From Klenkia marina (GTDB lineage Bacteria > Actinomycetota > Actinomycetes > Mycobacteriales > Geodermatophilaceae): a DNA stretch of 64,000 nucleotides. Below, piece by piece: positions 1 to 64,000 of this stretch. The notes beneath the pieces were generated by a model. That model was not told where the DNA came from, searched no databases, and saw nothing but the letters and a program-made list of their open reading frames with translations. The position numbers were made by a program, and so were the translations under genes. The stretch lies in contig NZ_FMUH01000002.1 in the NCBI RefSeq assembly GCF_900101025.1, positions 372,001-436,000 on the forward strand. Reading direction: 5' to 3'. Positions within the stretch are counted from its first letter, which is position 1, and the number at the start of each line of letters is the position of its first letter.

Positions 1-548
1 GCGACCGGCTCGCCGTCCAGCCACGCCGGCATGCCGAGAGGGCGCCCGGCGCTCCCGGCGAGGTCGTCCCCCAGAGCGGCCCCCATCGCGGCCGCCACCG
101 CGAGGAGGTCGGCCTCGTCGACGGCTGCGACGTCCTCGGCGCGGCGCAGGAAGACGTTGACCGCCGCCGTGCGGCTGAGCGCGCCGGGCACCGGGGCGGA
201 CACCACGCCCCGGTAGCGGGTGCGCAGGGCGAGCTCGGCGGCGTAGACCGGCCAGCGTGCGGCCATCTCGTCGCCGGCCGTGGCCACCGTCCGCTGCTCG
301 ACGTGCGCGGTGAGGCAGGGCCCCTCGCCCACGGTGAACTGCAGCCGCTCCGCTGCCGCGGCCTCGGCGTCGCTGGACCCGATGGGCAACCGGCGGTCGG
401 CGCTGAACGTGCAGGTCAGGCCGGCCCCGTCGACGGGGAGCGCGGCTGCGCAGGCGCGGGCCAGCCGCTCGGGGAGGAGGGCGGGGTCCGGCGACCCCAG
501 CTCAAGCGCGGTCAGCGCCGCCGCGAACCTCCCCGCAGCGTCGTCCAC
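1..548 (-). CDS. GAF domain protein (partial, 3' end outside window)
   Basis: An open frame on the minus strand runs without a stop off the left edge; about 182 codons are visible. It contains the FTVGEGPC motif near residues 71-78, which is typical of the GAF domain in actinobacterial GAF and GAF-ANTAR proteins. Such proteins are soluble sensors, often with a C-terminal RNA-binding ANTAR domain; whether ANTAR is present lies beyond the window. The start is taken at a GTG at 548 because the frame upstream turns arginine-rich and unprotein-like; no strong ribosome binding site is seen, so the start is uncertain. The gene is divergent from the HelD-like gene at 645, sharing a short promoter region of about 100 bases. 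Confidence 0.6.
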   Translation of the reverse strand, partial: MDDAAGRFAAALTALELGSPDPALLPERLARACAAALPVDGAGLTCTFSADRRLPIGSSDAEAAAAERLQFTVGEGPCLTAHVEQRTVATAGDEMAARWPVYAAELALRTRYRGVVSAPVPGALSRTAAVNVFLRRAEDVAAVDEADLLAVAAAMGAALGDDLAGSAGRPLGMPAWLDGEPV

Positions 549-644
549 CGACCCATGGTGCGCGCCGGCCCGCCGATCCGCTCGGCGGCGGTGCGCACGG
601 AAACCGCTGGACGGCGCAGCCAGAAGGCGTAACGTGCTCCGACC

Positions 645-2600
645 GTGCCCGACGCCGTCCTCACCGCCGAACGCGCACACCTCGCGCTCGCCGCCCGCTG
701 CCTGACCGGCATGCGTGCGGCCACCGCCGCCACCGCCGACGCCGGTGTCGATGCCTGGGCCTCCGAACGCCTGGGCGCTGCCCGCGCCGAGCGGCTCCGG
801 TCGCTGGCCGCCGACCCCGGCGCGCCGCCCTTCTTCGGCCGCACCGACACCGCCGACGAGACCTTCCACATCGGCCGCCGGCACGTGCGCGACGCCGCCG
901 GCGATCCGGTGGTGATCGACTGGCGCGCCCCGATGAGCCGGCCGTTCTACCAGGCCAGCGCGGCCGACCCGCAGGGCCTGCAGCGCCGCCGTCGGTTCGG
1001 CTTCGCCGACGGCGAGCTCACCTCCTACGAGGACGAGTCGCTGACCGCCGACGACCGCCCGTCGGAGCTGCTGCGCGACGAGATCGAGCGGCCCCGTTCG
1101 GGCCCGATGCGCGACATCGTGGCCACGATCCAGCCCGACCAGGACGACATCGTGCGCGCGCCGCTGGCCGCGTCGATCTGCGTGCAGGGCGCTCCGGGCA
1201 CCGGCAAGACCGCCGTCGGGCTGCACCGCGCCGCCTACCTGCTCTACACGCACGGCGAGCAGCTGGGCCGCACCGGGGTGCTGGTCGTCGGGCCGAACCG
1301 GGCCTTCCTGCGCTACATCGAGCAGGTGCTGCCCGCACTCGGCGAGGTGGAGGTCGACCAGGCCACCGTCGCCGACCTGACCGGCCGGGTGCCGGTGCGG
1401 GCCGAGGACCCCGACGACGTCGCCGTGCTCAAGGGCGACCCGCGCCTGGCCGACGTCCTGCACCGGGCGCTGTGGCGCGGGGTGACCAAGCCGCGCGACT
1501 CGGTGCAGGTGCCGCTGTCGGGACGCCGCTACCGGATCCCCGAGGAGCGGCTGCGCCGGTACGTCGACGACCTGCGCCGCGCCGACATCTCCTACGGCGC
1601 GGGCCGCCAGCGGCTCGCGCTGTCGCTGGCCGAGGATGCCCGCCGGCAGAAGGAGGAGGCCGGGGGCAGCCCGTCGGACGCCGACACGCGGCGCTGCGCC
1701 CGCTCGGCCGAGGTGCGCGCCTTCTGCGACGAGCACTGGCCCGCGGTGGACGCCGCCGCGCTGGTCGCGTCGGTGCTCGCCGACCCGTCGGTGGCCGGGT
1801 CCCTGCTGACCGCCGAGGAGCAGGACCTGCTCCGGCGGGCACCGGGCCGGTCGGTGCGGGCCACCCGGTGGACGGCGGCCGATGCGGTCCTCGTCGACGA
1901 GGTGGCCGGGCTGCTGGAGAGGCTGCCCGGCTACGGGCACGTGGTGGTCGACGAGGCGCAGGACCTCTCACCCATGCAGTGCCGGGCGGTCGCCCGCCGC
2001 GTGGGCGCGGGCTCGTTGACCGTGCTCGGTGACCTGGCGCAGGCCACCAGCCCGTGGTCGGTGGCCGACTGGTCGACCACCCTCGCCGCACTCGGCCGGC
2101 CCGACGCCGTCGTGCGCCCGCTGACCACCGGCTACCGCGTGCCGGCGGAGGTCCTGGAGTTCGCCAACCGGCTGCTGCCAGTGCTGGTGCCCGGGCTGGC
2201 ACCGGCCACCGCGGTCCGCTCGGAGCCGGGGTCGCTGCGGCTGCGCCCGGTCTCGGTGCTGGGCCCGGTGCTGGCCGAGGTGGTGCGGGGCGCCGGCCCC
2301 GGCTCGGTGGGCGTCGTGTGCGCCGACGCCTCCGTCGAGGAGCTGGTGGCAGCGCTGGACGCCGAGGGGGTCGACGCCGCTGCGCTGGCCGACGACGGCG
2401 GCGAGCCCGCGCCCGTCGCCGTCGTCCCCGCGACGCTGGTGAAGGGGCTCGAGTTCGACCACGTGGTGGTGGTCGAGCCGGCCGCGATCGTGGCCGCGGA
2501 GGCACGCGGCCTGCACCGGCTGTACGTCGCGCTGACCCGGGCCGTGAGCAGCCTGGCCGTGCTGCACCGCGAACCGCTGCCGGAGCTGCTCGCCGGCTGA
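645..2600 (+). CDS. HelD-like RNA polymerase-associated ATPase (UvrD/Rep superfamily 1)
   Basis: This 651-residue protein is a superfamily 1 helicase-like ATPase of the HelD/HelR type. The Walker A motif GAPGTGKT lies near residues 183-190, the Walker B DEAQD near 436, and a UvrD-type C-terminal block (KGLEFDHV, then YVALTRA) near residues 600-630. The N-terminal part carries the HelD-type segment FHIGRRHV followed by VVIDWRAP, which distinguishes it from UvrD or PcrA. Family members bind RNA polymerase and recycle stalled complexes, and some give rifamycin tolerance. It starts with GTG. It is somewhat shorter than the mycobacterial HelD (about 740 residues). It lies 35 bases before the PPK2 gene on the same strand. 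Confidence 0.8.
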   Translation: MPDAVLTAERAHLALAARCLTGMRAATAATADAGVDAWASERLGAARAERLRSLAADPGAPPFFGRTDTADETFHIGRRHVRDAAGDPVVIDWRAPMSRPFYQASAADPQGLQRRRRFGFADGELTSYEDESLTADDRPSELLRDEIERPRSGPMRDIVATIQPDQDDIVRAPLAASICVQGAPGTGKTAVGLHRAAYLLYTHGEQLGRTGVLVVGPNRAFLRYIEQVLPALGEVEVDQATVADLTGRVPVRAEDPDDVAVLKGDPRLADVLHRALWRGVTKPRDSVQVPLSGRRYRIPEERLRRYVDDLRRADISYGAGRQRLALSLAEDARRQKEEAGGSPSDADTRRCARSAEVRAFCDEHWPAVDAAALVASVLADPSVAGSLLTAEEQDLLRRAPGRSVRATRWTAADAVLVDEVAGLLERLPGYGHVVVDEAQDLSPMQCRAVARRVGAGSLTVLGDLAQATSPWSVADWSTTLAALGRPDAVVRPLTTGYRVPAEVLEFANRLLPVLVPGLAPATAVRSEPGSLRLRPVSVLGPVLAEVVRGAGPGSVGVVCADASVEELVAALDAEGVDAAALADDGGEPAPVAVVPATLVKGLEFDHVVVVEPAAIVAAEARGLHRLYVALTRAVSSLAVLHREPLPELLAG

Positions 2601-2635
2601 GGCCTGAGCCGGTGGGTCGAACTAGGGTCTCGATC

Positions 2636-3490
2636 ATGGCCAAGTCGACGACGTCCCTGCGCGAGGTCCTCCGGGCACCGGCCGGGGAGGTGTCGTTGGC
2701 CGACGTCGACCCTCGGTCGACCCCGTCGGCACCCGGTGACAAGGACGCCACGAAGCTGCAGATGACCGCAGACGGGGCCGAGCTGTCCACGCTGCAGGAG
2801 AAGCTGTACGCCGAGGGCATCTCGGGGGGTGATCGGCGGGTCCTGCTCGTGCTGCAGGGGATGGACACCAGCGGCAAGGGCGGTGTGATCAAGGCCGTGG
2901 CGGGCGCGGTGAACCCGCAGGGCGTCACCATCACCAGCTTCAAGAAGCCGTCGCCGGAGGAGCTGCGGCACGGTTTTCTCTGGCGGGTGCGCCGGGCGGT
3001 GCCCGGGGCGGGGATGATCGGCGTCTTCGACCGCTCGCACTACGAGGACGTGCTCATCGGCCGGGTGCGCGAGTTGGCCACCCCCGCGGTCATCGAGCGG
3101 CGGTACAAGGAGATCGTGCGGTTCGAGGACCAGCTCGCCGCCGCCGGCGTCACGATCGTGAAGTGCATGCTGCACGTGTCGAGGTGGGAGCAGAAGCAGC
3201 GGCTGCTGGCCCGGCTCGACGACTCGACCAAGCGCTGGAAGTTCAACCCCGGCGACGTCGACGAGCGCGCCCTGTGGGACGACTACCAGCGCGCCTACGA
3301 GATCGCGATCGAGCGCACGTCGACGCAGGCCAACCCCTGGTACGTCGTCCCCGCCGACCGCAAGTGGTACCGCAACTGGGCGGTCGGGCGGTTGCTGCAG
3401 GAGGCCGTCACCGACCTGGCGCCCCGCTTCCCGGCCGCCGACTACGACGTGGCCGCCCAGCGCGATCGCCTGATCGACGAAGCCGACTGA
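2636..3490 (+). CDS. ppk2: Polyphosphate kinase 2 family nucleotide phosphotransferase
   Basis: This 284-residue protein matches the PPK2 family, which transfers phosphate between polyphosphate and nucleoside mono- or diphosphates. The Walker A-like GMDTSGKGG is near residues 75-83 and the Walker B-like FDRSHYEDV near residue 131, followed by the basic lid region. The segment DPRSTPSAPGDK near the N terminus is typical of the actinobacterial subgroup. The ATG at 2636 is chosen because the family's usual N terminus (MAKSTTSLREV) begins there; the frame is open further upstream but overlaps the preceding gene. A single PPK2 domain makes it a class I or III enzyme; donor and acceptor preference cannot be read from the sequence. 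Confidence 0.9.
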   Translation: MAKSTTSLREVLRAPAGEVSLADVDPRSTPSAPGDKDATKLQMTADGAELSTLQEKLYAEGISGGDRRVLLVLQGMDTSGKGGVIKAVAGAVNPQGVTITSFKKPSPEELRHGFLWRVRRAVPGAGMIGVFDRSHYEDVLIGRVRELATPAVIERRYKEIVRFEDQLAAAGVTIVKCMLHVSRWEQKQRLLARLDDSTKRWKFNPGDVDERALWDDYQRAYEIAIERTSTQANPWYVVPADRKWYRNWAVGRLLQEAVTDLAPRFPAADYDVAAQRDRLIDEAD

Positions 3491-3513
3491 CGCGGCGCCC
3501 CGCCACCTCCGCT

Positions 3514-3586
3514 GTTGATCATGCAGAAGGGCAACGGTGACGCGCCGTCCAGCGGCGTGGCGGTGTTGCCGATGTGCATGATCAAC
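3514..3586. repeat. 73-nt palindromic intergenic element, copy 1
   Basis: This is a large inverted repeat with outer arms GTTGATCATGCA and TGCATGATCAAC (12 perfect base pairs), further pairing inward (GGCAAC with GTTGCC) and a short central CGCCG/CGGCG stem. It sits between the convergent PPK2 and guanine deaminase genes. Two elements of exactly the same length and plan occur at 49593 and 49866. It probably folds as a bidirectional terminator or REP-like element. Confidence 0.75.
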
Positions 3587-3612
3587 GCCCATCGGGCTCC
3601 GACCCCCGAGGC

Positions 3613-4857
3613 TCAGCCGCGGATGCGCTGCCCGTCGATCCACACCCCGGCCAGGTCGGGCGGGCCAGCGAGGGCGAAGACCTTGGCCAGGGCGGCGTCG
3701 GGGTCGGCGGCGGTGCGCAGGGCGACGTCCAGCGTGCAGCCGGGCTGCGGGCGCACCCAGACGGCGTCGAAGCGCATCCCGACCGACAGGTGACCGACGT
3801 CCGGCAGGCCCAGGGCCTCGGCGCCGGTGGCGGTGGCCAGGTGCAGCAGGTCCGCCGGGGTCAGCGGCTCGCCCTCGTCGCCGAGCAGGCGCTGGCCGAA
3901 GTAGGCCTGCAACCCCTCCTTGAGCAGGCAGAACCCGGTGCCGGCGCCGACGTCCGAGCCCAGCGCCACCCGCACCCCGGCCGCCCGGTGCCGGCGCAGC
4001 GGGAACAGCCCGCTGCCCAGCGCCGCGTTCGACGTCGGGCAGTGCGCCACCGTCGTCCCGCGCGCCGCCAGGACGGCGAGCTCCGCGTCGGTCGGGTGCA
4101 CGTCGTGGGCCAGCACCGACGCCCCGCTCAGCAAGCCGAACCGGTCGTAGCTGTCCACGTAGCCGCCGTGCAGCTGCGCGACCGCAGCCACCTCGGCCAG
4201 GTTCTCGTTCACGTGCGAGGTGAAGAACGCACCGTCCACCTCGGCGAGCAGCGATGCGCACGACTCCAGCAGCGCCGGCGAGCACGACAGCGAGAACCGC
4301 GGCGTCACCGCGTACCGCGACCGGCCCACCCCGTGCCACCGCTCCGCGAGCGCCCGTCCCTCGTCCAAAGCCCGCTCGGGCGACGTGAGCAGCTCGGGCG
4401 GCAGCAGGCGGTCGCTGACCACCAGCCCCGACGTCACCCGCAGCCCGACCCGCGCGGCCTCGGTGAACAGTGCGTCGACCGCCGGGGCGAAGTGCGAGCC
4501 GAACACCAGCGCGGTCGTGGTCCCGGCGCGGGCCAGGCCGTCGACGAACTCGGCGGCCACCTCGGCGGCGTAGGCGGGCGAGGCGAGCCTGCACTCCTCG
4601 GGCAGGGCGCACTGGTCGAGCCAGTCCAGCAGCGGCATGCCCAGCCCGCCGATGGCCCGCACCTGCGGGAAGTGCACGTGGGTGTCCACCAGGCCGGGCA
4701 GCACGACACCACCGCGCAGGTCGACGTCCGCCGCCGGGAAGTCCTCGGCCGGCCCGCGGGCCACGACCACGCCGTCCTCGACCTGCAGCACTCCCTCCAG
4801 CGCCCGCAGCGACCCCGCGACCGGGGTGTCCAGGAACGTGCCGCGGTAGAGGGTCAC
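3613..4857 (-). CDS. guaD: Guanine deaminase
   Basis: This 414-residue amidohydrolase converts guanine to xanthine. It has the metal-binding HVHFPQ motif near residue 58, the THVNEN-type motif (SHVNEN), a later HD pair in AHDVHPTD and the C-terminal metal aspartate in GSDVGAGTG. The GTG start at 4857 overlaps the xdhC stop codon by four bases (GTGA), which fixes the start and shows translational coupling. It is the last gene of the xdhA-xdhB-xdhC-guaD operon, so its product xanthine feeds directly into the xanthine dehydrogenase encoded upstream. Transcription ends against the 73-nt palindrome at 3514. Confidence 0.93.
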   Translation of the reverse strand: MTLYRGTFLDTPVAGSLRALEGVLQVEDGVVVARGPAEDFPAADVDLRGGVVLPGLVDTHVHFPQVRAIGGLGMPLLDWLDQCALPEECRLASPAYAAEVAAEFVDGLARAGTTTALVFGSHFAPAVDALFTEAARVGLRVTSGLVVSDRLLPPELLTSPERALDEGRALAERWHGVGRSRYAVTPRFSLSCSPALLESCASLLAEVDGAFFTSHVNENLAEVAAVAQLHGGYVDSYDRFGLLSGASVLAHDVHPTDAELAVLAARGTTVAHCPTSNAALGSGLFPLRRHRAAGVRVALGSDVGAGTGFCLLKEGLQAYFGQRLLGDEGEPLTPADLLHLATATGAEALGLPDVGHLSVGMRFDAVWVRPQPGCTLDVALRTAADPDAALAKVFALAGPPDLAGVWIDGQRIRG

Positions 4858-5651
4858 GAGGGGACGCGCGCGAACGCGCCCAGCAGGGACGCCGCCACGC
4901 TCACCGCGATCACCGCCGGGTCCTTGCCCGCCAGCTCCGGCAGGCCGATCGGGCAGACGATCCGGTCGGGGTCCGGGGCACCGTCGGCGAGCAGGGTGCG
5001 GCGGAACCGGGCCCACTTGCCGGCCGAGCCGATCAGGCCGATCGAGGCCAGGCCGGGCGTGCGCAGGGCGGCGTCGCACAGCGCGGCGTCCTCGGCGTGG
5101 TCGTGCGTCATCACCAGCACGTGCGCCCCGACCGGCAGCTCGGCGAGCACCAGCTCGGGCAGCACCGGCACCTGGTGGACGTGCACGGCGGCGAGGGCGT
5201 CGTCGAGCACCGCCAGCCGCTCGGCGGTCAGCTGCCCGGGCCGGGAGTCGACCAGGTGCAGGTCGAGGTCGTGCCGGGCGAGGATGCGGGCCAGCTCGAG
5301 GCCCACGTGCCCGACCCCGAACACCGCCACCGCCGGGACGACGGGCAGCGGCTCGAGCAGCAGCCCGACCTCGCCGCCGCAGCACTGCACGCCGTGCCGG
5401 TAGGGCGCCTTGTCCGACAACGCGACCTCCACGACCTGGGTGCCCCCGCCCGAGACCAGCAGCTCCCGCGCCCGCTCGACCGCGACCGCCTCCAGGTTGC
5501 CGCCGCCGACCGTGCCGTACTGGTCCGACGCGGAGACGACCATCTTGGCGCCGGCCTCCCGCGGCGAGTGCCCGCGCGCGGTCGCCACGGTCACCAGCAC
5601 GCCGGCCTCGCGCCGGTCGCGCAGCGCCTGCACGGCGCGGTCCCAGCGCAT
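4854..5651 (-). CDS. xdhC: Xanthine dehydrogenase accessory protein XdhC
   Basis: This 265-residue protein is the maturation factor that inserts the sulfurated molybdenum cofactor into xanthine dehydrogenase. The N-terminal XdhC/CoxI domain has the GHSPREAG and GGGNLE motifs, and a Rossmann-like domain starts at FGVGHVGLELA near residue 109, as usual for the family. The gene lies 16 bases after xdhB and overlaps guaD, in the usual order for actinobacterial xdh operons. It ends with the GTGA junction shared with guaD. Confidence 0.93.
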   Translation of the reverse strand: MRWDRAVQALRDRREAGVLVTVATARGHSPREAGAKMVVSASDQYGTVGGGNLEAVAVERARELLVSGGGTQVVEVALSDKAPYRHGVQCCGGEVGLLLEPLPVVPAVAVFGVGHVGLELARILARHDLDLHLVDSRPGQLTAERLAVLDDALAAVHVHQVPVLPELVLAELPVGAHVLVMTHDHAEDAALCDAALRTPGLASIGLIGSAGKWARFRRTLLADGAPDPDRIVCPIGLPELAGKDPAVIAVSVAASLLGAFARVPS

Positions 5652-5667
5652 CAGAGGTCTCCCCGCA

Positions 5668-8079
5668 TCAGATCTGGCCCAGCACGCGCTCGGACTCCGG
5701 GCGGATCGGCGGGCCGGCCGACGCCGGCGGCGGGACCGAACCGGGGACCACGTGCGCCCCCTCCGCGGATCGGGCGGCCTCGACCGCCCAGTACACGGCC
5801 TCCGGGGTGGCCGGCGAGGCCAGGTCCACGGTGTGCCCGGCCGGGCCGAAGGCCGCCGCGGCCTGGCGCAGCGCCTCGCGCACCGAGAAGGCCAGCATGA
5901 GCGGGGGCTCGCCGACCGCCTTCGAGCCGTAGACCGCGCCCTCCTCGTGCGCGGCCTCCAGCAGCGAGACCCGGAAGTCCTCGGGCATCTCGGAGAAGCT
6001 CGGCAGCTTGTAGGTCGACGCCGACGAGGTGAGCACCTTGCCCGAGGTCGGGTCCCAGCGGAGGTCCTCCAGGGTCAGCCAGCCCAGGCCCTGCACGAAC
6101 CCGCCCTCGACCTGGCCGAGGTCGACCAGCGGCGACAACGAGTCGCCCACGTCGTGCACCACGTCGACCCGGCGCACCCGGTAGGCCCCGGTGAAGCCGT
6201 CGACCTCCACCTCGGCGGCGGCCACCCCGAGCGCGAAGTACTTGAAGGGCTCGCCCCGCATGGCCGCGGAGTCCCAGTGCAGGCCCTCGGTCCGGTAGAA
6301 GCCCGCGGCCCACAGCTGCACCCGGGAGAAGTAGGCCAGCCGGACGACGTCGTCCCACGGCACGCTCGGCCCGTCGGGCGCCAGCCCGCGCACCTGGCCG
6401 TCGACGAACCGGACGTCGGCCGCCGGCACGTGCAGCTGCTCGGCGGCGACCTGCGCCAGCCGGGCCAGGATCTGCTCGCAGGCGTTCTTCACCGCGCCGC
6501 CGTTGAGGTCGGCACCCGAGCTCGCCGCGGTGGCCGAGGTGTTGGGCACCTTGTCGGTGCGCGTGGGGGCCAGCCGCACCTTGGCCAGCGGGACGCCGAG
6601 GGCGGTGGCCGCGACCTGCAGCATCTTGGTGTGCAGGCCCTGGCCCATCTCCGTGCCGCCGTGCGTGATGAGCACCGAGCCGTCCTTGTAGACGTGCACC
6701 AGCGCCCCGCCCTGGTTGAAGGCGGTGAAGTTGAAGGAGATGCCGAACTTGACCGGGGTGATGGCCAGCGCCCGTTTCACGTGGAGCGACTGGGCGTTGA
6801 AGGCGTCGATCTCCGCCGTCCGGGCGTCGAACGACGACGTGTCCAGCACCTGGGCCCACGTACGGGCCAGCCGGTTGGCCTGGCGCACCGGCTGGCCGTA
6901 GGGCGTCTCCTGGCCGTCGACGTAGAAGTTGCGTCGGCGCAGCTCGTGCGGGGTCAGCCCCAGCGCCGGGGCGCAGCGACCCAGGACGTCCTCGATCACC
7001 AGCATGCCCTGCGGCCCGCCGAACCCGCGGAACGCCGTCTGCGAGGTCTTGTTCGTCCGGGCGACCCGGCCGTTCACCCGCACGGCCGGGATCCAGTAGG
7101 CGTTGTCGACGTGGCACAGGGCCCGGGCCAGCACGGGCTCGGAGAGGTCGAGGCTCCAGCCGCCGTCCGAGGTCAGGGTGGCGTCGAGAGCGGTGAGCCG
7201 GCCGTCGTCGTCGAACCCGACCCGCCACTGGGCGTGGAAGCCGTGCCGCTTGCCGGTCATCGAGATGTCCTGCGCGCGGTTGAGCCGCAGCCGCACGGGC
7301 CGGCCGGTCAGCCGGGCGCCGAGCGCGGCGATCGCGGCCAGGCCGTGCGGCTGCATCTCCTTGCCGCCGAACCCGCCGCCCATGCGCAGGCACTGCACGG
7401 TGACCTCGCTGCTGGACAGGCCCAGCACGTGCGCGACGATCTCCTGCGTCTCCGAGGGGTGCTGGGTGCTCGACTGGATGAACACCTGCCCGGCCTCGTC
7501 GACCTGGGCGAGCGCACAGTGCGTCTCGAGGTAGAAGTGCTCCTGCCCGGCGAACTCGATCTCGCCGCTGACCACGTGCGCCGAGCCGGCGAGGGCCTCC
7601 TCGACGTCGCCGCGCAGCAGGGTGGGCTTCCCGCCCTGGAACGACTCGGCCTCGATGGCGTCGCGCAGGGTGATCACCGCGGGCAGCGGCTCGGTGTCGA
7701 CCTCGACGGCGACCGCGCCCAGCCGGGCGGCCTCCAGCGTCTCGCCGAGCACCCAGCACACCGCGTGCCCGTGGAACATGACCTCGGTCGGGAACAGCGG
7801 CTCGTCGTGCTTGACCCCGGCGTCGTTCACCCCGGGCACGTCGGCGGCGGTGAGCACCCGCACCACCCCGGGGACGGCGAGTGCGGCCTCGGTGCGCAGG
7901 TCGGTGACCCGGGCGTGGACCTCGAGCACCTGCACCGGCCAGGCGTGCAGCACGCCCTTGGTGCGGCCGACCAGGTCGTCGGTGTAGAGCGCCTGACCGG
8001 TGACGTGCAGGGCGGCGGACTCGTGCGGGACGGCGGTGCCGACGACGGCGCCCGCGGGGCGTTCGGACAACGCGCTCAT
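5668..8079 (-). CDS. xdhB: Xanthine dehydrogenase, molybdopterin-binding subunit
   Basis: This 803-residue protein is the large molybdenum subunit of xanthine dehydrogenase, oxidising hypoxanthine and xanthine to uric acid. The molybdopterin-contacting GGGFGGKE motif is near residue 233, RGFGGPQGM follows, and the catalytic glutamate lies in VGEPPLML near residue 722. The ATG at 8079 overlaps the xdhA stop codon as ATGA. The gene sits between the FeS/FAD subunit and XdhC, completing the two-subunit enzyme form in which the iron-sulfur and FAD domains are fused. The C-terminal 50 residues are rich in proline and alanine and probably not part of the catalytic fold. Confidence 0.94.
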   Translation of the reverse strand: MSALSERPAGAVVGTAVPHESAALHVTGQALYTDDLVGRTKGVLHAWPVQVLEVHARVTDLRTEAALAVPGVVRVLTAADVPGVNDAGVKHDEPLFPTEVMFHGHAVCWVLGETLEAARLGAVAVEVDTEPLPAVITLRDAIEAESFQGGKPTLLRGDVEEALAGSAHVVSGEIEFAGQEHFYLETHCALAQVDEAGQVFIQSSTQHPSETQEIVAHVLGLSSSEVTVQCLRMGGGFGGKEMQPHGLAAIAALGARLTGRPVRLRLNRAQDISMTGKRHGFHAQWRVGFDDDGRLTALDATLTSDGGWSLDLSEPVLARALCHVDNAYWIPAVRVNGRVARTNKTSQTAFRGFGGPQGMLVIEDVLGRCAPALGLTPHELRRRNFYVDGQETPYGQPVRQANRLARTWAQVLDTSSFDARTAEIDAFNAQSLHVKRALAITPVKFGISFNFTAFNQGGALVHVYKDGSVLITHGGTEMGQGLHTKMLQVAATALGVPLAKVRLAPTRTDKVPNTSATAASSGADLNGGAVKNACEQILARLAQVAAEQLHVPAADVRFVDGQVRGLAPDGPSVPWDDVVRLAYFSRVQLWAAGFYRTEGLHWDSAAMRGEPFKYFALGVAAAEVEVDGFTGAYRVRRVDVVHDVGDSLSPLVDLGQVEGGFVQGLGWLTLEDLRWDPTSGKVLTSSASTYKLPSFSEMPEDFRVSLLEAAHEEGAVYGSKAVGEPPLMLAFSVREALRQAAAAFGPAGHTVDLASPATPEAVYWAVEAARSAEGAHVVPGSVPPPASAGPPIRPESERVLGQI

Positions 8080-9515
8080 GCCGGGACCTCCGAGGCGGCG
8101 AACTTCAGCAGGGCCTGGCGCAGCATCGCCCGGCGGTAGGCGGCGCTGGCCCGGTGGTCGTCGAGCGGCGTGCCCTCGGTGGCCAGCACCTCGGCCGCCG
8201 CGGCGACGTCCGGCCACGGGCGCCCGACCAGGGCCTCCTCGGTGGCCAGCGCCCGGATCGGGGTCGCCGCGACCCCGCCCAGCCCGATGCGGGCGCGGGT
8301 GACGACGCCGTCCTCCACATCGAGGCCGAAGGCGACGGCGACGCTGGAGATGTCGTCGAACCGCCGTTTGGCGATCTTGGCGAACCCGACCAGCCCGGGC
8401 TGCGGCTGCGGGATGCGGACGGCGCGGATCAGCTCGCCCGCCGTCCGGACGCTGCGCCGGTAGCCGGTGAAGTAGTCGGCGAGCGGCACTTCGCGCTCGC
8501 CGGCGGCCGAGACCAGCACCAGCGAGGCGTCCAGCGCCAGCAGGCCGGGGGCGGTGTCGCCGATGGGGGAGCCGGTGCCCAGGTTGCCGCCCAGGGTGGC
8601 CCCGTTGCGGATCAGCACCGAGGCGAACTGGGGGAGCAGCAGGTCCAGCAGGGGGACGGCGCCGTCGAGCCGCTGCGCCACCTCGCTGAGGGTGACCGCG
8701 GCGCCGATCTCGACGACGTCGTCGGCCACCGAGACCCCGCGCAGCTCGGGCAGCCGGTCGACGGCCACCACGTGCGGCGCACGCAGTCCGCGCAGGTTCA
8801 CCTCGACCCCGTGGTCGGTGGACCCGGCGACCACCACCGCGTCGGGCTGCCCGGCGAGCACCTGCAGCGCCTCGGCCAGCGTGGCCGGCCGGACGAACCC
8901 GGGGACGGCGGTGCGCGCCGGCGCCGGGGCGGGCTCGGCCTGCCGGGTGGCCAGCGGGTCGCCGTCGGCCGGGGTGCCCAGGGCGTAGGCGGCGTCCCGG
9001 ATCGGCCGGTAGCCGGTGCAGCGGCACAGGTTGCCGGAGAGGGCGTGCAGGTCGAAGCCGTTCGGGCCGTGCTCGGGGGAACGGTCCTCGTCCTCCGTGG
9101 TGGCCACCACCTCGACGGGGGCGGCGACCGCGCGGTCCGGGCGGTAGAACTCCGCGGCCATCGAGCAGACGAAGCCCGGGGTGCAGTAGCCGCACTGCGA
9201 GCCGCCGCGCACCGCCATCTCGTGCTGCACGGGGTGCAGGTCGGCGGGGGTGCCCAGGCCCTCGGCGGTGACGACCTCCTGGCCGTCGAGCGCCAGCACC
9301 GGCAGCAGGCAGGCGTTCAGCGCCGTCCAGCGGGTGGGGGTGCTCGTGCCGGGGCGGGCGACCAGCACCGAGCAGGCGCCGCACTCACCCTCGGCGCAGC
9401 CCTCCTTGGCCCCGACCAGGCCGTTCTCCCGCAGCCAGTCCAGCGCCGTCGTGTGCGGCGCGGTGCCCTCGAGCGGCACGGTCGCGCCGTTCACGGTGAT
9501 GCTGGGGATCGGCAC
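8076..9515 (-). CDS. xdhA: Xanthine dehydrogenase, fused FeS and FAD subunit
   Basis: This 479-residue protein carries the electron-transfer half of xanthine dehydrogenase. The plant-type 2Fe-2S cluster motif CAEGECGAC is near residues 39-47, the second cluster motifs CGYC and CRCTGYRPI near 106 and 162, and the FAD-binding GNLGTGSPIGD near residue 305. The GTG at 9515 is chosen because a GAGGAG ribosome binding site lies 11 bases before it and the ferredoxin fold starts immediately. It is the first gene of the purine operon and divergent from the penicillin-binding protein gene. The stretch of about 40 residues after CRCTGYRPI is a proline/alanine-rich linker to the FAD domain. Confidence 0.93.
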   Translation of the reverse strand: MPIPSITVNGATVPLEGTAPHTTALDWLRENGLVGAKEGCAEGECGACSVLVARPGTSTPTRWTALNACLLPVLALDGQEVVTAEGLGTPADLHPVQHEMAVRGGSQCGYCTPGFVCSMAAEFYRPDRAVAAPVEVVATTEDEDRSPEHGPNGFDLHALSGNLCRCTGYRPIRDAAYALGTPADGDPLATRQAEPAPAPARTAVPGFVRPATLAEALQVLAGQPDAVVVAGSTDHGVEVNLRGLRAPHVVAVDRLPELRGVSVADDVVEIGAAVTLSEVAQRLDGAVPLLDLLLPQFASVLIRNGATLGGNLGTGSPIGDTAPGLLALDASLVLVSAAGEREVPLADYFTGYRRSVRTAGELIRAVRIPQPQPGLVGFAKIAKRRFDDISSVAVAFGLDVEDGVVTRARIGLGGVAATPIRALATEEALVGRPWPDVAAAAEVLATEGTPLDDHRASAAYRRAMLRQALLKFAASEVPA

Positions 9516-9701
9516 GACGGCGGCGCTCCTCGTCGGACGGGGGGTGGGCGCCCCAGACTGCCTGCCGCAGGTTGCGGTCAGGTCTCGGCCAGGATGCGCC
9601 CGCGCCGTCACGCCGGGCAACGGGCCACGATCGGGTTGTTGTGGAACGTCGACGTCCTCTGGTTCTGTGGAACCCCTGTGACCTGCGAGGAAGGGTGCGG
9701 C

Positions 9702-12014
9702 ATGAGCGTCGCCCGGCGGATCGGCACGCTCGCCCAGTTGCTGGGCGCCGTCGTGCTGGCCGGGGTGCTGGTGGCCGCCGTCCTGTTCCCCGTGGTCGGC
9801 GGGCTGGGCGTCACCGCGCGCAACTCGGCGTCCCTGCTCGACGCCCTGCCGGTGGAGCTCACCGACCGCACCCCGCCGGGCAACACGGTGCTGCTGGCCG
9901 CGAACGGCGAGGTCATCACCGGCTTCTACGACGAGAACCGGGCCCCGGTCGCGGCCGACCGCATCGCCGAGGTCATGAAGCAGGCGATGGTCGCGATCGA
10001 GGACGCCCGGTTCTACACGCACAACGGGCTCGACGTGCAGGGCACGCTGCGCGCCGCGGTGACCAACGTCGTGGCCGGCGACGTGCGCGAGGGCGGGTCG
10101 ACGCTGACCCAGCAGCTGGTCAAGCAGACGCTGCTGCAGACCGCGGAGACCCCTGAGGAGGCCGCCGCCGCCACCGAGCAGACCCTCGACCGCAAGCTGC
10201 GCGAGGCCCGCCTGGCCCTGGCGCTGGAGCAGACCTACAGCAAGGACGAGATCCTCACCCGCTACCTCAACATCGTGTACTTCGGCCAGAACGCCTACGG
10301 CGTGCAGGCCGCGGCGCGCATCTACTTCTCCGTCGACGCCGCCGACCTCACCCTCCCGCAGGCCGCGATGCTCGCCGGGCTGGCCCAGAGCCCCACCAAC
10401 GACGACCCCACGGTCAACCCGGAGGCGGCCACCACCCGGCGCGACCAGGTGCTCGACCGCATGGCCGAGCTGGGCACGGTGTCGGCCGCCGACGCGGCCG
10501 CCGCGCAGGCCGAGCCGATCGTGCTGGCGCTGGGCGCGCCGCCGCCGCGGGGGTGCGTGCAGGCCTCGGTCGGCCCTTTCGTCTGCGACTACGTGCAGCG
10601 CTACCTGACCCAGACCCTGGGCCTCACCCAGGACCAGCTCGAGCACGACGGCCTGACCATCCAGACGACGCTGGACCCCGACCTGCAGCGGGCCGGCGAC
10701 GCCGCGGTGCTGGAGACCCTGCCGATGGGCGACTCGCTCGCCGGGCTGTTCACCGCCGTCCAGCCCGGCACCGGGCACCTGCTGGCGATGAGCGTCAACC
10801 GGGTGTTCGGCTACGACGTCACCGACCCGGCGCAGGAGTCCTACAACCTCAACGTGGCCGCCAGCCAGGGCTCCGGGTCCACGTACAAGGTGTTCACCGC
10901 CGCTGCTGCGCTGGCCCGGCAGTACTCGCAGTACTACACGCTCACGACCAGCGACCCCTACGTCTCCCGCGTCTACCGCGACGGTTCCGAGCCCTACGAC
11001 GTGCGCAACGCCGGCCGCTACTCGCCCACGCTCGACCTGGCCACCGCGCTGTACCAGTCCTCCAACACCTACTTCCTCGCGCTGGAGGACGCCCTGGGCA
11101 GCGTCGAGGAACCGGTGCGGATGGCCGAGGCGGCCGGGCTGTTCCAGTTCAGCCGGCCCGGCCTCGCGCAGCAGATCATCGACGAGAACCGTGGCTCGTT
11201 CACCTTCGGCGCCGAGGAGACCAGCCCGCTCGCGCTCGCCAGTGCCTACTCGACCTTCGCCGCCGGCGGCACCCGATGCCTGGTCACCCCGGTCACCGCG
11301 GTGCTCGACCGGTTCGGCCAGCCCGTGACCGGTGCCGACGGCCAGCCGATCGTCCGCGGCGACCAGTGCACGCCCGAGGCGATCCCGTCGGGGGTGGCCA
11401 CCACGATGAACCAGATCCTGCGCCGCGACGTCGAGCCCGGGAACCCGGGCCAGACCGGCTCGCGGGCCTACGTGCCCGGCCACCAGATCGCCGGCAAGAC
11501 CGGCACCTCGCAGGACAACTACTCGGCGGCCTTCGTCGGCTACACCCCCGAGATCACCGCCAGCGTCATGGTGCTCAACCCCAAGCAGAACCAGGACGTC
11601 GGCGGGTTCGGTGGCAACAAGCCGGCCACCATCTGGCGGGCGGCGATGGCGCCGATCCTGGAGGCCCGGGGCAGCGGTGAGTTCCCGCCGGCCGATCCGT
11701 CGGTGGTCAACGGCAACACCCTCCCGGTGCCCGGGTGCGGATCGGTGTCGGCCTGCCGCTCGGCGCTGGCCGGCGCCGGGTTCGTGCCGCAGACGGTGAC
11801 GGTCGACGGCGACCGGCCGGCCGGCGCGCTGCTGGGCACCAGCCCGCCCGCCGGTGGCCGGGCCGTGGTGGGCCAGGTGGTCACCATCCGGGTCAGCAAC
11901 GGCTCGGCCTACACCGCGCCCGCCCCCGCCCCCGCCCCAGCCCCGGCGCCCGCTCCCGCCCCACCGGGCCCACCGGGCGGCCCGCCGTCCATCCCGGGCC
12001 AACCCGTCGGCTGA
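9702..12014 (+). CDS. Class A penicillin-binding protein with PASTA domain
   Basis: This 770-residue bifunctional cell-wall enzyme polymerises glycan strands and cross-links peptides. An N-terminal membrane anchor spans about residues 12-35. The GT51 transglycosylase domain has EDARFYTH near residue 99 and EGGSTLTQQLVKQ after it. The transpeptidase domain has the SxxK serine in STYK near residue 392, SSN near 452 and KTGTS near 598. A single PASTA-like domain follows (about 680-735), then an alanine/proline tail with an AP dipeptide run. The ATG at 9702 has a good GAGGAAGG site before it. It resembles PonA-type enzymes of actinobacteria. It converges with the dehydrogenase gene, separated by a perfect hairpin. 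Confidence 0.93.
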   Translation: MSVARRIGTLAQLLGAVVLAGVLVAAVLFPVVGGLGVTARNSASLLDALPVELTDRTPPGNTVLLAANGEVITGFYDENRAPVAADRIAEVMKQAMVAIEDARFYTHNGLDVQGTLRAAVTNVVAGDVREGGSTLTQQLVKQTLLQTAETPEEAAAATEQTLDRKLREARLALALEQTYSKDEILTRYLNIVYFGQNAYGVQAAARIYFSVDAADLTLPQAAMLAGLAQSPTNDDPTVNPEAATTRRDQVLDRMAELGTVSAADAAAAQAEPIVLALGAPPPRGCVQASVGPFVCDYVQRYLTQTLGLTQDQLEHDGLTIQTTLDPDLQRAGDAAVLETLPMGDSLAGLFTAVQPGTGHLLAMSVNRVFGYDVTDPAQESYNLNVAASQGSGSTYKVFTAAAALARQYSQYYTLTTSDPYVSRVYRDGSEPYDVRNAGRYSPTLDLATALYQSSNTYFLALEDALGSVEEPVRMAEAAGLFQFSRPGLAQQIIDENRGSFTFGAEETSPLALASAYSTFAAGGTRCLVTPVTAVLDRFGQPVTGADGQPIVRGDQCTPEAIPSGVATTMNQILRRDVEPGNPGQTGSRAYVPGHQIAGKTGTSQDNYSAAFVGYTPEITASVMVLNPKQNQDVGGFGGNKPATIWRAAMAPILEARGSGEFPPADPSVVNGNTLPVPGCGSVSACRSALAGAGFVPQTVTVDGDRPAGALLGTSPPAGGRAVVGQVVTIRVSNGSAYTAPAPAPAPAPAPAPAPPGPPGGPPSIPGQPVG

Positions 12015-12026
12015 CCGCCGCCGAGC

Positions 12027-12073
12027 GCACGACTGCGGTGGTCTCCAGGGCGCGGAGACCACCGCAGTCGTGC
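12027..12073. terminator. Perfect 20-bp hairpin between convergent genes
   Basis: Two 20-nt arms, GCACGACTGCGGTGGTCTCC and its exact complement, flank a 7-nt loop. The hairpin lies 13 bases after the penicillin-binding protein stop and just after the dehydrogenase stop on the other strand, so it can serve both genes as a terminator. Confidence 0.8.
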
Positions 12074-12083
12074 AGTCGACGGG

Positions 12084-13136
12084 TCAGGGGTGGACGAGGA
12101 TCTTGACCTGGGTGTCGTTGCGGTGGATCAGCGCCTCGAACCCTTGGTCGACCAGGTCGGCGAGGTCGATCCGCGCGGTGATGAACGGCGCCAGGTCGAC
12201 CTTGCCGCTGCGCACCAGCTCGATCGTCGCCGGGTGGTCGCCGGCGTAGGCGATGGTGCCGCGCAGGTCGATCTCCTTGAGCACCAGCTTCTGCAGGTCC
12301 ACGGCCGGCTTGTGCCCCCAGATGGACACGTTGACCACCACGCCGCCGGGCCTGACGCCGTCCAGGAGCGTGTCGAGGACGGCGTCCACGCTCGAGCACT
12401 CGAACGCGACGTCGGCACCCCGCCCGCCGGTCAGCTCCCGCACCCGGTCGGCCACCGACCCCTCGGTGGGGTCGAGCACGTGCGCGGCCACCCCGGTCTC
12501 CAGCGCCTTGGCCTTGCGGGCGGCGCTCATCTCGGTCACCACCACGGTGAGGCCCTCGGCGGTGAGGACGGCGGCCAGCAGCAACCCGATCGGGCCCGCC
12601 CCGCCGATCAGCGCGACGTCCCCCGCGCCGGCCCCGCTGCGCCGGTAGGCGTGGTACCCGACCGCCAGCGGCTCGATCAGCGCCGCCTGGTCCAGCGGGA
12701 TGTCGCCGACCGGGTGCACCCACCGCCGGGCGACGACGACCCGCTGGCTCAGCCCGCCGCCACGCCCGCCCAGCCCGATGAAGTTCATGTCCTCCGACAG
12801 CTGGTAGCTCTGCCCGGGCGAGGTGTCGACGCCGTCGGCGATCACGTAGGGCTCCACCACGACGGAGTCGCCCACGGCCAGGTCGGTGACCCCCTCGCCC
12901 AGCTCGGCGACGGTGCCGGAGAACTCGTGGCCCATCGTGAGCGGGGCCTGCTCGCCCGACACCGGGTGCGGGGCGCCCGAGGGGATGAAGATCGGCCCCT
13001 CCAGGTACTCGTGCAGGTCGCTGCCGCAGATGCCGCACCAGGCGACGTCGATCGCCACGTGCCCGGGCTGCAGCTGCGGAGCCGCGATGTCCTCGACCCG
13101 GATGTCCTCCCGGCCGTGCCAGCGTGCTGCTCGCAT
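12084..13136 (-). CDS. Zinc-type 2,3-butanediol dehydrogenase-like alcohol dehydrogenase
   Basis: This 350-residue medium-chain dehydrogenase resembles the 2,3-butanediol/sorbitol dehydrogenase group. The catalytic zinc site has CGICGSDLHE near residue 36 and GHEFSG near residue 70; the NAD-binding Rossmann motif GGAGPIGLL is near residue 177. The four-cysteine lobe that holds the structural zinc in most relatives is absent: between VVVEPYV and NFIGLGGRGGGLS there is a cysteine-free segment. It lies 9 bases after the flavin monooxygenase gene on the same strand and is probably cotranscribed with it. Substrate is not certain; secondary alcohols or diols are likely from the family. Confidence 0.8.
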   Translation of the reverse strand: MRAARWHGREDIRVEDIAAPQLQPGHVAIDVAWCGICGSDLHEYLEGPIFIPSGAPHPVSGEQAPLTMGHEFSGTVAELGEGVTDLAVGDSVVVEPYVIADGVDTSPGQSYQLSEDMNFIGLGGRGGGLSQRVVVARRWVHPVGDIPLDQAALIEPLAVGYHAYRRSGAGAGDVALIGGAGPIGLLLAAVLTAEGLTVVVTEMSAARKAKALETGVAAHVLDPTEGSVADRVRELTGGRGADVAFECSSVDAVLDTLLDGVRPGGVVVNVSIWGHKPAVDLQKLVLKEIDLRGTIAYAGDHPATIELVRSGKVDLAPFITARIDLADLVDQGFEALIHRNDTQVKILVHP

Positions 13137-13145
13137 GACCCCTCC

Positions 13146-14960
13146 TCAGCTCGTGTGGTGGACGGCGGCCGGCTCGCTCACCGGCGTCGGGATGCCCTCG
13201 TACCGGGCCTTGAGCTGCAGGGCCAGGTAGAGGGAGTAGTGCCGGGACTGGTGCAGGTTGCCCCCGTGCATCCACAGCTGCGGGACGGCGGTGGGCTTCC
13301 ACATGTTGCGCTGCTCGCCCTCCCACGGGCCCGGGTCCTTGGTGGTGTCCGAGCCCAGGCCCCAGACCTTGCCCACCCGGTCGGCGGTCTCGGCGTCGAC
13401 GAGGTCGGCGATCCAGCCGTTCATAGAGTCGTAGCCGGTCGCGTAGACCACCAGGTCGGCGGGCAGCTCGGTGCCGTCCTCCAGCACGACGGCGTCCTCG
13501 GTCAGCTCGCGCACCTGGCCACCGACCAGCTTCACCGACCCGTTCGCGATGAGCTCGGAGGCCCCCACGTCGATGTAGTAGCCCGAGCCCCGGCGCAGGT
13601 ACTTGAGGAAAAGGCCCGAGTCGTCGTCGCCGAAGTCGAGCTGGAAGCCGGCCTTCTCCAGGCGGGCGTAGAACTCGGCGTCGTCGATGCGGATCTGGTC
13701 GTAGAGCGGCTTCTGGAACTCGCCCATGATCCGGTAGGGCAGCGAGGCGAAGGTCAGGTCGGCCTTGTGCGTGGTCATCCCGCCCGCCACGGCGCTCTCG
13801 GAGTACAGGCCCTCCATCGTGCCCATGAGCGAGCGGCTGGTGACGATGTGCGTCGAGCTGCGCTGCACCATCGTGACGTCGGCGCCGTGCTCCCACAGCG
13901 CCGCGCAGATGTCGTGCGCCGAGTTGTTCGACCCGACCACGACCACCTTCTTCCCGCGGTACTGCTCCGGGCCGGGGTGCTGCGAGCTGTGCTGCTGCTC
14001 GCCGCGGAAGCGGTCCATCCCGGGGAAGCTCGGCATGCGGGCCTTGCCGCTCATGCCGGTGGCGAACACCAGCTGGGTCGGGTGCAGCGTCAGGCGCTCG
14101 CCGTCCCGGGTCAGCTCGACGGTCCACGTCCCGGCCGCCTCGTCGAAGTGCGCGGACTCGACCGTCGTGGAGCTCCAGTAGTTCAGCTCCATGACCTTCA
14201 CGTACATCTCGAGCCAGTCGCCGATCTTGTCCTTCGGCGCGAACACCGGCCAGTTCTCCGGGAACGGCAGGTAGGGCAGGTGGTCGTACCAGACCGGGTC
14301 GTGCAGGCAGAGGGACTTGTAGCGGCTGCGCCACTGGTCGCCGGGCCGGGAGTGGGCGTCCACGACGACCGTGGGGACGTCGACCTGCCGCAGCCTCGCC
14401 CCGAGGGCGATGCCGCCCTGCCCGCCGCCGATGACCAGCACGTACGGCTGGCGCGTGTACCCGAGCTCGGCGGCCTCGGCGTCCCGGCGCTCCAGCCAGG
14501 TCTGCCGCTCCTTGTTCGCGCCGTGCTCGGCGCCCATCGGGCGGTCGCGCCCGGCCTTCTCCTCGTGGCCGATCAGCTCGTAGAGCGTGGTGAGCAAGGT
14601 CCAGGCCTTGCCGTCCTGGAGCCGCAGGTGCCCGCGTCCGCGGCCCACCGCGGTCTCGAAGTGGATCCACGCCTCGTCGACGCCGTCGGCGCCGGTGGGC
14701 TCCTCGCCCTCGGTGACCCGGAACCCGGTCGGGTCGACCCGGTCGAGCACCTCGGTGAGCCGGGCGCGCACCTGGTCGTGCCCCTCGGCGGTGGTGATGT
14801 TCCAGGTGAAGGCGATCAGGTCCCGCCAGAAGCAGGTGGGGGCGAACAGCTCGACGGCGGCGTCGACGTCCCGGGCGGTCAGCGCGGCCTGGAACTGCTC
14901 GAGCCAGATGGCGACGCGGCCCGCCGGGGTGTCGGTGGGCCGTTCCAGGGTCTGGGTCAT
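13146..14960 (-). CDS. Flavin-containing monooxygenase with N-terminal SnoaL-like domain
   Basis: This 604-residue protein joins an N-terminal NTF2/SnoaL-like domain (about residues 10-150) to a class B flavin monooxygenase. The FAD-binding motif VIGGGQGG is near residue 178, the NADPH-binding VVGSNNSAHD near residue 343, and the linker FRGEQQHSSQH resembles the FxGxxxH fingerprint of FMO and Baeyer-Villiger enzymes. ATG-type motifs FATGMSG and YATGYDS are also present. The ATG at 14960 has a strong GAGGAGG site; a longer frame to 15014 has none. Substrates of such enzymes are ketones, amines or sulfur compounds; none can be fixed here. It is followed by the dehydrogenase and is divergent from the GAF regulator. 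Confidence 0.85.
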   Translation of the reverse strand: MTQTLERPTDTPAGRVAIWLEQFQAALTARDVDAAVELFAPTCFWRDLIAFTWNITTAEGHDQVRARLTEVLDRVDPTGFRVTEGEEPTGADGVDEAWIHFETAVGRGRGHLRLQDGKAWTLLTTLYELIGHEEKAGRDRPMGAEHGANKERQTWLERRDAEAAELGYTRQPYVLVIGGGQGGIALGARLRQVDVPTVVVDAHSRPGDQWRSRYKSLCLHDPVWYDHLPYLPFPENWPVFAPKDKIGDWLEMYVKVMELNYWSSTTVESAHFDEAAGTWTVELTRDGERLTLHPTQLVFATGMSGKARMPSFPGMDRFRGEQQHSSQHPGPEQYRGKKVVVVGSNNSAHDICAALWEHGADVTMVQRSSTHIVTSRSLMGTMEGLYSESAVAGGMTTHKADLTFASLPYRIMGEFQKPLYDQIRIDDAEFYARLEKAGFQLDFGDDDSGLFLKYLRRGSGYYIDVGASELIANGSVKLVGGQVRELTEDAVVLEDGTELPADLVVYATGYDSMNGWIADLVDAETADRVGKVWGLGSDTTKDPGPWEGEQRNMWKPTAVPQLWMHGGNLHQSRHYSLYLALQLKARYEGIPTPVSEPAAVHHTS

Positions 14961-15083
14961 GCGGATGCCTCCTCGCGGGGCGGCCTCGTCGCCGTCCCGA
15001 GCTCCATGCGACACCCGCCGCGCACGCTGCGGCAGGGTTGCAGAGGGTTGCGCGGATCGTGGTCCAGGTCACAGGCTGGGGGT

Positions 15084-16256
15084 GTGCCCCGGCCCCTGAT
15101 CGACGCGTCGTGGCGGCGGGTCGCCGCGGCCGGGGTCGACCCCGGCGGCGGCCCCGCACCCGCCGTGCTGCCCGACGCGGAGGTGGCCCGCCGGGTGGTC
15201 GCCGGCCCGCTGGCGCCGATGATCCCGGTGCTGCGCGAGCGGCTCGAACCCGTCGCCCGGGCCTGCGGCCAGCTGGTCGTGGTGACCGGCACCGACGGCC
15301 GGGTGCTGTGGCAGGGCGGGGCGCCCGAGGTGCGCCGCCGGGCCGACGGCCTGGGCTTCGTGCCCGGCGCGGCCTGGGACGAGCCGGCGGTGGGCACCAA
15401 CGCCATCGGCACCTGCCTCGTGCTGGGCACCCCGGTGGGCGTGCACGGCGGCGAGCACTACGTCGACGGCCACCAGCAGTGGACCTGCGCGGCCGCCCCG
15501 CTGCGGGACCCGGTGGGCGGCGGGCTGCTCGGCGTCGTCGACCTCTCCGGTCCGGCCCGCACCGCCCACCCCGGCGCGCTGGCGCTGGTGTCGGCGGTCG
15601 CGGCGCTGGCCGAGCACGAGGTGCGGGCCGCGCACGACCGCACGCTGGAGCAGCTGCGCCGGCTCGCGGGCCCGCTGCTGGCCCGGCTCGACGGCCGGGC
15701 CCTGGTGCTCGCCCCCGACGGGACGACGGCCGCCGTCACCGGGTTCACCGGACCGGCCCGGGTGGCGCTGCCCGCGGACCTGGACGGCGGGGGGCGGCCC
15801 GTCCTCGCCGGTCTGGGCCCGTGCCGGGTGGAACCGGTGCCCGGTGGGTGGCTGGTGCGGGTCGACGACGAGGACGGCGCCGGCGTGGCCACGCACGCCG
15901 TCCTCGACCTGTCCGGGGACCGCCCGCGCCTGCAGGTGAGCGCGGGGTCGGGCAGCTGGACCGACGTCCTGGGCCTGCGGCACGCCGAGATCCTGCTGGC
16001 GGTCGCCGGGGCGCCCGGGGGACGGACGGCGGCCGAGCTGGCCGAGGACCTGTTCGCCGACCCCTCGCGCACGGTCACCGTGCGCGCCGAGGTGTCCCGG
16101 TTGCGGCGCGCCGTGGGCCCGCTGCTGGCGACCCGTCCCTACCGGCTGGCCGAGGGGGTCACCCTCGAGGTCCGGTGGCCGGTGGGGCCGTTGCTGCCCG
16201 GGTCGGTCGCGCCGGCGGTGCTGCGCGCCCGAGCCGCTCGTCCAGGGCCTGGGTGA
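15084..16256 (+). CDS. GAF-domain transcriptional regulator (AcoR-like N-terminal half)
   Basis: This 390-residue protein has a GAF domain at about residues 50-190, with the AVGTNAIGTCL motif seen in AcoR-type regulators of acetoin and alcohol metabolism. It lacks the sigma-54 AAA+ domain of AcoR. Instead the C-terminal region (about 300-370) looks like a winged helix (RTAAELAEDLF, then VRAEVSRLRRAVG). It starts at GTG 15084 and is divergent from the monooxygenase-dehydrogenase pair, with a 123-base gap that holds a direct repeat AGGGTTGC twice near 15032-15050. Control of that operon is the likely role. The last 98 bases overlap the end of the convergent membrane protein gene. Confidence 0.72.
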   Translation: MPRPLIDASWRRVAAAGVDPGGGPAPAVLPDAEVARRVVAGPLAPMIPVLRERLEPVARACGQLVVVTGTDGRVLWQGGAPEVRRRADGLGFVPGAAWDEPAVGTNAIGTCLVLGTPVGVHGGEHYVDGHQQWTCAAAPLRDPVGGGLLGVVDLSGPARTAHPGALALVSAVAALAEHEVRAAHDRTLEQLRRLAGPLLARLDGRALVLAPDGTTAAVTGFTGPARVALPADLDGGGRPVLAGLGPCRVEPVPGGWLVRVDDEDGAGVATHAVLDLSGDRPRLQVSAGSGSWTDVLGLRHAEILLAVAGAPGGRTAAELAEDLFADPSRTVTVRAEVSRLRRAVGPLLATRPYRLAEGVTLEVRWPVGPLLPGSVAPAVLRARAARPGPG

Positions 16257-17040
16257 GCAGCCAGCCGGCGATCACCACCAGGTGCAGCAGGAACAGCCAC
16301 AGCCCGAGCGCCACCACGCCGCCGACGACGTCGAGCCCGCCGAAGGGCGCCCCGATCGACAGCGGCAGCCGCAGGAACAGCACGAACCCCTGCAGGAAGC
16401 CCGCCAGCGACGCCGCGGTGAAGAACGCCCCGACGCCGATGGCCCGCCAGCCCAGCTCACCGGCCGCGACCACCCGGAACCCCCACACCAGCGGTCCGGC
16501 GAGCGCGAACAGCACGGAGTAGAAGCCGACCGCCACCAGCGCGACGCCGGCCCAGAACCCGCCGGTGGCCTGCAGGTCGGCCAGCACGGGCACCACCATG
16601 AGCACGGCCAGCAGCAGGAACGGGGCGACCACCAGCAACGGGACGACGGCCAGCCGGCCCCGCCACCCGGTGTAGGTGTCCTCGCGGTCGGTGAAGCGCA
16701 GCAGCGCCCGGCGCAGCCCCTCGCCCCAGAAGGTCATCGGCAGCAGGGCCAGCAGGCCGCCGAGCAGGGTCATCGTGGTGCCGGCGTCGGCGAGCTCGGC
16801 CAGCGCGTCGGGGGCGCCCAGCTGGTCGGGCAGCACGCCACCGAGGGTCTCGAGGTACCCCCGCACGGTCTCGGGCGAGGTGATCAGCGAGGTCAGCGCG
16901 AAGGCCAGCAGCAGCAGCGGGACGACGGAGATCCCCGCGTAGAAGGTGAGCCCCGCGGCGATGAGCGACAGGTCGCGCCCGCGCATCCCGCGCCGCACCG
17001 AGCCCAGGATGAACCGGGTCTCGGCACGCCAACGGATCAC
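16159..17040 (-). CDS. YihY/BrkB family inner membrane protein
   Basis: This 293-residue protein has about six hydrophobic membrane segments and the YihY family pattern: an N-terminal SLIAAGLTFYAGISVVPLLL helix, then MTFWGEGLRRAL after the second helix, and paired helices to the C terminus. The family was once annotated as ribonuclease BN but is an integral membrane protein of unknown function. The GTG at 17040 is chosen because GGAG lies 9 bases upstream; the open frame extends to 17211 but that extension is proline/glycine/arginine-rich and unlike the family. The C-terminal coding end overlaps the convergent GAF regulator gene by 98 bases. Confidence 0.82.
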   Translation of the reverse strand: MIRWRAETRFILGSVRRGMRGRDLSLIAAGLTFYAGISVVPLLLLAFALTSLITSPETVRGYLETLGGVLPDQLGAPDALAELADAGTTMTLLGGLLALLPMTFWGEGLRRALLRFTDREDTYTGWRGRLAVVPLLVVAPFLLLAVLMVVPVLADLQATGGFWAGVALVAVGFYSVLFALAGPLVWGFRVVAAGELGWRAIGVGAFFTAASLAGFLQGFVLFLRLPLSIGAPFGGLDVVGGVVALGLWLFLLHLVVIAGWLLTQALDERLGRAAPPARPTRAATAPPATGPRG

Positions 17041-17213
17041 CGGACCCACTCCACCACCCCGCGGCCCGCCCCGCCGTCCGAACCCGTACGGGAGGTCGCC
17101 GGGGAGCCGACTGCGCGCTGGTGCGGCCACGGCGACCCCGGAACCAGCTCGTGCGCGCACCCACGTGCCGCCTGCGCGGACAGGCGGGGCACCCGGCCCG
17201 GTGGGCCGCATCG

Positions 17214-17240
17214 CCGCGCACCCGCGACACGGGTGCGCGG
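17214..17240 (-). terminator. Hairpin after the debranching-type glycosidase gene
   Basis: Perfect 11-bp arms CCGCGCACCCG and CGGGTGCGCGG enclose a CGACA loop. It lies just past the stop codon of the leftward glycosidase gene and before the YihY start region, so it most likely ends that transcript. Confidence 0.65.
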
Positions 17241-17248
17241 GCCCGGGG

Positions 17249-19279
17249 TCAGCCGGTGACGAGCTCGCCGGACCAACCCTCCACGGACACCTCGCCGGTG
17301 GCGCTCACCGCCACCGTCACCTCGTCGGACCCGATGCGCAGGCCCTCGACGCGCACCGCGCCCAGGGGTGCGGGGCGGAGGGGAGCGACCTCGAGCCGGC
17401 CGGCGGGGACGTCCGGGCGCAGCCCGATCACCGCGGTGAGGACGGCGACCGACGCCGCGGCCGACCACGCCTGCGGCCGGCACGAGGCGGGGTAGGCCAG
17501 CGCCCGGCGCACCTCGGTGGCGGCGTCGCCGGCGAACAGCTCAGGCATCCGCCGGTCGAAGGACTCCCCGGCCGCCAGCAGGCCCCGGGCCAAGGACCCC
17601 GCCTGCGCGGCGTGCCCCTCGCGGGCCAGGCCGGTCATCGCGATCGCGGTGTCGTGCGGCCACACCGAGCCGCAGTGGTAGGTCAGCGGACCGTAGCCAC
17701 CGGCCGTCGTGGCCATGGTGCGCAGCCCGAACCCGGAGTCCATCGCCGGGGAGCCCAGCCGGGCGGCGACCGCCGCGGACTCCTCGCCGTCGAGCAGCCC
17801 GGTGCCGAGCAGGTGGCCCATGTTCGAGGCCGGGGCGTCCACCGGTGCCTTCGCGCCGTCGAGGGCGATGGCGGGGTAGCGGCCCTCGTCGTCCCCGACC
17901 CAGAACGCCCCCCGGAACCGTTCGCGCAGGTCGGCGGCCCACGAGCGCCAGCGGTCGGCGCCGGGCCGGCCGAAGGCGTCGAGCAGCGCGGCCCCGCCGA
18001 GCGCGGCCTCGTGGGCGTAGGCCTGCGCCTCGCACAGCGCGATCGGCCCCTCGGCGATGCGGCCGTCGGCGAACCGCACCGAGTCGTGGCTGTCCTTCCA
18101 GCCCTGGTTGGCCAGGCCGGTGCCCGTGCGGTCGAGGTACTCCAGGAACCCGTCGCCGTCGGGGTCGGCGTCGGCGGCCAGCCACTCCAGGGCCCGCTCC
18201 AGCGGGTCGAGCAGCTCGGTGACGACGGCGGGGTCGAGCCCCCAGCGCCAGGCGTCGTGCAGCAGGCAGACCCACAGCGGGGTGGCGTCGACCGTGCCGA
18301 AGTAGACCGGCGGCAGGAACGGGGTGACCCCCTCCTCGGCCACGGGCGGCCGGCGGATCTCGTGCAGGATCTTGCCCGGCTCCTCACCGGTCGCGTCGTC
18401 CCGCCGGGTGCCCTGCCGGGCGGCCAGCGTGCGCAGCGTGCCGGCGGCCAGCCCGGTGCCCAGCGGCAGCAGCAGGCGCGCCGTCCAGAGGCTGTCGCGG
18501 CCGAACAGGGTGAGGTACCAGGGCGCCCCGGCGGCGGCGAAGACGTCCTCGGGCTCGGTGGTCGTGGCCATCCGCAGCCCGGCGAGGTCCTCCAGCGACT
18601 GCTCGACCAGGGGGGCCAGCCGGGAGTCGTCGCAGGTCACCCGCGGCGTCGACCAGCTGCTCGCGGTGCGCGGCGCGGCGGTCACCCCGCCCGGGTCGAC
18701 CACGCGCACCGACCAGTCGACCTCGACCGCCCCCCGCGGCGGGACGACGACCGTCCAGCTCAACCGCCCGTGCTCCCCGACCGTCTCCAGCCCCGGGACG
18801 GCGACGACCACGCCGCGGCCGGCCCAGCCCTCCCCGTCGGGGGCCACGAGCGGGCGCACCTGACCGCTCTTGACCTCCTCGACGGTGGCCAGGTCGGTGG
18901 CCAGGGTCAGCACGACCTCGGCCTCGAGCGGGTCAGCAGCGCTGGACACCAGGCGCAGGGTCTCGCCCAGCCCGTCGTCGGCCAGCCGGCGCACGGTCTC
19001 CAGCCGGATCGTGGGGTCCGGGCCGGGGTCGCCCAGCCCGCGCAGGACGGCGACGTGCCGGCTGGTGCCGGTGCCGGTGCTGCCACCGCCGATGCCGTCG
19101 GGGCGGCGGCCGGCCACGGTCACCTCGACCACCGACAGCGCCCGGACGTCGCCGCAGAACACGCCCTCGGCGCCCTGCCCGTGCACTGCGCCGTCCCGCG
19201 CGGAGAGCACCGTGACCGGGGCCCGCAGGCAGACGTCGAGCTCGTGGACGGTCGGCTGCAGACCCGGGTCGCTCGTCAT
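17249..19279 (-). CDS. Glycogen debranching-type amylo-alpha-1,6-glucosidase family protein
   Basis: This 676-residue protein has an N-terminal glycogen-debranching N-bis domain (about residues 10-200) and a C-terminal six-hairpin glycosidase domain. Family motifs include APWYLTLFGRDSLW near residue 270, QGWKDSHDSVRF near 400 and SVWPHDTAIAM near 545. Members hydrolyse alpha-linked oligosaccharides or act on glycogen-like substrates in the cytoplasm; no signal peptide is seen. A 15-bp sequence almost identical to one before the lacI gene overlaps its start (19278-19292). With the divergent LacI-ABC operon this suggests uptake and cytoplasmic breakdown of an oligosaccharide. The exact sugar cannot be read from the sequence. 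Confidence 0.85.
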   Translation of the reverse strand: MTSDPGLQPTVHELDVCLRAPVTVLSARDGAVHGQGAEGVFCGDVRALSVVEVTVAGRRPDGIGGGSTGTGTSRHVAVLRGLGDPGPDPTIRLETVRRLADDGLGETLRLVSSAADPLEAEVVLTLATDLATVEEVKSGQVRPLVAPDGEGWAGRGVVVAVPGLETVGEHGRLSWTVVVPPRGAVEVDWSVRVVDPGGVTAAPRTASSWSTPRVTCDDSRLAPLVEQSLEDLAGLRMATTTEPEDVFAAAGAPWYLTLFGRDSLWTARLLLPLGTGLAAGTLRTLAARQGTRRDDATGEEPGKILHEIRRPPVAEEGVTPFLPPVYFGTVDATPLWVCLLHDAWRWGLDPAVVTELLDPLERALEWLAADADPDGDGFLEYLDRTGTGLANQGWKDSHDSVRFADGRIAEGPIALCEAQAYAHEAALGGAALLDAFGRPGADRWRSWAADLRERFRGAFWVGDDEGRYPAIALDGAKAPVDAPASNMGHLLGTGLLDGEESAAVAARLGSPAMDSGFGLRTMATTAGGYGPLTYHCGSVWPHDTAIAMTGLAREGHAAQAGSLARGLLAAGESFDRRMPELFAGDAATEVRRALAYPASCRPQAWSAAASVAVLTAVIGLRPDVPAGRLEVAPLRPAPLGAVRVEGLRIGSDEVTVAVSATGEVSVEGWSGELVTG

Positions 19280-19292
19280 TCGACCGATCCAA
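19278..19292. promoter_or_regulatory. LacI-type operator at the glycosidase start
   Basis: The sequence ATTCGACCGATCCAA matches, with one mismatch in 15, the reverse complement of the site at 19378-19392 before lacI. It overlaps the ATG of the glycosidase gene, a position suited to repression. That the LacI protein binds it is inferred from the duplicate. Confidence 0.6.
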
Positions 19293-19332
19293 CCCGATGC
19301 GTGGTGCGACGCACAAGGCGAGCGGGCGCACA

Positions 19333-19362
19333 GCTTGACACTAAGGCGGACCGAGGAGCACT
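19333..19362 (+). promoter_or_regulatory. Possible promoter of the lacI-ABC operon
   Basis: A consensus -35 box TTGACA starts near 19336 and a weak -10 candidate CACTGT follows after about 18 bases. It lies between the two LacI-type operators and about 50 bases before the lacI start codon. The -10 match is poor. Confidence 0.35.
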
Positions 19363-19377
19363 GTGCGACCAGTCACT

Positions 19378-19392
19378 TTGGATCGGTCAAAT
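19378..19392. promoter_or_regulatory. LacI-type operator before lacI
   Basis: TTGGATCGGTCAAAT has the central CG and TTTG/CAAA flanks usual for LacI-family operators. Its complement repeats with one mismatch at 19278-19292, 100 bases away at the divergent gene. It lies between the promoter candidate and the lacI ribosome binding site. Confidence 0.6.
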
Positions 19393-19406
19393 CGGGAGGC
19401 GGCGTC

Positions 19407-20495
19407 ATGGGCCCGGACGACGGCGTCGAGCGCCCCACCCTGGCCAGCGTCGCGGCCCTCGCCCAGGTGTCCAAGCAGACGGTCAGCAACGTGCTCAACG
19501 CCCCGCACCTGGTCAGCGAGGCCACCCTCGACCGGGTCCGGGCCGTCATCGACGAGGTCGGCTACCGCCCGCTGCGGGCGGCCCAGCAGATGCGCAGCCA
19601 CCGCTCGCAGCTCATCGGCATCCGCATCGACCCGGTGCGCGACGGCATCGGCGGCATCGTGCTCGACCAGTTCCTGCACGCCCTCACCTGCAGCGCCGAG
19701 GAGTCCGGGCACCGCATGGTGCTGTTCACCGCCGACGACGCCGCGGCCGAGGTCGACGCCTACGACGAGCTGGTCGCCTCGTTCGCCGTCGACGCCTTCG
19801 TGCTCACCGGCACCTACCACGGTGACCCCCGCACCGCGTGGCTGCGCCGCCGCCGGCTGCCCGTGGCCAGCTTCGGCCGGCCGTGGGACGACCCGGCAGG
19901 CCGCAGCTGGGTGGACACCGACGGTGCGGCCGGCACCCGCGCCGCCGTCGAGCACCTGGTCGCCCAGGGGCACACCCGCATCGCCTTCCTGGGCTGGCCG
20001 GTGGGGTCGGGCACCGGCGACGACCGGCGGGCCGGCTGGGTGGACGCGATGTCCTCGGCCGGCCTGCCCGTCGCCGGGCTGGACGCCGGGCTGCCCGACG
20101 ACCCCGCCGTCGCCCAGGCCACCGCGCTCGGGCTGCTCGCCGCCCGTGGGGTCACCGCCCTGGTCTGCGCCTCGGACTCCCTCGCCCTGGGCGCGCTCGG
20201 CGCCGTGCAGGAGCTCGGCCGCCGCCCCGGGGTCGACGTCGCGGTGGTCGGCTTCGACGACAGCCCGGTGGCCGCCGCGATCGGGCTCAGCTCGGTCGCC
20301 CAGCCGGTCGCCGCCGCGGCGGCCGCGTGCATCGAGCTGCTGCGCGGCCAGCTGGACCCCGGCCCGGGCCCGGTGTCCGGGGGAGCCGCCGACGAACCGG
20401 TGCTGCTGACCCCGCGCCTGGTGGTGCGGTCGTCGTCCGACCGCGGTGGTGCCGCCGTCCCGACCGCCACCCCGCCGGTCCTGCCCGCCCCCTGA
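19407..20495 (+). CDS. LacI family transcriptional regulator
   Basis: This 362-residue regulator has the LacI helix-turn-helix at about residues 12-33 (SVAALAQVSKQTVSNVLNAP) and the hinge helix ending in RPLRAAQQMRS. The periplasmic-binding-protein-like sugar domain follows, with FVLTGTY, ALVCASDSLALG and VVGFDDSPVA motifs. The ATG at 19407 has a GGGAGG site. It is the first gene of an operon with an ABC sugar importer and faces the glycosidase gene, with matching operators on both sides. It therefore probably represses both units until the transported sugar or a derivative binds. Confidence 0.92.
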   Translation: MGPDDGVERPTLASVAALAQVSKQTVSNVLNAPHLVSEATLDRVRAVIDEVGYRPLRAAQQMRSHRSQLIGIRIDPVRDGIGGIVLDQFLHALTCSAEESGHRMVLFTADDAAAEVDAYDELVASFAVDAFVLTGTYHGDPRTAWLRRRRLPVASFGRPWDDPAGRSWVDTDGAAGTRAAVEHLVAQGHTRIAFLGWPVGSGTGDDRRAGWVDAMSSAGLPVAGLDAGLPDDPAVAQATALGLLAARGVTALVCASDSLALGALGAVQELGRRPGVDVAVVGFDDSPVAAAIGLSSVAQPVAAAAAACIELLRGQLDPGPGPVSGGAADEPVLLTPRLVVRSSSDRGGAAVPTATPPVLPAP

Positions 20496-20553
20496 CACCC
20501 AGCCCCCGACCGGCGGCACCGACGCCGCCGGCCCTCGACGAGGAGGAACCACC

Positions 20554-21792
20554 GTGAGATCGCCCATCCGCAGGTCCGCGCAGGCGGCCGTGGCCGTCGC
20601 AGCGCTGTCCCTCGCCACCGCCTGCGGTGGCGGCTTCGACGACACGGCCGAGCAGCAGGAGAGCGGCAGCGCCTCGCTGACCATGCTCATCGCCAGCTCC
20701 GGCGACGCCGAGACCGAGGCCGTGCAGACCCAGGTCGACGCCTACGAGCAGGAGTCGGGCAACACCGTCGACGTCCAGGTCGCCGCCGACCTCTCGCAGG
20801 AGCTCGCGCAGGGCTTCGCCGGGGGCAACCCGCCCGACGTGTTCTACCTCGACGCCAGCCGGCTGGCCGACCAGGCCGACGCCGGCAACCTGTTCCCCTA
20901 CGTCGACCAGGTCGACGACGTCGACGACTTCTACCCGAACCTGGTCGACGCGTTCACCTACCAGGACACGCAGTACTGCCTGCCCAAGGACTTCTCCACC
21001 CTCGCCCTGGAGATCAACGACGCCGCGTGGGCGGCCGCGGGCCTCACCGAGGCCGACTACCCGACCACCTGGGAGGAGCTGGCCACGGTCGCCCAGACGC
21101 TGACCACCGGCACCCAGACCGGCCTGGTCATCGGCGACACCCGCGACCGCATCGGCGCCTTCATGGTCGAGGCCGGTGGCTGGTTCCTGAACGGCGACGG
21201 CACCGAGGCCACCGTCGACAGCCCGGAGAACCTCGAGGCGCTGCAGTACCTGCAGACCAACCTGGCCGCGGGCTCCTTCACGTACCCCTCCGGCGTGGAC
21301 GCCGGATGGGGCGGCGAGGCCTTCGGCACCGGCAAGGCCGCGATGACCATCGAGGGCAACTGGATCGTCGGCGCGCTGGCCAACGACTACCCCGACGTCG
21401 GCTACACCGTCGTCCCGCTGCCCGAGGGGCCCGGCGGGCCGGGCACCCTGTCGTTCACCAACTGCCTGGCCGTGGCCGCCGACAGCGATGCCCAGGACGC
21501 CGCCGTCGACCTCGCCACCTACCTGACCGGCGCCGACGCGATGACGGCGCTGACCCAGGACACCGGCGTGCTGCCCTCGCGCCAGTCGCTGGCCGACGCC
21601 TACCTGCAGCAGTTCCCCGAGCGCGAGGCATACATCGCCGGGGCCGAGTACGCCCAGGGCCCGGTCAACGCCCCCGGTGCCGAGCAGGTGCTGCTGGACT
21701 TCGACAGTCAGCTCGGCGGCCTGGCCACCGGCGACCCGCAGCGAGTGCTCGAGTCCACCCAGACCAACCTCGAGCAGGCGATCGGCGGATGA
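20554..21792 (+). CDS. ABC transporter sugar-binding lipoprotein
   Basis: This 412-residue extracellular binding protein has a lipoprotein signal with the lipobox ending at Cys24 (LATAC). The mature part is a family 1 sugar-binding fold with PPDVFYLDASR, PTTWEELATVAQ and FGTGKAAMTIEGNW, typical of oligosaccharide receptors. The GTG at 20554 follows an AGGAGG site. It lies 58 bases after lacI and overlaps the first permease gene by four bases (ATGA). It delivers its ligand to the two permeases encoded next; no ATPase gene is present in the operon, so a shared MsiK-type ATPase elsewhere is likely. Confidence 0.92.
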   Translation: MRSPIRRSAQAAVAVAALSLATACGGGFDDTAEQQESGSASLTMLIASSGDAETEAVQTQVDAYEQESGNTVDVQVAADLSQELAQGFAGGNPPDVFYLDASRLADQADAGNLFPYVDQVDDVDDFYPNLVDAFTYQDTQYCLPKDFSTLALEINDAAWAAAGLTEADYPTTWEELATVAQTLTTGTQTGLVIGDTRDRIGAFMVEAGGWFLNGDGTEATVDSPENLEALQYLQTNLAAGSFTYPSGVDAGWGGEAFGTGKAAMTIEGNWIVGALANDYPDVGYTVVPLPEGPGGPGTLSFTNCLAVAADSDAQDAAVDLATYLTGADAMTALTQDTGVLPSRQSLADAYLQQFPEREAYIAGAEYAQGPVNAPGAEQVLLDFDSQLGGLATGDPQRVLESTQTNLEQAIGG

Positions 21793-22949
21793 CGGCGGTC
21801 CCGGCCCCCGCGGGGGGTCTGCAGACGCGGCCCTCGCGGGGGTCGGGACGCTCCTCGGCCCGCGCCGGGCAGGGCCGCGCGGGGTGGGCCTTCACCGTCC
21901 CGCAGGTCGTGCTCATCGGGTTGTTCGTGCTCATCCCGATCCTGATGGCGTTCTGGGTCAGCCTCACCGACTGGCGCGGCCGGGGGTCACCGTTCAGCGG
22001 CTCGGTGGGCTTCGTCGGGTTCGACAACTACGCGACGATCCTCACCGAGCCGGGCCTGGCGCGGCAGGACTTCATGACCTCGCTGCGCAACAACGCCTGG
22101 TACGTGCTGCTCGTCGTCCCGCTGCAGACCGCCATCGCGCTGGGCCTGGCCCTGGTGCTGAACTCCAGGATCCGGGCCAAGGGCTTCTTCCGGACGGCGT
22201 TCTACTTCCCGACCGTCACCAGCTCGGTCGCGATCAGCCTGGTCTTCATCTTCCTGTTCACCGGGGGCGGCGCGGTCAACGGCCTGCTCGCGGTGTTCGG
22301 CATCGACGGACCCAACTGGTTCAGCGACAGCCGCGGTCTGCTGCACCTGATCGGTGACGGTCTCGGGTTCTGGGACTCGGCGAACCCGCCGGCCGCGCTC
22401 ACCGACGGCGGCCCCCTCGGGCTGAGCTGGTGGGACTGGCTGAGCGGCCCCTCGATCGCGCTGGCCGCGCTGATCCTGCTCGTGGTCTGGACCTCGGCCG
22501 GCGGCTACATGCTCATGTTCCTGGCCGCGCTGCAGGACGTGCCCGCCGACGTCCGCGAGGCCGCGGTCATGGACGGCGCCAACCGGTGGCAGCGGTTCCG
22601 TGCCGTGACGTTGCCGGCGCTCAGGCCGACCCTGTTCCTGGTCACCACGCTGGGCCTGATCGGCACCTGGCAGGTGTTCGACCAGGTGTACCTGATCAGC
22701 CAGGGCAACCCGGCCAAGACCACGCTCACCCCGGCGTACCTGAGCTACACGTCGGCGTTCGAGGCCGGGCAGTGGGGCCGGGCCGCGGCGATGTCGTTCG
22801 TGCTCTTCGCGATCATCGTCGTGCTCACCACGCTGCAGCGGTTCCTCATGCGCGACAAGGACGCGATCGCCGAGAAGAAGGCGACCCGGACCGCGCAGCG
22901 GGCGCGGGCGGCGACGTCGAGGACCACGTTCTTCCAGGCCGGACGGTGA
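21789..22949 (+). CDS. ABC sugar transporter permease (MalF type)
   Basis: This 386-residue membrane protein has the six-helix MalF-like plan after a 30-residue basic cytoplasmic N terminus. The ATPase-contacting EAA loop lies near residue 257 (EAAVMDGANRWQRFRAVTLP). The periplasmic loop between helices 2 and 4 is unusually long, with a tryptophan-rich stretch around LSWWDWLSG. The start ATG overlaps the stop of the binding-protein gene, showing tight coupling. It pairs with the permease encoded at 22957. Confidence 0.92.
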   Translation: MTAVPAPAGGLQTRPSRGSGRSSARAGQGRAGWAFTVPQVVLIGLFVLIPILMAFWVSLTDWRGRGSPFSGSVGFVGFDNYATILTEPGLARQDFMTSLRNNAWYVLLVVPLQTAIALGLALVLNSRIRAKGFFRTAFYFPTVTSSVAISLVFIFLFTGGGAVNGLLAVFGIDGPNWFSDSRGLLHLIGDGLGFWDSANPPAALTDGGPLGLSWWDWLSGPSIALAALILLVVWTSAGGYMLMFLAALQDVPADVREAAVMDGANRWQRFRAVTLPALRPTLFLVTTLGLIGTWQVFDQVYLISQGNPAKTTLTPAYLSYTSAFEAGQWGRAAAMSFVLFAIIVVLTTLQRFLMRDKDAIAEKKATRTAQRARAATSRTTFFQAGR

Positions 22950-22956
22950 GGCGACC

Positions 22957-23850
22957 ATGACCACCACGCTCCCCGCACCCCGTGCGGACGTCGGGGAACC
23001 CGTCCCCGCGCCCCGCCGTCGCCGCCGGTTCCCGCTCGGGCGGTTCCTGGCCTACGTGGTGCTGGTGTTCTTCGCGCTGGTCTACGTCTACCCGTTCCTC
23101 ATCCAGCTGGTGACGTCGTTCAAGACCAACAGCGACGCCACGAACAACCCGCTGTCGCTGCTGCCCGACCCGGTCACCGCCGCGGCGTTCAGCCGGCTCC
23201 TCGACACCGACTTCACGCTGTGGGCCCTCAACTCGGTCTGGGTGTCGGTGCTGGTCACCGTCGGGCGGGTGTTCCTCTGCTCGCTGGCGGGCTACGCGCT
23301 GGCCCGGCTGCGCTTCCGCGGCCGGTCGGCGATCTTCACCGCCGTGCTCGCGGTCATGGCCGTGCCCAGCGTGGTGCTGCTGATCCCGAAGTTCCTGGTG
23401 CTCAACCAGCTCGGCATCTACGACACCCCGGTGGCGCTGTTCCTGCCCCTGGTGGCCGACGCGGCCGGCGTCTTCATCATGAAGCAGTTCTTCGAGAGCG
23501 TGCCGGCCTCGATCGAGGAGGCCGCCCGCATCGACGGCGCCGGCACCTTCCGGGTCTTCTGGTCGGTCGTGCTGCCCATGGCCCGCCCGGCGCTGATCAC
23601 GCTGACGATCCTGAGCTTCCAGGCGTCGTGGAACGAGCTGCCGCACTTCATCGTGGCCAGCCAGGACCGCGACCTCTACACGCTGACCAAGGGCGTGGCC
23701 ACGCTGACCACCGGCCAGCTGGGCTCGGGCAACGAGTTCCCGCTGACCCTGGGTGCAGCGCTGCTCATGACCCTGCCGGTGGCCATCGTGTTCTTCGTCT
23801 TCCAGCGCTACTTCGTCGCCGGCGCCAACGACGGCGCCGTCAAGGGCTGA
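22957..23850 (+). CDS. ABC sugar transporter permease (MalG type)
   Basis: This 297-residue membrane protein has six predicted helices and the EAA loop EEAARIDGAGTFRVFWSVVL near residue 188, as in MalG-like permeases. A short arginine-rich N-terminal tail precedes the first helix. The gene begins 7 bases after the first permease gene and closes the operon. A modest hairpin (arms CGCACCC and GGGTGCG, about 23858-23878) follows its stop codon and separates it from the convergent alcohol dehydrogenase. Confidence 0.92.
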   Translation: MTTTLPAPRADVGEPVPAPRRRRRFPLGRFLAYVVLVFFALVYVYPFLIQLVTSFKTNSDATNNPLSLLPDPVTAAAFSRLLDTDFTLWALNSVWVSVLVTVGRVFLCSLAGYALARLRFRGRSAIFTAVLAVMAVPSVVLLIPKFLVLNQLGIYDTPVALFLPLVADAAGVFIMKQFFESVPASIEEAARIDGAGTFRVFWSVVLPMARPALITLTILSFQASWNELPHFIVASQDRDLYTLTKGVATLTTGQLGSGNEFPLTLGAALLMTLPVAIVFFVFQRYFVAGANDGAVKG

Positions 23851-23857
23851 CCCGGGG

Positions 23858-23878
23858 CGCACCCGTGCCGTGGGTGCG
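23858..23878. terminator. Short hairpin between convergent genes
   Basis: Seven-base arms CGCACCC and GGGTGCG enclose a 7-nt loop, 7 bases after the permease stop and before the end of the alcohol dehydrogenase gene. A terminator role is plausible; there is no T run. Confidence 0.4.
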
Positions 23879-23901
23879 GGGCACGGCGGGCCCGGGAGGG
23901 C

Positions 23902-25017
23902 TCAGTCGGCGTGCACCAGGAGGCCGCGGATGGTCTCGCCGGCGGCCTGGTCGGCGAAGCCCTGGTGCAGCTGGTCGAGGGAGTACCGCCGGGTCACCAG
24001 GCGGTCGAGCTCGAGCTTGCCCTCCTCGGCCAGCCGCAGCAGCATCGGCACGTCGCGGTGGGCGTTGCAGCTGCCGAACAGCGCGCCCTGGATGCGGTGC
24101 TCGTAGGCGGTCACCCCGTTGCCCTGCAGCGACAGCGTGACGTCGGAGGCGACGTCGGCCAGGGCGGTGAGCACCAGCGTGCCGCCCTTGCCCAGGCAGC
24201 GGGCGGCCCGCCGGGTGCTCTCGGCGTCGGTCGAGCCCAGCGCCAGGACGACGACGTCGGCGCCGTTGCCCCAGGTGAGCTCGCGGGCCAGCGCCGCGGC
24301 CTCCTGTGAGGTCTCCACGGCGTGGGTGGCGCCGATCGTCAGCGCGAACTCCCGCCGGAACGCGACCGGGTCGACGGCGACCACGTGCGAGGCGCCCGCG
24401 TGCACCGCGCCCTGCACCGCGTTGGCGCCCACCCCGCCGCAGCCGACCACCACCACGGTGTCGCCGGGCCGGGTGCCGCCGGCGTAGACGGCCGAGCCCC
24501 AGCCGGTGGGCACGCTGCAGGCCATGAGGGCCGCGGTGTCCAGCGGCAGCCACGGGTGGATCCTGATGACCGAGGCCTCGTGCAGCAGCGAGTGCCGGGC
24601 GAACGCCCCGACCATGCAGAAGGCGCCCAGCTCCTCGCCGTCCAGCCGGAAGGGCCAGGTGCCGGTGGGCAGCTGACCGGTGCCGATGGTGGCGCCCAGG
24701 TTGCACAGGTTCGACCGGCCCGAGGCGCACCACCGGCACGTGCCGCAGGCGGGCAGGAAGCTGGCCACCACGTGGTCGCCCGGTGCCACCCGGGTCACCC
24801 CGGCGCCGACCGCCAGGACGGTGCCGGAGCCCTCGTGGCCGCCGACGATCGGGTAGCGGCCACCGGCGTTGGAGTGCCGCAGGTGCTCGTCGGAGTGGCA
24901 GAGGCCGGCGTAGGCCATCTCCACCAGCACCTCGCCGGGGCCGGGGTCGCCGACCTCCAGCGTCACGAGCTCGTACTGGCCACCCTGGCTGCGCAGCACT
25001 GCGCCGGTCGTCTCCAC
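23902..25017 (-). CDS. NDMA-dependent (mycothiol-type) alcohol dehydrogenase
   Basis: This 371-residue zinc-dependent dehydrogenase belongs to the actinobacterial NDMA-dependent group related to class III enzymes. Catalytic zinc ligands include Cys40 (GLCHSDEH) and the HE pair in GGHEGSGTV. The structural zinc lobe has the four cysteines of ACGTCRWCASGRSNLC near residues 93-107. The Rossmann motif is VVGCGGVGANA. Members oxidise alcohols with a tightly bound NAD that is re-oxidised by an electron carrier. It begins with GTG 4 bases after the FAD oxidoreductase gene, so the two are cotranscribed and may act in sequence. Confidence 0.85.
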   Translation of the reverse strand: METTGAVLRSQGGQYELVTLEVGDPGPGEVLVEMAYAGLCHSDEHLRHSNAGGRYPIVGGHEGSGTVLAVGAGVTRVAPGDHVVASFLPACGTCRWCASGRSNLCNLGATIGTGQLPTGTWPFRLDGEELGAFCMVGAFARHSLLHEASVIRIHPWLPLDTAALMACSVPTGWGSAVYAGGTRPGDTVVVVGCGGVGANAVQGAVHAGASHVVAVDPVAFRREFALTIGATHAVETSQEAAALARELTWGNGADVVVLALGSTDAESTRRAARCLGKGGTLVLTALADVASDVTLSLQGNGVTAYEHRIQGALFGSCNAHRDVPMLLRLAEEGKLELDRLVTRRYSLDQLHQGFADQAAGETIRGLLVHAD

Positions 25018-25021
25018 GGCC

Positions 25022-26545
25022 TCATCCCAGCAGATGCCGGGCGGCGGCGTAGCCCCCGAGGCCGCTGACCGCGCCGCCGCGCACCGTGCCGCCCGAGGAC
25101 GCCGACACCACGCGCGGGTGGGCGGTCGCCGCGCCCCAGGTGCCGGCGGGGTGCTGCTCGGTGGCCACCGGCCAGCTGAGGTCGCCGTGGAAGATGTGCC
25201 CGCCCGGCATGGCCAGCGACGCCTCGACGTCCAGCGGGGACGCCGCCTGCAGGCACGGCCGGCCCTCGGCGTCGGTCGCCAGGCAGTCGGCCAGCGGCTC
25301 CTCGAGCTGGGCGTCGAGCTGGGCCACGACCCGGCGCACGGCCTCGGTGCGGGTGCCCACCGGGTCGGCGGCGAACAGGTCGGCCGGGGTGTGCAGCCCG
25401 AACAGGGTCAGCGTGTGCAGACCGGTGCCGCCGGTGATCGACGGGTCGGTGAGGGAGTGGCAGTAGACCTCGAACGGGATGGTGCCCGGCAGTCGCCCTG
25501 CAGCGGCGTCGGCGTACGCGGCGTCGATCTGCGAGGCCGCCTCGTCGACGTGGCAGGTGCCGCCGAAGGCCACCGCGGGCGCCAGGCCCGAGCGGGGCCG
25601 GGGCAGCCGGGTCAGCACCATGTTGACCTTCAGCTGCGCGCCGACCGGGCGCGGACCGGGGGCGGTGCCGGTCAGCTGGTCGAGCACGGCGGGGGCGCAA
25701 CCGGCCACCACGTGGGCGGCGTCCACGGCGTGCGCCGTCCCCTCGTCGTCGGTCCAGTGCACGGTGACGCCGTCGGACCGGGTCTCGACGGCGGTGACCG
25801 TCGCCCGGGTGCGCAGCTCGGCGCCGGCCCGGCGGGCCGCGTCGGCCATCGCCCCGCTCACCGCGCCCATCCCGCCCACCGGCACCCGCCACAGCCCCGT
25901 GCCGTTGCCGACGAGGTGGTAGACGAAGCAGCGCCCGGCCAGGCCGTCGGCGGCGTGCACGTCGGCGAAGGTGCCGATCAGGCCGTCGGTCAGCGCCACG
26001 CCCCGGGCGACGTCGGAGTCCAGGTGGTCGGCGACGACGTCGGCCAGCGGCCGTTCGACCAGGTCGCGGTACAGCTGCCCGTCGCGCAGGCGGCCCTCGA
26101 GCTCGGCGGCGCTCGGCAGCGGTTCGACGAGGGTGGGGGAGAGGTCCTCGGCGAGGGTGGTCAGCCGGCGGTAGAACCGCTGCCAGCCCGCCCACTCGGC
26201 GTCGGAACCGGTCAGGTCGCGGAACGAGGCCGCCGTCGCCGGGCCGGGGTCGCGCTCCACCAGCAGCGCACGGTCGCCGAGCAGGGTGGCCGAGCTGACC
26301 GCCCGGTCGGCCAGGGCGACGTCCAGGTCGAGGTCGGCCACCAGCCGGTCGGGCAGCAGGCTGACCAGGTAGGAGTAGGCCGAGAGCCGCACGTCGACCC
26401 CCGGGAACACCGCCTCGCTGACGGCCGCGCCGCCGAGCACGGCCCGCCGCTCGAGCACCAGCACCGACCGGCCGGCCCGGGCCAGGTAGGCCGCCGCCAC
26501 CAGTCCGTTGTGCCCGCCGCCGACCACCGCCACGTCGTACCGCAT
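25022..26545 (-). CDS. FAD-dependent phytoene desaturase-like oxidoreductase
   Basis: This 507-residue flavoprotein has the dinucleotide-binding motif GGGHNGLVAA at residues 9-18, then the desaturase-type ERRAVLGGAA. The C-terminal FAD contact GGAVSGLGGYAAAR closes the protein, as in the CrtI/PYROXD2-like group. No carotenoid gene neighbours it, so a role in carotenoid desaturation is not supported; oxidation of another hydrophobic substrate is possible. The ATG at 26545 is chosen because the FAD motif follows at the usual distance; longer starts reach 26644. It is the first gene of a pair with the NDMA-type alcohol dehydrogenase. Confidence 0.75.
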   Translation of the reverse strand: MRYDVAVVGGGHNGLVAAAYLARAGRSVLVLERRAVLGGAAVSEAVFPGVDVRLSAYSYLVSLLPDRLVADLDLDVALADRAVSSATLLGDRALLVERDPGPATAASFRDLTGSDAEWAGWQRFYRRLTTLAEDLSPTLVEPLPSAAELEGRLRDGQLYRDLVERPLADVVADHLDSDVARGVALTDGLIGTFADVHAADGLAGRCFVYHLVGNGTGLWRVPVGGMGAVSGAMADAARRAGAELRTRATVTAVETRSDGVTVHWTDDEGTAHAVDAAHVVAGCAPAVLDQLTGTAPGPRPVGAQLKVNMVLTRLPRPRSGLAPAVAFGGTCHVDEAASQIDAAYADAAAGRLPGTIPFEVYCHSLTDPSITGGTGLHTLTLFGLHTPADLFAADPVGTRTEAVRRVVAQLDAQLEEPLADCLATDAEGRPCLQAASPLDVEASLAMPGGHIFHGDLSWPVATEQHPAGTWGAATAHPRVVSASSGGTVRGGAVSGLGGYAAARHLLG

Positions 26546-26659
26546 GCCCGCATCGTCGCGCACCGGTTCCAGCGGAGTCGGTCGGTCACCGGTTGTGAGC
26601 GTGCCCATGGCGTGTCCGTCGGTCGATCGTGCGGAACTCCACAATCGGAGGGGGCCCGC

Positions 26660-26688
26660 TTGTCACGAGTCGGTCACGCACCTACCGT
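26660..26688 (+). promoter_or_regulatory. Promoter of the riboswitch-controlled NlpC/P60 gene
   Basis: A -35 box TTGTCA at 26660-26665 and a -10 box TACCGT at 26683-26688 are 17 bases apart, the optimal spacing. They precede the riboswitch leader. The transcript would carry a leader of about 240 bases. Confidence 0.5.
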
Positions 26689-26740
26689 CGGTCCGTCCGG
26701 ACGGATCGTTCCGCCACCTCCCCTGGGTGGCACCGGCCGG

Positions 26741-26920
26741 ACGCCGCCGAACCGCTGCCGTCCCAGCACCACCACCAGCACCACCGGGGTAGGCACGGAC
26801 CGGGGACCCACCGCAGCACTGGGGTGAAGCACCGACGGCCCGCGAGGGCCCGACGTGCCGGGCGAACTTCCCGTCCGAATCCGTCAGCTAACCCGGTAGG
26901 CGGCCTGTTGGAAGAAAGGA
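26741..26920 (+). ncRNA. c-di-AMP riboswitch (ydaO-yuaA type)
   Basis: The leader before the NlpC/P60 gene carries the conserved blocks of the actinobacterial ydaO element in order: GACCGGGGACCCACCGC near 26798, GGGGTGAAGCACCG near 26821, a GGCCCGCGAGGGCCC hairpin near 26837, and CGAATCCGTCAGCTAACCC near 26876 followed by GGTAGGCGGC. Outer boundaries are approximate. The element senses cyclic di-AMP and in actinobacteria it precedes genes for cell-wall hydrolases and resuscitation factors, where it turns expression off at high ligand. The region 26546-26740 holds only the promoter and untranslated leader. Confidence 0.85.
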
Positions 26921-26933
26921 CCACCCGCCGCAC

Positions 26934-28034
26934 ATGGCGAGTACCAGCACGCCTGCGCGCCGTCCCGCCCTCCGGGGTCGCCGCGCCGCCATCACCCTCC
27001 TCGCCGCGGCCGGTGTCGCCGCCGGCACCTTCGTCACCACCCCGGCGCAGGCCGCCCCCGGCGACCCGCAGCCCACCACCGCCGCCGAGGCCGCCCAGCT
27101 CATCGTCGACCGCGGCCAGCAGCTCGAGGTCCTCACCGAGCAGTTCAACGACGCCCGCGTCGCGCTCGACACCGACCAGGCAGCCGCCGCCCAGGCCGCC
27201 GCCACCGCGCAGGCCGCCCAGGCCGCGCTGACCGCCGCGCAGGGCACCGTCACCGACGTCGCCCGCAGCGCCTACCAGGGCGGCAACCAGTTCAACTCGC
27301 TGCAGGCGCTGCTCACCTCGCAGTCGGCCGGTGAGTTCGTCGAGCAGTCGGCCACCCTAGACCTGATCTCGCAGCACACCACCGACGTCCTGGCCCAGGC
27401 CCAGGCCGCCAACGACGCCGCGGCGGCCGCGCAGCAGCAGGCCGAGCAGGCCACCGCCGACGCGCAGGCCCAGTTCGACGCCGTCGCGGCCCAGCAGGCG
27501 ACGCTGAACACCGAGATCGCCGCCTACCAGGCGCAGTACGCGCAGCTCACGGCCGCCGAGCAGGCCGCCGTCGCCTCCACCGGCGACGTCGCGACCACCG
27601 GCACCGCCAGCACCTCGGGCGGCTCGGCCCGCTCCGGCGGTGCGAGCCAGTCGGTCGGCAGCGTGGTGGCCAACTCCGCCGCCGCGCAGACCGCCGTCGA
27701 CACCGCGCTGGCCCAGCAGGGCGACCCCTACGTCTGGGCCGCCTCGGGCCCCGACAGCTTCGACTGCTCCGGCCTGGTGCAGTACGCCTACGCCGCGGCC
27801 GGCGTCTCGCTGCCGCACTCCAGCAAGGGGCAGGCGTCCATGGGCGTCGCCGTGTCGCGCGGTGAGCTGCAGCCCGGTGACCTGGTGGCGTTCTACTCGC
27901 CGGTCAGCCACATCGGCATCTACATCGGCAACGGCATGATGGTCCACGCCCCGACGTCCGGCGACGTCGTCAAGGTGGCCAGCATCGACGCCATGGGCTC
28001 CTCGCCCACCGCGTACCGGCGCCTCGCGGGCTGA
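26934..28034 (+). CDS. Secreted NlpC/P60 peptidoglycan endopeptidase (RipA/RpfB-like context)
   Basis: This 366-residue exported hydrolase cuts stem peptides in peptidoglycan. A signal peptide covers about residues 1-40, ending near TPAQA/A. A long alanine/glutamine-rich coiled coil spans about 50-215, then a serine/glycine linker, and the NlpC/P60 domain fills residues 250-366. The catalytic cysteine is in DCSGLVQ near residue 279 and the histidine in SHIGIYIG near residue 326. Control by the ydaO riboswitch upstream fits a wall-remodelling enzyme coordinated with growth and turgor. A strong hairpin follows the stop codon. Confidence 0.93.
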   Translation: MASTSTPARRPALRGRRAAITLLAAAGVAAGTFVTTPAQAAPGDPQPTTAAEAAQLIVDRGQQLEVLTEQFNDARVALDTDQAAAAQAAATAQAAQAALTAAQGTVTDVARSAYQGGNQFNSLQALLTSQSAGEFVEQSATLDLISQHTTDVLAQAQAANDAAAAAQQQAEQATADAQAQFDAVAAQQATLNTEIAAYQAQYAQLTAAEQAAVASTGDVATTGTASTSGGSARSGGASQSVGSVVANSAAAQTAVDTALAQQGDPYVWAASGPDSFDCSGLVQYAYAAAGVSLPHSSKGQASMGVAVSRGELQPGDLVAFYSPVSHIGIYIGNGMMVHAPTSGDVVKVASIDAMGSSPTAYRRLAG

Positions 28035-28055
28035 CACCCGCACGCACGTCCCGGG

Positions 28056-28083
28056 ACCCCGGTCACCGCACGGTGACCGGGGT
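28056..28083 (+). terminator. Hairpin terminator after the NlpC/P60 gene
   Basis: The arms ACCCCGGTCACCG and CGGTGACCGGGGT are perfectly complementary and meet over a minimal loop, 22 bases after the stop codon. It is a strong candidate for an intrinsic terminator, without a clear T tract. Confidence 0.7.
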
Positions 28084-28148
28084 TCCGTGCTGTGCGGGGT
28101 CGGTCACACCCGGGGACACCGCTGGGCCCTGCGCCGTTGGACCAGGTC

Positions 28149-28487
28149 GTGGCCACCCTGCTCGCACCCCGCACCGTTGCCCGCGCCTTCCGCGTCGTCG
28201 CGCTCGCCGAGGCGGTGAGCTGGGCGCTGCTGCTGGCCGGCATGTTCGTGAAGTGGGTGCTGGGCACCTCCGAGGTCGGCGTCCAAGTCGCCGGGCCGAT
28301 CCACGGCGCGGTGTTCGTCGTCTACGTCGTCCTGGCGCTGGCCTGCTGGCGGGTGCTGCGCTGGGACCTCCGCACGACCGCGCTCGCGTTGGTCGCCTCG
28401 GTCCCGCCGTTCGCCACCGTGTGGTTCGAGCGGTGGGCCGTCCGCACCGGGCGGCTCCCCCTGGGTGCCCCGGCGACCACCCCCTAG
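28149..28487 (+). CDS. DUF3817-type small integral membrane protein
   Basis: This protein of about 112 residues has three hydrophobic segments (around SWALLLAGMF, VFVVYVVLALACW and TALALVASVPPFATVW) and the pattern of the DUF3817 family, found widely in actinobacteria and without known function. The family start FRVVALAEAVSW lies near residue 16. The GTG at 28149 is chosen as the nearest start before the conserved part; GTG at 28092 is an alternative that would run into the terminator hairpin. It ends 10 bases before the serine hydrolase gene. Confidence 0.7.
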   Translation: MATLLAPRTVARAFRVVALAEAVSWALLLAGMFVKWVLGTSEVGVQVAGPIHGAVFVVYVVLALACWRVLRWDLRTTALALVASVPPFATVWFERWAVRTGRLPLGAPATTP

Positions 28488-28497
28488 CCTGCAGGGC

Positions 28498-29817
28498 ATG
28501 CCGAGCGTCGAGCCCGCCACCGCGCGCACCCTGCTGGCCCGCACCGCCCGCGTGCAGGCCGAGGGCCGCGCCCCGAGCCTGGTGGCCGGCGTGGTGCGCG
28601 ACGGCGGGCTGGTGTGGTCGGCCGGTCGCGGCGACGTGGCCGACCCGCACACCGACGTCCAGTACCGGCTCGGCTCGATCAGCAAGACCGTCACCGCCGT
28701 GGCCGTCATGCGGCTGCGCGACGAGGGCCGGCTGCACCTCGACGACCCGCTCGAGGAGCACCTCCCCGGCACCCCGCTGGGGGCGCGCACCGTCGGCCAG
28801 CTGCTCTCCCACCTGGCGGGGGCGTCCAGCGAGAGCCCCGGGGGCTGGTGGGAACGGGTCCCGGGCGGGTCGCTGGCCGACCTCCAGCTGGGCCCCGAGC
28901 ACGTGGTGCTCGGTGCGGCCCGCCGGTTCCACTACTCCAACCTGGGGTTCGGCCTGCTCGGCGAGCTCGTCGCCCGGGCGCGGGGCGCGTCCTGGGCCGA
29001 CGTCGTCACCCGCGAGGTGCTGGCGCCCCTGGGCATGACCCGCACGACCCCCCGGCCCTCGGGTGCGGCGGCGCAGGGCACCGCGGTGCACCCGTGGGCC
29101 GACGTGGTCCTGCCCGAGCCCGAGCACGACGCCGGGGTCATGGACGCCGCCGGCCAGCTCTGGGCCACCCTGGCCGACCTCGCGCGGTTCGGCGCGTTCC
29201 TGCTCGGCGACACCGGCGACGTGCTGTCCCCGGCCACGCTGGCCGAGATGGTGGTGCCGGCCGGCGTCGACTCCTCAGCGGCGGGGTGGTCGGCCTACGG
29301 GCTCGGCGTGCAGGTGCTGCGGGTCGACGGCGCCACCCTGGTGGGCCACGGCGGCTCGATGCCCGGCTTCCTGGCCGGGGTGTTCGTCGACCGCACCGAG
29401 CTGACCGGCGCGGTGATGCTGGCCAACACCACCAGCGGGCTGGACCCCCTGGTGCCCGGCCTGCTCGCCGACCTCAAGGCCGCCGAACCCAGGGTCGTGC
29501 CCGCCTGGTCGCCGTCCCCGCCGCCGGTGCCGCTCGACGTCCTCGGGGTGTGGTTCTGGGGCCCGGCGCCGCACGTGCTGCGGGCGCAGGCCGGCGGCGT
29601 GCTGCACCTGGGGCCCCTCCCCGGCCGCGCGGGGCGGGCCAGCCGGTTCGTGCGCCGCTCGGACGGCGGCTGGGTCGGGCTGGACGGCTACTACGCGGGG
29701 GAGACCCTGCGCATCGCCGCCGACCACCTCGACCTCGCCACCTTCACCTTCACCCGGCAGCCCTACGACCCCGCCGCCCCGGTGCCCGGCGGCGTCGACC
29801 CGGCGGGCTGGCGCTGA
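28498..29817 (+). CDS. Beta-lactamase-family serine hydrolase (class C / DD-peptidase-like)
   Basis: This 439-residue protein has the beta-lactamase/transpeptidase-like fold. The catalytic SxxK motif is SISK near residue 61, the YxN motif is YSN near residue 146, and GHGGSMPGF stands at the place of the third motif. A C-terminal domain of about 100 residues follows the fold. No signal peptide is visible, so a cytoplasmic esterase or amide hydrolase is more likely than antibiotic resistance. The ATG at 28498 is used; longer in-frame starts overlap the DUF3817 gene. It converges with the next gene, with only 7 bases between stops. Confidence 0.8.
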   Translation: MPSVEPATARTLLARTARVQAEGRAPSLVAGVVRDGGLVWSAGRGDVADPHTDVQYRLGSISKTVTAVAVMRLRDEGRLHLDDPLEEHLPGTPLGARTVGQLLSHLAGASSESPGGWWERVPGGSLADLQLGPEHVVLGAARRFHYSNLGFGLLGELVARARGASWADVVTREVLAPLGMTRTTPRPSGAAAQGTAVHPWADVVLPEPEHDAGVMDAAGQLWATLADLARFGAFLLGDTGDVLSPATLAEMVVPAGVDSSAAGWSAYGLGVQVLRVDGATLVGHGGSMPGFLAGVFVDRTELTGAVMLANTTSGLDPLVPGLLADLKAAEPRVVPAWSPSPPPVPLDVLGVWFWGPAPHVLRAQAGGVLHLGPLPGRAGRASRFVRRSDGGWVGLDGYYAGETLRIAADHLDLATFTFTRQPYDPAAPVPGGVDPAGWR

Positions 29818-29824
29818 GGTCGGT

Positions 29825-30343
29825 TCAGGCCCGGTCGAGGGCTGCCAGGGTGGAGTGCGTGGCCAAGCCGTAGGCGAGGTGCGGTACGACGTCGGCGGCC
29901 CAGTCGGTGGCCGACCAGGTGCGCGGGTCGTTGATCCCCAGCACCGCCATCGGGCCGTTCGCGCCGACCAGGGCGCCGACGGTGGCCACCAGACCGCCCA
30001 CCAGCGGGTTCGGCCGGAACCCGGCGGCCCGGGCGAGGCCGGCCAGCACCCCGACGCCCACGCCCGCCACGATGCCGGTCAGCGGGCCCAGCCCCGCCAC
30101 CCGGTTGTCCCGGGTGTCGCCCTCGCCCGGGATCGCGACGTGCGCCTTGTCGGCCAGCGCCTCGACGGTCTGCTCGGGGGTGTCGCTGGTGCCCCGTCCG
30201 CGCAGCACCATGTCCAGGTAGGTGACGGTGTTGAGCACCGTCGTCCCCGCGGCGCCGGCGGCCGCCCCGCGGACCAGCCACCCGCCGGTGGAGATGCCCC
30301 GCCTGCCCGTGCCGAATGCCCCGAGGGGGGTCCTGGTCGCCAT
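29825..30343 (-). CDS. Conserved-looking membrane protein of unknown function
   Basis: This 172-residue protein has glycine/alanine-rich membrane segments near residues 25-45, 85-105 and 115-130 and a conserved-looking block GTSDTPEQTVEALADKAHV between the first two. The last helix region carries DVVPHLAYGLATHSTL. No catalytic motif is recognised and no function is proposed. It follows the S33-type lipoprotein gene on the same strand by 39 bases, but a functional link is not evident. The ATG start is the first in the frame. Confidence 0.6.
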   Translation of the reverse strand: MATRTPLGAFGTGRRGISTGGWLVRGAAAGAAGTTVLNTVTYLDMVLRGRGTSDTPEQTVEALADKAHVAIPGEGDTRDNRVAGLGPLTGIVAGVGVGVLAGLARAAGFRPNPLVGGLVATVGALVGANGPMAVLGINDPRTWSATDWAADVVPHLAYGLATHSTLAALDRA

Positions 30344-30382
30344 GGAGCGGCCGGTACCCGGGGCCGGCGCCGCGGCAAACGG

Positions 30383-31894
30383 TCACCAGCGGCAGACGGT
30401 CACCCGCTGGGCCGGCACCTGCCCGGTCTCGATGAAGGTGTTCACCGGGTCGTCGATGCACGGGTCGCCGCGGCCGTAGACCACGTGCGGGCCGTAGAGC
30501 TGCACGATCGCCGCGTCCGCGGGGCCGGCGCCGGGGGTCAGGTCGCGGAAGACGTCCTGCGCGCCCACGAACGGCGTGTTCGGGTCGGTGTCGGCGTTGA
30601 GCACCATCACCGGGTAGGGCGGGTCGGTGACCGGCGCCGGGCGTGCGACGTCGGCGGTCGTGGTCGAGCCCGGCCAGAACAGGCAGTCGAGGTCGCCGTA
30701 GTACGTGCTGCCCAGGCGCAGCTGGTCGATGCCCTGCTGCGCCGAGACGTCCAGCCACTCGTCCAGCACCGCGCGCGGGTCCCCGCCCTGCGGCACGAAG
30801 TTGTAGTCCTGGCACTCGACGGCGTAGAACAGCGCGTCGGAGAACCCGGGGTCCGGGCCACCGCCGGAGCCGCCGTTGCCCAGCTCGTCGAGGGCGCCGA
30901 AGTCCCCGTTCAGGGCGTCGTCCAGGGCGGCGGAGAAGTCCTCGCGGCCGTACGGGTCGCCCACGGCGGACCCGGCGGCCGCCCGCAGGGTGAGGTCGTC
31001 GACCGGGTCCCCGCCGGGCGGGGTGACCGGGGCCGCGGCCAGCTGCTCGAGCAGGGTGTCGTACCCGGCGGCCGAGTCGCCCGGGGCGGCGTCGGCGCAG
31101 ACCGGGTCGGCGTCGCAGCGGGCGAAGGTGGCCGCCAGCACGCCGGAGTAGGCCTTCGCCGCCTGCACCGCGAACTCGGGCTGGTCGGTGGTCAGGTCGA
31201 CCACGCCGTCGAGCACCAGCCCGGCGACGCGGTCGGGGTGGGCCCCGGCGTAGGTCTGCACGTACTGGGTGCCGTAGCTCTCGCCGTACAGGGTCAGCTT
31301 CGGGGCGCCCAGCCACTGCCGGAAGTCCTCCAGGTCCTCCACGGCCTGGGCGGTGGCGTAGCGGGGGGCGGTGGCCGGGTCGACGCCGGCCTCGGCGAAG
31401 CAGTCCTCGCCGAACTGCGTGCTCGCGGCGGCGAACTCGTCGCGCTCGGCGGCGGTGGACGCGGCGTCGACGGGCACGAAGTAGTCGTAGTAGGCCTCGT
31501 CGCAGCGCAGCTCCTGGGAGAGCCCGATGCCGCGCTGGTCGAAGAACACGACGTCGAAGCCCTGCCGCACCGCGTCGGGGAAGCCGGCCGTGTAGGCGTC
31601 GGCGGCGGCCAGCCCGCTGGACCCGGGCCCGCCGGTGGCGGTGACGAAGACGCCCTGCCGCTCGCCCTCGGCGCGCAGCAGGCCGAAGGTGACGTCCCAG
31701 TGCTCGCCGCCGGGGTCGGCGTGGTCGACCGGCACGCTCAGGGTCACGCACGAGAAGTCGCCCGCCCCGGTGGCGGCCGCACAGGGCTCCTCGGAGACGA
31801 ACGCCCAGCCCTGCGGGGCCGGCGACGCCGTCCCGTCGATGCGGCACCCGGCCAGCAGCAGGACGACGAGCAGCAGGAGGGGGCGGATCCGCAC
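30383..31894 (-). CDS. Secreted alpha/beta-hydrolase lipoprotein (S33 tripeptidyl aminopeptidase-like)
   Basis: This 503-residue protein is an exported lipoprotein: the lipobox LLAGC puts the modified cysteine at residue 17. The alpha/beta-hydrolase fold follows, with the oxyanion region TGGPGSSG, FFDQRGIG and the nucleophile in GESYG near residue 204. A C-terminal TAP-like segment has NADTDPNTPF (aspartate) and YGPHVVYGRGDPC (histidine), as in tripeptidyl aminopeptidases of Streptomyces. The enzyme likely trims peptides at the cell surface. No regulatory site was recognised. Confidence 0.85.
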   Translation of the reverse strand: MRIRPLLLLVVLLLAGCRIDGTASPAPQGWAFVSEEPCAAATGAGDFSCVTLSVPVDHADPGGEHWDVTFGLLRAEGERQGVFVTATGGPGSSGLAAADAYTAGFPDAVRQGFDVVFFDQRGIGLSQELRCDEAYYDYFVPVDAASTAAERDEFAAASTQFGEDCFAEAGVDPATAPRYATAQAVEDLEDFRQWLGAPKLTLYGESYGTQYVQTYAGAHPDRVAGLVLDGVVDLTTDQPEFAVQAAKAYSGVLAATFARCDADPVCADAAPGDSAAGYDTLLEQLAAAPVTPPGGDPVDDLTLRAAAGSAVGDPYGREDFSAALDDALNGDFGALDELGNGGSGGGPDPGFSDALFYAVECQDYNFVPQGGDPRAVLDEWLDVSAQQGIDQLRLGSTYYGDLDCLFWPGSTTTADVARPAPVTDPPYPVMVLNADTDPNTPFVGAQDVFRDLTPGAGPADAAIVQLYGPHVVYGRGDPCIDDPVNTFIETGQVPAQRVTVCRW

Positions 31895-31913
31895 GGCGCA
31901 CCCTAACCGCGGC

Positions 31914-32426
31914 TCAGCGGCGGGCGGCGCGTTCCAGCAGCGGTGTCATGCGGTGGTCGACGAACCGGCGCAGCGCGAGGTTGGTGTCGGTGCGCTGCAC
32001 CCCGGGGATGGCCAGCACCTGCTCGCTGATCCGCCACAGGTCGTCGGCGTCGACCGCGACCACCTGCACCAGCAGGTCGGCCGCCCCCGACAGGCCGATC
32101 ACCTCGAGCACCTCGGGGATGTCGGCCAGCCCCGCGCTCACCTCGGCCAGCGAGGTCTGGACGACGGTCACCGTGATGTAGGCGCCCAGCCGGTAGCCCA
32201 GCGCCTCGGGCCGCACCCGCCGCTCGAAGGGGTCCAGCACCCCGCCCGACTCCAGCCGGGCCAACCGGGCCTGCACGGTGTTGCGGGCCAGCCCCAGCGA
32301 CTGCGACAGGGCCATCACGGTGGCCCGCGGGTCCTCCGACAACGCCAGCAGCAGGCGGGCGTCGGTGGCGTCGATCCCGGTCACGGTGCTCAGTGTGCCA
32401 CGCCACACCGGGGTGTCACTGACCAT
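31914..32426 (-). CDS. Lrp/AsnC family regulator, probable BkdR
   Basis: This 170-residue regulator has the Lrp N-terminal helix-turn-helix (MALSQSLGLARNTVQARLARLE) and a C-terminal RAM ligand domain with GAYITVTVV and VQVVAVDADDLW. It is divergent from bkdA by 111 bases, the usual arrangement of the BkdR regulator, which responds to branched-chain amino acids or keto acids. The ATG at 32426 has a GGGGGTGAG stretch upstream; an internal GTG at 32384 would give a 156-residue protein closer to the family average and leaves a palindrome ACACCGGGGTGT outside the gene. The start is therefore uncertain. Confidence 0.85.
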   Translation of the reverse strand: MVSDTPVWRGTLSTVTGIDATDARLLLALSEDPRATVMALSQSLGLARNTVQARLARLESGGVLDPFERRVRPEALGYRLGAYITVTVVQTSLAEVSAGLADIPEVLEVIGLSGAADLLVQVVAVDADDLWRISEQVLAIPGVQRTDTNLALRRFVDHRMTPLLERAARR

Positions 32427-32537
32427 CGTGCGCAGTTCTCACCCCCTCCCTTGCGCATCTCGGCGCGGGAGTGATGTGCTGCACACGGTGCCCCCGACGT
32501 GTCCGGGGCCACCACCGTGCAGCGAGGAGGACAGCCC
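32427..32537. promoter_or_regulatory. Divergent bkdR-bkdA control region
   Basis: Two copies of the palindrome TGCGCA lie at 32429-32434 and 32452-32457, 23 bases apart, next to the start of the Lrp gene. Spacing by about two helical turns is typical for Lrp dimers. No confident -10/-35 pair was found. Binding by the Lrp protein is an inference from position. Confidence 0.35.
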
Positions 32538-33668
32538 GTGACCGCAGTGCCCGAGGCCCAGGAGATGGTGGACCCCGTCCCCGGGGCCGCCGCCCCGCAC
32601 CTGCCGGCCCAGCCCGAGCTGGTCCAGCTGCTCACCCCCGAGGGCGAGCGGGTCGAGCACCCCGAGTACGCCCTCGACGTCACCGACGACGAGCTGCGCG
32701 CCCTCTACCGCGACCTGGCGCTCGTGCGCCGGTGGGACGTCGAGGCCACCGCGCTGCAGCGGCAGGGCGAACTGGGCATCTGGGCCTCGCTGCTGGGCCA
32801 GGAGGCCGCGCAGATCGGCGCCGGCCGGGCGCTCGGGGACGACGACATGGCCTTCCCGACCTACCGCGAGCACGGGGTGGCCTGGACCCGCGGGGTTGAC
32901 CCGCTGCAGGTGATCAGCCTGTTCCGCGGCAACGACCTCGGCGGCTGGGACCCCCTGGCCACGAAGTTCAACCTCTACACCGTGGTGATCGGCGCGCAGT
33001 GCCTGCACGCCACCGGGTACGCGATGGGCATCCAGCGCGACACGGCCGACGCCGCGGCGATCGCCTTCCTCGGCGACGGCGCCACCAGCCAGGGCGAGGT
33101 CAACGAGGCCATGATCTGGGCCGCCACGTTCGACGCCCCGGTGGTCTTCTTCTGCCAGAACAACCAGTACGCGATCTCGGTGCCGATCGAGCGGCAGAGC
33201 AAGGTGCCGCTGTTCCGCCGGGCGGCGGGCTTCGGGTTCCCCGGGGTGCGGGTCGACGGCAACGACGTCCTCGCCGTCCTGGCGGTGACCCGGGCGGCGC
33301 TGGCGCGGGCGCGCGAGGGTTCGGGGCCCACGTTCATCGAGGCGTTCACCTACCGCATGGGCGCGCACACCACCTCCGACGACCCGACCCGCTACCGGCT
33401 GGCCGACGAGCTCGAGGAGTGGAAGCTGCGCGACCCGATCGCCCGGCTGAAGGCCCACCTGTCGCGGTCGGGCAAGGCCGGGCCTGAGTTCTTCGCCGCC
33501 GTCGACGCCGAGGGGGACGAGCTGGCCAAGCACATCCGCTCGGGCACCCTCGACATGCCCGACCCCGCACCCACCGAGATGTTCGACCACGTCTACGCCG
33601 AGCAGACCGACGAGATCGCCGCCCAGCGTGCGGCGTTCCTCGCCTACCAGGAGGGCTTCGAGAAGTGA
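32538..33668 (+). CDS. bkdA: Branched-chain 2-oxo acid dehydrogenase E1 alpha subunit
   Basis: This 376-residue thiamine diphosphate enzyme subunit decarboxylates the keto acids of valine, leucine and isoleucine. The ThDP motif begins GDGATSQGEVNEAMIWA near residue 180 and ends with the QNNQYAIS block. The phosphorylation-loop equivalent YRMGAHTTSDDPTRY follows. The GTG at 32538 has a GAGGAGG site. It overlaps bkdB by four bases (GTGA). Products feed branched-chain fatty acid synthesis or energy metabolism, as in other actinobacteria. Confidence 0.93.
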   Translation: MTAVPEAQEMVDPVPGAAAPHLPAQPELVQLLTPEGERVEHPEYALDVTDDELRALYRDLALVRRWDVEATALQRQGELGIWASLLGQEAAQIGAGRALGDDDMAFPTYREHGVAWTRGVDPLQVISLFRGNDLGGWDPLATKFNLYTVVIGAQCLHATGYAMGIQRDTADAAAIAFLGDGATSQGEVNEAMIWAATFDAPVVFFCQNNQYAISVPIERQSKVPLFRRAAGFGFPGVRVDGNDVLAVLAVTRAALARAREGSGPTFIEAFTYRMGAHTTSDDPTRYRLADELEEWKLRDPIARLKAHLSRSGKAGPEFFAAVDAEGDELAKHIRSGTLDMPDPAPTEMFDHVYAEQTDEIAAQRAAFLAYQEGFEK

Positions 33669-34639
33669 CCACCCTGACCCTGGGCAAGGCGCTCAACACC
33701 GGCCTGCGCAAGGCCATGGAGGACGACCCGAAGGTCGTGCTCATGGGCGAGGACATCGGCAAGCTCGGCGGTGTCTTCCGGATCACCGACGGCCTGCAGA
33801 AGGACTTCGGCGAGGCCCGCGTCGTCGACACCCCGCTCGCCGAGGCCGGCATCGTCGGCACCGCGGTCGGGCTGGCCATGCGCGGCTACCGGCCGGTGGT
33901 GGAGATCCAGTTCGACGGGTTCGTGTTCCCCGCCTACAACCAGATCGTCACCCAGGTGGCCAAGATCCACGCCCGCTCGCGCGGCCGGCTGCCGATGCCG
34001 ATCACGATCCGCATCCCCTTCGGCGGCGGCATCGGCGCGGTCGAGCACCACAGCGAGAGCCCCGAGGCCTACTTCGCGCACACCACCGGCCTGAAGGTCG
34101 TCGCGGTGAGCAACCCGGCCGACGCCTACTGGATGCTCCAGCAGGCCATCGCCTGCCCCGACCCGGTGGTGTTCTTCGAGCCCAAGCGCCGGTACTGGGA
34201 CAAGGCCGAGGTCGACCTCGAGGCCACCCCGCAGCCGCTGTTCACCTCCCGGGTGGTCCGCTCGGGCGACGACCTCACCCTGCTCGCCTACGGCCCGATG
34301 GTGAAGACGGCGCTGCAGGCGGCCCAGGCCGCCGAGGACGAGGGCCGGTCGATCGAGGTCATCGACCTGCGCACGCTCTCCCCGCTCGACCTGACCCCGG
34401 TCGAGGAGTCGGTGCGCCGCACCGGCCGCTGCGTCGTCGTGCACGAGGCGCAGACCACGCTCGGCCTGGGTGCCGAGATCGCCGCTCGCGTCACCGAGAG
34501 CTGCTTCCACTCCCTCGAGGCCCCGGTGCTGCGGGTCGGTGGCTACGACGTCACCTACCCGCCGTCCAAGCTCGAGGAGGAGTACCTGCCCGACCTGGAC
34601 CGGGTGCTGCACGTCGTCGACCGCGCGATGGAGTTCTGA
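33665..34639 (+). CDS. bkdB: Branched-chain 2-oxo acid dehydrogenase E1 beta subunit
   Basis: This 324-residue protein is the beta subunit of the E1 component, with the ThDP-contacting GEDIGKLGGVFR near residue 28, DTPLAEAGIVGTAVGLA and the conserved EIQFDGFVFPAYNQI. The C-terminal transketolase domain holds SPLDLTPVEESVRRTGR and VVHEAQTTLG. The start GTG is inside the end of bkdA and the stop TGA shares one base with the ATG of the E2 gene, so the three subunits are translationally coupled. Length agrees with the family. Confidence 0.94.
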   Translation: MTTLTLGKALNTGLRKAMEDDPKVVLMGEDIGKLGGVFRITDGLQKDFGEARVVDTPLAEAGIVGTAVGLAMRGYRPVVEIQFDGFVFPAYNQIVTQVAKIHARSRGRLPMPITIRIPFGGGIGAVEHHSESPEAYFAHTTGLKVVAVSNPADAYWMLQQAIACPDPVVFFEPKRRYWDKAEVDLEATPQPLFTSRVVRSGDDLTLLAYGPMVKTALQAAQAAEDEGRSIEVIDLRTLSPLDLTPVEESVRRTGRCVVVHEAQTTLGLGAEIAARVTESCFHSLEAPVLRVGGYDVTYPPSKLEEEYLPDLDRVLHVVDRAMEF

Positions 34640-36165
34640 TGGCCGACCTGCGCCAGTTCAAGCTGCCCGACGTCGGCGAGGGCCTCACCGAGGGCGAGAT
34701 CCTGCAGTGGCTCGTCGCCGTCGGCGACGTCGTCGTGACCAACCAGCCGCTGTGCGAGGTGGAGACGGCCAAGGCCGCCGTCGAGCTGCCCAGCCCGTAC
34801 GCCGGCACGGTGGTCGAGCTGCTGCACGAGCCCGGGACGACGGTCGACGTCGGCGCCCCGATCATCACCATCGACCTCGGCGGCGACGGCCCGGCCGCCG
34901 CACCGGCACCGGCCGACGACACCCCCGCCGCCGGGCTCATCGGCGGCCCGGCCCCTGGCGGGCGCACCTCGGTGCTGGTCGGCTACGGCCCGAAGAACAC
35001 CGAGGCCGTGCGCCGCCCCCGCCGCTCGGGTGCCGCCGTCGCCGACCGGGCGACGGCTCCCCAGGTCCTCCCCGAGGCCGACTACGGGTCGGGCACCGAG
35101 CGCCCGCCGCTGCTGGCCACCGCCCCCGACGCCACCACCAAGCCGGTGCGGCACGGCGGGCTGGAGATCGGCCGGGCCGCCGAGCAGCACGCCGGCTACA
35201 CCACCGCCGCCTCGGCGCAGGCCGTGGCGCCCGGGCGCCGGGCACCCCGCCCGCTGGCCAAGCCGCCGGTGCGCAAGTACGCCAAGGACGCCGGCGTCGA
35301 CCTCGCGACGGTCACCGGCACCGGCCCGGGCGGGGTCATCACCCGCGCCGACGTCGACGCCGTCCGCACCGGGGGCGCCGCCGCCCAGCCGGCCCGCACC
35401 CCGGCCGAGCTGGCCGCCGACGCCGGCACCGTGGTCCGGTTCCCCGCACCCGAGGCGGGGACGGAGGGGCGCGAGCAGCGCATCCCGATCAAGGGGGTGC
35501 GCAAGCACACGGCCGCGGCGATGGTCAGCAGCGCGTTCACCGCCCCGCACGTGACGGAGTTCCTGACCGTCGACGTCACCCGGATGATGGCGCTGCGCGA
35601 GCGGCTGGCTGCCCGGCCCGAGCTGGCCGGCCTCAAGGTCAGCCCGCTGCTGTTCGTGGCCAAGGCGCTGCTGCTGGCCGCCCGCCGGCACCCGATGGTG
35701 AACAGCTCGTGGGACGAGGCGGCGCAGGAGATCGTGGTCAAGGACTACGTGAACCTGGGCATCGCCGCAGCCACCCCGCGGGGCCTCGTCGTCCCGAACA
35801 TCAAGGACGCCGGGCGGCTGTCGCTGGCCGAGCTGGCCGGGGCACTGGCCGACCTCACCGCCACGGCCCGGGCCGGGAAGACCTCGCCGAGCGCGATGTC
35901 CGGCGGCACCATCACGATCACCAACGTGGGCGTGTTCGGGGTGGACACCGGCACGCCGATCCTCAACCCCGGCGAGTCGGCGATCCTGGCCTTCGGGGCG
36001 GTCCGCGAGATGCCGTGGGTGCACAAGGGCAGGATCAAGGTGCGTCAGGTGACGCAGCTGGCCCTGTCGTTCGACCACCGGATCATCGACGGCGAGCTGG
36101 GCAGCCGCTTCCTCGCCGACATCGGCGCGGTGCTGCACGACCCCGGCGTGGCCCTCGCCCTCTAG
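34639..36165 (+). CDS. bkdC: Branched-chain 2-oxo acid dehydrogenase E2 (dihydrolipoamide acyltransferase)
   Basis: This 508-residue core subunit has one lipoyl domain with the modified lysine at residue 45 (ETAKAAVE), a long proline/alanine-rich linker, a peripheral subunit-binding domain near residues 205-245 (PPVRKYAKDAGVDL, then GPGGVITRADV) and the acyltransferase domain to the C terminus. The catalytic SFDHRIIDG is near residue 478. The linker of roughly 120 residues between lipoyl and binding domains is long and contains GGRTSVLVGYG, a block common in actinobacterial E2 proteins. No E3 gene lies in the operon, so a shared lipoamide dehydrogenase must be supplied from elsewhere. Confidence 0.94.
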   Translation: MADLRQFKLPDVGEGLTEGEILQWLVAVGDVVVTNQPLCEVETAKAAVELPSPYAGTVVELLHEPGTTVDVGAPIITIDLGGDGPAAAPAPADDTPAAGLIGGPAPGGRTSVLVGYGPKNTEAVRRPRRSGAAVADRATAPQVLPEADYGSGTERPPLLATAPDATTKPVRHGGLEIGRAAEQHAGYTTAASAQAVAPGRRAPRPLAKPPVRKYAKDAGVDLATVTGTGPGGVITRADVDAVRTGGAAAQPARTPAELAADAGTVVRFPAPEAGTEGREQRIPIKGVRKHTAAAMVSSAFTAPHVTEFLTVDVTRMMALRERLAARPELAGLKVSPLLFVAKALLLAARRHPMVNSSWDEAAQEIVVKDYVNLGIAAATPRGLVVPNIKDAGRLSLAELAGALADLTATARAGKTSPSAMSGGTITITNVGVFGVDTGTPILNPGESAILAFGAVREMPWVHKGRIKVRQVTQLALSFDHRIIDGELGSRFLADIGAVLHDPGVALAL

Positions 36166-36173
36166 CGGCCGGT

Positions 36174-36226
36174 CACGGGGTTCTCGCCCTCTCGATCCGC
36201 GTCGAGGGGGCGGGAACCCCGTAGTG
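36174..36226 (+). terminator. Hairpin after bkdC
   Basis: An inverted repeat with outer arms CACGGGGTTCTCGCCC and GGGCGGGAACCCCGTAGTG-like complement encloses CTCGATCCGCGTCGAG. It starts 8 bases after the bkdC stop codon. The arms have a few mismatches. Confidence 0.6.
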
Positions 36227-36303
36227 CGGCGGCGAGATCGGGGTTCGGGGGCTCGTGGGCGCCCCGGAGGCCCCGCGCACCCCGATCTGGGTGGCCCGGG
36301 ACG

Positions 36304-36345
36304 ACGACGGCCCCCTCCCCGCAGCTGCGGGGAGGGGGCCGTCGT
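36304..36345. terminator. Perfect 42-nt palindrome between bkdC and ptsH
   Basis: Two arms of 21 bases are fully complementary with no spacer, centred on CAGCTG; each arm has GGCCCCCTCCCC or its complement. It lies 11 bases after the ptsH stop on the minus strand and after the bkd operon on the plus strand, and can serve as a bidirectional terminator. Confidence 0.75.
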
Positions 36346-36356
36346 GGCGGAGCTTG

Positions 36357-36617
36357 TTACTCGGCGTCGAGGTCGCGCTCGACCATGCCGGCGATCTCGG
36401 CCAGGACGGCCTCGTCGTCGCTGCTGACCTCGACCTCGGCGCCCTTCTTGGCGCCCAGGGTCATGATCATCAGGGGCGAGCCGGCGTCGACCGGGTTGCC
36501 ACCCGGGGTGGCGAGGGTGACGGGCACCCCGGCCTTGCCGACGGCCTCGGCGATCAGGGCGGCGGGGCGGGCGTGCAGACCCACGGCGGAACCGACGGTC
36601 ACGGTCTTGCTGGGCAT
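36357..36617 (-). CDS. ptsH: HPr phosphocarrier protein
   Basis: This 86-residue protein is the HPr of the phosphotransferase system, carrying phosphate from enzyme I to the fructose-specific EIIA domain. The phosphorylated histidine is His15 in GLHARPA, and the regulatory-site serine is Ser47 in AGSPLMIMTLGA. In actinobacteria this serine is often not used by an HPr kinase. It lies downstream of fruA by 81 bases and is probably the last gene of the fruR-fruK-fruA-ptsH unit, though the gap could hold its own promoter. Confidence 0.94.
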   Translation of the reverse strand: MPSKTVTVGSAVGLHARPAALIAEAVGKAGVPVTLATPGGNPVDAGSPLMIMTLGAKKGAEVEVSSDDEAVLAEIAGMVERDLDAE

Positions 36618-36698
36618 CGAGGTGCTCTCCTCTGCGTCGAGTGAGTGCGGGGCGCGGGCGGGATCACCGCCCGCGCCCCGGTGTCGGGGTCGATCCTG

Positions 36699-38804
36699 TC
36701 AGTTCTTGCTGAGCGCGGCACCCGTGGCGGTGGACGACCCCGCCATGGCGGCCTCGGTGGCCTCGGCCGGCGCCGCCTCGGGCTTGCGACCGATGCTCTT
36801 GGCGACGGTGACGGCGACGGCGCCGACGGCCGCGCCGATCAGCACCGCGAGCAGGAAGAGGACGAACTTCGTCATCGCGAAGAAGACGAACACCCCGCCG
36901 TGCGGTGCCCGCAGCTCGACGTCGAACGCCGCGATGAGGGCGCCGGCGGTGGCTCCGCCGAGCATCATCGAGGGGATGACCCGCAGCGGGTCGGCCGCGG
37001 CGAACGGGATGGCGCCCTCGGAGATGAACGAGGCACCGAGCAGCCAGGCCGCCTTGCCGTTCTCCCGCTCGGCCTGGGTGTACAGGCGCTTGCGGATGGT
37101 GGTGGAGATGGCCATGGCCAGCGGGGGCACCATGCCGGCGCCCATGACGATGGCCATGATGCGCAGCGCCGCGGGGCTCGGGTCGGCGACGCCGATGCCC
37201 GTGGTGGCGAAGACGTAGGCCGCCTTGTTGACCGGACCGCCCAGGTCGAAGCACATCATCAGGCCGAGGATGATCCCGAGCAGGATGGCCGAGGAGCCCG
37301 ACAGGCCGGTCAGGAAGTTGCCCAGACCGCGCAGCGCGGCGGCCAGCGGCTGGCCGAGGAACAGCACCATGATGCCGCTGGAGATCACCGTGGCCAGCAG
37401 CGGGATGATGACGACCGGCTGCAGGCCACGGACGCCCGCGGGCAGCTTCCAGCCGGAGATCCACTTGGCCGCGAACCCGGCGATGATGCCGCCGACCAGG
37501 CCGCCGAGGAAGCCGGCGCCGACGGTGCCGGAGACCGCACCGACCACGAAGCCGGGGACGATGCCCGGACGGTCGGCGATGGCGTAGGCGATGTAGCCGG
37601 CCAGCGCGGGCACCAGGAAGCCGAAGGCGGCCTGGCCGAGGACGGTGAACAGGGCGCCGAGGTAGCCGAGCAGGCCGTCGTTGAGGCCCTGGCCGGCGTC
37701 GGCGGTCGAGGGGAGGTTGAAGAAGCTGTTGTTCAGCGCCCAGTTCAGCGCGTAGCTCTGGCCGGCGTCCGAGGCCGGGTCGCCCAGGACGATCCGGTAC
37801 CCGCCGAACAGGAAGCCCAGGGCGATGAGCAGACCGCCGGCGGCGACGAACGGGATCATGTAGCTGACGCCGGTGAGCAGCCAGCGGCGGATCTCCGAAC
37901 CCACCCCGGCGCCCCCGCCGGAGGACGCGGTGGAGGCCTCGGCGCCCGAGCCGCCCGGCACCCGGCGGGCGTTCGGGTCCTGGGCGGCGGCGAGGGCCTC
38001 GCGGATCATGACCTCGGGCTCCTGGATGGCCCGCTTGGTGCCCGACTGCACGACCGGCTTGCCGGCGAACCGCTCGCGGTCCCGGACGCCGACGTCGACG
38101 GCGAAGATCACCGCGGCGGCCTTGCTGATGACCGAGGGGTCCAGCGGGGTGGCGCCCGAGGAGCCCTGGGTCTCCACGTGCAGCTCGACGCCCATCTCCC
38201 GGGCGGCGGCGGCCAGCTTGTCGGCGGCCATGTAGGTGTGCGCGATGCCGGTCGGGCAGGCGCTGATCGCGACCAGCGTCGGGCCGTCGGTGGCGGCCGG
38301 GGCCGCGGCGGCGGGGGTGGCCGCGGGGGCGGCGGGGGTGGTGGCCGCCGGCGCGGGGGAGACGACGTCCTGCACCAGGGTGACGACCTCCTGCGCGGAG
38401 GAGGCGTTGCGCAGCGAGGCCACGAACTCCGGGCGCACCAGCGCGCGGGCCAGCGACGAGAGCAGCGTCAGGTGGTCGGCGTCGCCGGCCTCGGGCGCGG
38501 CGATGAGGAACACCAGGTCGGCCGGGCCGTCGGGGGCGCCGAAGTCGGCACCCGGACGCAGCCGGGCGAAGGCCAGCGAGGCCTCGGTGACCGCGGCCGA
38601 GCGGCAGTGCGGGATCGCGATGCCGCCGGGCAGGCCGGTGGCCACCTTGGCCTCGCGGTCCATGGCGTCGGAGTACAGGCCCTCGGCCGAGGTGGCCCGG
38701 CCGCTGCCGGCGACCAGCTCGGAGAGCTGCCGGATGACGGCGGTCTTGTCAGCGCCCGGGCTGACGTCGAGCGCCACCAGCTCGGTGGTGATGAGTGCGG
38801 ACAC
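36699..38804 (-). CDS. fruA: PTS fructose transporter EIIABC
   Basis: This 701-residue membrane protein imports fructose as fructose 1-phosphate. The N-terminal EIIA domain has the phosphorylated His66 (IPHCRSA). After an alanine/proline linker comes EIIB with its active cysteine in SACPTGIAHTYMAA near residue 184. The EIIC membrane domain covers about residues 305-660 with SYMIPFVAAGG and GPVNKAAY. The fused A-B-C order is the usual actinobacterial FruA. The C-terminal tail is alanine-rich and cytoplasmic. Fructose 1-phosphate made here is the substrate of FruK encoded upstream. Confidence 0.95.
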   Translation of the reverse strand: MSALITTELVALDVSPGADKTAVIRQLSELVAGSGRATSAEGLYSDAMDREAKVATGLPGGIAIPHCRSAAVTEASLAFARLRPGADFGAPDGPADLVFLIAAPEAGDADHLTLLSSLARALVRPEFVASLRNASSAQEVVTLVQDVVSPAPAATTPAAPAATPAAAAPAATDGPTLVAISACPTGIAHTYMAADKLAAAAREMGVELHVETQGSSGATPLDPSVISKAAAVIFAVDVGVRDRERFAGKPVVQSGTKRAIQEPEVMIREALAAAQDPNARRVPGGSGAEASTASSGGGAGVGSEIRRWLLTGVSYMIPFVAAGGLLIALGFLFGGYRIVLGDPASDAGQSYALNWALNNSFFNLPSTADAGQGLNDGLLGYLGALFTVLGQAAFGFLVPALAGYIAYAIADRPGIVPGFVVGAVSGTVGAGFLGGLVGGIIAGFAAKWISGWKLPAGVRGLQPVVIIPLLATVISSGIMVLFLGQPLAAALRGLGNFLTGLSGSSAILLGIILGLMMCFDLGGPVNKAAYVFATTGIGVADPSPAALRIMAIVMGAGMVPPLAMAISTTIRKRLYTQAERENGKAAWLLGASFISEGAIPFAAADPLRVIPSMMLGGATAGALIAAFDVELRAPHGGVFVFFAMTKFVLFLLAVLIGAAVGAVAVTVAKSIGRKPEAAPAEATEAAMAGSSTATGAALSKN

Positions 38805-38846
38805 GGGGTTGCTCCTGGTCTGGAAGAAGGATCTCGAGGGTCTGGA

Positions 38847-39812
38847 TCAGTGGGAGAGGGACGGTGCGGAGCCGGGGACGACCTGTACTGCGGCACCGTC
38901 CACCTGGCTCGGGGTGGGGACGGCGGATCCGGGGAGGGACGCCGAGGCGGCCCCGTAGGCGACGGCGTTGCGCAGCCGGTCGGCGGGCGAGGCGCCGGCC
39001 AGGTCGGCCAGCAGGTAGCCGGCCAGGCTGCAGTCCCCGGCGCCCACGGTGCTGCGCACGGTGATCGCCGGGGGGCGGGCGGAGACGAGATCGCCGTCGG
39101 CGGTCGAGAGCAGCGCTCCGTCGGCGCCCAGGGTGAGCAGCACCTCGCGGACGCCGCGCTCGTGCAGGGTGGCGACGGCGGCCAGGGCGGCGTCGGGGTC
39201 GGCGACGACCTCGGCCTCGCTCACCCCGGCCAGCTGCGCGAGCTCCTCGGTGTTGGGCTTGAGCAGGTCGGGGGCGGCGTCGGGCCCGGCGGCCAGCAGG
39301 GCCAGCAGGGGCGCTTCGGAGGTGTCGACGGCGATGCGCGCGCCGGTGGGGCGGACCGCCCGCACCAGGTCGGCGTACCAGTCCTGCGGCGCACCGGGCG
39401 GCAGCGAACCGCACAGCGCCACCCAGCGGGCGCCGGCGGCGTGCTCGACGACGGCGGCGGCCAGGGCGGTGCGGGTGGCCTCGTCGAGGGTGGCCCCGGG
39501 CTCGTTGAGCTTGGTGGTGGTGCCGTCGGGCTCGGTGAGGGTGTAGTTGGTGCGCACCGGGGTCGCGATCGGCGCGGTGGCCAGCCGCAGCCCGAGCGAC
39601 TGCAGCGCCCGCACGATGGGGTCGTCGGCGGCGGCGGGCAGCACCGACACGACGTCGGCGCCGGCCGCGGCCACGGCCCGCGAGACGTTGACGCCCTTGC
39701 CGCCGGGCTCGGTGCTGCTGGGCGCCAGGCGCGCCACGCTGCCGCGCTCGAGCGGACCGGGCAGCGCCAGCGTGCGGTCCAGGCTGGGGTTGGCCGTGAG
39801 GGTCACGATCAT
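38847..39812 (-). CDS. fruK: 1-phosphofructokinase
   Basis: This 321-residue PfkB-family sugar kinase phosphorylates fructose 1-phosphate to fructose 1,6-bisphosphate. The N-terminal substrate motif GGKGVNVSRA is near residue 38, and the catalytic base lies in the anion-hole motif GAGDCSLAGYLL near residue 257. Its position between fruR and fruA fits 1-phosphofructokinase better than the related tagatose or 6-phosphofructokinases. The gene overlaps fruR by four bases and ends 42 bases before fruA. Confidence 0.94.
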   Translation of the reverse strand: MIVTLTANPSLDRTLALPGPLERGSVARLAPSSTEPGGKGVNVSRAVAAAGADVVSVLPAAADDPIVRALQSLGLRLATAPIATPVRTNYTLTEPDGTTTKLNEPGATLDEATRTALAAAVVEHAAGARWVALCGSLPPGAPQDWYADLVRAVRPTGARIAVDTSEAPLLALLAAGPDAAPDLLKPNTEELAQLAGVSEAEVVADPDAALAAVATLHERGVREVLLTLGADGALLSTADGDLVSARPPAITVRSTVGAGDCSLAGYLLADLAGASPADRLRNAVAYGAASASLPGSAVPTPSQVDGAAVQVVPGSAPSLSH

Positions 39813-40576
39813 GCGGTGCGGACCTCGATCCCGTGCGATTCGATCTCGGAGACGACGTCCGGGTCGGCCTCGTCGTCGGTGATGAGGACGTCGACGTCGT
39901 CGACGCCGGCGAAGCGGACCAGGTGCTCGCGGCCGAGCTTGCTGCTGTCGGCGAGCACCACCACCTGCTGGGCGGCCCGGACCATGGCGCGCTTGGAGGC
40001 GGCCTCGGTCTCGTCGGGGGTGGTGAAGCCGTGCGCGCCGGTGACCCCGTTGGCGCCGAGGAAGACGACGTCGGCCTTGAGGTCGGCCAGTGCGGCCACG
40101 GTGGTCTCCCCGACCGCGGTCTGGGTGATGCCGCGGACCCGGCCGCCGAGCACGTGCAGGCTGATGCCCGGGGCGACCGAGAGCCGGTGCGAGATGGGCA
40201 CCGAGTTGGTGACGGCCAGCAGGCGGCGGCCGGCGGGCAGCACCTCGGCGAGCGCCGCGGTGGTGCTGCCGCCGTCGAGGATGAGGCTGCCGTCGGCGGC
40301 GGGCACGTAGTCCAGGGCGGCCGCCGCGATGCGCCGCTTGTGCTCGGTGCGGGTGCTGCGCCGCTCGCCCAGGCCGGGCTCCAGCACGGTGAGCGCCCCG
40401 GTGGGGACGGCGCCGCCGTGCACCCGGCGGAGCATCCCCGACCGCTCGAGGACGGCGAGGTCGCGGCGCACCGTCTCGGTGGTCACCCCGAACCGCTCGG
40501 CGACGGCGGTGACGGCGATGCGCCCCCGCTGGGTCACGAGGCCGGCGATGGCCTGCTGGCGCTCCTCGGCGTACAT
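39809..40576 (-). CDS. fruR: DeoR family fructose operon regulator
   Basis: This 255-residue repressor has the DeoR helix-turn-helix near residues 22-43 (VAERFGVTTETVRRDLAVL) and the C-terminal sugar-phosphate domain with ILDGGSTTAALAE, VTNSVPIS and FLGANGVTGAHGFTT. Members sense phosphorylated fructose. The ATG at 40576 follows a GAGGGGG site. It is the first gene of the leftward fru operon and is divergent from ptsI, so one intergenic region can control the whole fructose phosphotransferase system. Confidence 0.92.
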   Translation of the reverse strand: MYAEERQQAIAGLVTQRGRIAVTAVAERFGVTTETVRRDLAVLERSGMLRRVHGGAVPTGALTVLEPGLGERRSTRTEHKRRIAAAALDYVPAADGSLILDGGSTTAALAEVLPAGRRLLAVTNSVPISHRLSVAPGISLHVLGGRVRGITQTAVGETTVAALADLKADVVFLGANGVTGAHGFTTPDETEAASKRAMVRAAQQVVVLADSSKLGREHLVRFAGVDDVDVLITDDEADPDVVSEIESHGIEVRTA

Positions 40577-40744
40577 GCCACCCCCTCGTGCTGTCGGACG
40601 GGTCACGTCGAGGTGCCCGATCATGTTGCTTCGGATTTGTGTTGGTGTTGTTCTACGTCCGCTTTGTTGACAAGTCAAGACCTTCCGGTGACGCTGGTCA
40701 CCGGGCCACCGCCCGCCGCCCGCGCAGAGATGAGGTCCACCTCG
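40577..40744. promoter_or_regulatory. fruR-ptsI divergent control region
   Basis: This gap is clearly more AT-rich than its surroundings. Between 40625 and 40670 it has four GTTG units, including GTGTTGGTGTTGTT, that could be repeated contacts for FruR. A consensus -35 box TTGACA at 40667-40672 points toward ptsI; no good -10 was found. The specific operator is an inference. Confidence 0.45.
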
Positions 40745-42454
40745 ATGTCGTCCACCACCCCCGTCGTCACCACCCCCGACGCCGACGGCCCGACGGTGCT
40801 CACCGGCACCCCCGTCGTCCCCGGTGTGGCGCTCGGTCCGGTCATCCGCCCGCACGGCGCGGTGCAGCTGCCCGCCGACGACGAGGCCCCGGTCGCCGAG
40901 GCCGACCGTGCGGGCGAGCGGGCCCGCTTCACGGCCGCGGCCGAGGTGGTGGCCGGCCGGCTGACCGAGCGGGCGGCGGCGGCCAGCGGGGTCAGCGCCG
41001 CGGTGCTGCAGACGACGGCCGGCCTGGCCAAGGACCGTGGGTTGCTGTCGACCGTCGAGCAGCGCATCGAGGCCGGCGCGTCGGCGGCGGTGGCCACGGT
41101 GGGCGCGGCCCAGCAGTTCGCCGAGCTGTTCGCCAGCCTGGGTGGCCTCATGGCCGAGCGGGTCACCGACGTCAACGACGTGCGCGACCGCATCGTCGCC
41201 GAGCTGACCGGGCAGAGCGAGCCGGGCGTGACCAACCCCGACACCCCGTCGGTGCTGCTGGCCGACGACCTCGCGCCCGCCGACACCGCCGGCCTCGACC
41301 CCACCCGCGTGGTGGCGCTGGCCACCCGGCTCGGCGGGTCCACCAGCCACACCGCGATCATCGCCCGCCAGCTCGGGCTGCCCTGCGTCGTGGCCGTCGG
41401 CGGTCTGGACGACGTGCCCGAGGGTGCGGTCGTGCTGGTCGACGGCGAGCAGGGCACCGTCACCGTCGACCCCGACCCGGCCGACGCGCAGCAGCGGGTG
41501 GCGGCGGCCGAGCAGGCCGCCGAGGCGCTGGCCGGCTACGAGGGTCCGGCCACCACCGCCGACGGGCACGCCGTGCAGGTGCTGGCCAACGTGCAGGACG
41601 GCGCCGGGGCGCGGGCGGCCGCCGAGGCGCACGCCGAGGGCGTGGGGCTGCTGCGCACCGAGCTGGCCTTCCTCGGCCACAGCGAGGAGCCCTCGGTCGA
41701 GGAGCAGGCGAAGGGCTACGCCGCGGTCTTCGAGGCCTTCGCCGGCCGCAAGGTCGTGCTGCGCACCCTGGACGCCGGCTCGGACAAGCCGCTGGCCTTC
41801 GCCACCCCGGCCGACGAGGCCAACCCGGCCCTGGGTGTGCGCGGGCTGCGCACCACCCGGCTGAACCCGGGCATCCTCACCCGCCAGCTCGACGCCGTGG
41901 CCCAGGCCGCGCAGGCCACCGGCAGCACCCCGTGGGTGATGGCGCCGATGGTGTCCACCGTGGCCGAGGCCGCCGAGTTCGCCGCCCTGGTGCGCGAGCG
42001 CGGGCTGGTGCCCGGCGTCATGGTCGAGGTGCCCTCGGTGGCCCTGCTGGCCGACCGCTTCCTCGAGCACCTGGACTTCCTGTCCATCGGCACCAACGAC
42101 CTGTCGCAGTACGCGCTGGCCGCCGACCGGCTCTCCGGCGACCTGGCCGACCTCACCGACCCGTGGCAGCCGGCGCTGCTGCGGCTGGTGCAGCTCACCG
42201 CCGAGGCCGGGCAGCGCACGGGCAAGCCGGTCGGGGTCTGCGGCGAGGCCGCCGCCGACCCGCTGCTGGCCTGCGTGCTGGTCGGGCTGGGCATCACGTC
42301 GCTGTCGTGCGCGGCCTCGTCCGTGGCCGGGGTGGGCGCCAAGCTCGGCACCGTCACCCTGGCGACCTGCCAGCGGGCGGCCGAGGTCGCGCTGGCCGCC
42401 GACGACCCGCAGACCGCGCGCGCCGCCGTCCGCGAGGTGCTCGACGCCGCCTGA
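40745..42454 (+). CDS. ptsI: PTS enzyme I (phosphoenolpyruvate-protein phosphotransferase)
   Basis: This 569-residue cytoplasmic enzyme starts the phosphotransferase chain by taking phosphate from phosphoenolpyruvate and passing it to HPr. The phosphorylated His202 is in GGSTSHTAIIARQ. The C-terminal PEP-binding barrel has GLLRTELAFL, SIGTNDLSQY and the catalytic cysteine in VCGEAAADP. The ATG at 40745 has GAGGT 10 bases before it; an in-frame ATG at 40730 is an alternative. It is divergent from fruR. With HPr, FruA and FruK in the same locus, the window encodes a self-sufficient fructose system. Confidence 0.95.
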   Translation: MSSTTPVVTTPDADGPTVLTGTPVVPGVALGPVIRPHGAVQLPADDEAPVAEADRAGERARFTAAAEVVAGRLTERAAAASGVSAAVLQTTAGLAKDRGLLSTVEQRIEAGASAAVATVGAAQQFAELFASLGGLMAERVTDVNDVRDRIVAELTGQSEPGVTNPDTPSVLLADDLAPADTAGLDPTRVVALATRLGGSTSHTAIIARQLGLPCVVAVGGLDDVPEGAVVLVDGEQGTVTVDPDPADAQQRVAAAEQAAEALAGYEGPATTADGHAVQVLANVQDGAGARAAAEAHAEGVGLLRTELAFLGHSEEPSVEEQAKGYAAVFEAFAGRKVVLRTLDAGSDKPLAFATPADEANPALGVRGLRTTRLNPGILTRQLDAVAQAAQATGSTPWVMAPMVSTVAEAAEFAALVRERGLVPGVMVEVPSVALLADRFLEHLDFLSIGTNDLSQYALAADRLSGDLADLTDPWQPALLRLVQLTAEAGQRTGKPVGVCGEAAADPLLACVLVGLGITSLSCAASSVAGVGAKLGTVTLATCQRAAEVALAADDPQTARAAVREVLDAA

Positions 42455-42464
42455 GCGGCCGGGA

Positions 42465-42507
42465 GCAGACGACCCCCGCACACCTCGGGTGTGCGGGGGT
42501 CGTCTGC
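42465..42507 (+). terminator. Perfect 20-bp hairpin after ptsI
   Basis: Arms GCAGACGACCCCCGCACACC and its exact complement surround a TCG loop, 10 bases after the ptsI stop codon. It is a strong intrinsic terminator candidate. Confidence 0.8.
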
Positions 42508-42512
42508 GTTGT

Positions 42513-42623
42513 GGTGTCGGACACCATTCGTAGGTTCCTGACCCCCTCGGGTGAACATTCGTAGATCAATGGCCGACATCACCTGTGTTCCGTTGGAACA
42601 AACCAGGGGTCGCCTGCTTTAGT
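42513..42623 (+). promoter_or_regulatory. Promoter region of the small gene, with operator-like repeats
   Basis: A perfect 13-mer palindrome GGTGTCGGACACC lies at 42513-42525. The direct repeat CATTCGTAG occurs at 42525-42533 and 42556-42564, 31 bases (three helical turns) apart. A -35-like TTGGAA at 42593-42598 is followed 18-19 bases later by CTTTAGT as a possible -10. The regulator is unknown. Confidence 0.4.
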
Positions 42624-42666
42624 AGGGGTGCACCTACCACGAACAGCACCGAGAGAAGGAATCACC

Positions 42667-42822
42667 ATGAGCAGCGTGACCAGCACCTGGCGTCAGCGTC
42701 GTGAGGCGTCGCGGACCCGTCGGGCTCTGGACAAGGCGCTCGCCCGGTCGAGCAGCCCCGCGATGCGCGACGACCTGCTGACCCTGGCCAACAGCAGCCA
42801 GTTCACCAGCGTGATGCGCTGA
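42667..42822 (+). CDS. Small basic protein of unknown function
   Basis: This 51-residue protein has a basic N-terminal half (TWRQRREASRTRRALDKAL) and an amphipathic second half (SPAMRDDLLTLANSSQ). The ATG at 42667 has a good GAGAAGGA site. Small proteins of this look recur in actinobacteria next to unrelated genes, but no function is known to me. It has its own promoter region with repeats and is followed by a hairpin, so it is probably expressed alone. Confidence 0.7.
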   Translation: MSSVTSTWRQRREASRTRRALDKALARSSSPAMRDDLLTLANSSQFTSVMR

Positions 42823-42875
42823 CACCAGCACCCACAGCACTCGACCCCGACTCCCACCAGGGAGTGCGGGCAGAA

Positions 42876-42931
42876 GGACCCCCTCGCCCCCACGACGCGC
42901 TCCGCGCGCCGCGGGCCCCTGCGAGGGGGCC
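42876..42931. terminator. Hairpin between small gene and phosphatase
   Basis: Arms CCCCCTCGC (42879-42887) and GCGAGGGGG (42921-42929) are perfectly complementary and enclose a GC-rich 33-nt loop that can pair further. It lies between the convergent small gene and phosphatase gene. Confidence 0.55.
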
Positions 42932-42932
42932 G

Positions 42933-43754
42933 CTAGGCCTGGGTGAGCTTGGCGCGCAGGGCGGCCTGGTCGTCGGCGCCGAAGCCGTGCGCGGTCAGCC
43001 AGCCGGTTGCCCCGCCGTGCCGCTCGTCGAGCAGCTCGAGCACCCGGCGCATGGTCTCCGCCCGCGGGGTGTGGCTGGCCACGTCGCGCCGGGTCATGTC
43101 CTCGGCGTAGGTGGGCCGGGCGGCCAGCTTGGCGACCACGCCCTCGATGCGCTCGGCGGTCTGCGCGTAGTCGGCGACCACGAGCTCGGGTGCCACCCCC
43201 GCCACCGACAGGGCCAGCGCGCAGACCACGCCGGTGCGGTCCTTGCCGGCCGCGCAGTGCACCACGGCCGCGCCCGGGGCCGTGGTCACCGCCCGCAGTG
43301 CGCCGACCACGTTGTCCGCGCCGTCGGACAGGTAGCCCAGGTAGGCCTTGACCGACGGGCTTTCGTCCTCGTCGCCGGGGGCGGCGGTGCGGGGGAGCAG
43401 GGTCTCGACCCAGTCCTCGGGCACCTCGACGTCGGCCGCGTCGTCGTCGGCGAAGACGTCGGTGTACTCGCCGACCTCGGGGATCAGCGAGAAGTGCCGG
43501 TGGGTCACGGAGCCGACCTCGCGCAGCGGACCGCGGCCCTCCATGCGCACCTCGGCGCTGGTGCGCAGGTCGACGACGTCGGTGAGCCCGAGCTGCCCGG
43601 TGAGCAGCTCGACGTCGCCGCGGGTCAGCTCCTGCAGGTCGTCGCTGCGCAGCACCCGCCCGGGCACCGTCGTTCCGCCGCCGGCCAGGGGGAGCCCGCC
43701 CAGGTCTCGGGTGTTGGCGGTGCCGGCGAGCGGGATCCAGCGGGCGTCGACCAT
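42933..43754 (-). CDS. Tyrosine-protein phosphatase (MptpB-like)
   Basis: This 273-residue enzyme has the cysteine-dependent phosphatase loop HCAAGKDRTG (CX5R) near residues 165-174 and the N-terminal family motif NTRDLGG. The type resembles PtpB of mycobacteria, which acts on phosphotyrosine and phosphoinositides, but without a signal peptide it should act in the cytoplasm. An acidic insertion around residues 100-112 (FADDDAADVEVPED) is a local peculiarity. It is divergent from the MFS transporter gene. Confidence 0.87.
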   Translation of the reverse strand: MVDARWIPLAGTANTRDLGGLPLAGGGTTVPGRVLRSDDLQELTRGDVELLTGQLGLTDVVDLRTSAEVRMEGRGPLREVGSVTHRHFSLIPEVGEYTDVFADDDAADVEVPEDWVETLLPRTAAPGDEDESPSVKAYLGYLSDGADNVVGALRAVTTAPGAAVVHCAAGKDRTGVVCALALSVAGVAPELVVADYAQTAERIEGVVAKLAARPTYAEDMTRRDVASHTPRAETMRRVLELLDERHGGATGWLTAHGFGADDQAALRAKLTQA

Positions 43755-43840
43755 GCCCGCGATCCAACCAGCCCCGTCCGGTCGCGGCTCCTAGGGTGGG
43801 TCGCGGCCACGACGGGGTGGCCGGTGATCGGGGGTGTCGG

Positions 43841-45172
43841 TTGACCGCGGAGCAGAGCGACGCAGGCATGCAGGCCCGGGTGGTGCGCAAGGTCGCCGTC
43901 CGGCTGATCCCGTTCCTGGGCCTGGCGTACTTCCTCAACTACGTCGACCGCACCAACATCGGCTTCGCCAAGCTGACGATGAGCGCGGACCTCGGGCTCA
44001 CCGAGACCATGTTCGGCCTGGCCAGCGGCCTGTTCTTCATCGGCTACCTGCTCTTCGAGGTGCCCAGCAACATCGCGCTGCACCGCTTCGGCGCCCGCCG
44101 CTGGATCGCCCGCATCCTGGTCACCTGGGGCCTGATCGCCGCCGCGATGGCCTTCGTGCAGAACGCGCCGATGCTCTACGCGTTCCGCATCCTGCTCGGC
44201 ATCGCCGAGGCCGGGTTCTTCCCCGGGATCATGCTGTACCTGACGTTCTGGTTCCCCCGCTCGGTGCGGGTGCGGCTGACCGGGCTGTTCATGATCGCGC
44301 TGCCGGCCTCCAGCGCCCTGGGCGCGCCGATCGCCGGGGCGATCCTGCAGTACTGGGACGGCCTGTTCGGCCTCGCTGGGTGGCGGGTCATGTTCCTGGT
44401 GCTCGGGCTGCCCGCCGTCCTGCTGGGTGTCGCCGCGTGGTTCTACCTGACCGACCGCCCGGGGGACGCCGACTGGCTGGCCCCCGACGAGCGCCGTTGG
44501 CTCGACGACACGATGGCCGCCGAGCAGCAGGCCACCGAGGCGACCGGCAAGCACCGGGTGCGCGACTCGCTGCGCGACCCCCGGGTGTGGGCGTTGGGCG
44601 TCGTCTACTTCGGCGTCACCTACGGCCTCTACGCGCTGAGCTTCTTCCTGCCCACCATCGTCGCGGGGTTCGCCGAGAGCTTCGACACCAGCTTCTCGAT
44701 CCTGGAGAACGGGCTGATCGTCGCGGTGCCCTTCGCCGTGGGGGCGGTGGCGATGGTGTTCTGGTCCCGGCACTCCGACCGCACCGGCGAGCGCGTGTGG
44801 CACGTCGCGCTGCCGGCGCTGCTCGGGGCGGTGAGCATCCCGGTCGCGCTGTACATGGAGTCGCCGCTGGCCACGATGGCGGTCATCACCGTCACTGCGG
44901 TCGGGGTCTTCTGCGCGCTACCGGTGTTCTGGTACCTGCCCTCGACCTTCCTGGCCGGGGCCGGTGCCGCCGCCGGCATCGCGCTGGTGAACACGCTGGG
45001 CAACAGCTCGGGGTTCGGGGCGCCCTACATCACCGGGTTCCTGCTCGACGCCACCGGCAGCTCGCGGGCCGGGCTGTGGGTGGTCGGCGCGATGATGCTC
45101 GTCGCCGGGCTCACCGTCCTGGCCCTGCGCGGTCGGCTGCGCGCCGCCGACGCCGACCGGGTCATCCCCTAG
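43841..45172 (+). CDS. MFS transporter, anion:cation symporter family
   Basis: This 443-residue protein has 12 predicted membrane helices and the N-terminal motif FLNYVDRTNIGFAK typical of the anion:cation symporter family, which takes up organic acids such as phthalate, hydroxyphenylacetate or tartrate. The central loop between helices 6 and 7 is charged. The TTG at 43841 is chosen for the GGGGGTG site before it; ATG at 43868 is an alternative. The family contains many substrates, and the neighbours (phosphatase, lipoprotein) do not reveal the ligand. Confidence 0.85.
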   Translation: MTAEQSDAGMQARVVRKVAVRLIPFLGLAYFLNYVDRTNIGFAKLTMSADLGLTETMFGLASGLFFIGYLLFEVPSNIALHRFGARRWIARILVTWGLIAAAMAFVQNAPMLYAFRILLGIAEAGFFPGIMLYLTFWFPRSVRVRLTGLFMIALPASSALGAPIAGAILQYWDGLFGLAGWRVMFLVLGLPAVLLGVAAWFYLTDRPGDADWLAPDERRWLDDTMAAEQQATEATGKHRVRDSLRDPRVWALGVVYFGVTYGLYALSFFLPTIVAGFAESFDTSFSILENGLIVAVPFAVGAVAMVFWSRHSDRTGERVWHVALPALLGAVSIPVALYMESPLATMAVITVTAVGVFCALPVFWYLPSTFLAGAGAAAGIALVNTLGNSSGFGAPYITGFLLDATGSSRAGLWVVGAMMLVAGLTVLALRGRLRAADADRVIP

Positions 45173-45233
45173 TCCCCATCTGACCGGGCCCCGGCGCTAC
45201 CGTGCCGGGACCGCACAGCTCACGGGGGTCCCC

Positions 45234-45770
45234 ATGCGTCGCACCGCCCTGCTCGGCCTGCCCGCCGTGCTCCTGCTCGCTGCCTGCAGCACCACCGTCG
45301 CGGGTCAGGCCAGCCCCGCCGCGCCGACGGCGCCGTCCGCACCGACGGCGCCGTCGAGCGCGGGTCCCTCGGACGCCGACCGAGCGGCGGTGGCGGACCT
45401 CTTCGACGGCCTCTCGCGGTCCAGCCGCTCGGGGCTCGCGGAGCACGCCGAGTACATGGCCGAGCACAACCACCCGGAGTTCACCTACACCGCCGATGAG
45501 TGCCTCAGCGCGTTCCGGGGTGCGGGGCTCGAGGACGGCTACACGGTCGACTACGTGGCCGACACCGACAGCATGGTCCCCGACGACGGCTGGACCCTCG
45601 GCGCGGACCTCGGGCGCTACGCCGGCCTGGAGCCCAGCGGCGAGGTGTACGTGCTGCCCGTCGACGTGACCCAGACCTTCCGCGGCACGACCGACGGCTA
45701 CTCGGCCGACCTGCACGCCGCGATCCTGGACGGCACCGCGTACTTCTTCTTCTCCTGCGACGGTGCCTGA
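45234..45770 (+). CDS. Putative lipoprotein of unknown function
   Basis: This 178-residue protein has a lipoprotein signal with the lipobox LLAAC, modified cysteine at residue 18, then a proline/alanine/serine spacer to about residue 45. The mature domain has no recognised motif; it has two cysteines (DECLSAF and SCDGA) that could form a disulfide. The ATG start is preceded by GGGGGT. No function is proposed. It stands alone between the MFS and ABC transporter genes. Confidence 0.7.
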   Translation: MRRTALLGLPAVLLLAACSTTVAGQASPAAPTAPSAPTAPSSAGPSDADRAAVADLFDGLSRSSRSGLAEHAEYMAEHNHPEFTYTADECLSAFRGAGLEDGYTVDYVADTDSMVPDDGWTLGADLGRYAGLEPSGEVYVLPVDVTQTFRGTTDGYSADLHAAILDGTAYFFFSCDGA

Positions 45771-45918
45771 CCGACCGCGGGGCACGGCACACCCCTGAGG
45801 AACCTCATGGGTGACCCGTGCGCAGGGGCCGCCAGGTCGTGAGAGTCGGCACCTGCCCGGGGGCCGGGGGGCGGGCAACGTCGGGGGTGACCGCAGAGGC
45901 CACCCCAGGAGGACGACG

Positions 45919-46872
45919 ATGCAGACCCTCACCGCAGCACCCCCGACCGGCACCGCGCTCGCCGTCGAGGTGACCGACCTGCGCCGCAGCTACGGCGACT
46001 TCGAGGCCGTGCGCGGCATCTCCTTCGAGGTGCGGCCCGGCGAGGTCTTCGCGCTGCTCGGCGTCAACGGCGCGGGCAAGACCTCGGCGCTCGAGGTGCT
46101 GGAGGGCCTGGCCGCGCCGGGCGGGGGCACCGTGCGCGTCTTCGGCGCCGACCCCGTGCGCGACCGCGCCGCCGTCCGGGCCCGGATGGGCATGCTGCTG
46201 CAGAGCTCGGGCCTGCCCGGGGACCTCACGGTCGCCGAGACCGTGCGCAGCTGGGCAGGGACCCTCACGACCCCGCGCGACCCCGGCCAGGCGCTGGCCC
46301 AGGTCGGGCTGACCGGACGGGCCGACGTCCGGGTGCGCAGCCTCTCGGGCGGCGAGCGGCGCCGGCTGGACCTCGCGCTGGCCGTGCTGGGGCAGCCCGA
46401 GGTCGTCGTCCTCGACGAGCCGACCACCGGGCTGGACCCCGAGAGCCGCCGGCAGGTCTGGCGGCTGGTCCAGGACATGGTCGACGGCGGCACCGCGGTC
46501 GTGCTCACCACCCACCACCTGGAGGAGGCCGAGGAGCTCGCCGACCGCATCGCGATCCTCAAGGCCGGCCGCATCGTGCTCTCGGGCACCCAGGAGGAGA
46601 TCGCGGAGACCCAGCCGGCCGTCGTCCGGTTCACCCTCGACGACGACGCCCCCGCACTGCCGGTGCCCGACGGGGTGCAGGTCGTGGCCGCCGGCCCCCG
46701 GCACGAGTGGCACACGCGGGCGCTGCAGCCGGTGCTCGCCGAGGTGCTGGCCTGGGCCGCCGAGCACGGCGTGGTGCTGCGCCACCTGCAGGCCACCGCC
46801 GCGTCGCTCGAGCAGGCCTTCCTCGCCGTCGCCGAGGGCCGTGCGGGGGACCACGACGAGGTGCCCGCATGA
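45919..46872 (+). CDS. ABC exporter ATPase (DrrA/YadG type)
   Basis: This 317-residue ATPase has Walker A GVNGAGKTS near residue 49, signature LSGGERRRLD near 141 and Walker B VVVLDEPTTGLD near 161. The C-terminal extension after residue 230 fits ATPases of ABC-2 type drug or lipid exporters. The ATG at 45919 follows AGGAGG. It overlaps or closely precedes the permease gene, and a DesK/DesR-like two-component pair follows, an arrangement common for stress-responsive exporters. Confidence 0.9.
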   Translation: MQTLTAAPPTGTALAVEVTDLRRSYGDFEAVRGISFEVRPGEVFALLGVNGAGKTSALEVLEGLAAPGGGTVRVFGADPVRDRAAVRARMGMLLQSSGLPGDLTVAETVRSWAGTLTTPRDPGQALAQVGLTGRADVRVRSLSGGERRRLDLALAVLGQPEVVVLDEPTTGLDPESRRQVWRLVQDMVDGGTAVVLTTHHLEEAEELADRIAILKAGRIVLSGTQEEIAETQPAVVRFTLDDDAPALPVPDGVQVVAAGPRHEWHTRALQPVLAEVLAWAAEHGVVLRHLQATAASLEQAFLAVAEGRAGDHDEVPA

Positions 46873-46919
46873 CCGCACCCGCTGCCACCCGCCGTCCGCA
46901 CACCCCGGAGGAGACCCCG

Positions 46920-47735
46920 ATGACCACCGCCACGAGCACCGCCAACCCCACCGCACCGTCCCGGATCGCCCGGCTGCGCGCCGCGGCCACCGCCGAGGCC
47001 CGCCTGCTGCTGCGCAACCGCACCGCCGTCTTCAACTCCGTGCTCATGCCGCTGCTGCTGGTCGCCGCGGTGCCCGCGCTGGGCATCGGCGGCGGCGAGG
47101 TGGGCGTCGGGCCGACGATGCTCACCGCCGCCGTGGTGATCTCGCTGGTCTACCTCACGTACTACAACCTGGTGACCACCTACGTGGCCCGCCGCGAGGA
47201 CCTCGTGCTGCAGCGCATGCGCACCGGCGAGCTCTCCGACGGCGAGGTGCTCACGGCCACCGCGGTGCCCACGCTGCTGGTCACGGTCGGCCAGCTGCTG
47301 CTGGTGACCGCCGGCGTCGTGGCGCTGGGCGAGTGGACCGCGCCGGTGCAGCCGCTGCTGGTGGTCGGCGCCGTCCTGGGCGGGCTCGTGCTCATGGTGC
47401 TGCTGGCGATCGCGAGCACCGGCTTCACCCGCACCGCCGAGTCCGCGCAGATCACGACGCTGCCGATCGTGCTGGTCTCCTCCGCGCTGTCCGGCCTGTT
47501 CTTCCCGCTGTCCGTGCTGCCCGAGGGGCTGGCGAACATCGCCCGCTTCCTGCCCGTCACCCCGGTCGTGGACCTGCTGCACCTGGGCTTCTCGGGCACC
47601 ACGTGGGAGGGCGACCCGGTCGGCGACGTCTCGGTCTGGACCTGGGCCGCGTTCCCCGCCGGTCTGCTGGTGGCCTGGATCGTGGTCGCCGCCCTGCTGG
47701 CCCGCCGCGGCTTCCGCTGGGCGCCCCGCCGGTGA
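46920..47735 (+). CDS. ABC-2 type transporter permease
   Basis: This 271-residue membrane protein has six hydrophobic segments and the ABC-2 membrane domain pattern with LTYYNLVTTYVARREDLVLQRMRTGE in the cytoplasmic loop and the family-typical SGLFFPLSVLPEGL. The ATG at 46920 is chosen for the strong GGAGGAG before it; an upstream ATG at 46869 overlapping the ATPase stop as ATGA would add 17 residues. It forms an exporter with the ATPase encoded upstream. Confidence 0.9.
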   Translation: MTTATSTANPTAPSRIARLRAAATAEARLLLRNRTAVFNSVLMPLLLVAAVPALGIGGGEVGVGPTMLTAAVVISLVYLTYYNLVTTYVARREDLVLQRMRTGELSDGEVLTATAVPTLLVTVGQLLLVTAGVVALGEWTAPVQPLLVVGAVLGGLVLMVLLAIASTGFTRTAESAQITTLPIVLVSSALSGLFFPLSVLPEGLANIARFLPVTPVVDLLHLGFSGTTWEGDPVGDVSVWTWAAFPAGLLVAWIVVAALLARRGFRWAPRR

Positions 47736-47779
47736 CGGTTCGCCGCCCTGTTCGCGCGGCTCGGGCCCGGCACGGCAGC

Positions 47780-48967
47780 ATGGCTGCCGTGCCGGGCCTG
47801 ACGCGTTGGTGGAGCAGCCGCTCCGACACCGACCGGATCGAGATCTACACCCGCTGGTCGTTCCACGTGACCCTGCTGGGGATGCCGTTCCTGCTGCTGG
47901 TGGCGACGGTCTCCACCCACCGCAGCCGGGGCCCGCTGTGGGACGTCGCCCTGGCGGTGGCCGCCCTGACCACCGCGGTCGCCTGCTCGGCGGTCACCGA
48001 GGCCGGCTTCCGGCGGGGCGTCGTCCCGCGGGGACCGCTGGCCGCGGCGGTGGTCGCCGGTGCGGCCACGGTCGGGCTGGGCCTGCTGCTCACCGACGCC
48101 CGGACCCCCGAGGGCGTGCCGACGCCCACCGGGCCCTGGTACCTCGCCATCGTCTCGGCCGCGGTCATCGTGTCGCTGTCGGTGACCACCCCGTACCGCA
48201 CGCTGCTGGGCTGGTCGGGCCTGGCGGCGGTGCTGTCCGGGGTGCTCGCCGTCCTGCGCGGCTCGCCGCCGGTGGGCGGTGTCGTGGTGGCGCTGTCGAT
48301 CGGGGTCGCCCTGGGCGCGTTCATGGGGGCCTTCCGGTTCAGCGTGTGGCTGCTCGACGTGGTGCGCGAGCAGGAGCGGGCCCGCGGCGTGCAGGCCCAG
48401 CTGGCCGTCGCCGAGGAGCGGCTGCGCTTCGCCCGCGACCTGCACGACGTCATGGGCCGCAACCTGTCGGCGATCGCCGTCAAGTCGCAGCTGGCCGAGC
48501 AGCTGGTGCGCCGGGGCCGACCCGAGGCCGCCGAGGAGGTCGCCGCCATCGGGGCGCTGGCCGGGTCGTCGCTGGCCGAGGTGCGCGAGGTGGTGCGCGG
48601 TTACCGGGCGGTCGACCTGCGCTCGGAGCTGGCGGGTGCCCGGTCGGTGCTGCGCGCGGCCGGCATCGACTGCACGGTGACCGGGGAGGACGTCGACCTG
48701 GCCGAGGAGGCCCAGGTCGTGCTCGGCTGGGTGGTGCGCGAGGCGGTGACCAACGTGCTGCGGCACGGCAGCGGCACGTGCACCATCGCCGTGACCAGGA
48801 ACGGTGCGGAGGTGCGGTTGACGGTGACCAACGACGTGCGCGGCGACGTCGGCGCGTGGGGCTCGGGGCTGACCGGCCTGGCCGAGCGGCTCGCCGCCGC
48901 CGGTGGCCGGCTCACCGCCGAGCGCCGGGACAGCGCGTTCGTGCTGGTGGGGGAGGTGCCGGCGTGA
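47780..48967 (+). CDS. Sensor histidine kinase (DesK/NarL-partner type)
   Basis: This 395-residue kinase has four to five membrane helices in its first 200 residues, then a HisKA_3 dimerisation domain with the phosphorylated histidine in RDLHDVMGRN near residue 221 and an HATPase_c domain (VVREAVTNVLRHG, then GSGLTGLAERLAA). It has no large extracellular domain, so it senses membrane state or a ligand within the membrane, as DesK and LiaS-like kinases do. The response regulator gene overlaps its stop by four bases. Control of the adjacent ABC exporter is likely. Confidence 0.9.
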   Translation: MAAVPGLTRWWSSRSDTDRIEIYTRWSFHVTLLGMPFLLLVATVSTHRSRGPLWDVALAVAALTTAVACSAVTEAGFRRGVVPRGPLAAAVVAGAATVGLGLLLTDARTPEGVPTPTGPWYLAIVSAAVIVSLSVTTPYRTLLGWSGLAAVLSGVLAVLRGSPPVGGVVVALSIGVALGAFMGAFRFSVWLLDVVREQERARGVQAQLAVAEERLRFARDLHDVMGRNLSAIAVKSQLAEQLVRRGRPEAAEEVAAIGALAGSSLAEVREVVRGYRAVDLRSELAGARSVLRAAGIDCTVTGEDVDLAEEAQVVLGWVVREAVTNVLRHGSGTCTIAVTRNGAEVRLTVTNDVRGDVGAWGSGLTGLAERLAAAGGRLTAERRDSAFVLVGEVPA

Positions 48968-49569
48968 TCCGGCTGCTGCTGGCCGACGACGAGAACCTCA
49001 TCCGCACGGCGCTGGCGACCTTGCTCGGCCTGGAGGACGACGTCGAGGTGGTCGCCCAGGCGGCCTCCGGCGACGAGGCGCTGGCCATGGCGCGGGCGCA
49101 CCGGCCCGACGTGGCCGTCCTGGACCTGCAGATGCCCGACCGCGACGGCATCTCGGTGGCCGGCGAGCTGGCCGAGGCGCTGCCCGGGTGCGGCGTGGTC
49201 ATCGTGACCGGGCACGGGCGGGCCGGGCACCTCAAGCGGGCGCTGAGCGCAGGCGTGCGCGGCTTCCTGCCCAAGACGGTGAACGCCACGGTGCTGGCCG
49301 ACGTGGTGCGCACCGTGCACGGCGGCGGGCGCTACGTCGACCCCGAGCTGGCCGCCGAGGCGATCAGCGCCGGCGACTCACCCTTGACCCCGCGCGAGGC
49401 CGACGTGCTGGAGCTGGCCGCGGGTGGTGCGCCGGTCGAGGAGATCGCGGCGAAGGTGCACCTGTCGGTGGGCACGGTGCGCAACCACCTGTCCTCGGCC
49501 GCCGGGAAGCTGGGCGCCCCCAACCGCCACGCCGCCGTCGACGCCGCCCGCCGCCACGGCTGGATCTGA
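48964..49569 (+). CDS. NarL/FixJ family response regulator
   Basis: This 201-residue regulator has a receiver domain with the acidic pocket LLADDEN at the start and the phosphorylated aspartate in VAVLDLQMPD near residue 55. The LuxR-type DNA-binding domain occupies residues 140-195 (LTPREADVLELAAGG, then VGTVRNHLSSAAGKL). The GTG start lies in the end of the kinase gene (GTGA), and the pair follows an ABC exporter. The 73-nt palindrome at 49593 lies 23 bases after its stop. Confidence 0.93.
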   Translation: MIRLLLADDENLIRTALATLLGLEDDVEVVAQAASGDEALAMARAHRPDVAVLDLQMPDRDGISVAGELAEALPGCGVVIVTGHGRAGHLKRALSAGVRGFLPKTVNATVLADVVRTVHGGGRYVDPELAAEAISAGDSPLTPREADVLELAAGGAPVEEIAAKVHLSVGTVRNHLSSAAGKLGAPNRHAAVDAARRHGWI

Positions 49570-49592
49570 GCCCACCCGCCGCCGGGCCCGCC

Positions 49593-49665
49593 GTCGATCG
49601 TGCAGGAGCGCAACGCCGGCGCGCCGCCCACCCGCGTGCCGGTGTTGCCGTTCTGCACGATCAAC
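49593..49665. repeat. 73-nt palindromic intergenic element, copy 2
   Basis: Same length and plan as the element at 3514: outer arms GTCGATCGTGCAG and CTGCACGATCAAC-like complement, inner GCAAC/GTTGC pairing and a central CGCCG/GCG stem. It lies between the convergent response regulator gene and the small acidic gene. Confidence 0.75.
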
Positions 49666-49677
49666 GCCGGGGTGGGG

Positions 49678-49842
49678 TCACGAGTTGTCGGGCTCCACGA
49701 CGTCGGCGTCGCGCTGGGCCTGGTCGTCCGTGGTCAGCGTGGTGTCGTCGGCGCCGCGGTCGGGGGCGGTGTCGCCGGGGCGGCCGTCGACCAGGTTCTC
49801 GTCGGAGGGGGAGTCGGCCGGGTTCGTTATCGGGTCGGTCAT
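49678..49842 (-). CDS. Small acidic protein of unknown function
   Basis: This 54-residue frame begins MTDPITNPADSPSDENLVDG and is strongly acidic, with about 14 aspartates and glutamates and few hydrophobic residues, so it is probably disordered. It has a clear ATG and stop and is flanked on both sides by 73-nt palindromes. The ribosome binding site is weak. Codon third positions follow the GC-rich pattern of neighbouring genes. No function is proposed. Confidence 0.5.
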   Translation of the reverse strand: MTDPITNPADSPSDENLVDGRPGDTAPDRGADDTTLTTDDQAQRDADVVEPDNS

Positions 49843-49865
49843 GCGTCGCTCACTGCCCGCCCCGC

Positions 49866-49938
49866 CCCGTGATCATGCAGAACGGCAACGCGGACACGCC
49901 GTGGTGCGGCGCGCCGGCGTCGCCGTTCTGCAAGATCG
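49866..49938. repeat. 73-nt palindromic intergenic element, copy 3
   Basis: Again exactly 73 bases: left arm with TGATCATGCAGAACGGCAAC, right arm with GCCGTTCTGCAAGATC, central GCGGCGCGCC region. Outer ends are more diverged than in copy 1. It lies 17 bases past the stop of the leftward acyl-CoA dehydrogenase gene, a terminator-like position. Confidence 0.75.
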
Positions 49939-49955
49939 ACGACTCGGGAGGGGCC

Positions 49956-51800
49956 TCAGAACGCGGCTTCGTCGACGTCCATCAGGCTGTTGTCCGTCGC
50001 GTCGACGATGGCGCGCTCGGCGGTCAGCTTCGGCAGCACCTGGGTGCAGAAGAAGCGGGTGGCGGCGAGCTTGCCCTCGTAGAAGTGCCGGTCGCGCTCG
50101 CTCACCTCACCGGCCAGGGCGGCCAGCGCCACCTCCGACTGGCGCACGAGCAGCCACGCGGTGACCAGGTCGCCGGCCGCGAGCAGGAACCGCGAGGTGT
50201 TCTGCCCGACCAGGTAGGCGTTGCGCATGTCCTGCGCGGCCTGGCCCAGGTGGCCGAACATCGTGGTGAGCATGCCCTGGACGTCGTCCAGGGCGGTGGC
50301 CAGCAGCGCCCGCTCCTCCTTGAGCCGCCCGTTGCCGGCCTGCGCGTCGAGGGTCTGCTGGATCTGCGACGCCAGCCAGCCGATCGCGACTCCGCCGTCC
50401 TTGACGATCTTGCGGAAGAAGAAGTCCTGGCCCTGGATCGCGGTGGTGCCCTCGTAGAGGGTGTCGATCTTGGCGTCACGCACGTACTGCTCGATGGGGT
50501 AGTCCTGCAGGAAGCCCGAGCCGCCCAGGGTCTGCAGCGACTCGGCGGCCAGCAGCTGCGAGGCCCGCTCGGAGCCGTAGCCCTTCACGATCGGCAGCAG
50601 CAGGTCGTTGACCTTGGCGGCCAGCTGGGCCTGCTCGCTGTCGGCGGTGCCGGCGGCCTCGGCCTCCATCACCTCGTCGCGGAAGGTCGCGGTGTACAGG
50701 TACAGCGCCCGCATGCCCTCGACGTGGGCCTTCTGCAGCATGAGCGAGCGGCGGACGTCGGGGTGGTGGGTGATCGTGACCCGCGGTGCGTCCTTCGACG
50801 TCGCGGTCATGTCGGCGCCCTGCACGCGCGTCTTCGCGTAGTCCAGCGCCACCCGGTAGCCGGCCGACAGGGTGCTGATGGCCTTGGTGCCCACGAACAT
50901 GCGGGCGTGCTCGATGATCTTGAACATCTGGGCGATGCCCTCGTGCACCTCGCCGACCAGCGTGCCCACGGCCGGCACCGGGCCGTCGCCGAAGGTCAGC
51001 TCGCAGGTCGTGGAGACCTTGAGGCCCATCTTCTTCTCGACGCCGGTCACGTAGGCGCCGTTGCGCTCGCCCAGCTCGCCGGTCTCGAGGTCGACGTGGA
51101 ACTTGGGGACGACGAACAGCGACAGCCCCTTGGTGCCCGGGCCGTGCCCCTCGGGGCGGGCCAGCACCAGGTGCACGATGTTGTCGCTCATGTCGTGCTC
51201 GGCGGAGGTGATGAACCGCTTCACGCCGTGGACGTGCCAGGTGCCGTCGGCCTGCTGCACCGCCCGGGTGCGGCCGGAGCCGACGTCGGAGCCCGCGTCG
51301 GGCTCGGTGAGCACCATGGTGGCGCCCCAGTTCTTCTCGATCATCAGCTTGGCGAGCCGCTTCTGGTCGGGGGTGCCGAGCTCGTGCAGCACGGTGGCGA
51401 ACGAGGGTCCGGAGCCGTACATGAAGACCGCCGGGTTGGCGCCGAGGATCATCTCGTAGGCGGCCCAGCGCATGCTCGGGGGAGCACCGAACCCGCCGAG
51501 CTCCTCGGGCAGGTCGAGGCGGAACCACTCGCCGTCGTCGATCGCCTTGATCGACTTCCGGAACGACTCGGGCATCGTCACCGAGTGCGTGACCGGGTCG
51601 AACACCGGCGGGTTGCGGTCGGCGTCGACGAAGCTCTCGGCCAGCGGCCCCTCGGCCAGCCGGCGGACCTCGTCGAGCACGCCGCGGGCGGTCTCGGCGT
51701 CCATCTGCGCGAACGGGCCGGAGCCGAAGCGGTCCTTGGTCGACTGGAACTCGAGGAGGTTGAACTCGAGGTCCCGCAGGTCCGCGGTGTAGTGGCCCAT
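49956..51800 (-). CDS. Acyl-CoA dehydrogenase (FadE5-like long form)
   Basis: This 614-residue flavoenzyme matches the long acyl-CoA dehydrogenases with an extra C-terminal domain. It has [11 protein letters not shown] near residue 165, the [10 protein letters not shown] loop, and the catalytic-glutamate region [18 protein letters not shown] near residue 447. It catalyses the first step of beta-oxidation with FAD. The ATG at 51800 has GGGAG upstream; the frame extends to 51881 but that stretch overlaps the tandem operator. The operator before it points to TetR control. Confidence 0.92.
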
Positions 51801-51842
51801 GTGCGTGCTCCCGGCGTGCGTCGTCCCGGCGGGCGCCGTTGC

Positions 51843-51878
51843 TACCCGCCGGTAACGAACACTATTACTCGCCAGTAA
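51843..51878. promoter_or_regulatory. Tandem TetR-type operators before the acyl-CoA dehydrogenase
   Basis: Two palindromes share one plan: TACC-CGCC-GGTA at 51843-51854 and TTACT-CGCC-AGTAA at 51865-51878, both followed by AAC-type ends. Centres are 23 bases apart. A partial third copy (TACTGGTGAG) lies at 52981-52990 before the tetR gene downstream. The motif resembles TetR-family operators of fatty acid genes. Confidence 0.65.
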
Positions 51879-51908
51879 CAAGCGGCAAGGGTGGCTCGCC
51901 CGGTCGGG

Positions 51909-52196
51909 TCAGCGGTCCCGGCGGCGGGCCCGGATCGACAGCAGGGCCACGATCAGACCGCCCAGCACGGCCGCGGCCAGCAGGGCGACGACCAGCGGCA
52001 GGTCGACCACGCCGAAGACCAGCGACACCCGCACGGTCTGGGTGTTGAACACGACGAAGAGCACGAGCACCACGGTGACGACGACGAGCAGGACGCCGGT
52101 CAGGGTGCGGCCGAGGCTGCCGCCGCGGCGCTTGGGGGCCGCCGAGGGCGGGGGAGGCGGGGGAGTCGGGTCGCCGGCGGGGAACGAGGTGGTCAC
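51909..52196 (-). CDS. LapA-domain (DUF1049) small membrane protein
   Basis: This 95-residue protein has a proline-rich N-terminal stretch, then two hydrophobic helices (LTGVLLVVVTVVLVLFVVF and LVVALLAAAVLGGLIVALL) joined by the NTQTVRVSLVFG hairpin, and a basic RARRRDR tail. This is the LapA/DUF1049 layout; the family is tied to envelope assembly in Gram-negatives, but its role in actinobacteria is unknown. The GTG at 52196 is preferred to the TTG at 52217 on start strength. Confidence 0.75.
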   Translation of the reverse strand: MTTSFPAGDPTPPPPPPSAAPKRRGGSLGRTLTGVLLVVVTVVLVLFVVFNTQTVRVSLVFGVVDLPLVVALLAAAVLGGLIVALLSIRARRRDR

Positions 52197-52247
52197 GCCC
52201 CGAACGGTAGGGCGCAACCGGTCGGTCCGCCCGTCCAGCGGCTGGGG

Positions 52248-52901
52248 TCAGGCGCCGGTGACGGCGGCGTCGACGAGGCGCTCGGCCAGGCGGCGGCCGT
52301 GGCTGGCCGGGCCGTCGGGGCCCAGCAGGCCACCGGAGAGCTGCATGCCGTCGATGATCAGGTGCAGCTGGGCGGCGAGGTCGTCGCCGCGGCCGGGCAC
52401 GAGCTCCTCGGCCAGGTGCACCAGGCGCATGTGCAGCTCGTACTTGTAGTCCGCGGCGGCCGACCGGGCGGGGTGCTGCGGGTCGTCGTACTCGCTGCTG
52501 ACGTTGGTGAACGGGCAGCCGCGGAAGCCGGTGCGGGTGACGTCCTTCTCGACGACGTCGACGATGGTCAGCAGTGCGCCGCGGGGGTCGAGGGCGTTGC
52601 GGTGCAGCTCGGCGTCGATGAACCCGAGCAGCGTGGCCGCCTTGCGTGACAGGTAGGCGCCGACCAGGTCGTCCTTGCTCTTGAAGAGCCGGTAGACCGT
52701 CATCTTGCCCAGGCCGGTCTCGCGCACCAGCTCGTCCATGCCGACGCTGCGCGAGCTGCGGCCGGCGAACAGGCGCTCGGCGGTGTCCAGCACGATGGCC
52801 TGGCGCTCCTCGCGGCTGCGGCGCACCGGCAGCGGGGCGCCCAGGGGGTCCACCGGCACGAGGGCGGTGGCGGCGTCGGAGTAGTCGATGGCGGCGGTCA
52901 C
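52248..52901 (-). CDS. TetR family regulator, likely of the acyl-CoA dehydrogenase
   Basis: This 217-residue regulator has the TetR helix-turn-helix near residues 45-68 (MDELVRETGLGKMTVYRLFKS) and a C-terminal ligand domain with PFTNVSSEYDDP. The GTG at 52901 is used; the frame runs to 53039 but that extension is unlike the family. A copy of the operator half found before the acyl-CoA dehydrogenase (TACTGGTGAG) lies about 80 bases upstream, suggesting that the protein controls both itself and that enzyme. The ligand is probably a fatty acyl-CoA, by analogy. Confidence 0.85.
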   Translation of the reverse strand: MTAAIDYSDAATALVPVDPLGAPLPVRRSREERQAIVLDTAERLFAGRSSRSVGMDELVRETGLGKMTVYRLFKSKDDLVGAYLSRKAATLLGFIDAELHRNALDPRGALLTIVDVVEKDVTRTGFRGCPFTNVSSEYDDPQHPARSAAADYKYELHMRLVHLAEELVPGRGDDLAAQLHLIIDGMQLSGGLLGPDGPASHGRRLAERLVDAAVTGA

Positions 52902-52979
52902 GTCAGCGATGGTGCACGTCTGCGTGACGGAGCGGTTCGCGGCACGCCGGTGTGTCGGCATCGCGACGGAGCGTGATAC

Positions 52980-52990
52980 GTACTGGTGAG
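52980..52990. promoter_or_regulatory. Possible autoregulatory site before tetR
   Basis: GTACTGGTGAG matches 9 of 10 bases of the inner part of TTACTGGCGAGTAA, the complement of the operator at 51865-51878. The second half of the palindrome is degenerate, so binding may be weak. Confidence 0.4.
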
Positions 52991-53064
52991 CCGCCCGTGT
53001 TGAGGGTGGCGACTGGGGCCGTTGTGACTGGCCGGTCACGACCGACGGGCACCCTGCCGACCGG

Positions 53065-53199
53065 TCAGGTGCGGCGGACCCGCCGGGGGTTGGCCAGCAG
53101 GCGGATGACCGGGGCGGCCGGTGCGTCGGGGGTCTCGACCCGCGCGGCCCCGTCGGTGGAGGTCGTGCCGCTGCGCTGCGGCTCGTCGTGCTCGTCCAT
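53065..53199 (-). CDS. Possible small protein downstream of znuB
   Basis: A 44-codon frame with an ATG at 53199 reads MDEHDEPQRSGTTSTDG at its start and ends with the basic VIRLLANPRRVRRT. An acidic head and a basic tail and GC-rich third positions make it plausible. There is no strong ribosome binding site, only GGGG close to the start. It lies 66 bases after znuB on the same strand. Function unknown; it may not be a gene. Confidence 0.35.
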   Translation of the reverse strand: MDEHDEPQRSGTTSTDGAARVETPDAPAAPVIRLLANPRRVRRT

Positions 53200-53265
53200 C
53201 CCCGAAGGATGCACCCGGTGACCGCCCGCTGACCAGTCGTGGCGGTACGAGGTCGTCCCGAAGGG

Positions 53266-54150
53266 TCAGTGCGTGCGCTCGGGCACCGCGGGCAGCCGGT
53301 CGTGGCCGCCGCGGGCCGGGGTGGCGGTCCGGCGTCCGCGGTCGCGGGTGACCACCAGGACGACGACCCATACGAGCACCGCGACCGAGACCACGAAGAA
53401 GCTGGGCGGCAGGTCGACCATCGCCGAGAGCACCAGGCCGACCCACACCGAGACCAGCGCGAACGCGACGGACAGGGCGGCGACCGCGCCGGGGCGCGCC
53501 GTGAGCCGCAGGGCCGCGGCGGCCGGGGTGACCACCAGGGCGAACAGCAGCAGCGTGCCCACCACCTGCACGGCCATGGTGACGGTGAGCGCGAGCAGGA
53601 CGACGAACGCCACCCCCAGCGCCCGCACCGGCACCCCGCGGGCCTCGGCGACGGCCGGGTCGACCGAGGCGAACACCAGCGGCCGGGCGATGAGCGCCAG
53701 CGCGCCGACGACCAGCAGGGTGAAACCGCCGAACAGCCACAGCTGGTCGCGGCTGATCGCCAGCAGGTTGCCGAACAGCACGTTGGTGGTGGTCGAGGCG
53801 TTCGCGGTGGCCAGCGAGGCGAACAGCACGCCGAGCCCGGTGGCGAAGGCCAGGATCGTGCCGGTGGCGATCTCGCGCTCGGCCACCCGCTTGCCGAACA
53901 GCCCGATGAGCAGCCCGCCGCCGACGCAGAACACCGCCAGGCCGAGCGTCACCGGGGCGCCGACGAGGATCGCGCCGGTCGCGCCGGGGAACCCGATGTG
54001 GGCCAGGGCGTGCGCGGCGAAGGCGTTCTGCCGGGTGATGACGAAGTAGCCCATCAGGCCGGCGGTGACCGCCACCAGGCTGCCGCCGACCAGGGCGTGC
54101 TGCATGAAGGTCGTCTGCAGGATCTGGAGCCAGTTCTCCTGGAAGCGCAC
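53266..54150 (-). CDS. znuB: Zinc ABC transporter permease
   Basis: This 294-residue membrane protein has eight or nine helices and the family motifs AAHALAHIGFPGATGA near residue 45 and VGTLLLFALVVTPAAAALRLT near residue 215 of metal-ion ABC-3 permeases. The C-terminal tail after the last helix is basic and cytoplasmic. It lies 12 bases after the ATPase gene and is last in the operon znuA-znuC-znuB, read leftward. Zinc rather than manganese is inferred from the histidine-rich binding protein and the Zur-like operator. Confidence 0.9.
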   Translation of the reverse strand: MRFQENWLQILQTTFMQHALVGGSLVAVTAGLMGYFVITRQNAFAAHALAHIGFPGATGAILVGAPVTLGLAVFCVGGGLLIGLFGKRVAEREIATGTILAFATGLGVLFASLATANASTTTNVLFGNLLAISRDQLWLFGGFTLLVVGALALIARPLVFASVDPAVAEARGVPVRALGVAFVVLLALTVTMAVQVVGTLLLFALVVTPAAAALRLTARPGAVAALSVAFALVSVWVGLVLSAMVDLPPSFFVVSVAVLVWVVVLVVTRDRGRRTATPARGGHDRLPAVPERTH

Positions 54151-54162
54151 GGGAGGGCTCCT

Positions 54163-54948
54163 TCAGCCGCTGCGGGTGAACAGGTCACCCTGCGCGGTGC
54201 GGACGACGCGCACGCGGGTGCCGTAGAGGTGGGTGAGCAGATCCTCGGTCACGACCTCGCCGATGACGTCGTGGTGGGGGTGCCCGTCGAGCAGGTACAC
54301 CGCGTCGGTGAGCACCGGCAGCAGCGGGTTGAGGTCGTGCGCGACGACCATGATCGTGACCGCCCGCTCGCGGCGCAGCTCGCCGAGCAGGGTGACGATC
54401 TCCTGGGAGTTGCGCAGGTCGAGGTTGGCCAGCGGCTCGTCGAGCAGCAGCAGGTCGGCGTCGTCCACGATCGCCTGCGCGATCGCGACCCGCTGCTGCT
54501 GCCCGCCCGACAGCTCGCTCATCCGCCGGTCGGCGTAGCCGGCCGCGCCGACCCGGCGCAGGGCGTCGTCGACGCGGGCGCGCTCGTCGGGGGTGGCCCG
54601 CCGGACGCCGAACCGGTTGCCGGTCAGCCCGAGCATCACCAGGTCGCGGGCCCGCACGGCCTCGCCGAGGGCGGCGGTGTAGTTCTGCGGCACGTAGCCG
54701 ATCCGGCGGTTGCCCCGCCGCGGGGCACCGCCCAGCACCTCGATGCGCCCGGTCGCGGCGGGCAGCAGGCCGAGGGCGAGCTGGAAGAGGGTGGTCTTGC
54801 CCGCGCCGTTGGGCCCGATGACGCCCACGACCGCCCCGGCCGGGACGGTGAGCGTGCCCTCGTCCCACACGGTGCGGCCCCCGCGGACGACGGAGACCCC
54901 GTCCAGCACCAGGGCCGGCGGGGTCTCCGAGGGGGAGCCTGTCGTCAC
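54163..54948 (-). CDS. znuC: Zinc ABC transporter ATPase
   Basis: This 261-residue ATPase has Walker A GPNGAGKTT near residue 45, the Q-loop YVPQNY, signature LSGGQQQRV near 140 and Walker B LLLLDEPLANLD near 160. It is a metal-type (ABC-3) ATPase. The GTG at 54948 overlaps the end of znuA (GTGA) and ends 12 bases before znuB. The frame upstream of 54948 lies inside znuA and is not coding for this protein. Confidence 0.92.
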   Translation of the reverse strand: MTTGSPSETPPALVLDGVSVVRGGRTVWDEGTLTVPAGAVVGVIGPNGAGKTTLFQLALGLLPAATGRIEVLGGAPRRGNRRIGYVPQNYTAALGEAVRARDLVMLGLTGNRFGVRRATPDERARVDDALRRVGAAGYADRRMSELSGGQQQRVAIAQAIVDDADLLLLDEPLANLDLRNSQEIVTLLGELRRERAVTIMVVAHDLNPLLPVLTDAVYLLDGHPHHDVIGEVVTEDLLTHLYGTRVRVVRTAQGDLFTRSG

Positions 54949-55943
54949 TGCCCCCCACCGAGTGCGTCTGCGAGCTGCTGCAGCTGGGTCAGCTGCCACG
55001 TCACGAAGGAATCATCCCCGTCCGGCACCGATTCCGTGACGTCGACCACCGGGACGCCGGCCGCCTCGGCCGCGGCGCGCAGCTGCTCGGGCACGCTGCC
55101 CTCGGTCTGCGTGTTGTAGACCAGCACGTCGATGCTGCCGTCGGCCAGTGCGGCCTCGAAGGCGGCGACGTCGGACGGCGACGGGTCGCTCTCGTTGCTG
55201 GCGGCGTCGCGGTAGCCCTCGGGGGTGGCGTCGGTGAGCCCGACGGCCTGCGCGGTGTAGTCGAACACCGTCTCGGTGGCGGCGTAGCTGCTGCCCGCGG
55301 CCATGCCCTGCAGGGCGGTCAGCTCGTCGTCGTAGGGCTTGAGGTCGGCGGTGAACGCGTCGGCCTGCTCGGTGAAGTAGTCGGCGGCGTCGGGGGACAG
55401 GGCCGAGAGCTCGTCGGTCACGGCCGCGGCGACCTCGGTGACGTACTCGGGGGAGTACCAGAGGTGCGGGTTGACCGAGCCGTGGCCGTGCTTCTCCTCG
55501 GCGTGCTCGCCGTCCTCGTCCGAGTGGTCCTCCTCCTCGGCGTGCTCGTCCTCGAGGCCCACGACGTCGGCGGCGTCGACCACGGCCGGTGCGGGGTCCA
55601 GGTTGGTCACCGCGTCGGACGCCCAGTGGTCGTAGTCGGCGCCGTTGACCACCACCAGGTCGGCGTCCTCGAAGGAGGCGATGTCGCCGGTGGTGGGCTC
55701 GTAGTCGTGCGGGTCGAGCGCCGTGGAGTTGATGACCGTGGTGACGTCCGCGCAGTCGCCGGCGAGCTGCCGCACGATGTCGCCCCACTGGTTGACCGAG
55801 ACGACGACGTCGAGCACGTCGCCCGGGCAGTTCTCGCCGTCCGCCTCGCTCGTGGCGGTCGAGTTGCCGCCGCCCCCGCCGCAGGCGGCCAGGGTGAGCG
55901 CGGAGGCGGCCAGCACGGCCAGGACGGTGGGACGGCGGGACAC
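54945..55943 (-). CDS. znuA: Zinc-binding lipoprotein of the Znu transporter
   Basis: This 332-residue metal-binding receptor has a lipobox ending at Cys21 (LTLAAC) and the cluster A-I fold with DPHDYEPTTGD and VNPHLWYSPEYV. Between them, residues around 140-165 form a long loop rich in histidine and acidic residues (EDEHAEEEDHSDEDGEHAEE), the hallmark of zinc-specific ZnuA proteins. The GTG at 55943 has GGAG 9 bases before it; the TTG at 55970 lies inside the operator and is rejected. It is the first gene of the operon. Confidence 0.92.
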   Translation of the reverse strand: MSRRPTVLAVLAASALTLAACGGGGGNSTATSEADGENCPGDVLDVVVSVNQWGDIVRQLAGDCADVTTVINSTALDPHDYEPTTGDIASFEDADLVVVNGADYDHWASDAVTNLDPAPAVVDAADVVGLEDEHAEEEDHSDEDGEHAEEKHGHGSVNPHLWYSPEYVTEVAAAVTDELSALSPDAADYFTEQADAFTADLKPYDDELTALQGMAAGSSYAATETVFDYTAQAVGLTDATPEGYRDAASNESDPSPSDVAAFEAALADGSIDVLVYNTQTEGSVPEQLRAAAEAAGVPVVDVTESVPDGDDSFVTWQLTQLQQLADALGGGQ

Positions 55944-55964
55944 GACGGCACTCCAGCGACTAGA

Positions 55965-55991
55965 TGACAATGGTTCTCGGAACCAATGTCA
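55965..55991. promoter_or_regulatory. Zur-like operator of the znu operon
   Basis: A 27-base inverted repeat has left half TGACAATGGTT and right half AACCAATGTCA around CTCGG, with 10 of 11 pairs matching. The inner TGACAATGGTTCTC resembles the actinobacterial Zur box (TGAAAATGATTTTCA). It lies 22 bases before the znuA start, fitting zinc-dependent repression. Confidence 0.6.
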
Positions 55992-56022
55992 CCACACCGG
56001 GGGTGCCGCCGTCCAGCCGGGG

Positions 56023-57036
56023 TCACGTGAGGGCGCGCACCACGGGGTCCCAGGCCTCGAGGGGCACGCCGGTGCCCGGGTAGATGCTGAACCGGTCGAC
56101 CAGGCCGTCGAACCGCTCGCGCAGGGCCGCTCCGGCGTCGTCGGGGTCGGCGACGACGGCGAAGGTGCCCAGCACCTCGTCGTCGACCAGGTCGGCCATC
56201 GCCTGCCACTTGTCCTCGCGGCGGGAGGTCGAGAGCGCGTGCAGCTCGTCGCCCAGCGCGCCCCAGCCGTGCAGCTCGAGCACGGGGCGGTAGGCCGGCG
56301 TCGACCCGTAGAAGGCGATCTGCCCGCGCACGGCGGTCGCGGCGCGGGCGCGTTCGGCGTCGTCCCGACCGCCGACCACGAAGCCGGGCAGGCTGACCTG
56401 CACGTCGGCCCGCGACCGGCCGGCGGCGTCGAGCCCCTCCTGCAGCGCCGGCAGCGTGCGCTCGCGCAGGTAGCGGGCGGTGGTGAACGAGTGGGCGAGC
56501 AGCCCGTCGGCGACCTCGCCGGCCAGCCGGGTCATGAGCGGACCGACGGCGGCCAGGTGCACCGGGGGCGGGCCCCACTCGTGCCGGGCCGGGGTGAACA
56601 TCGGCGTCATCAGGGTGTGCCGGTAGTGCTCGCCGCGGAACCGCAGCGGGACGTCGTCGGTCCAGCTCGCCCAGATCGCCCGCAGCGCGCCGACGTACTC
56701 GCGCATGCGGGCCGCCGGCGCCGACCACGGCATGGAGAACCGCCGCTCGACGTGCGCCTGGATCTGCGTGCCCAGGCCCAGCACGAACCGGCCACGGCCG
56801 TACCGCTGCAGGTCGTAGGCGGTGTAGGCCAGGGTCATCGGCGAGCGGGCGAAGGCCACCGCGATCGCCGAGCCCACCGAGACCCGCGTGGTCGAGAGCG
56901 CGGCGGCGTGCAGCACGAGGAACGGGTCCTGGGCGACCTCGGAGGCCCAGACCCCGGCGTACCCGCGTGCCTCCAGGTCGGCCGCGGTGACCGCCGGGTC
57001 GTCGGCGCTGGTCAGCGACGCGTCGAGCAGCATCAT
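56023..57036 (-). CDS. LLM-class F420-dependent oxidoreductase
   Basis: This 337-residue protein has the bacterial-luciferase-like TIM barrel, with GYAGVWASEVAQDPFL, VGSAIAVAFARSP and RFVLGLGTQIQAHVERRF near residues 28-95, matching the LLM-class F420-dependent group of actinobacteria. Such enzymes transfer hydride from reduced F420 to organic substrates. The ATG at 57036 overlaps the stop of the CoA ligase gene by four bases. It is the second gene of a leftward pair and is presumably co-regulated by the TetR operator at 58606. The substrate is unknown. Confidence 0.85.
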   Translation of the reverse strand: MMLLDASLTSADDPAVTAADLEARGYAGVWASEVAQDPFLVLHAAALSTTRVSVGSAIAVAFARSPMTLAYTAYDLQRYGRGRFVLGLGTQIQAHVERRFSMPWSAPAARMREYVGALRAIWASWTDDVPLRFRGEHYRHTLMTPMFTPARHEWGPPPVHLAAVGPLMTRLAGEVADGLLAHSFTTARYLRERTLPALQEGLDAAGRSRADVQVSLPGFVVGGRDDAERARAATAVRGQIAFYGSTPAYRPVLELHGWGALGDELHALSTSRREDKWQAMADLVDDEVLGTFAVVADPDDAGAALRERFDGLVDRFSIYPGTGVPLEAWDPVVRALT

Positions 57037-58562
57037 CGGTACATCTCGGTGAGCCGGCGCTTGACCAGCTTGCCGGCCGCGCTGCGGGGGAGCTCGGCCT
57101 GGAACTCGATGCGCCGCGGCACCTTGTAGCCGGCCAGCCGCTCGCGGGCGAAGCCGATGAGGTCGGCGGCGAGGTCGGCGGAGGGCTCCACGCCCTCGAC
57201 CGGCTGCACCACGCCCAGCACGGCCTCGCCGAGGTCGTCGTCCGGGACCCCGATCACGGCGACGTCGGCCACCGCCGGGTGCATGACCAGCACGTCCTCG
57301 GCCTCCTGCGGGTACACGTTCACCCCGCCGGAGATGATCATGAAGGCCTTGCGGTCGGTCAGGTAGAGGTAGCCGTCGTCGTCGACCCGGCCGACGTCGC
57401 CGATGGCCGACCAGGTCGGGTGGTCGGGGTGCTGCGCGGCGGCGGTCTTCTCCGGGTCGCCGTGGTAGCTGAAGGGCATGGCGTCGCGCTCGACCCACAC
57501 CGTGCCGATCTCGCCGGCGGGCAGCTCCGCGCCCTCCTCGTCGCAGATGTGCAGCACCCCCAGGGCGGCCTTGCCGACGCTGCCGGGGTGGGCCAGCCAA
57601 TCCTGCGGGCCGATGATCGTGACGCCGTTGCCCTCGGTGGAGGAGTAGTACTCGTTGAGGATCGGCCCCCACCACTCCATCATCTGCTGCTTGACCTCGA
57701 CCGGGCACGGCGCGGCGGCGTGGATGACCACCCGCTGGCTGGAGACGTCGTGGCGCTCGCGGACCTCGGCGGGCAGCTTGAGCATGCGCACGAACATGGT
57801 CGGCACCCATTGGCTGTGCGTGATGCCGTAGCGCTCGATGTGCGCCAGCGCGGTCTCGGCGTCGAACCTCGCGGCCATCACGACCGTGCCGCCCGACCGG
57901 TGCTGCATGCCGCCGAAGCGCAGGGGTGCTGCGTGGTACAGCGGGGCTGCGGAGTAGTAGACGGTGTCGGCGTCGAAGCCGTAGAGCGGGCCGAACACCG
58001 CGGTGAACACGTCGCCGGGCTCGTCGATGCGGTGGGTGGGCAGGTTCGGCAGCACGCCCTTGGGTCGCCCGGTGGTGCCCGAGCTGTAGAGCATGTCGGC
58101 GCCCGACGGCTCGACGGCGGGGCGCTCGGGGCTGGCCGCAGCGATCGCAGCCTCGTAGTCGGCGTACCCCTCGACCGGACCGCCCCAGGCCAGCCGCAGG
58201 CCCAGGTCGGGGCACTGCTGGGCGACGCCGTGGGCCAGCGCGGCGGCCCCCGCCGACACCACGAGCACCTGCGCGCCGCAGTCGCGCACGATGTAGGCGG
58301 CCTCGTCGACGGTCAGGTGGTTGTTGACCCCGGTGACGTAGAGGCCTGAGCGCAGCGCGGCCCAGTAGACCTCGAACACCTCGGGGGTGTTGTCGGCGAT
58401 GAACGCGACGTGGTCCCCCGGGACCAGCCCCTGCGCGCGGAACACGTCGGCGAGGCGGGTGGAGCGCTCGTCGAGCTCGGCGTAGGTGACCACCCGACCG
58501 GTCTCGGCGACGATGATCGCCGCCTTGTCCGGGGTCGTGTCTGCGTACGTGCCGGGGTACAT
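57033..58562 (-). CDS. Acyl-CoA synthetase (FadD-like, AMP-forming)
   Basis: This 509-residue ligase activates a carboxylic acid with ATP and coenzyme A. The AMP-binding motif SSGTTGRPKG is near residue 156, YYSSTEGNG near 302, and the C-terminal KAFMIISGGVNVYPQEAED and KVPRRIEFQAELPRSAAGKL carry the hinge and catalytic lysine. It starts 102 bases from the divergent tetR gene with the 16-bp operator between them. Placed next to an AtuA-like protein and acyl-CoA carboxylase genes, it probably forms the CoA ester that this pathway degrades. Confidence 0.9.
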   Translation of the reverse strand: MYPGTYADTTPDKAAIIVAETGRVVTYAELDERSTRLADVFRAQGLVPGDHVAFIADNTPEVFEVYWAALRSGLYVTGVNNHLTVDEAAYIVRDCGAQVLVVSAGAAALAHGVAQQCPDLGLRLAWGGPVEGYADYEAAIAAASPERPAVEPSGADMLYSSGTTGRPKGVLPNLPTHRIDEPGDVFTAVFGPLYGFDADTVYYSAAPLYHAAPLRFGGMQHRSGGTVVMAARFDAETALAHIERYGITHSQWVPTMFVRMLKLPAEVRERHDVSSQRVVIHAAAPCPVEVKQQMMEWWGPILNEYYSSTEGNGVTIIGPQDWLAHPGSVGKAALGVLHICDEEGAELPAGEIGTVWVERDAMPFSYHGDPEKTAAAQHPDHPTWSAIGDVGRVDDDGYLYLTDRKAFMIISGGVNVYPQEAEDVLVMHPAVADVAVIGVPDDDLGEAVLGVVQPVEGVEPSADLAADLIGFARERLAGYKVPRRIEFQAELPRSAAGKLVKRRLTEMYR

Positions 58563-58605
58563 GGCGACTCCGTCGTCGTCGGGGCGGTGCCCGGATCCTG
58601 GCCCC

Positions 58606-58621
58606 GACCGTCCGTACGGTC
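58606..58621. promoter_or_regulatory. TetR operator, copy 1 (fadD-tetR gap)
   Basis: GACCGTCCGTACGGTC is a 16-bp near-perfect palindrome. The complement of the site at 59373-59388 (GACCGCCCGTACGGTC) matches it at 15 of 16 positions. It lies between the divergent CoA ligase and tetR genes. Confidence 0.75.
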
Positions 58622-58663
58622 AAGACTCCCCGCGGCGCCCGCTGCCCGGTAGCGTGCGCCGAC

Positions 58664-59374
58664 GTGGGTGCACCCATCCGGCGGGAGAGCAGGCGCGACG
58701 ACATCCTCGACGCGTTCACCGCCATGGTGGCCGAGCGGGGCTACGACGGCACCAACTTCGGCGACCTCGCCGCCGGGCTGGGGCTGTCCAAGGGCACGAT
58801 CGTGCACCACTTCGGCACCAAGGAGCAGCTGCTCACCGAGCTGCACGAGACCTACATGCACAGTCGGCTGGCCGAGGTGCGGGTGGTCTGGGACGCCCTG
58901 CCCGGCCCGGCCGAGCGGCTGGCCGCGTTCCTGCACCTCGGGGTGCGGTACCAGGTGGTCGACCGCACGGCGACGATCGCTTTCCAGCGCGAGGTGCGCC
59001 GCTTCGCCGCCGCACCGGGCATGGAGACCTCCCGCGGGCTGCGCGACGAGTACCGCCGGCTGGTGGTGGCCGTGCTGGCCGAGGGCGTGCGCACCGGAGA
59101 CTTCCGGCCCGGCGACGAGCGGCTGCGCACCCTGCAGCTGTTCGGGTCGGTGCACTGGATGTGGACCTGGTTCGACCCGGCCGGGGCCGAGCCGGTGGCC
59201 GCCGTCGCGGCCTCGTTCGTCGACACCTGGCTGGCCGGGGTGCTGGCCGACCCCGCCCGGGCGGGCGGGCTGGCCGACCCGGCGGGCGCGGTCGTCGCGG
59301 TGGTCGAGGAGGCCCTCGCGGCCGGCCGGGCGGTCGGCGCCCTTGACGCCGGGCCGGGCCGCACCGCAAGCTGA
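58664..59374 (+). CDS. TetR family regulator of the acyl-CoA cluster
   Basis: This 236-residue regulator has the TetR DNA-binding domain at residues 8-55, with LAAGLGLSKGTIVHHFGTKEQLL forming helices 2 to 4. The C-terminal domain is of the TetR_C type seen with KstR2-like and fatty acid regulators. It starts at GTG 58664. Identical-type 16-bp operators lie on both of its flanks, one before itself and the CoA ligase, the other before the DinB-like gene, so it most likely represses all three units until an acyl-CoA binds. Confidence 0.9.
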   Translation: MGAPIRRESRRDDILDAFTAMVAERGYDGTNFGDLAAGLGLSKGTIVHHFGTKEQLLTELHETYMHSRLAEVRVVWDALPGPAERLAAFLHLGVRYQVVDRTATIAFQREVRRFAAAPGMETSRGLRDEYRRLVVAVLAEGVRTGDFRPGDERLRTLQLFGSVHWMWTWFDPAGAEPVAAVAASFVDTWLAGVLADPARAGGLADPAGAVVAVVEEALAAGRAVGALDAGPGRTAS

Positions 59375-59388
59375 CCGTACGGGCGGTC
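59373..59388. promoter_or_regulatory. TetR operator, copy 2 (before the AtuA-carboxylase operon)
   Basis: GACCGTACGGGCGGTC differs from the complement of copy 1 by one base. It begins at the last bases of tetR and ends 33 bases before the next gene, GTG 59422, so it can block transcription of the rightward operon. Confidence 0.75.
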
Positions 59389-59421
59389 AGTGTTGACCGC
59401 TCCGGATCGGGAGGGGGCCGG

Positions 59422-60186
59422 GTGTCGCTGCTGGAGGGTCTCCTCGCCGACCTGGACGCCGAGGGCGCTGCGCTGGACGACGTCGTCGCCGGCCTCGACG
59501 ACGCGGGCTGGGCCACCGCCACGCCGGCGGCCGGCTGGACCGTCGCCCACCAGGTCGCCCACCTGGCGTGGACCGACGACGTCGCCGCGCTGGCCGCCAC
59601 CGACCCCGGTGCGTTCCGCGCCGTCCCGGACACCGACGGCGCGGTCGACGAGGCCGCCGCTGCCGGCGCCGCCGCCCCGCCCGCCGAGCTGCTGGCCCGC
59701 TGGCGGGCCTCCCGCACCGCACTGGCCACCGCCCTCGCCGGGGTCGCGCCGGGGGCGAAGCTGCCCTGGTTCGGCCCGCCGATGAGCGCGGCGTCGATGG
59801 CCACCGCCCGGTTGATGGAGACCTGGGCGCACGGCGTCGACGTCACCGACGCCCTGGGGCTGCCGGCCTCGTCGACCGACCGGCTCCGGGCGGTCGCGCA
59901 CCTGGGGGTGGTCACCCGCGGCTTCGCCTTCGGCCAGCACGGGCTCCCCGCCCCCGCCGACGACGTCCGCGTCGAGCTGGCCGCGCCCTCGGGCGAGGTG
60001 TGGACCTGGGGCGCGGCCGACGCCGCCGACCGGGTGACCGGGCCCGCCCTGGACTTCTGCCTGCGGGTCACGCAACGGCGCCCCCGCGCCGCGCTCGCGC
60101 TGAGCGCCACCGGGGCGACCGCCGACCGCTGGCTCGACGTCGCGCAGGCCTTCGCCGGGCGCCCCGGCGCCAGGAGCGGGGCGTGA
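59422..60186 (+). CDS. TIGR03084 / maleylpyruvate isomerase-like DinB-fold protein
   Basis: This 254-residue protein matches the mycothiol-dependent maleylpyruvate isomerase/DinB-like group (TIGR03084 type). The N-terminal helical domain has TPAAGWTVAHQVAHLAWTDD with the first metal histidine, MATARLMETWAHGVDV supplies the third-helix HGxD motif, and RVTGPALDFCLRVTQRR marks the C-terminal domain. Metal and possibly mycothiol binding are known for relatives; the reaction here is unknown. It begins with GTG and overlaps the AtuA-like gene by four bases, so it belongs to that operon. Confidence 0.82.
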   Translation: MSLLEGLLADLDAEGAALDDVVAGLDDAGWATATPAAGWTVAHQVAHLAWTDDVAALAATDPGAFRAVPDTDGAVDEAAAAGAAAPPAELLARWRASRTALATALAGVAPGAKLPWFGPPMSAASMATARLMETWAHGVDVTDALGLPASSTDRLRAVAHLGVVTRGFAFGQHGLPAPADDVRVELAAPSGEVWTWGAADAADRVTGPALDFCLRVTQRRPRAALALSATGATADRWLDVAQAFAGRPGARSGA

Positions 60187-61904
60187 GCGCGCCCCTGCGG
60201 ATCGGCAACGCGTCGGGCTTCTACGGCGACCGGCGGGCCGCCGTGCGGGAGATGCTCGAGGGCGGGCCGCTCGACGTCCTCACCGGTGACTACCTGGCCG
60301 AGCTCACCATGCTCATCCTCGGCCGCGACCGGGCGAAGGACCCCGCCCGCGGGTACGCCCGCACCTTCCTGGCCCAGCTCGAGGAGTGCCTGGGCCTGGC
60401 CCACGACCGCGGGGTGCGCTTCGTGGTCAACGCCGGCGGCACCAACCCGGCCGGGCTCGCCGAGGCGGTGCGCACGCTGGCCGACCGGCTGGGCCTGCCC
60501 ACCGTGGTGGCCCACGTCGAGGGCGACGACCTGCTGCCCCGCGCCGCCGAGCTGGGCTTCGGCGAGCCGATCACCGCGAACGCCTACCTGGGCGGCTTCG
60601 GCATCGCCGCGTGCCTGCGGGCCGGCGCCGACGTCGTGGTCACCGGGCGGGTCACCGACGCCTCGCTGGTGGTCGGGCCGGGCATCGCGCACTTCGGCTG
60701 GGGCCGCGACGACCTCGACGCGGTCGCCGGGGCGATGGCCGTGGGCCACGTGCTCGAGTGCGGCACCCAGGCCACCGGCGGCAACCTCTCGTGCTTCGCC
60801 GAGCACCCGGTCGAGCAGCTGCTGCACCCCGGCTTCCCGCTCGCCGAGCTGCACGCCGACGGGTCGGCCGTCATCACCAAGCACCCGGGCACCGGCGGCG
60901 TCGTCGACGTCGACACCGTCACCGCCCAGCTGCTCTACGAGATCACCGGCGCCCGCTACGCCGGCCCCGACGCGGTGGCCCGCTTCGACACGGTGCGGCT
61001 GACCCTCGACGGCCCGGACCGGGTGCGGCTGTCCGGCGTGCGCGGCGAGCCGCCGCCGCCGGACGCGAAGGTGTGCCTCAACGCCCTGGGCGGGCACCGC
61101 AACGAGGTCACCTTCGTGCTCACCGGCGACCGGGTCGGGGCCAAGGCGGCGCTGGCCCGCGCCCAGTTCGAGGCCGCGCTCGACCCGCGCCCGGCCGAGC
61201 TGGTGTGGTCGACCGTCGGGGTGCAGCGCCCCGACGCCGACACCGAGGCCGGCGCCAGTGTGCTGCTGCGGGCCCAGGCCACCGACCCCCGCGCCGAGGT
61301 GGTGGGCCGGGCCTTCTCCGGCGCCGCGGTCGAGATGGCGCTGGCCTCCTACCCCGGCTTCCACCTCACCGCGCCGCCCGGCGGCGGCTCGGCCTACGGC
61401 GTCTACACCCCCGCCTACGTCCCGCAGACCACCGTCCCGCACGTCGCCGTCCTGCCCGACGGCACGCGCGTCGACGTCCCGGCCCCCGCGGTGACCTCCC
61501 CGCTCGCCGACCTGCCCGTCCCCCCGCCGGCTCCGGCGGCTCCCGGCCCGACGCGGCGGGCGCCGCTGGGCGCGGTCGCCCGGGCCCGCAGCGGCGACAA
61601 GGGCGGTACGGCGAACATCGGGCTGTGGGCCACCACCGACGAGGGTGCCGCGTGGTTGGCCGCCGCGATCACCCCGGACACCGTGCGCGCTCTGCTGCCC
61701 GAGGCCGCGGACCTGCCGGTGACCGTGCACCCGCTGCCGAACCTGCGGGCCGTCGACGTCGTCGTCGAGGGCCTGCTCGGCCAGGGGGTCGCTGCCAGCA
61801 CCCGCTTCGACCCGCAGGGCAAGGCCGTGGGCGAGTGGCTGCTCGGCCGGACGCTCGAGATCCCGCTGCGGCTGCTGCCGCCCGACGACGGAGCCCTGCC
61901 GTGA
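60183..61904 (+). CDS. AtuA-like acyclic terpene utilization family protein (DUF1446)
   Basis: This 573-residue protein joins a DUF1446 domain (about residues 5-440, with GNASGFYGDR, GGTNPAGLAEA and ECGTQATGGN) to a C-terminal AtuA-like domain with RARSGDKGGTANIGLWA near residue 470. AtuA is encoded with the geranyl-CoA carboxylase system of Pseudomonas and is needed for acyclic terpene or leucine-type degradation, but its reaction is unknown. Here it is followed directly by biotin-dependent carboxylase subunits, the same association. Start and stop overlap its neighbours (GTGA on both sides), showing strong coupling. Confidence 0.85.
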   Translation: MSAPLRIGNASGFYGDRRAAVREMLEGGPLDVLTGDYLAELTMLILGRDRAKDPARGYARTFLAQLEECLGLAHDRGVRFVVNAGGTNPAGLAEAVRTLADRLGLPTVVAHVEGDDLLPRAAELGFGEPITANAYLGGFGIAACLRAGADVVVTGRVTDASLVVGPGIAHFGWGRDDLDAVAGAMAVGHVLECGTQATGGNLSCFAEHPVEQLLHPGFPLAELHADGSAVITKHPGTGGVVDVDTVTAQLLYEITGARYAGPDAVARFDTVRLTLDGPDRVRLSGVRGEPPPPDAKVCLNALGGHRNEVTFVLTGDRVGAKAALARAQFEAALDPRPAELVWSTVGVQRPDADTEAGASVLLRAQATDPRAEVVGRAFSGAAVEMALASYPGFHLTAPPGGGSAYGVYTPAYVPQTTVPHVAVLPDGTRVDVPAPAVTSPLADLPVPPPAPAAPGPTRRAPLGAVARARSGDKGGTANIGLWATTDEGAAWLAAAITPDTVRALLPEAADLPVTVHPLPNLRAVDVVVEGLLGQGVAASTRFDPQGKAVGEWLLGRTLEIPLRLLPPDDGALP

Positions 61905-63514
61905 CCGTGTTCCGCTCCACCCTGGACACCTCGGGCGAGCAGTTCGCCGCCAACCGCACCGCCGTGCTGGCCGCGCTCGCCGAGCTGGACGCCGACCACG
62001 CCCGAGCGGTGGCCGGCGGCGGCGAGAAGGCCGTCGCCCGGCACCGCGCCCGCGGCAAGCTGACCGCCCGCGAGCGCATCGAGCTGCTGGTCGACCCCGA
62101 CAGCCCGTTCCTCGAGCTCTCGCCGCTGGCGGCCTGGGGCACCGACTTCACCGTCGGCGCCAGCGTGGTCACCGGGGTCGGGGTCGTCGAGGGCGTCGAG
62201 TGCGTGCTCGTCGCGCACGACCCCACGGTGCGCGGCGGCTCGAGCAACCCGTGGACGCTGAAGAAGACCCTGCGCGCCATGCAGGTCGCCCGGGAGAACC
62301 GGCTGCCGCTGGTCAGCCTCGTCGAGTCCGGCGGCGCCGACCTGCCCACCCAGAAGGACATCTTCATCCCGGGCGGGCAGCTGTTCCGCGACCTCACCCG
62401 GCTGTCGGCCGCGGGCATCCCGACGATCGCGATCGTGTTCGGCAACTCCACCGCCGGCGGGGCCTACGTGCCCGGCATGAGCGACCACGTGGTGATGGTC
62501 GACGGCGGGGCCAAGGTGTTCCTCGGCGGTCCGCCGCTGGTGAGGATGGCCACCGGCGAGGTCGCCGACGAGGAGTCCCTGGGCGGTGCCGCGATGCACG
62601 GGCGGGTCTCGGGGCTGGCCGACCACGTCGCCGTCGACGAGGTGGACGCGCTGCGGATCGGGCGGCGCATCGTGGCCCGGCTGAACCGGCGCAAGCGCGG
62701 GCCGGCGCCCGCGGCCGTCGTCCCCCCGCGGTACGGCGAGGACGACCTGCTGGGCGTCGTCGGCACCGACCTCTCGCAGCCCTTCGACCCCCGCGAGGTG
62801 CTCGCCCGGGTCGTCGACGACTCCGACCTCGACGAGGTCAAGCCGCGCTACGGCCCGTCGCTGGTCACCGCCTGGGCGCGCATCCACGGCCACCCGGTGG
62901 GCGTGCTGGCCAATGCCCAGGGCGTGCTGTTCGGCGCCGAGGCGCAGAAGGCCACCCAGTTCATCCAGCTGGCCAACGCCGCCGACACCCCGCTGGTCTT
63001 CCTGCACAACACCACCGGCTACATGGTCGGCCGTGAGTACGAGCAGAGCGGGATCATCAAGCACGGCGCGATGATGATCAACGCCGTCTCCAACAGCCGG
63101 GTGCCGCACCTGTCGGTGCTGCTGGGCGCCTCCTACGGCGCCGGGCACTACGGCATGTGCGGGCGGGCCTACGACCCGCGGTTCCTGTTCGCCTGGCCGA
63201 CGGCGAAGTCCGCCGTCATGGGCCCGGCCCAGCTCGCCGGCGTGCTCTCGATCGTCGCCCGGGCCTCGGCCGAGGCCCGCGGCACCCCGTTCGACGAGGA
63301 CGGCGACGCGGCCATGCGCGCCGCCGTCGAGGCCCAGATCGAGGCGGAGTCGATGCCCCGGTTCCTGTCCGGCCGGGTCTACGACGACGGGATCATCGAC
63401 CCGCGCGACACCCGCACGGTGCTCGGCCTGTGCCTGAGCGCGATCGCCAGCGGCGAGGTCGCGGGCACGGGCGCCGGCCACGGCACCCCCGCCTACGGGG
63501 TGTTCCGCCCGTGA
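61901..63514 (+). CDS. Acyl-CoA carboxylase beta subunit (carboxyltransferase)
   Basis: This 537-residue carboxyltransferase moves carboxyl from biotin to an acyl-CoA. Family motifs include [38 protein letters not shown] and, in the second half, [24 protein letters not shown] with the oxyanion-forming [16 protein letters not shown]. It is of the methylcrotonyl/geranyl-CoA (AccD3/AtuC) kind rather than acetyl/propionyl type, judging from [16 protein letters not shown]. It overlaps the alpha subunit gene by four bases. Confidence 0.9.
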
Positions 63515-64000
63515 GCGTCACCCGCGTGCTGGTGGCCAACCGGGGCGAGATCGCGCGGCGGGTGTTCCGCACCTGCCGCGACCTGGGCATCGGCACGGTC
63601 GCGGTCTACAGCGACCCGGACGCCGGCAGCCCGCACCGCGCCGAGGCCGACCGCGCCGTGCGGCTGCCCGGGGCGGCGCCGGCCGACACCTACCTGCGCG
63701 CCGACCTGCTGATCGCCGCGGCGAGGGCGTCGGGCGCCGACGCGGTGCACCCGGGCTACGGGTTCCTGTCCGAGGACGCCGGGTTCGCCCGTGCGGTGCT
63801 CGACGCCGGGCTGACCTGGATCGGGCCGCCGCCGGCCGCGATCGACGCCATGGGCTCCAAGATCGCCGCCAAGGAGCTGATGGCCGCCGCGGGTGTGCCC
63901 GTGCTCCAGCTGGACGACGTCACCGAGGCCGACCTCCCGGTGCTGGTCAAGGCCTCGGCGGGCGGCGGCGGCCGCGGCATGCGCATCGTGCGCGCGCTGG
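63511..64000 (+). CDS. Acyl-CoA carboxylase alpha subunit (biotin carboxylase), partial
   Basis: The first 163 residues of a biotin carboxylase lie in the window; the gene runs off the right edge. The biotin carboxylase N-domain has [31 protein letters not shown] and [17 protein letters not shown], and the ATP-grasp glycine-rich loop [13 protein letters not shown] is near residue 150. The GTG start overlaps the beta subunit stop. The biotin attachment domain is expected beyond the edge. With the beta subunit it makes the carboxylase of the AtuA-type pathway. Confidence 0.92.

Follow-up and report, generated by a model that had tools for sequence, protein, structure and literature searches.

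The window analysed here is a stretch of 64,000 nucleotides of Klenkia marina (contig NZ_FMUH01000002.1), and its right end holds a minus-strand unit and a plus-strand unit with a regulator gene and two palindromes between them. All genes that a sequence-only reading of the window had named were present where it placed them. The features are as follows.

56023-57036, minus strand: LLM-class, F420-type oxidoreductase (TIGR03617), accessory; gene 2 of the minus-strand unit
57033-58562, minus strand: acyl-CoA ligase FadD (AMP-binding PF00501 and C-terminal PF13193); gene 1 of the minus-strand unit
58605-58622, minus strand: operator-like palindrome, 1 mismatch, between FadD and TetR
58664-59374, plus strand: TetR-family regulator (TetR_N and TetR_C_24)
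59372-59389, plus strand: operator-like palindrome, 0 mismatches, spanning the TetR stop codon, 5' of TIGR03084
59422-60186, plus strand: TIGR03084 protein, predicted mycothiol-dependent maleylpyruvate isomerase fold
60183-61904, plus strand: AtuA (PF07287 and PF23544), predicted citramalate-lyase-type acetate-releasing lyase
61901-63514, plus strand: carboxyltransferase (beta) subunit, geranyl-CoA-carboxylase-type pocket (Gly158, no insertion)
63511-65442, plus strand: biotin carboxylase (alpha) subunit, crossing the window end at 64000
65439-66596, plus strand: acyl-CoA dehydrogenase, past the right end of the window

The TIGR03617 profile scored 466.5 bits for the LLM/F420-type enzyme (cut-off 278.15) and the TIGR03084 profile 332.8 bits for its protein (cut-off 247.95; domains MDMPI_N/DinB_2). 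Both AtuA domains were above the curated cut-offs, with 487.3 bits for PF07287 (22.8) and 67.7 bits for PF23544 (27).

Gene organization and the putative shared operator

The plus-strand unit has four overlapping junctions. The coupling by overlapping codons proposed for the DinB-like protein, AtuA, and the carboxylase is real, with GTGA start/stop overlaps at 60183 (TIGR03084/AtuA), 61901 (AtuA/carboxyltransferase), and 63511 (carboxyltransferase/biotin carboxylase); an ATGA overlap at 65439 makes the biotin carboxylase/acyl-CoA dehydrogenase junction. The minus-strand FadD and LLM genes also overlap by ATGA, provided that the LLM gene starts at the upstream one of two ATGs. To the right of 64000, an acyl-CoA dehydrogenase and an enoyl-CoA hydratase had been expected. 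When the contig was read past the window end, the dehydrogenase was there and the hydratase was not the next gene after it. No crotonase was recognised adjoining the cluster, and the best homologue of the cluster-type crotonases, 48% identical, lies on contig C5 of the genome.

The palindrome TGACCGTACGGNCGGTCA flanks the TetR gene and has no other match with 0-1 mismatches in the 4.2-Mb genome. Two other genomes of the genus have a TetR orthologue, and in both of them the pair of palindromes is found again, with 0 and 2 mismatches. The shared operator suggested earlier is real as a sequence, and the gene set is real and co-regulated. We infer that the putative TetR repressor would control both units. 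A promoter and terminator scan gave zero promoters and two terminator-like sites, both within genes.

Among nine genomes of the genus, the TetR orthologue was found in the window genome, G153, and G150, while G064 showed only a 27% match. Both G064 and G120 carry the cluster without a TetR orthologue; the exact operator is absent there, and only looser TGACC-N6/8-GGTCA palindromes are seen. Therefore, we rejected this TetR as a general regulator of such clusters.

The core of AtuA, carboxylase, and dehydrogenase is widespread and recurs in other actinobacteria, mycobacteria included. Of 73 named relatives whose sequence extends 5 kb or more downstream, 72 have a carboxyltransferase after AtuA, so the arrangement exceeds chance, and the carboxylase was followed by a dehydrogenase in 71 of 72 named loci. 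TIGR03084 was found upstream of AtuA in 25 of 74 named loci.

Pocket of the carboxylase and the linked dehydrogenase

According to the available text of PMC4673880, the beta subunit of geranyl-CoA carboxylase (GCC) has Gly in place of Phe191 of methylcrotonyl-CoA carboxylase (MCC) and is without a 3-residue insertion, a pocket type shown to admit geranyl-CoA; the subunit also has an N-terminal extension absent from the propionyl-CoA carboxylase (PCC) beta subunit. We found that the window carboxyltransferase has Gly for MCC Phe191 and no MCC 3-residue insertion, thus a pocket of the GCC type. The same pocket was observed in all 73 named AtuA-linked carboxyltransferases that cover the site. The host genome has a separate cluster with an MCC-type carboxyltransferase (in L011), a biotin carboxylase, and a dehydrogenase, and this carboxyltransferase does have the insertion. 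Judged by its pocket residues, the carboxylase is neither an ordinary PCC nor an ordinary MCC, which supports the sequence-only reading; an MCC or PCC identity was rejected on these residues together with the separate MCC-type cluster.

In full-length comparisons with PDB entries, the highest score of the window carboxyltransferase was to an MCC beta subunit (522 bits vs 466 bits for GCC), while the pocket segment alone was nearer to GCC (147.7 vs 132.5 bits for MCC). Since the enzyme is nearer to GCC only in the pocket, we take it to function like GCC and do not class it as a GCC orthologue. Its alignment started at residue 3 with GCC, at residue 6 with one MCC, and later with most PCCs, although these starts overlap between classes: 9tps, a named PCC, aligned from 6 and AccD1 4q0g, an MCC, only from 25.

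The acyl-CoA dehydrogenase has a Glu aligned with the Glu of isovaleryl-CoA dehydrogenase 4kto, which is absent from that position in the other four PDB alignments listed. All 71 of the close linked dehydrogenases retain this isovaleryl-type Glu. On the other hand, the second linked dehydrogenases carry it too (58 of 58), so the Glu alone does not mark the cluster dehydrogenase.

AtuA and the accessory proteins

The earlier statement that no reaction is known for AtuA proteins no longer holds. The PDB lists an AtuA-family protein under the name citramalate lyase subunit A (9erq/9evf), AtuA was earlier proposed as an acetate lyase (in the available parts of PMC4847356 and PMC9973270), and a 2025 review describes, from unpublished data, the AtuA-like ThnQS as a lyase splitting a tertiary alcohol (available text of PMC12016498). 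The predicted structure of the window AtuA (mean pLDDT 84.9) matched chain A of 9evf with E 3.2e-17 and TM 0.52/0.64, the sole PDB match at E <= 0.001. The match to chain B, the small subunit, had TMt 0.70 but E 0.17, with no aligned range given. At the sequence level, the match to 9evf was weak (E 0.0066).

Given the fold match to 9evf and the report on ThnQS, AtuA is probably a lyase that releases acetate once carboxylation and hydration have taken place. It shares with 9evf/9erq and ThnQS the predicted large-subunit fold and a proposed cleavage at a tertiary alcohol adjoining CH2-COO-; it differs in being a single chain with both domains, in its assumed CoA-ester substrate, and in an identity of 15%. 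No paper on the 9evf enzyme was found in the literature searched, which covered few subscription journals. A split AtuA was rejected as a sign of two subunits, as there was a single clean case (L152), L148 looking more like a frameshift.

For the predicted model of the TIGR03084 protein, the best PDB matches were 2nsg and 2nsf (E 1.5e-8 and 4.5e-8). The predicted fold resembles mycothiol-dependent maleylpyruvate isomerase across both domains; the identity, however, is 19-20%, and the cluster has no recognised maleylpyruvate pathway gene. His47, Glu133, and His137 of the TIGR03084 protein, putative counterparts of the metal-binding His/Glu/His of that isomerase, were invariant in 54 of 54 homologues. 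The host genome has a mycothiol gene (MshA model over the cut-off). A viral fold search with the protein gave no match at E <= 0.001.

Among the named loci with enough flank, a linked crotonase was present in 14 of 26 with TIGR03084 compared to 40 of 44 without (Fisher p 0.00076), in rows that are not independent because 9 of the 12 TIGR03084 loci without a linked crotonase are from Amycolatopsis, with a crotonase (29-34%) nearby on the opposite strand. For these reasons, TIGR03084 as a substitute hydratase was rejected.

The F420-type enzyme is a lineage-restricted accessory. An F420 gene is present in the host genome (CofH model over the cut-off). Across the 80 named AtuA loci, of which 66 extend 4 kb or more to each side, the LLM enzyme had no match. 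Relatives retain it at the same site after losing AtuA and the carboxylase: we observed LLM alone in G078, LLM and TIGR03084 in G071, these two and the dehydrogenase in G113, and LLM, FadD, and the dehydrogenase in G106. In G113, no AtuA match was found anywhere in the genome, which shows that the dehydrogenase, TIGR03084, and LLM can have another use; G071 and G106 each carry another AtuA-carboxylase cluster at a different place. These observations weaken the idea that the F420 enzyme defines the route, and an obligatory partnership with AtuA was rejected.

Proposed pathway and alternative readings

A branched-acid or isoprenoid route, as suggested earlier, fits best. With moderate confidence, we propose that these genes form a catabolic unit under repressor control, which breaks down isoprenoid-like acids with a 3-methyl branch and follows the Atu route of Pseudomonas for acyclic terpenes. 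The analysis shows how the genes are ordered and overlap, the operator sequence and where it recurs, the residues of the pocket, the predicted folds, and a conserved core; we infer each reaction in the host, the substrate, the hydratase, and the roles of TIGR03084 and the F420 enzyme. FadD would form the CoA ester of the branched acid, and the isovaleryl-type dehydrogenase would convert it to a 3-methyl-2-enoyl-CoA. The geranyl-CoA-carboxylase-like enzyme would add CO2 to the 3-methyl group, and a hydratase encoded elsewhere would add water to give a 3-hydroxy-3-alkylglutaryl-CoA. AtuA, acting in the citramalate lyase manner, would cleave the resulting tertiary alcohol, releasing acetate and leaving a 3-oxoacyl-CoA for beta-oxidation. 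TIGR03084 could set the C=C geometry, and the F420-type enzyme may contribute an auxiliary redox reaction, perhaps the oxidation of an alcohol or aldehyde ahead of FadD.

Several observations count against this pathway. Going by the title of one paper, LiuE too carries out the long-chain lyase reaction in Pseudomonas, and an HMG-CoA lyase gene of the host scores over the cut-off. The missing cluster hydratase, the full-length score leaning to MCC, the low identity of AtuA to 9evf, the Glu shared by the second linked dehydrogenases, and the AtuA-free genome of G113 belong here as well.

The Pseudomonas atu cluster shares with the window AtuA, a two-subunit carboxylase with the geranyl pocket, an acyl-CoA dehydrogenase, an acyl-CoA ligase, and a repressor with paired inverted repeats. 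Unlike the window cluster, it has a linked hydratase, AtuE, and the AtuB/AtuG alcohol/aldehyde dehydrogenases, of which none were recognised among the window ORFs; the window adds TIGR03084 and the F420-type LLM enzyme, and its operator sequence differs from the AtuR site given in the available text of PMC9973270. The mycobacterial accA2-accD2 operon (Rv0971c-Rv0976c type) has AtuA, carboxyltransferase, biotin carboxylase, and dehydrogenase in the identical order and, in the loci fetched, the same pocket motif. Of the 33 mycobacterial loci listed, 30 also have another dehydrogenase and a linked crotonase, both absent from the window, whereas linked TIGR03084 and LLM, both present in the window, were absent from the mycobacterial loci.

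It is possible, though we consider it unlikely, that the carboxylase and AtuA catalyze the proposed reactions on another 3-branched or cyclic acyl-CoA, such as a methyl-branched lipid or a ring fragment, rather than on isoprenoid acids. The reported substrate of ThnQS is a tertiary alcohol derived from cyclohexane (PMC12016498), the atu-like dmgA-H genes of Pseudomonas were tied to degradation of the DSF fatty-acid signal (PMC9973270), and induction of the mycobacterial operon was reported under hypoxia and in stationary phase (PMC9283954), each according to the available text. On the other side stands the admission of geranyl-CoA by this pocket type (available text of PMC4673880), although an open pocket may take other chains.

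Somewhat more doubtful is a reading of two units whose promoter region is common by chance of descent, with LLM, FadD, TIGR03084, and the dehydrogenase serving one function and AtuA with the carboxylase another. The LLM-side subsets kept at the site in G078, G071, G113, and G106 agree with it; the near-constant position of the dehydrogenase after the carboxylase, TIGR03084 before AtuA in a third of the loci, the one palindrome facing both units, and the second AtuA-carboxylase clusters of G071 and G106 do not. An ordinary leucine/isovalerate cluster with an MCC (or PCC) is highly improbable: the top full-length score and the isovaleryl-type dehydrogenase would suit it, but the pocket is without the MCC insertion and Phe, the genome has its separate MCC-type cluster, and an M. 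smegmatis accD2-accA2 deletion showed wild-type growth on isovalerate (available text of PMC4347857).

For the proposed catabolic unit, the earlier description of the pathway as unrecognised is fair with respect to the matching mycobacterial operon, whose function was left open in 2015 (PMC4347857) and was still not assigned in 2022 (PMC9283954), in the available text of both. No description of the actinobacterial pathway, or of a TIGR03084 or TIGR03617 function, was found in the literature searched, which covered few subscription journals. The proposal ties three questions, the role of AtuA, the role of TIGR03084, and the purpose of the accA2-accD2-type operon, to a single pathway that can be tested, with pocket and fold results that point to concrete substrates and a concrete reaction.

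Gene order, overlaps and the putative TetR operator

The window occupies C8:372001-436000 within the 4.2-Mb host genome. The genes of the cluster are arranged as follows.

Left end of the cluster, minus strand: TIGR03617 F420-type enzyme (LLM), then FadD
Between FadD and TIGR03084: TetR gene
Plus strand: TIGR03084, AtuA, carboxyltransferase and biotin carboxylase, in that order
Beyond the window, 3' of the biotin carboxylase, plus strand: acyl-CoA dehydrogenase

The successive overlaps from TIGR03084 to the dehydrogenase are GTGA, GTGA, GTGA and ATGA, and FadD and LLM share an ATGA overlap when the more upstream of two ATGs is taken as the LLM start. Such overlaps make translational coupling likely. 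The sequence-only reading was right that AtuA shares overlapping codons with TIGR03084 and the carboxylase (GTGA at the junctions). It had also predicted an acyl-CoA dehydrogenase and an enoyl-CoA hydratase to the right of position 64000; the dehydrogenase was found, but the next gene rightward of the cluster, read past the window end, was not a hydratase.

The palindrome TGACCGTACGGNCGGTCA flanks the TetR gene on either side. At 0-1 mismatch, only two sites were found in the whole genome, both beside TetR. At up to 3 mismatches there were 34 forward and 30 reverse matches genome-wide, compared to 5 and 9 when the pattern was reversed; therefore, the looser motif is common in the GC-rich host genome. 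A search of nine genomes of the genus found the TetR orthologue, apart from the window, in G150 and G153 (84 and 90%). In both, the site ahead of TIGR03084 is perfect and the one across TetR has 2 mismatches. G064 and G120 carried the cluster without this TetR and also without the exact site. By this recurrence a putative operator at TetR is well supported, in agreement with the earlier proposal that the two units share one. The perfect palindrome begins at the TetR stop codon (window 59372-59374), so that the last bases of the regulator gene are also part of the second putative operator copy.

Neighbourhoods of AtuA and of the F420-type enzyme

Of 150 genomes sampled from the order, 90 contain PF07287. 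When genome contigs were scanned with an alignment of AtuA sequences, 591 pattern matches were obtained, 589 of them confirmed; the best 80 were studied as named loci and are thus the closest relatives, not an unbiased sample. Among those of the best 80 of 589 with enough flank, AtuA was followed by the carboxyltransferase in 72/73 loci and by the biotin carboxylase in 71/72, a close acyl-CoA dehydrogenase was present in 71/72, a second dehydrogenase ahead of the carboxylase in 61/73, a linked crotonase in 56/72, and TIGR03084 upstream of AtuA in 25/74. The exceptions were L096, without the carboxylase, and L100 (Myxococcus), without the close dehydrogenase. Forty loci chosen from further genomes were more varied, several having no carboxylase near AtuA. 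In the same genus, the clusters at L203 (G150) and L204 (G153) are more complete than that of the window: AtuA and the carboxyltransferase are separated there by a second acyl-CoA dehydrogenase, which is absent from the window.

The LLM enzyme passes the TIGR03617 model, and the host genome has a CofH-model match over the cut-off. Within the genus, LLM accompanies AtuA in G064, G120, G150 and G153, and it lies beside AtuA at one locus of another family (L150). None of the best 80 of 589 AtuA loci had an LLM match (at least 4 kb upstream was available in 69, and on both sides in 66). At the same chromosomal place, judged from shared neighbour peptides, LLM stands alone in G078, with TIGR03084 in G071, with FadD and a dehydrogenase in G106, and with TIGR03084 and a dehydrogenase in G113, which had no AtuA match genome-wide. 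We read LLM as an accessory gene sharing the regulator. At L171 (G101), TIGR03084 is adjacent to a TIGR03617 enzyme on the same strand, and the 18 kb of the locus contain no AtuA match; therefore, the two may form a partnership apart from AtuA.

AtuA compared with citramalate lyase

AtuA had been described as having no known reaction. This no longer holds for the family, as the names given in the PDB entries 9erq/9evf are 'Acyclic terpene utilization AtuA family protein' and 'Citramalate lyase, subunit A (cmlA)'. An acetate-lyase role for AtuA was proposed in PMC4847356 and PMC9973270, and the AtuA-like ThnQS is reported, from unpublished data, to act as a lyase (PMC12016498). A single-sequence search of PDB with AtuA gave no match, while a profile of ten AtuA relatives matched 9erq/9evf weakly (E 0.0066). 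The predicted AtuA structure (mean pLDDT 84.9) matched 9evf chain A with E 3.2e-17 over 494 columns, the sole match with E <= 0.001. Chain B (105 residues) gave TMt 0.70 and E 0.17, with no aligned range; it presumably covers the C-terminal domain of the AtuA model. The entry title of 9evf is 'Citramalate lyase - ADP - pyruvate complex', and no publication on this lyase was found in the literature searched.

DUF1446 is, as we take it, the older name for the AtuA domain. A DUF1446 gene of unknown function adjoins methylaspartate ammonia-lyase (PMC4682846), where a citramalate lyase would fit. Counted against AtuA as the lyase of the cluster are LiuE, also credited with the lyase step in Pseudomonas (by a title in a reference list), and an HMG-CoA lyase gene over the cut-off in the host genome. 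At L152 (G083), around 9599, AtuA appears in two adjacent reading frames, a large part and a C-terminal domain, an apparent split that resembles the two-chain citramalate lyase.

Carboxylase pocket, dehydrogenase and the mycobacterial operon

According to PMC4673880, a 3-residue insertion precedes Phe191 in MCC beta, GCC beta lacks it and has Gly instead of Phe, and exchanging the two residues shifts substrate preference. For the window carboxyltransferase pocket, IFIPGG, the alignment to GCC beta (5ikl) is free of gaps and that to MCC beta has a gap of 3 residues. Gly without the insertion was found in all 73 named loci with the site covered (from the best 80 of 589). Among 27 alignments of loci from further genomes, 19 had Gly and 5 Ala without the insertion, and 3 had Ser, two of them with insertions; one of these loci, L181, is a remote paralogue. 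The full-length score was higher for MCC than for GCC; we therefore limit the claim to a predicted geranyl-type pocket and do not claim orthology with GCC. The carboxyltransferase of the host MCC-type cluster (L011, G000:C5:4273-10555) has the 3-residue insertion. This cluster also has an opposite-strand ORF, ferritin-like by eye, between its two carboxylase genes, and the CofH-model match of the host is found about 4 kb further along.

Glu243 of the dehydrogenase aligns with the Glu of the GLDYERVV stretch in isovaleryl-CoA dehydrogenase 4kto, and a Glu is absent there in the other four PDB sequences aligned. We take it to be the catalytic Glu of isovaleryl-type enzymes, with the usual C-terminal Glu missing. 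It was kept in 71/71 close homologues (loci from the best 80 of 589), with IAP or VAP close to their C-terminus. A Glu is also present at this place in 58/58 of the second linked dehydrogenases and, therefore, it is not unique to the window type. All enzyme activities of the cluster are those we infer.

Among the 33 listed mycobacterial loci, 30 had the order AtuA, dehydrogenase, carboxyltransferase, biotin carboxylase, dehydrogenase, crotonase; L056 and L068 lacked the crotonase, and L096 (Mycobacterium MAG WOFB04) had AtuA, two dehydrogenases and crotonase linked, with no carboxylase genes between. Rv0976c is presumably the AtuA member of the Rv0971c-Rv0976c operon. According to PMC4347857, mycobacterial AccD2 differs from MCC in the pocket segment, a deletion strain grew on isovalerate like wild type, and the role of AccD2 was left open. 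The gene order at the 30 loci matches the Rv0971c-Rv0976c operon, which contains echA7, fadE12, accA2, accD2 and fadE13 (PMC9283954).
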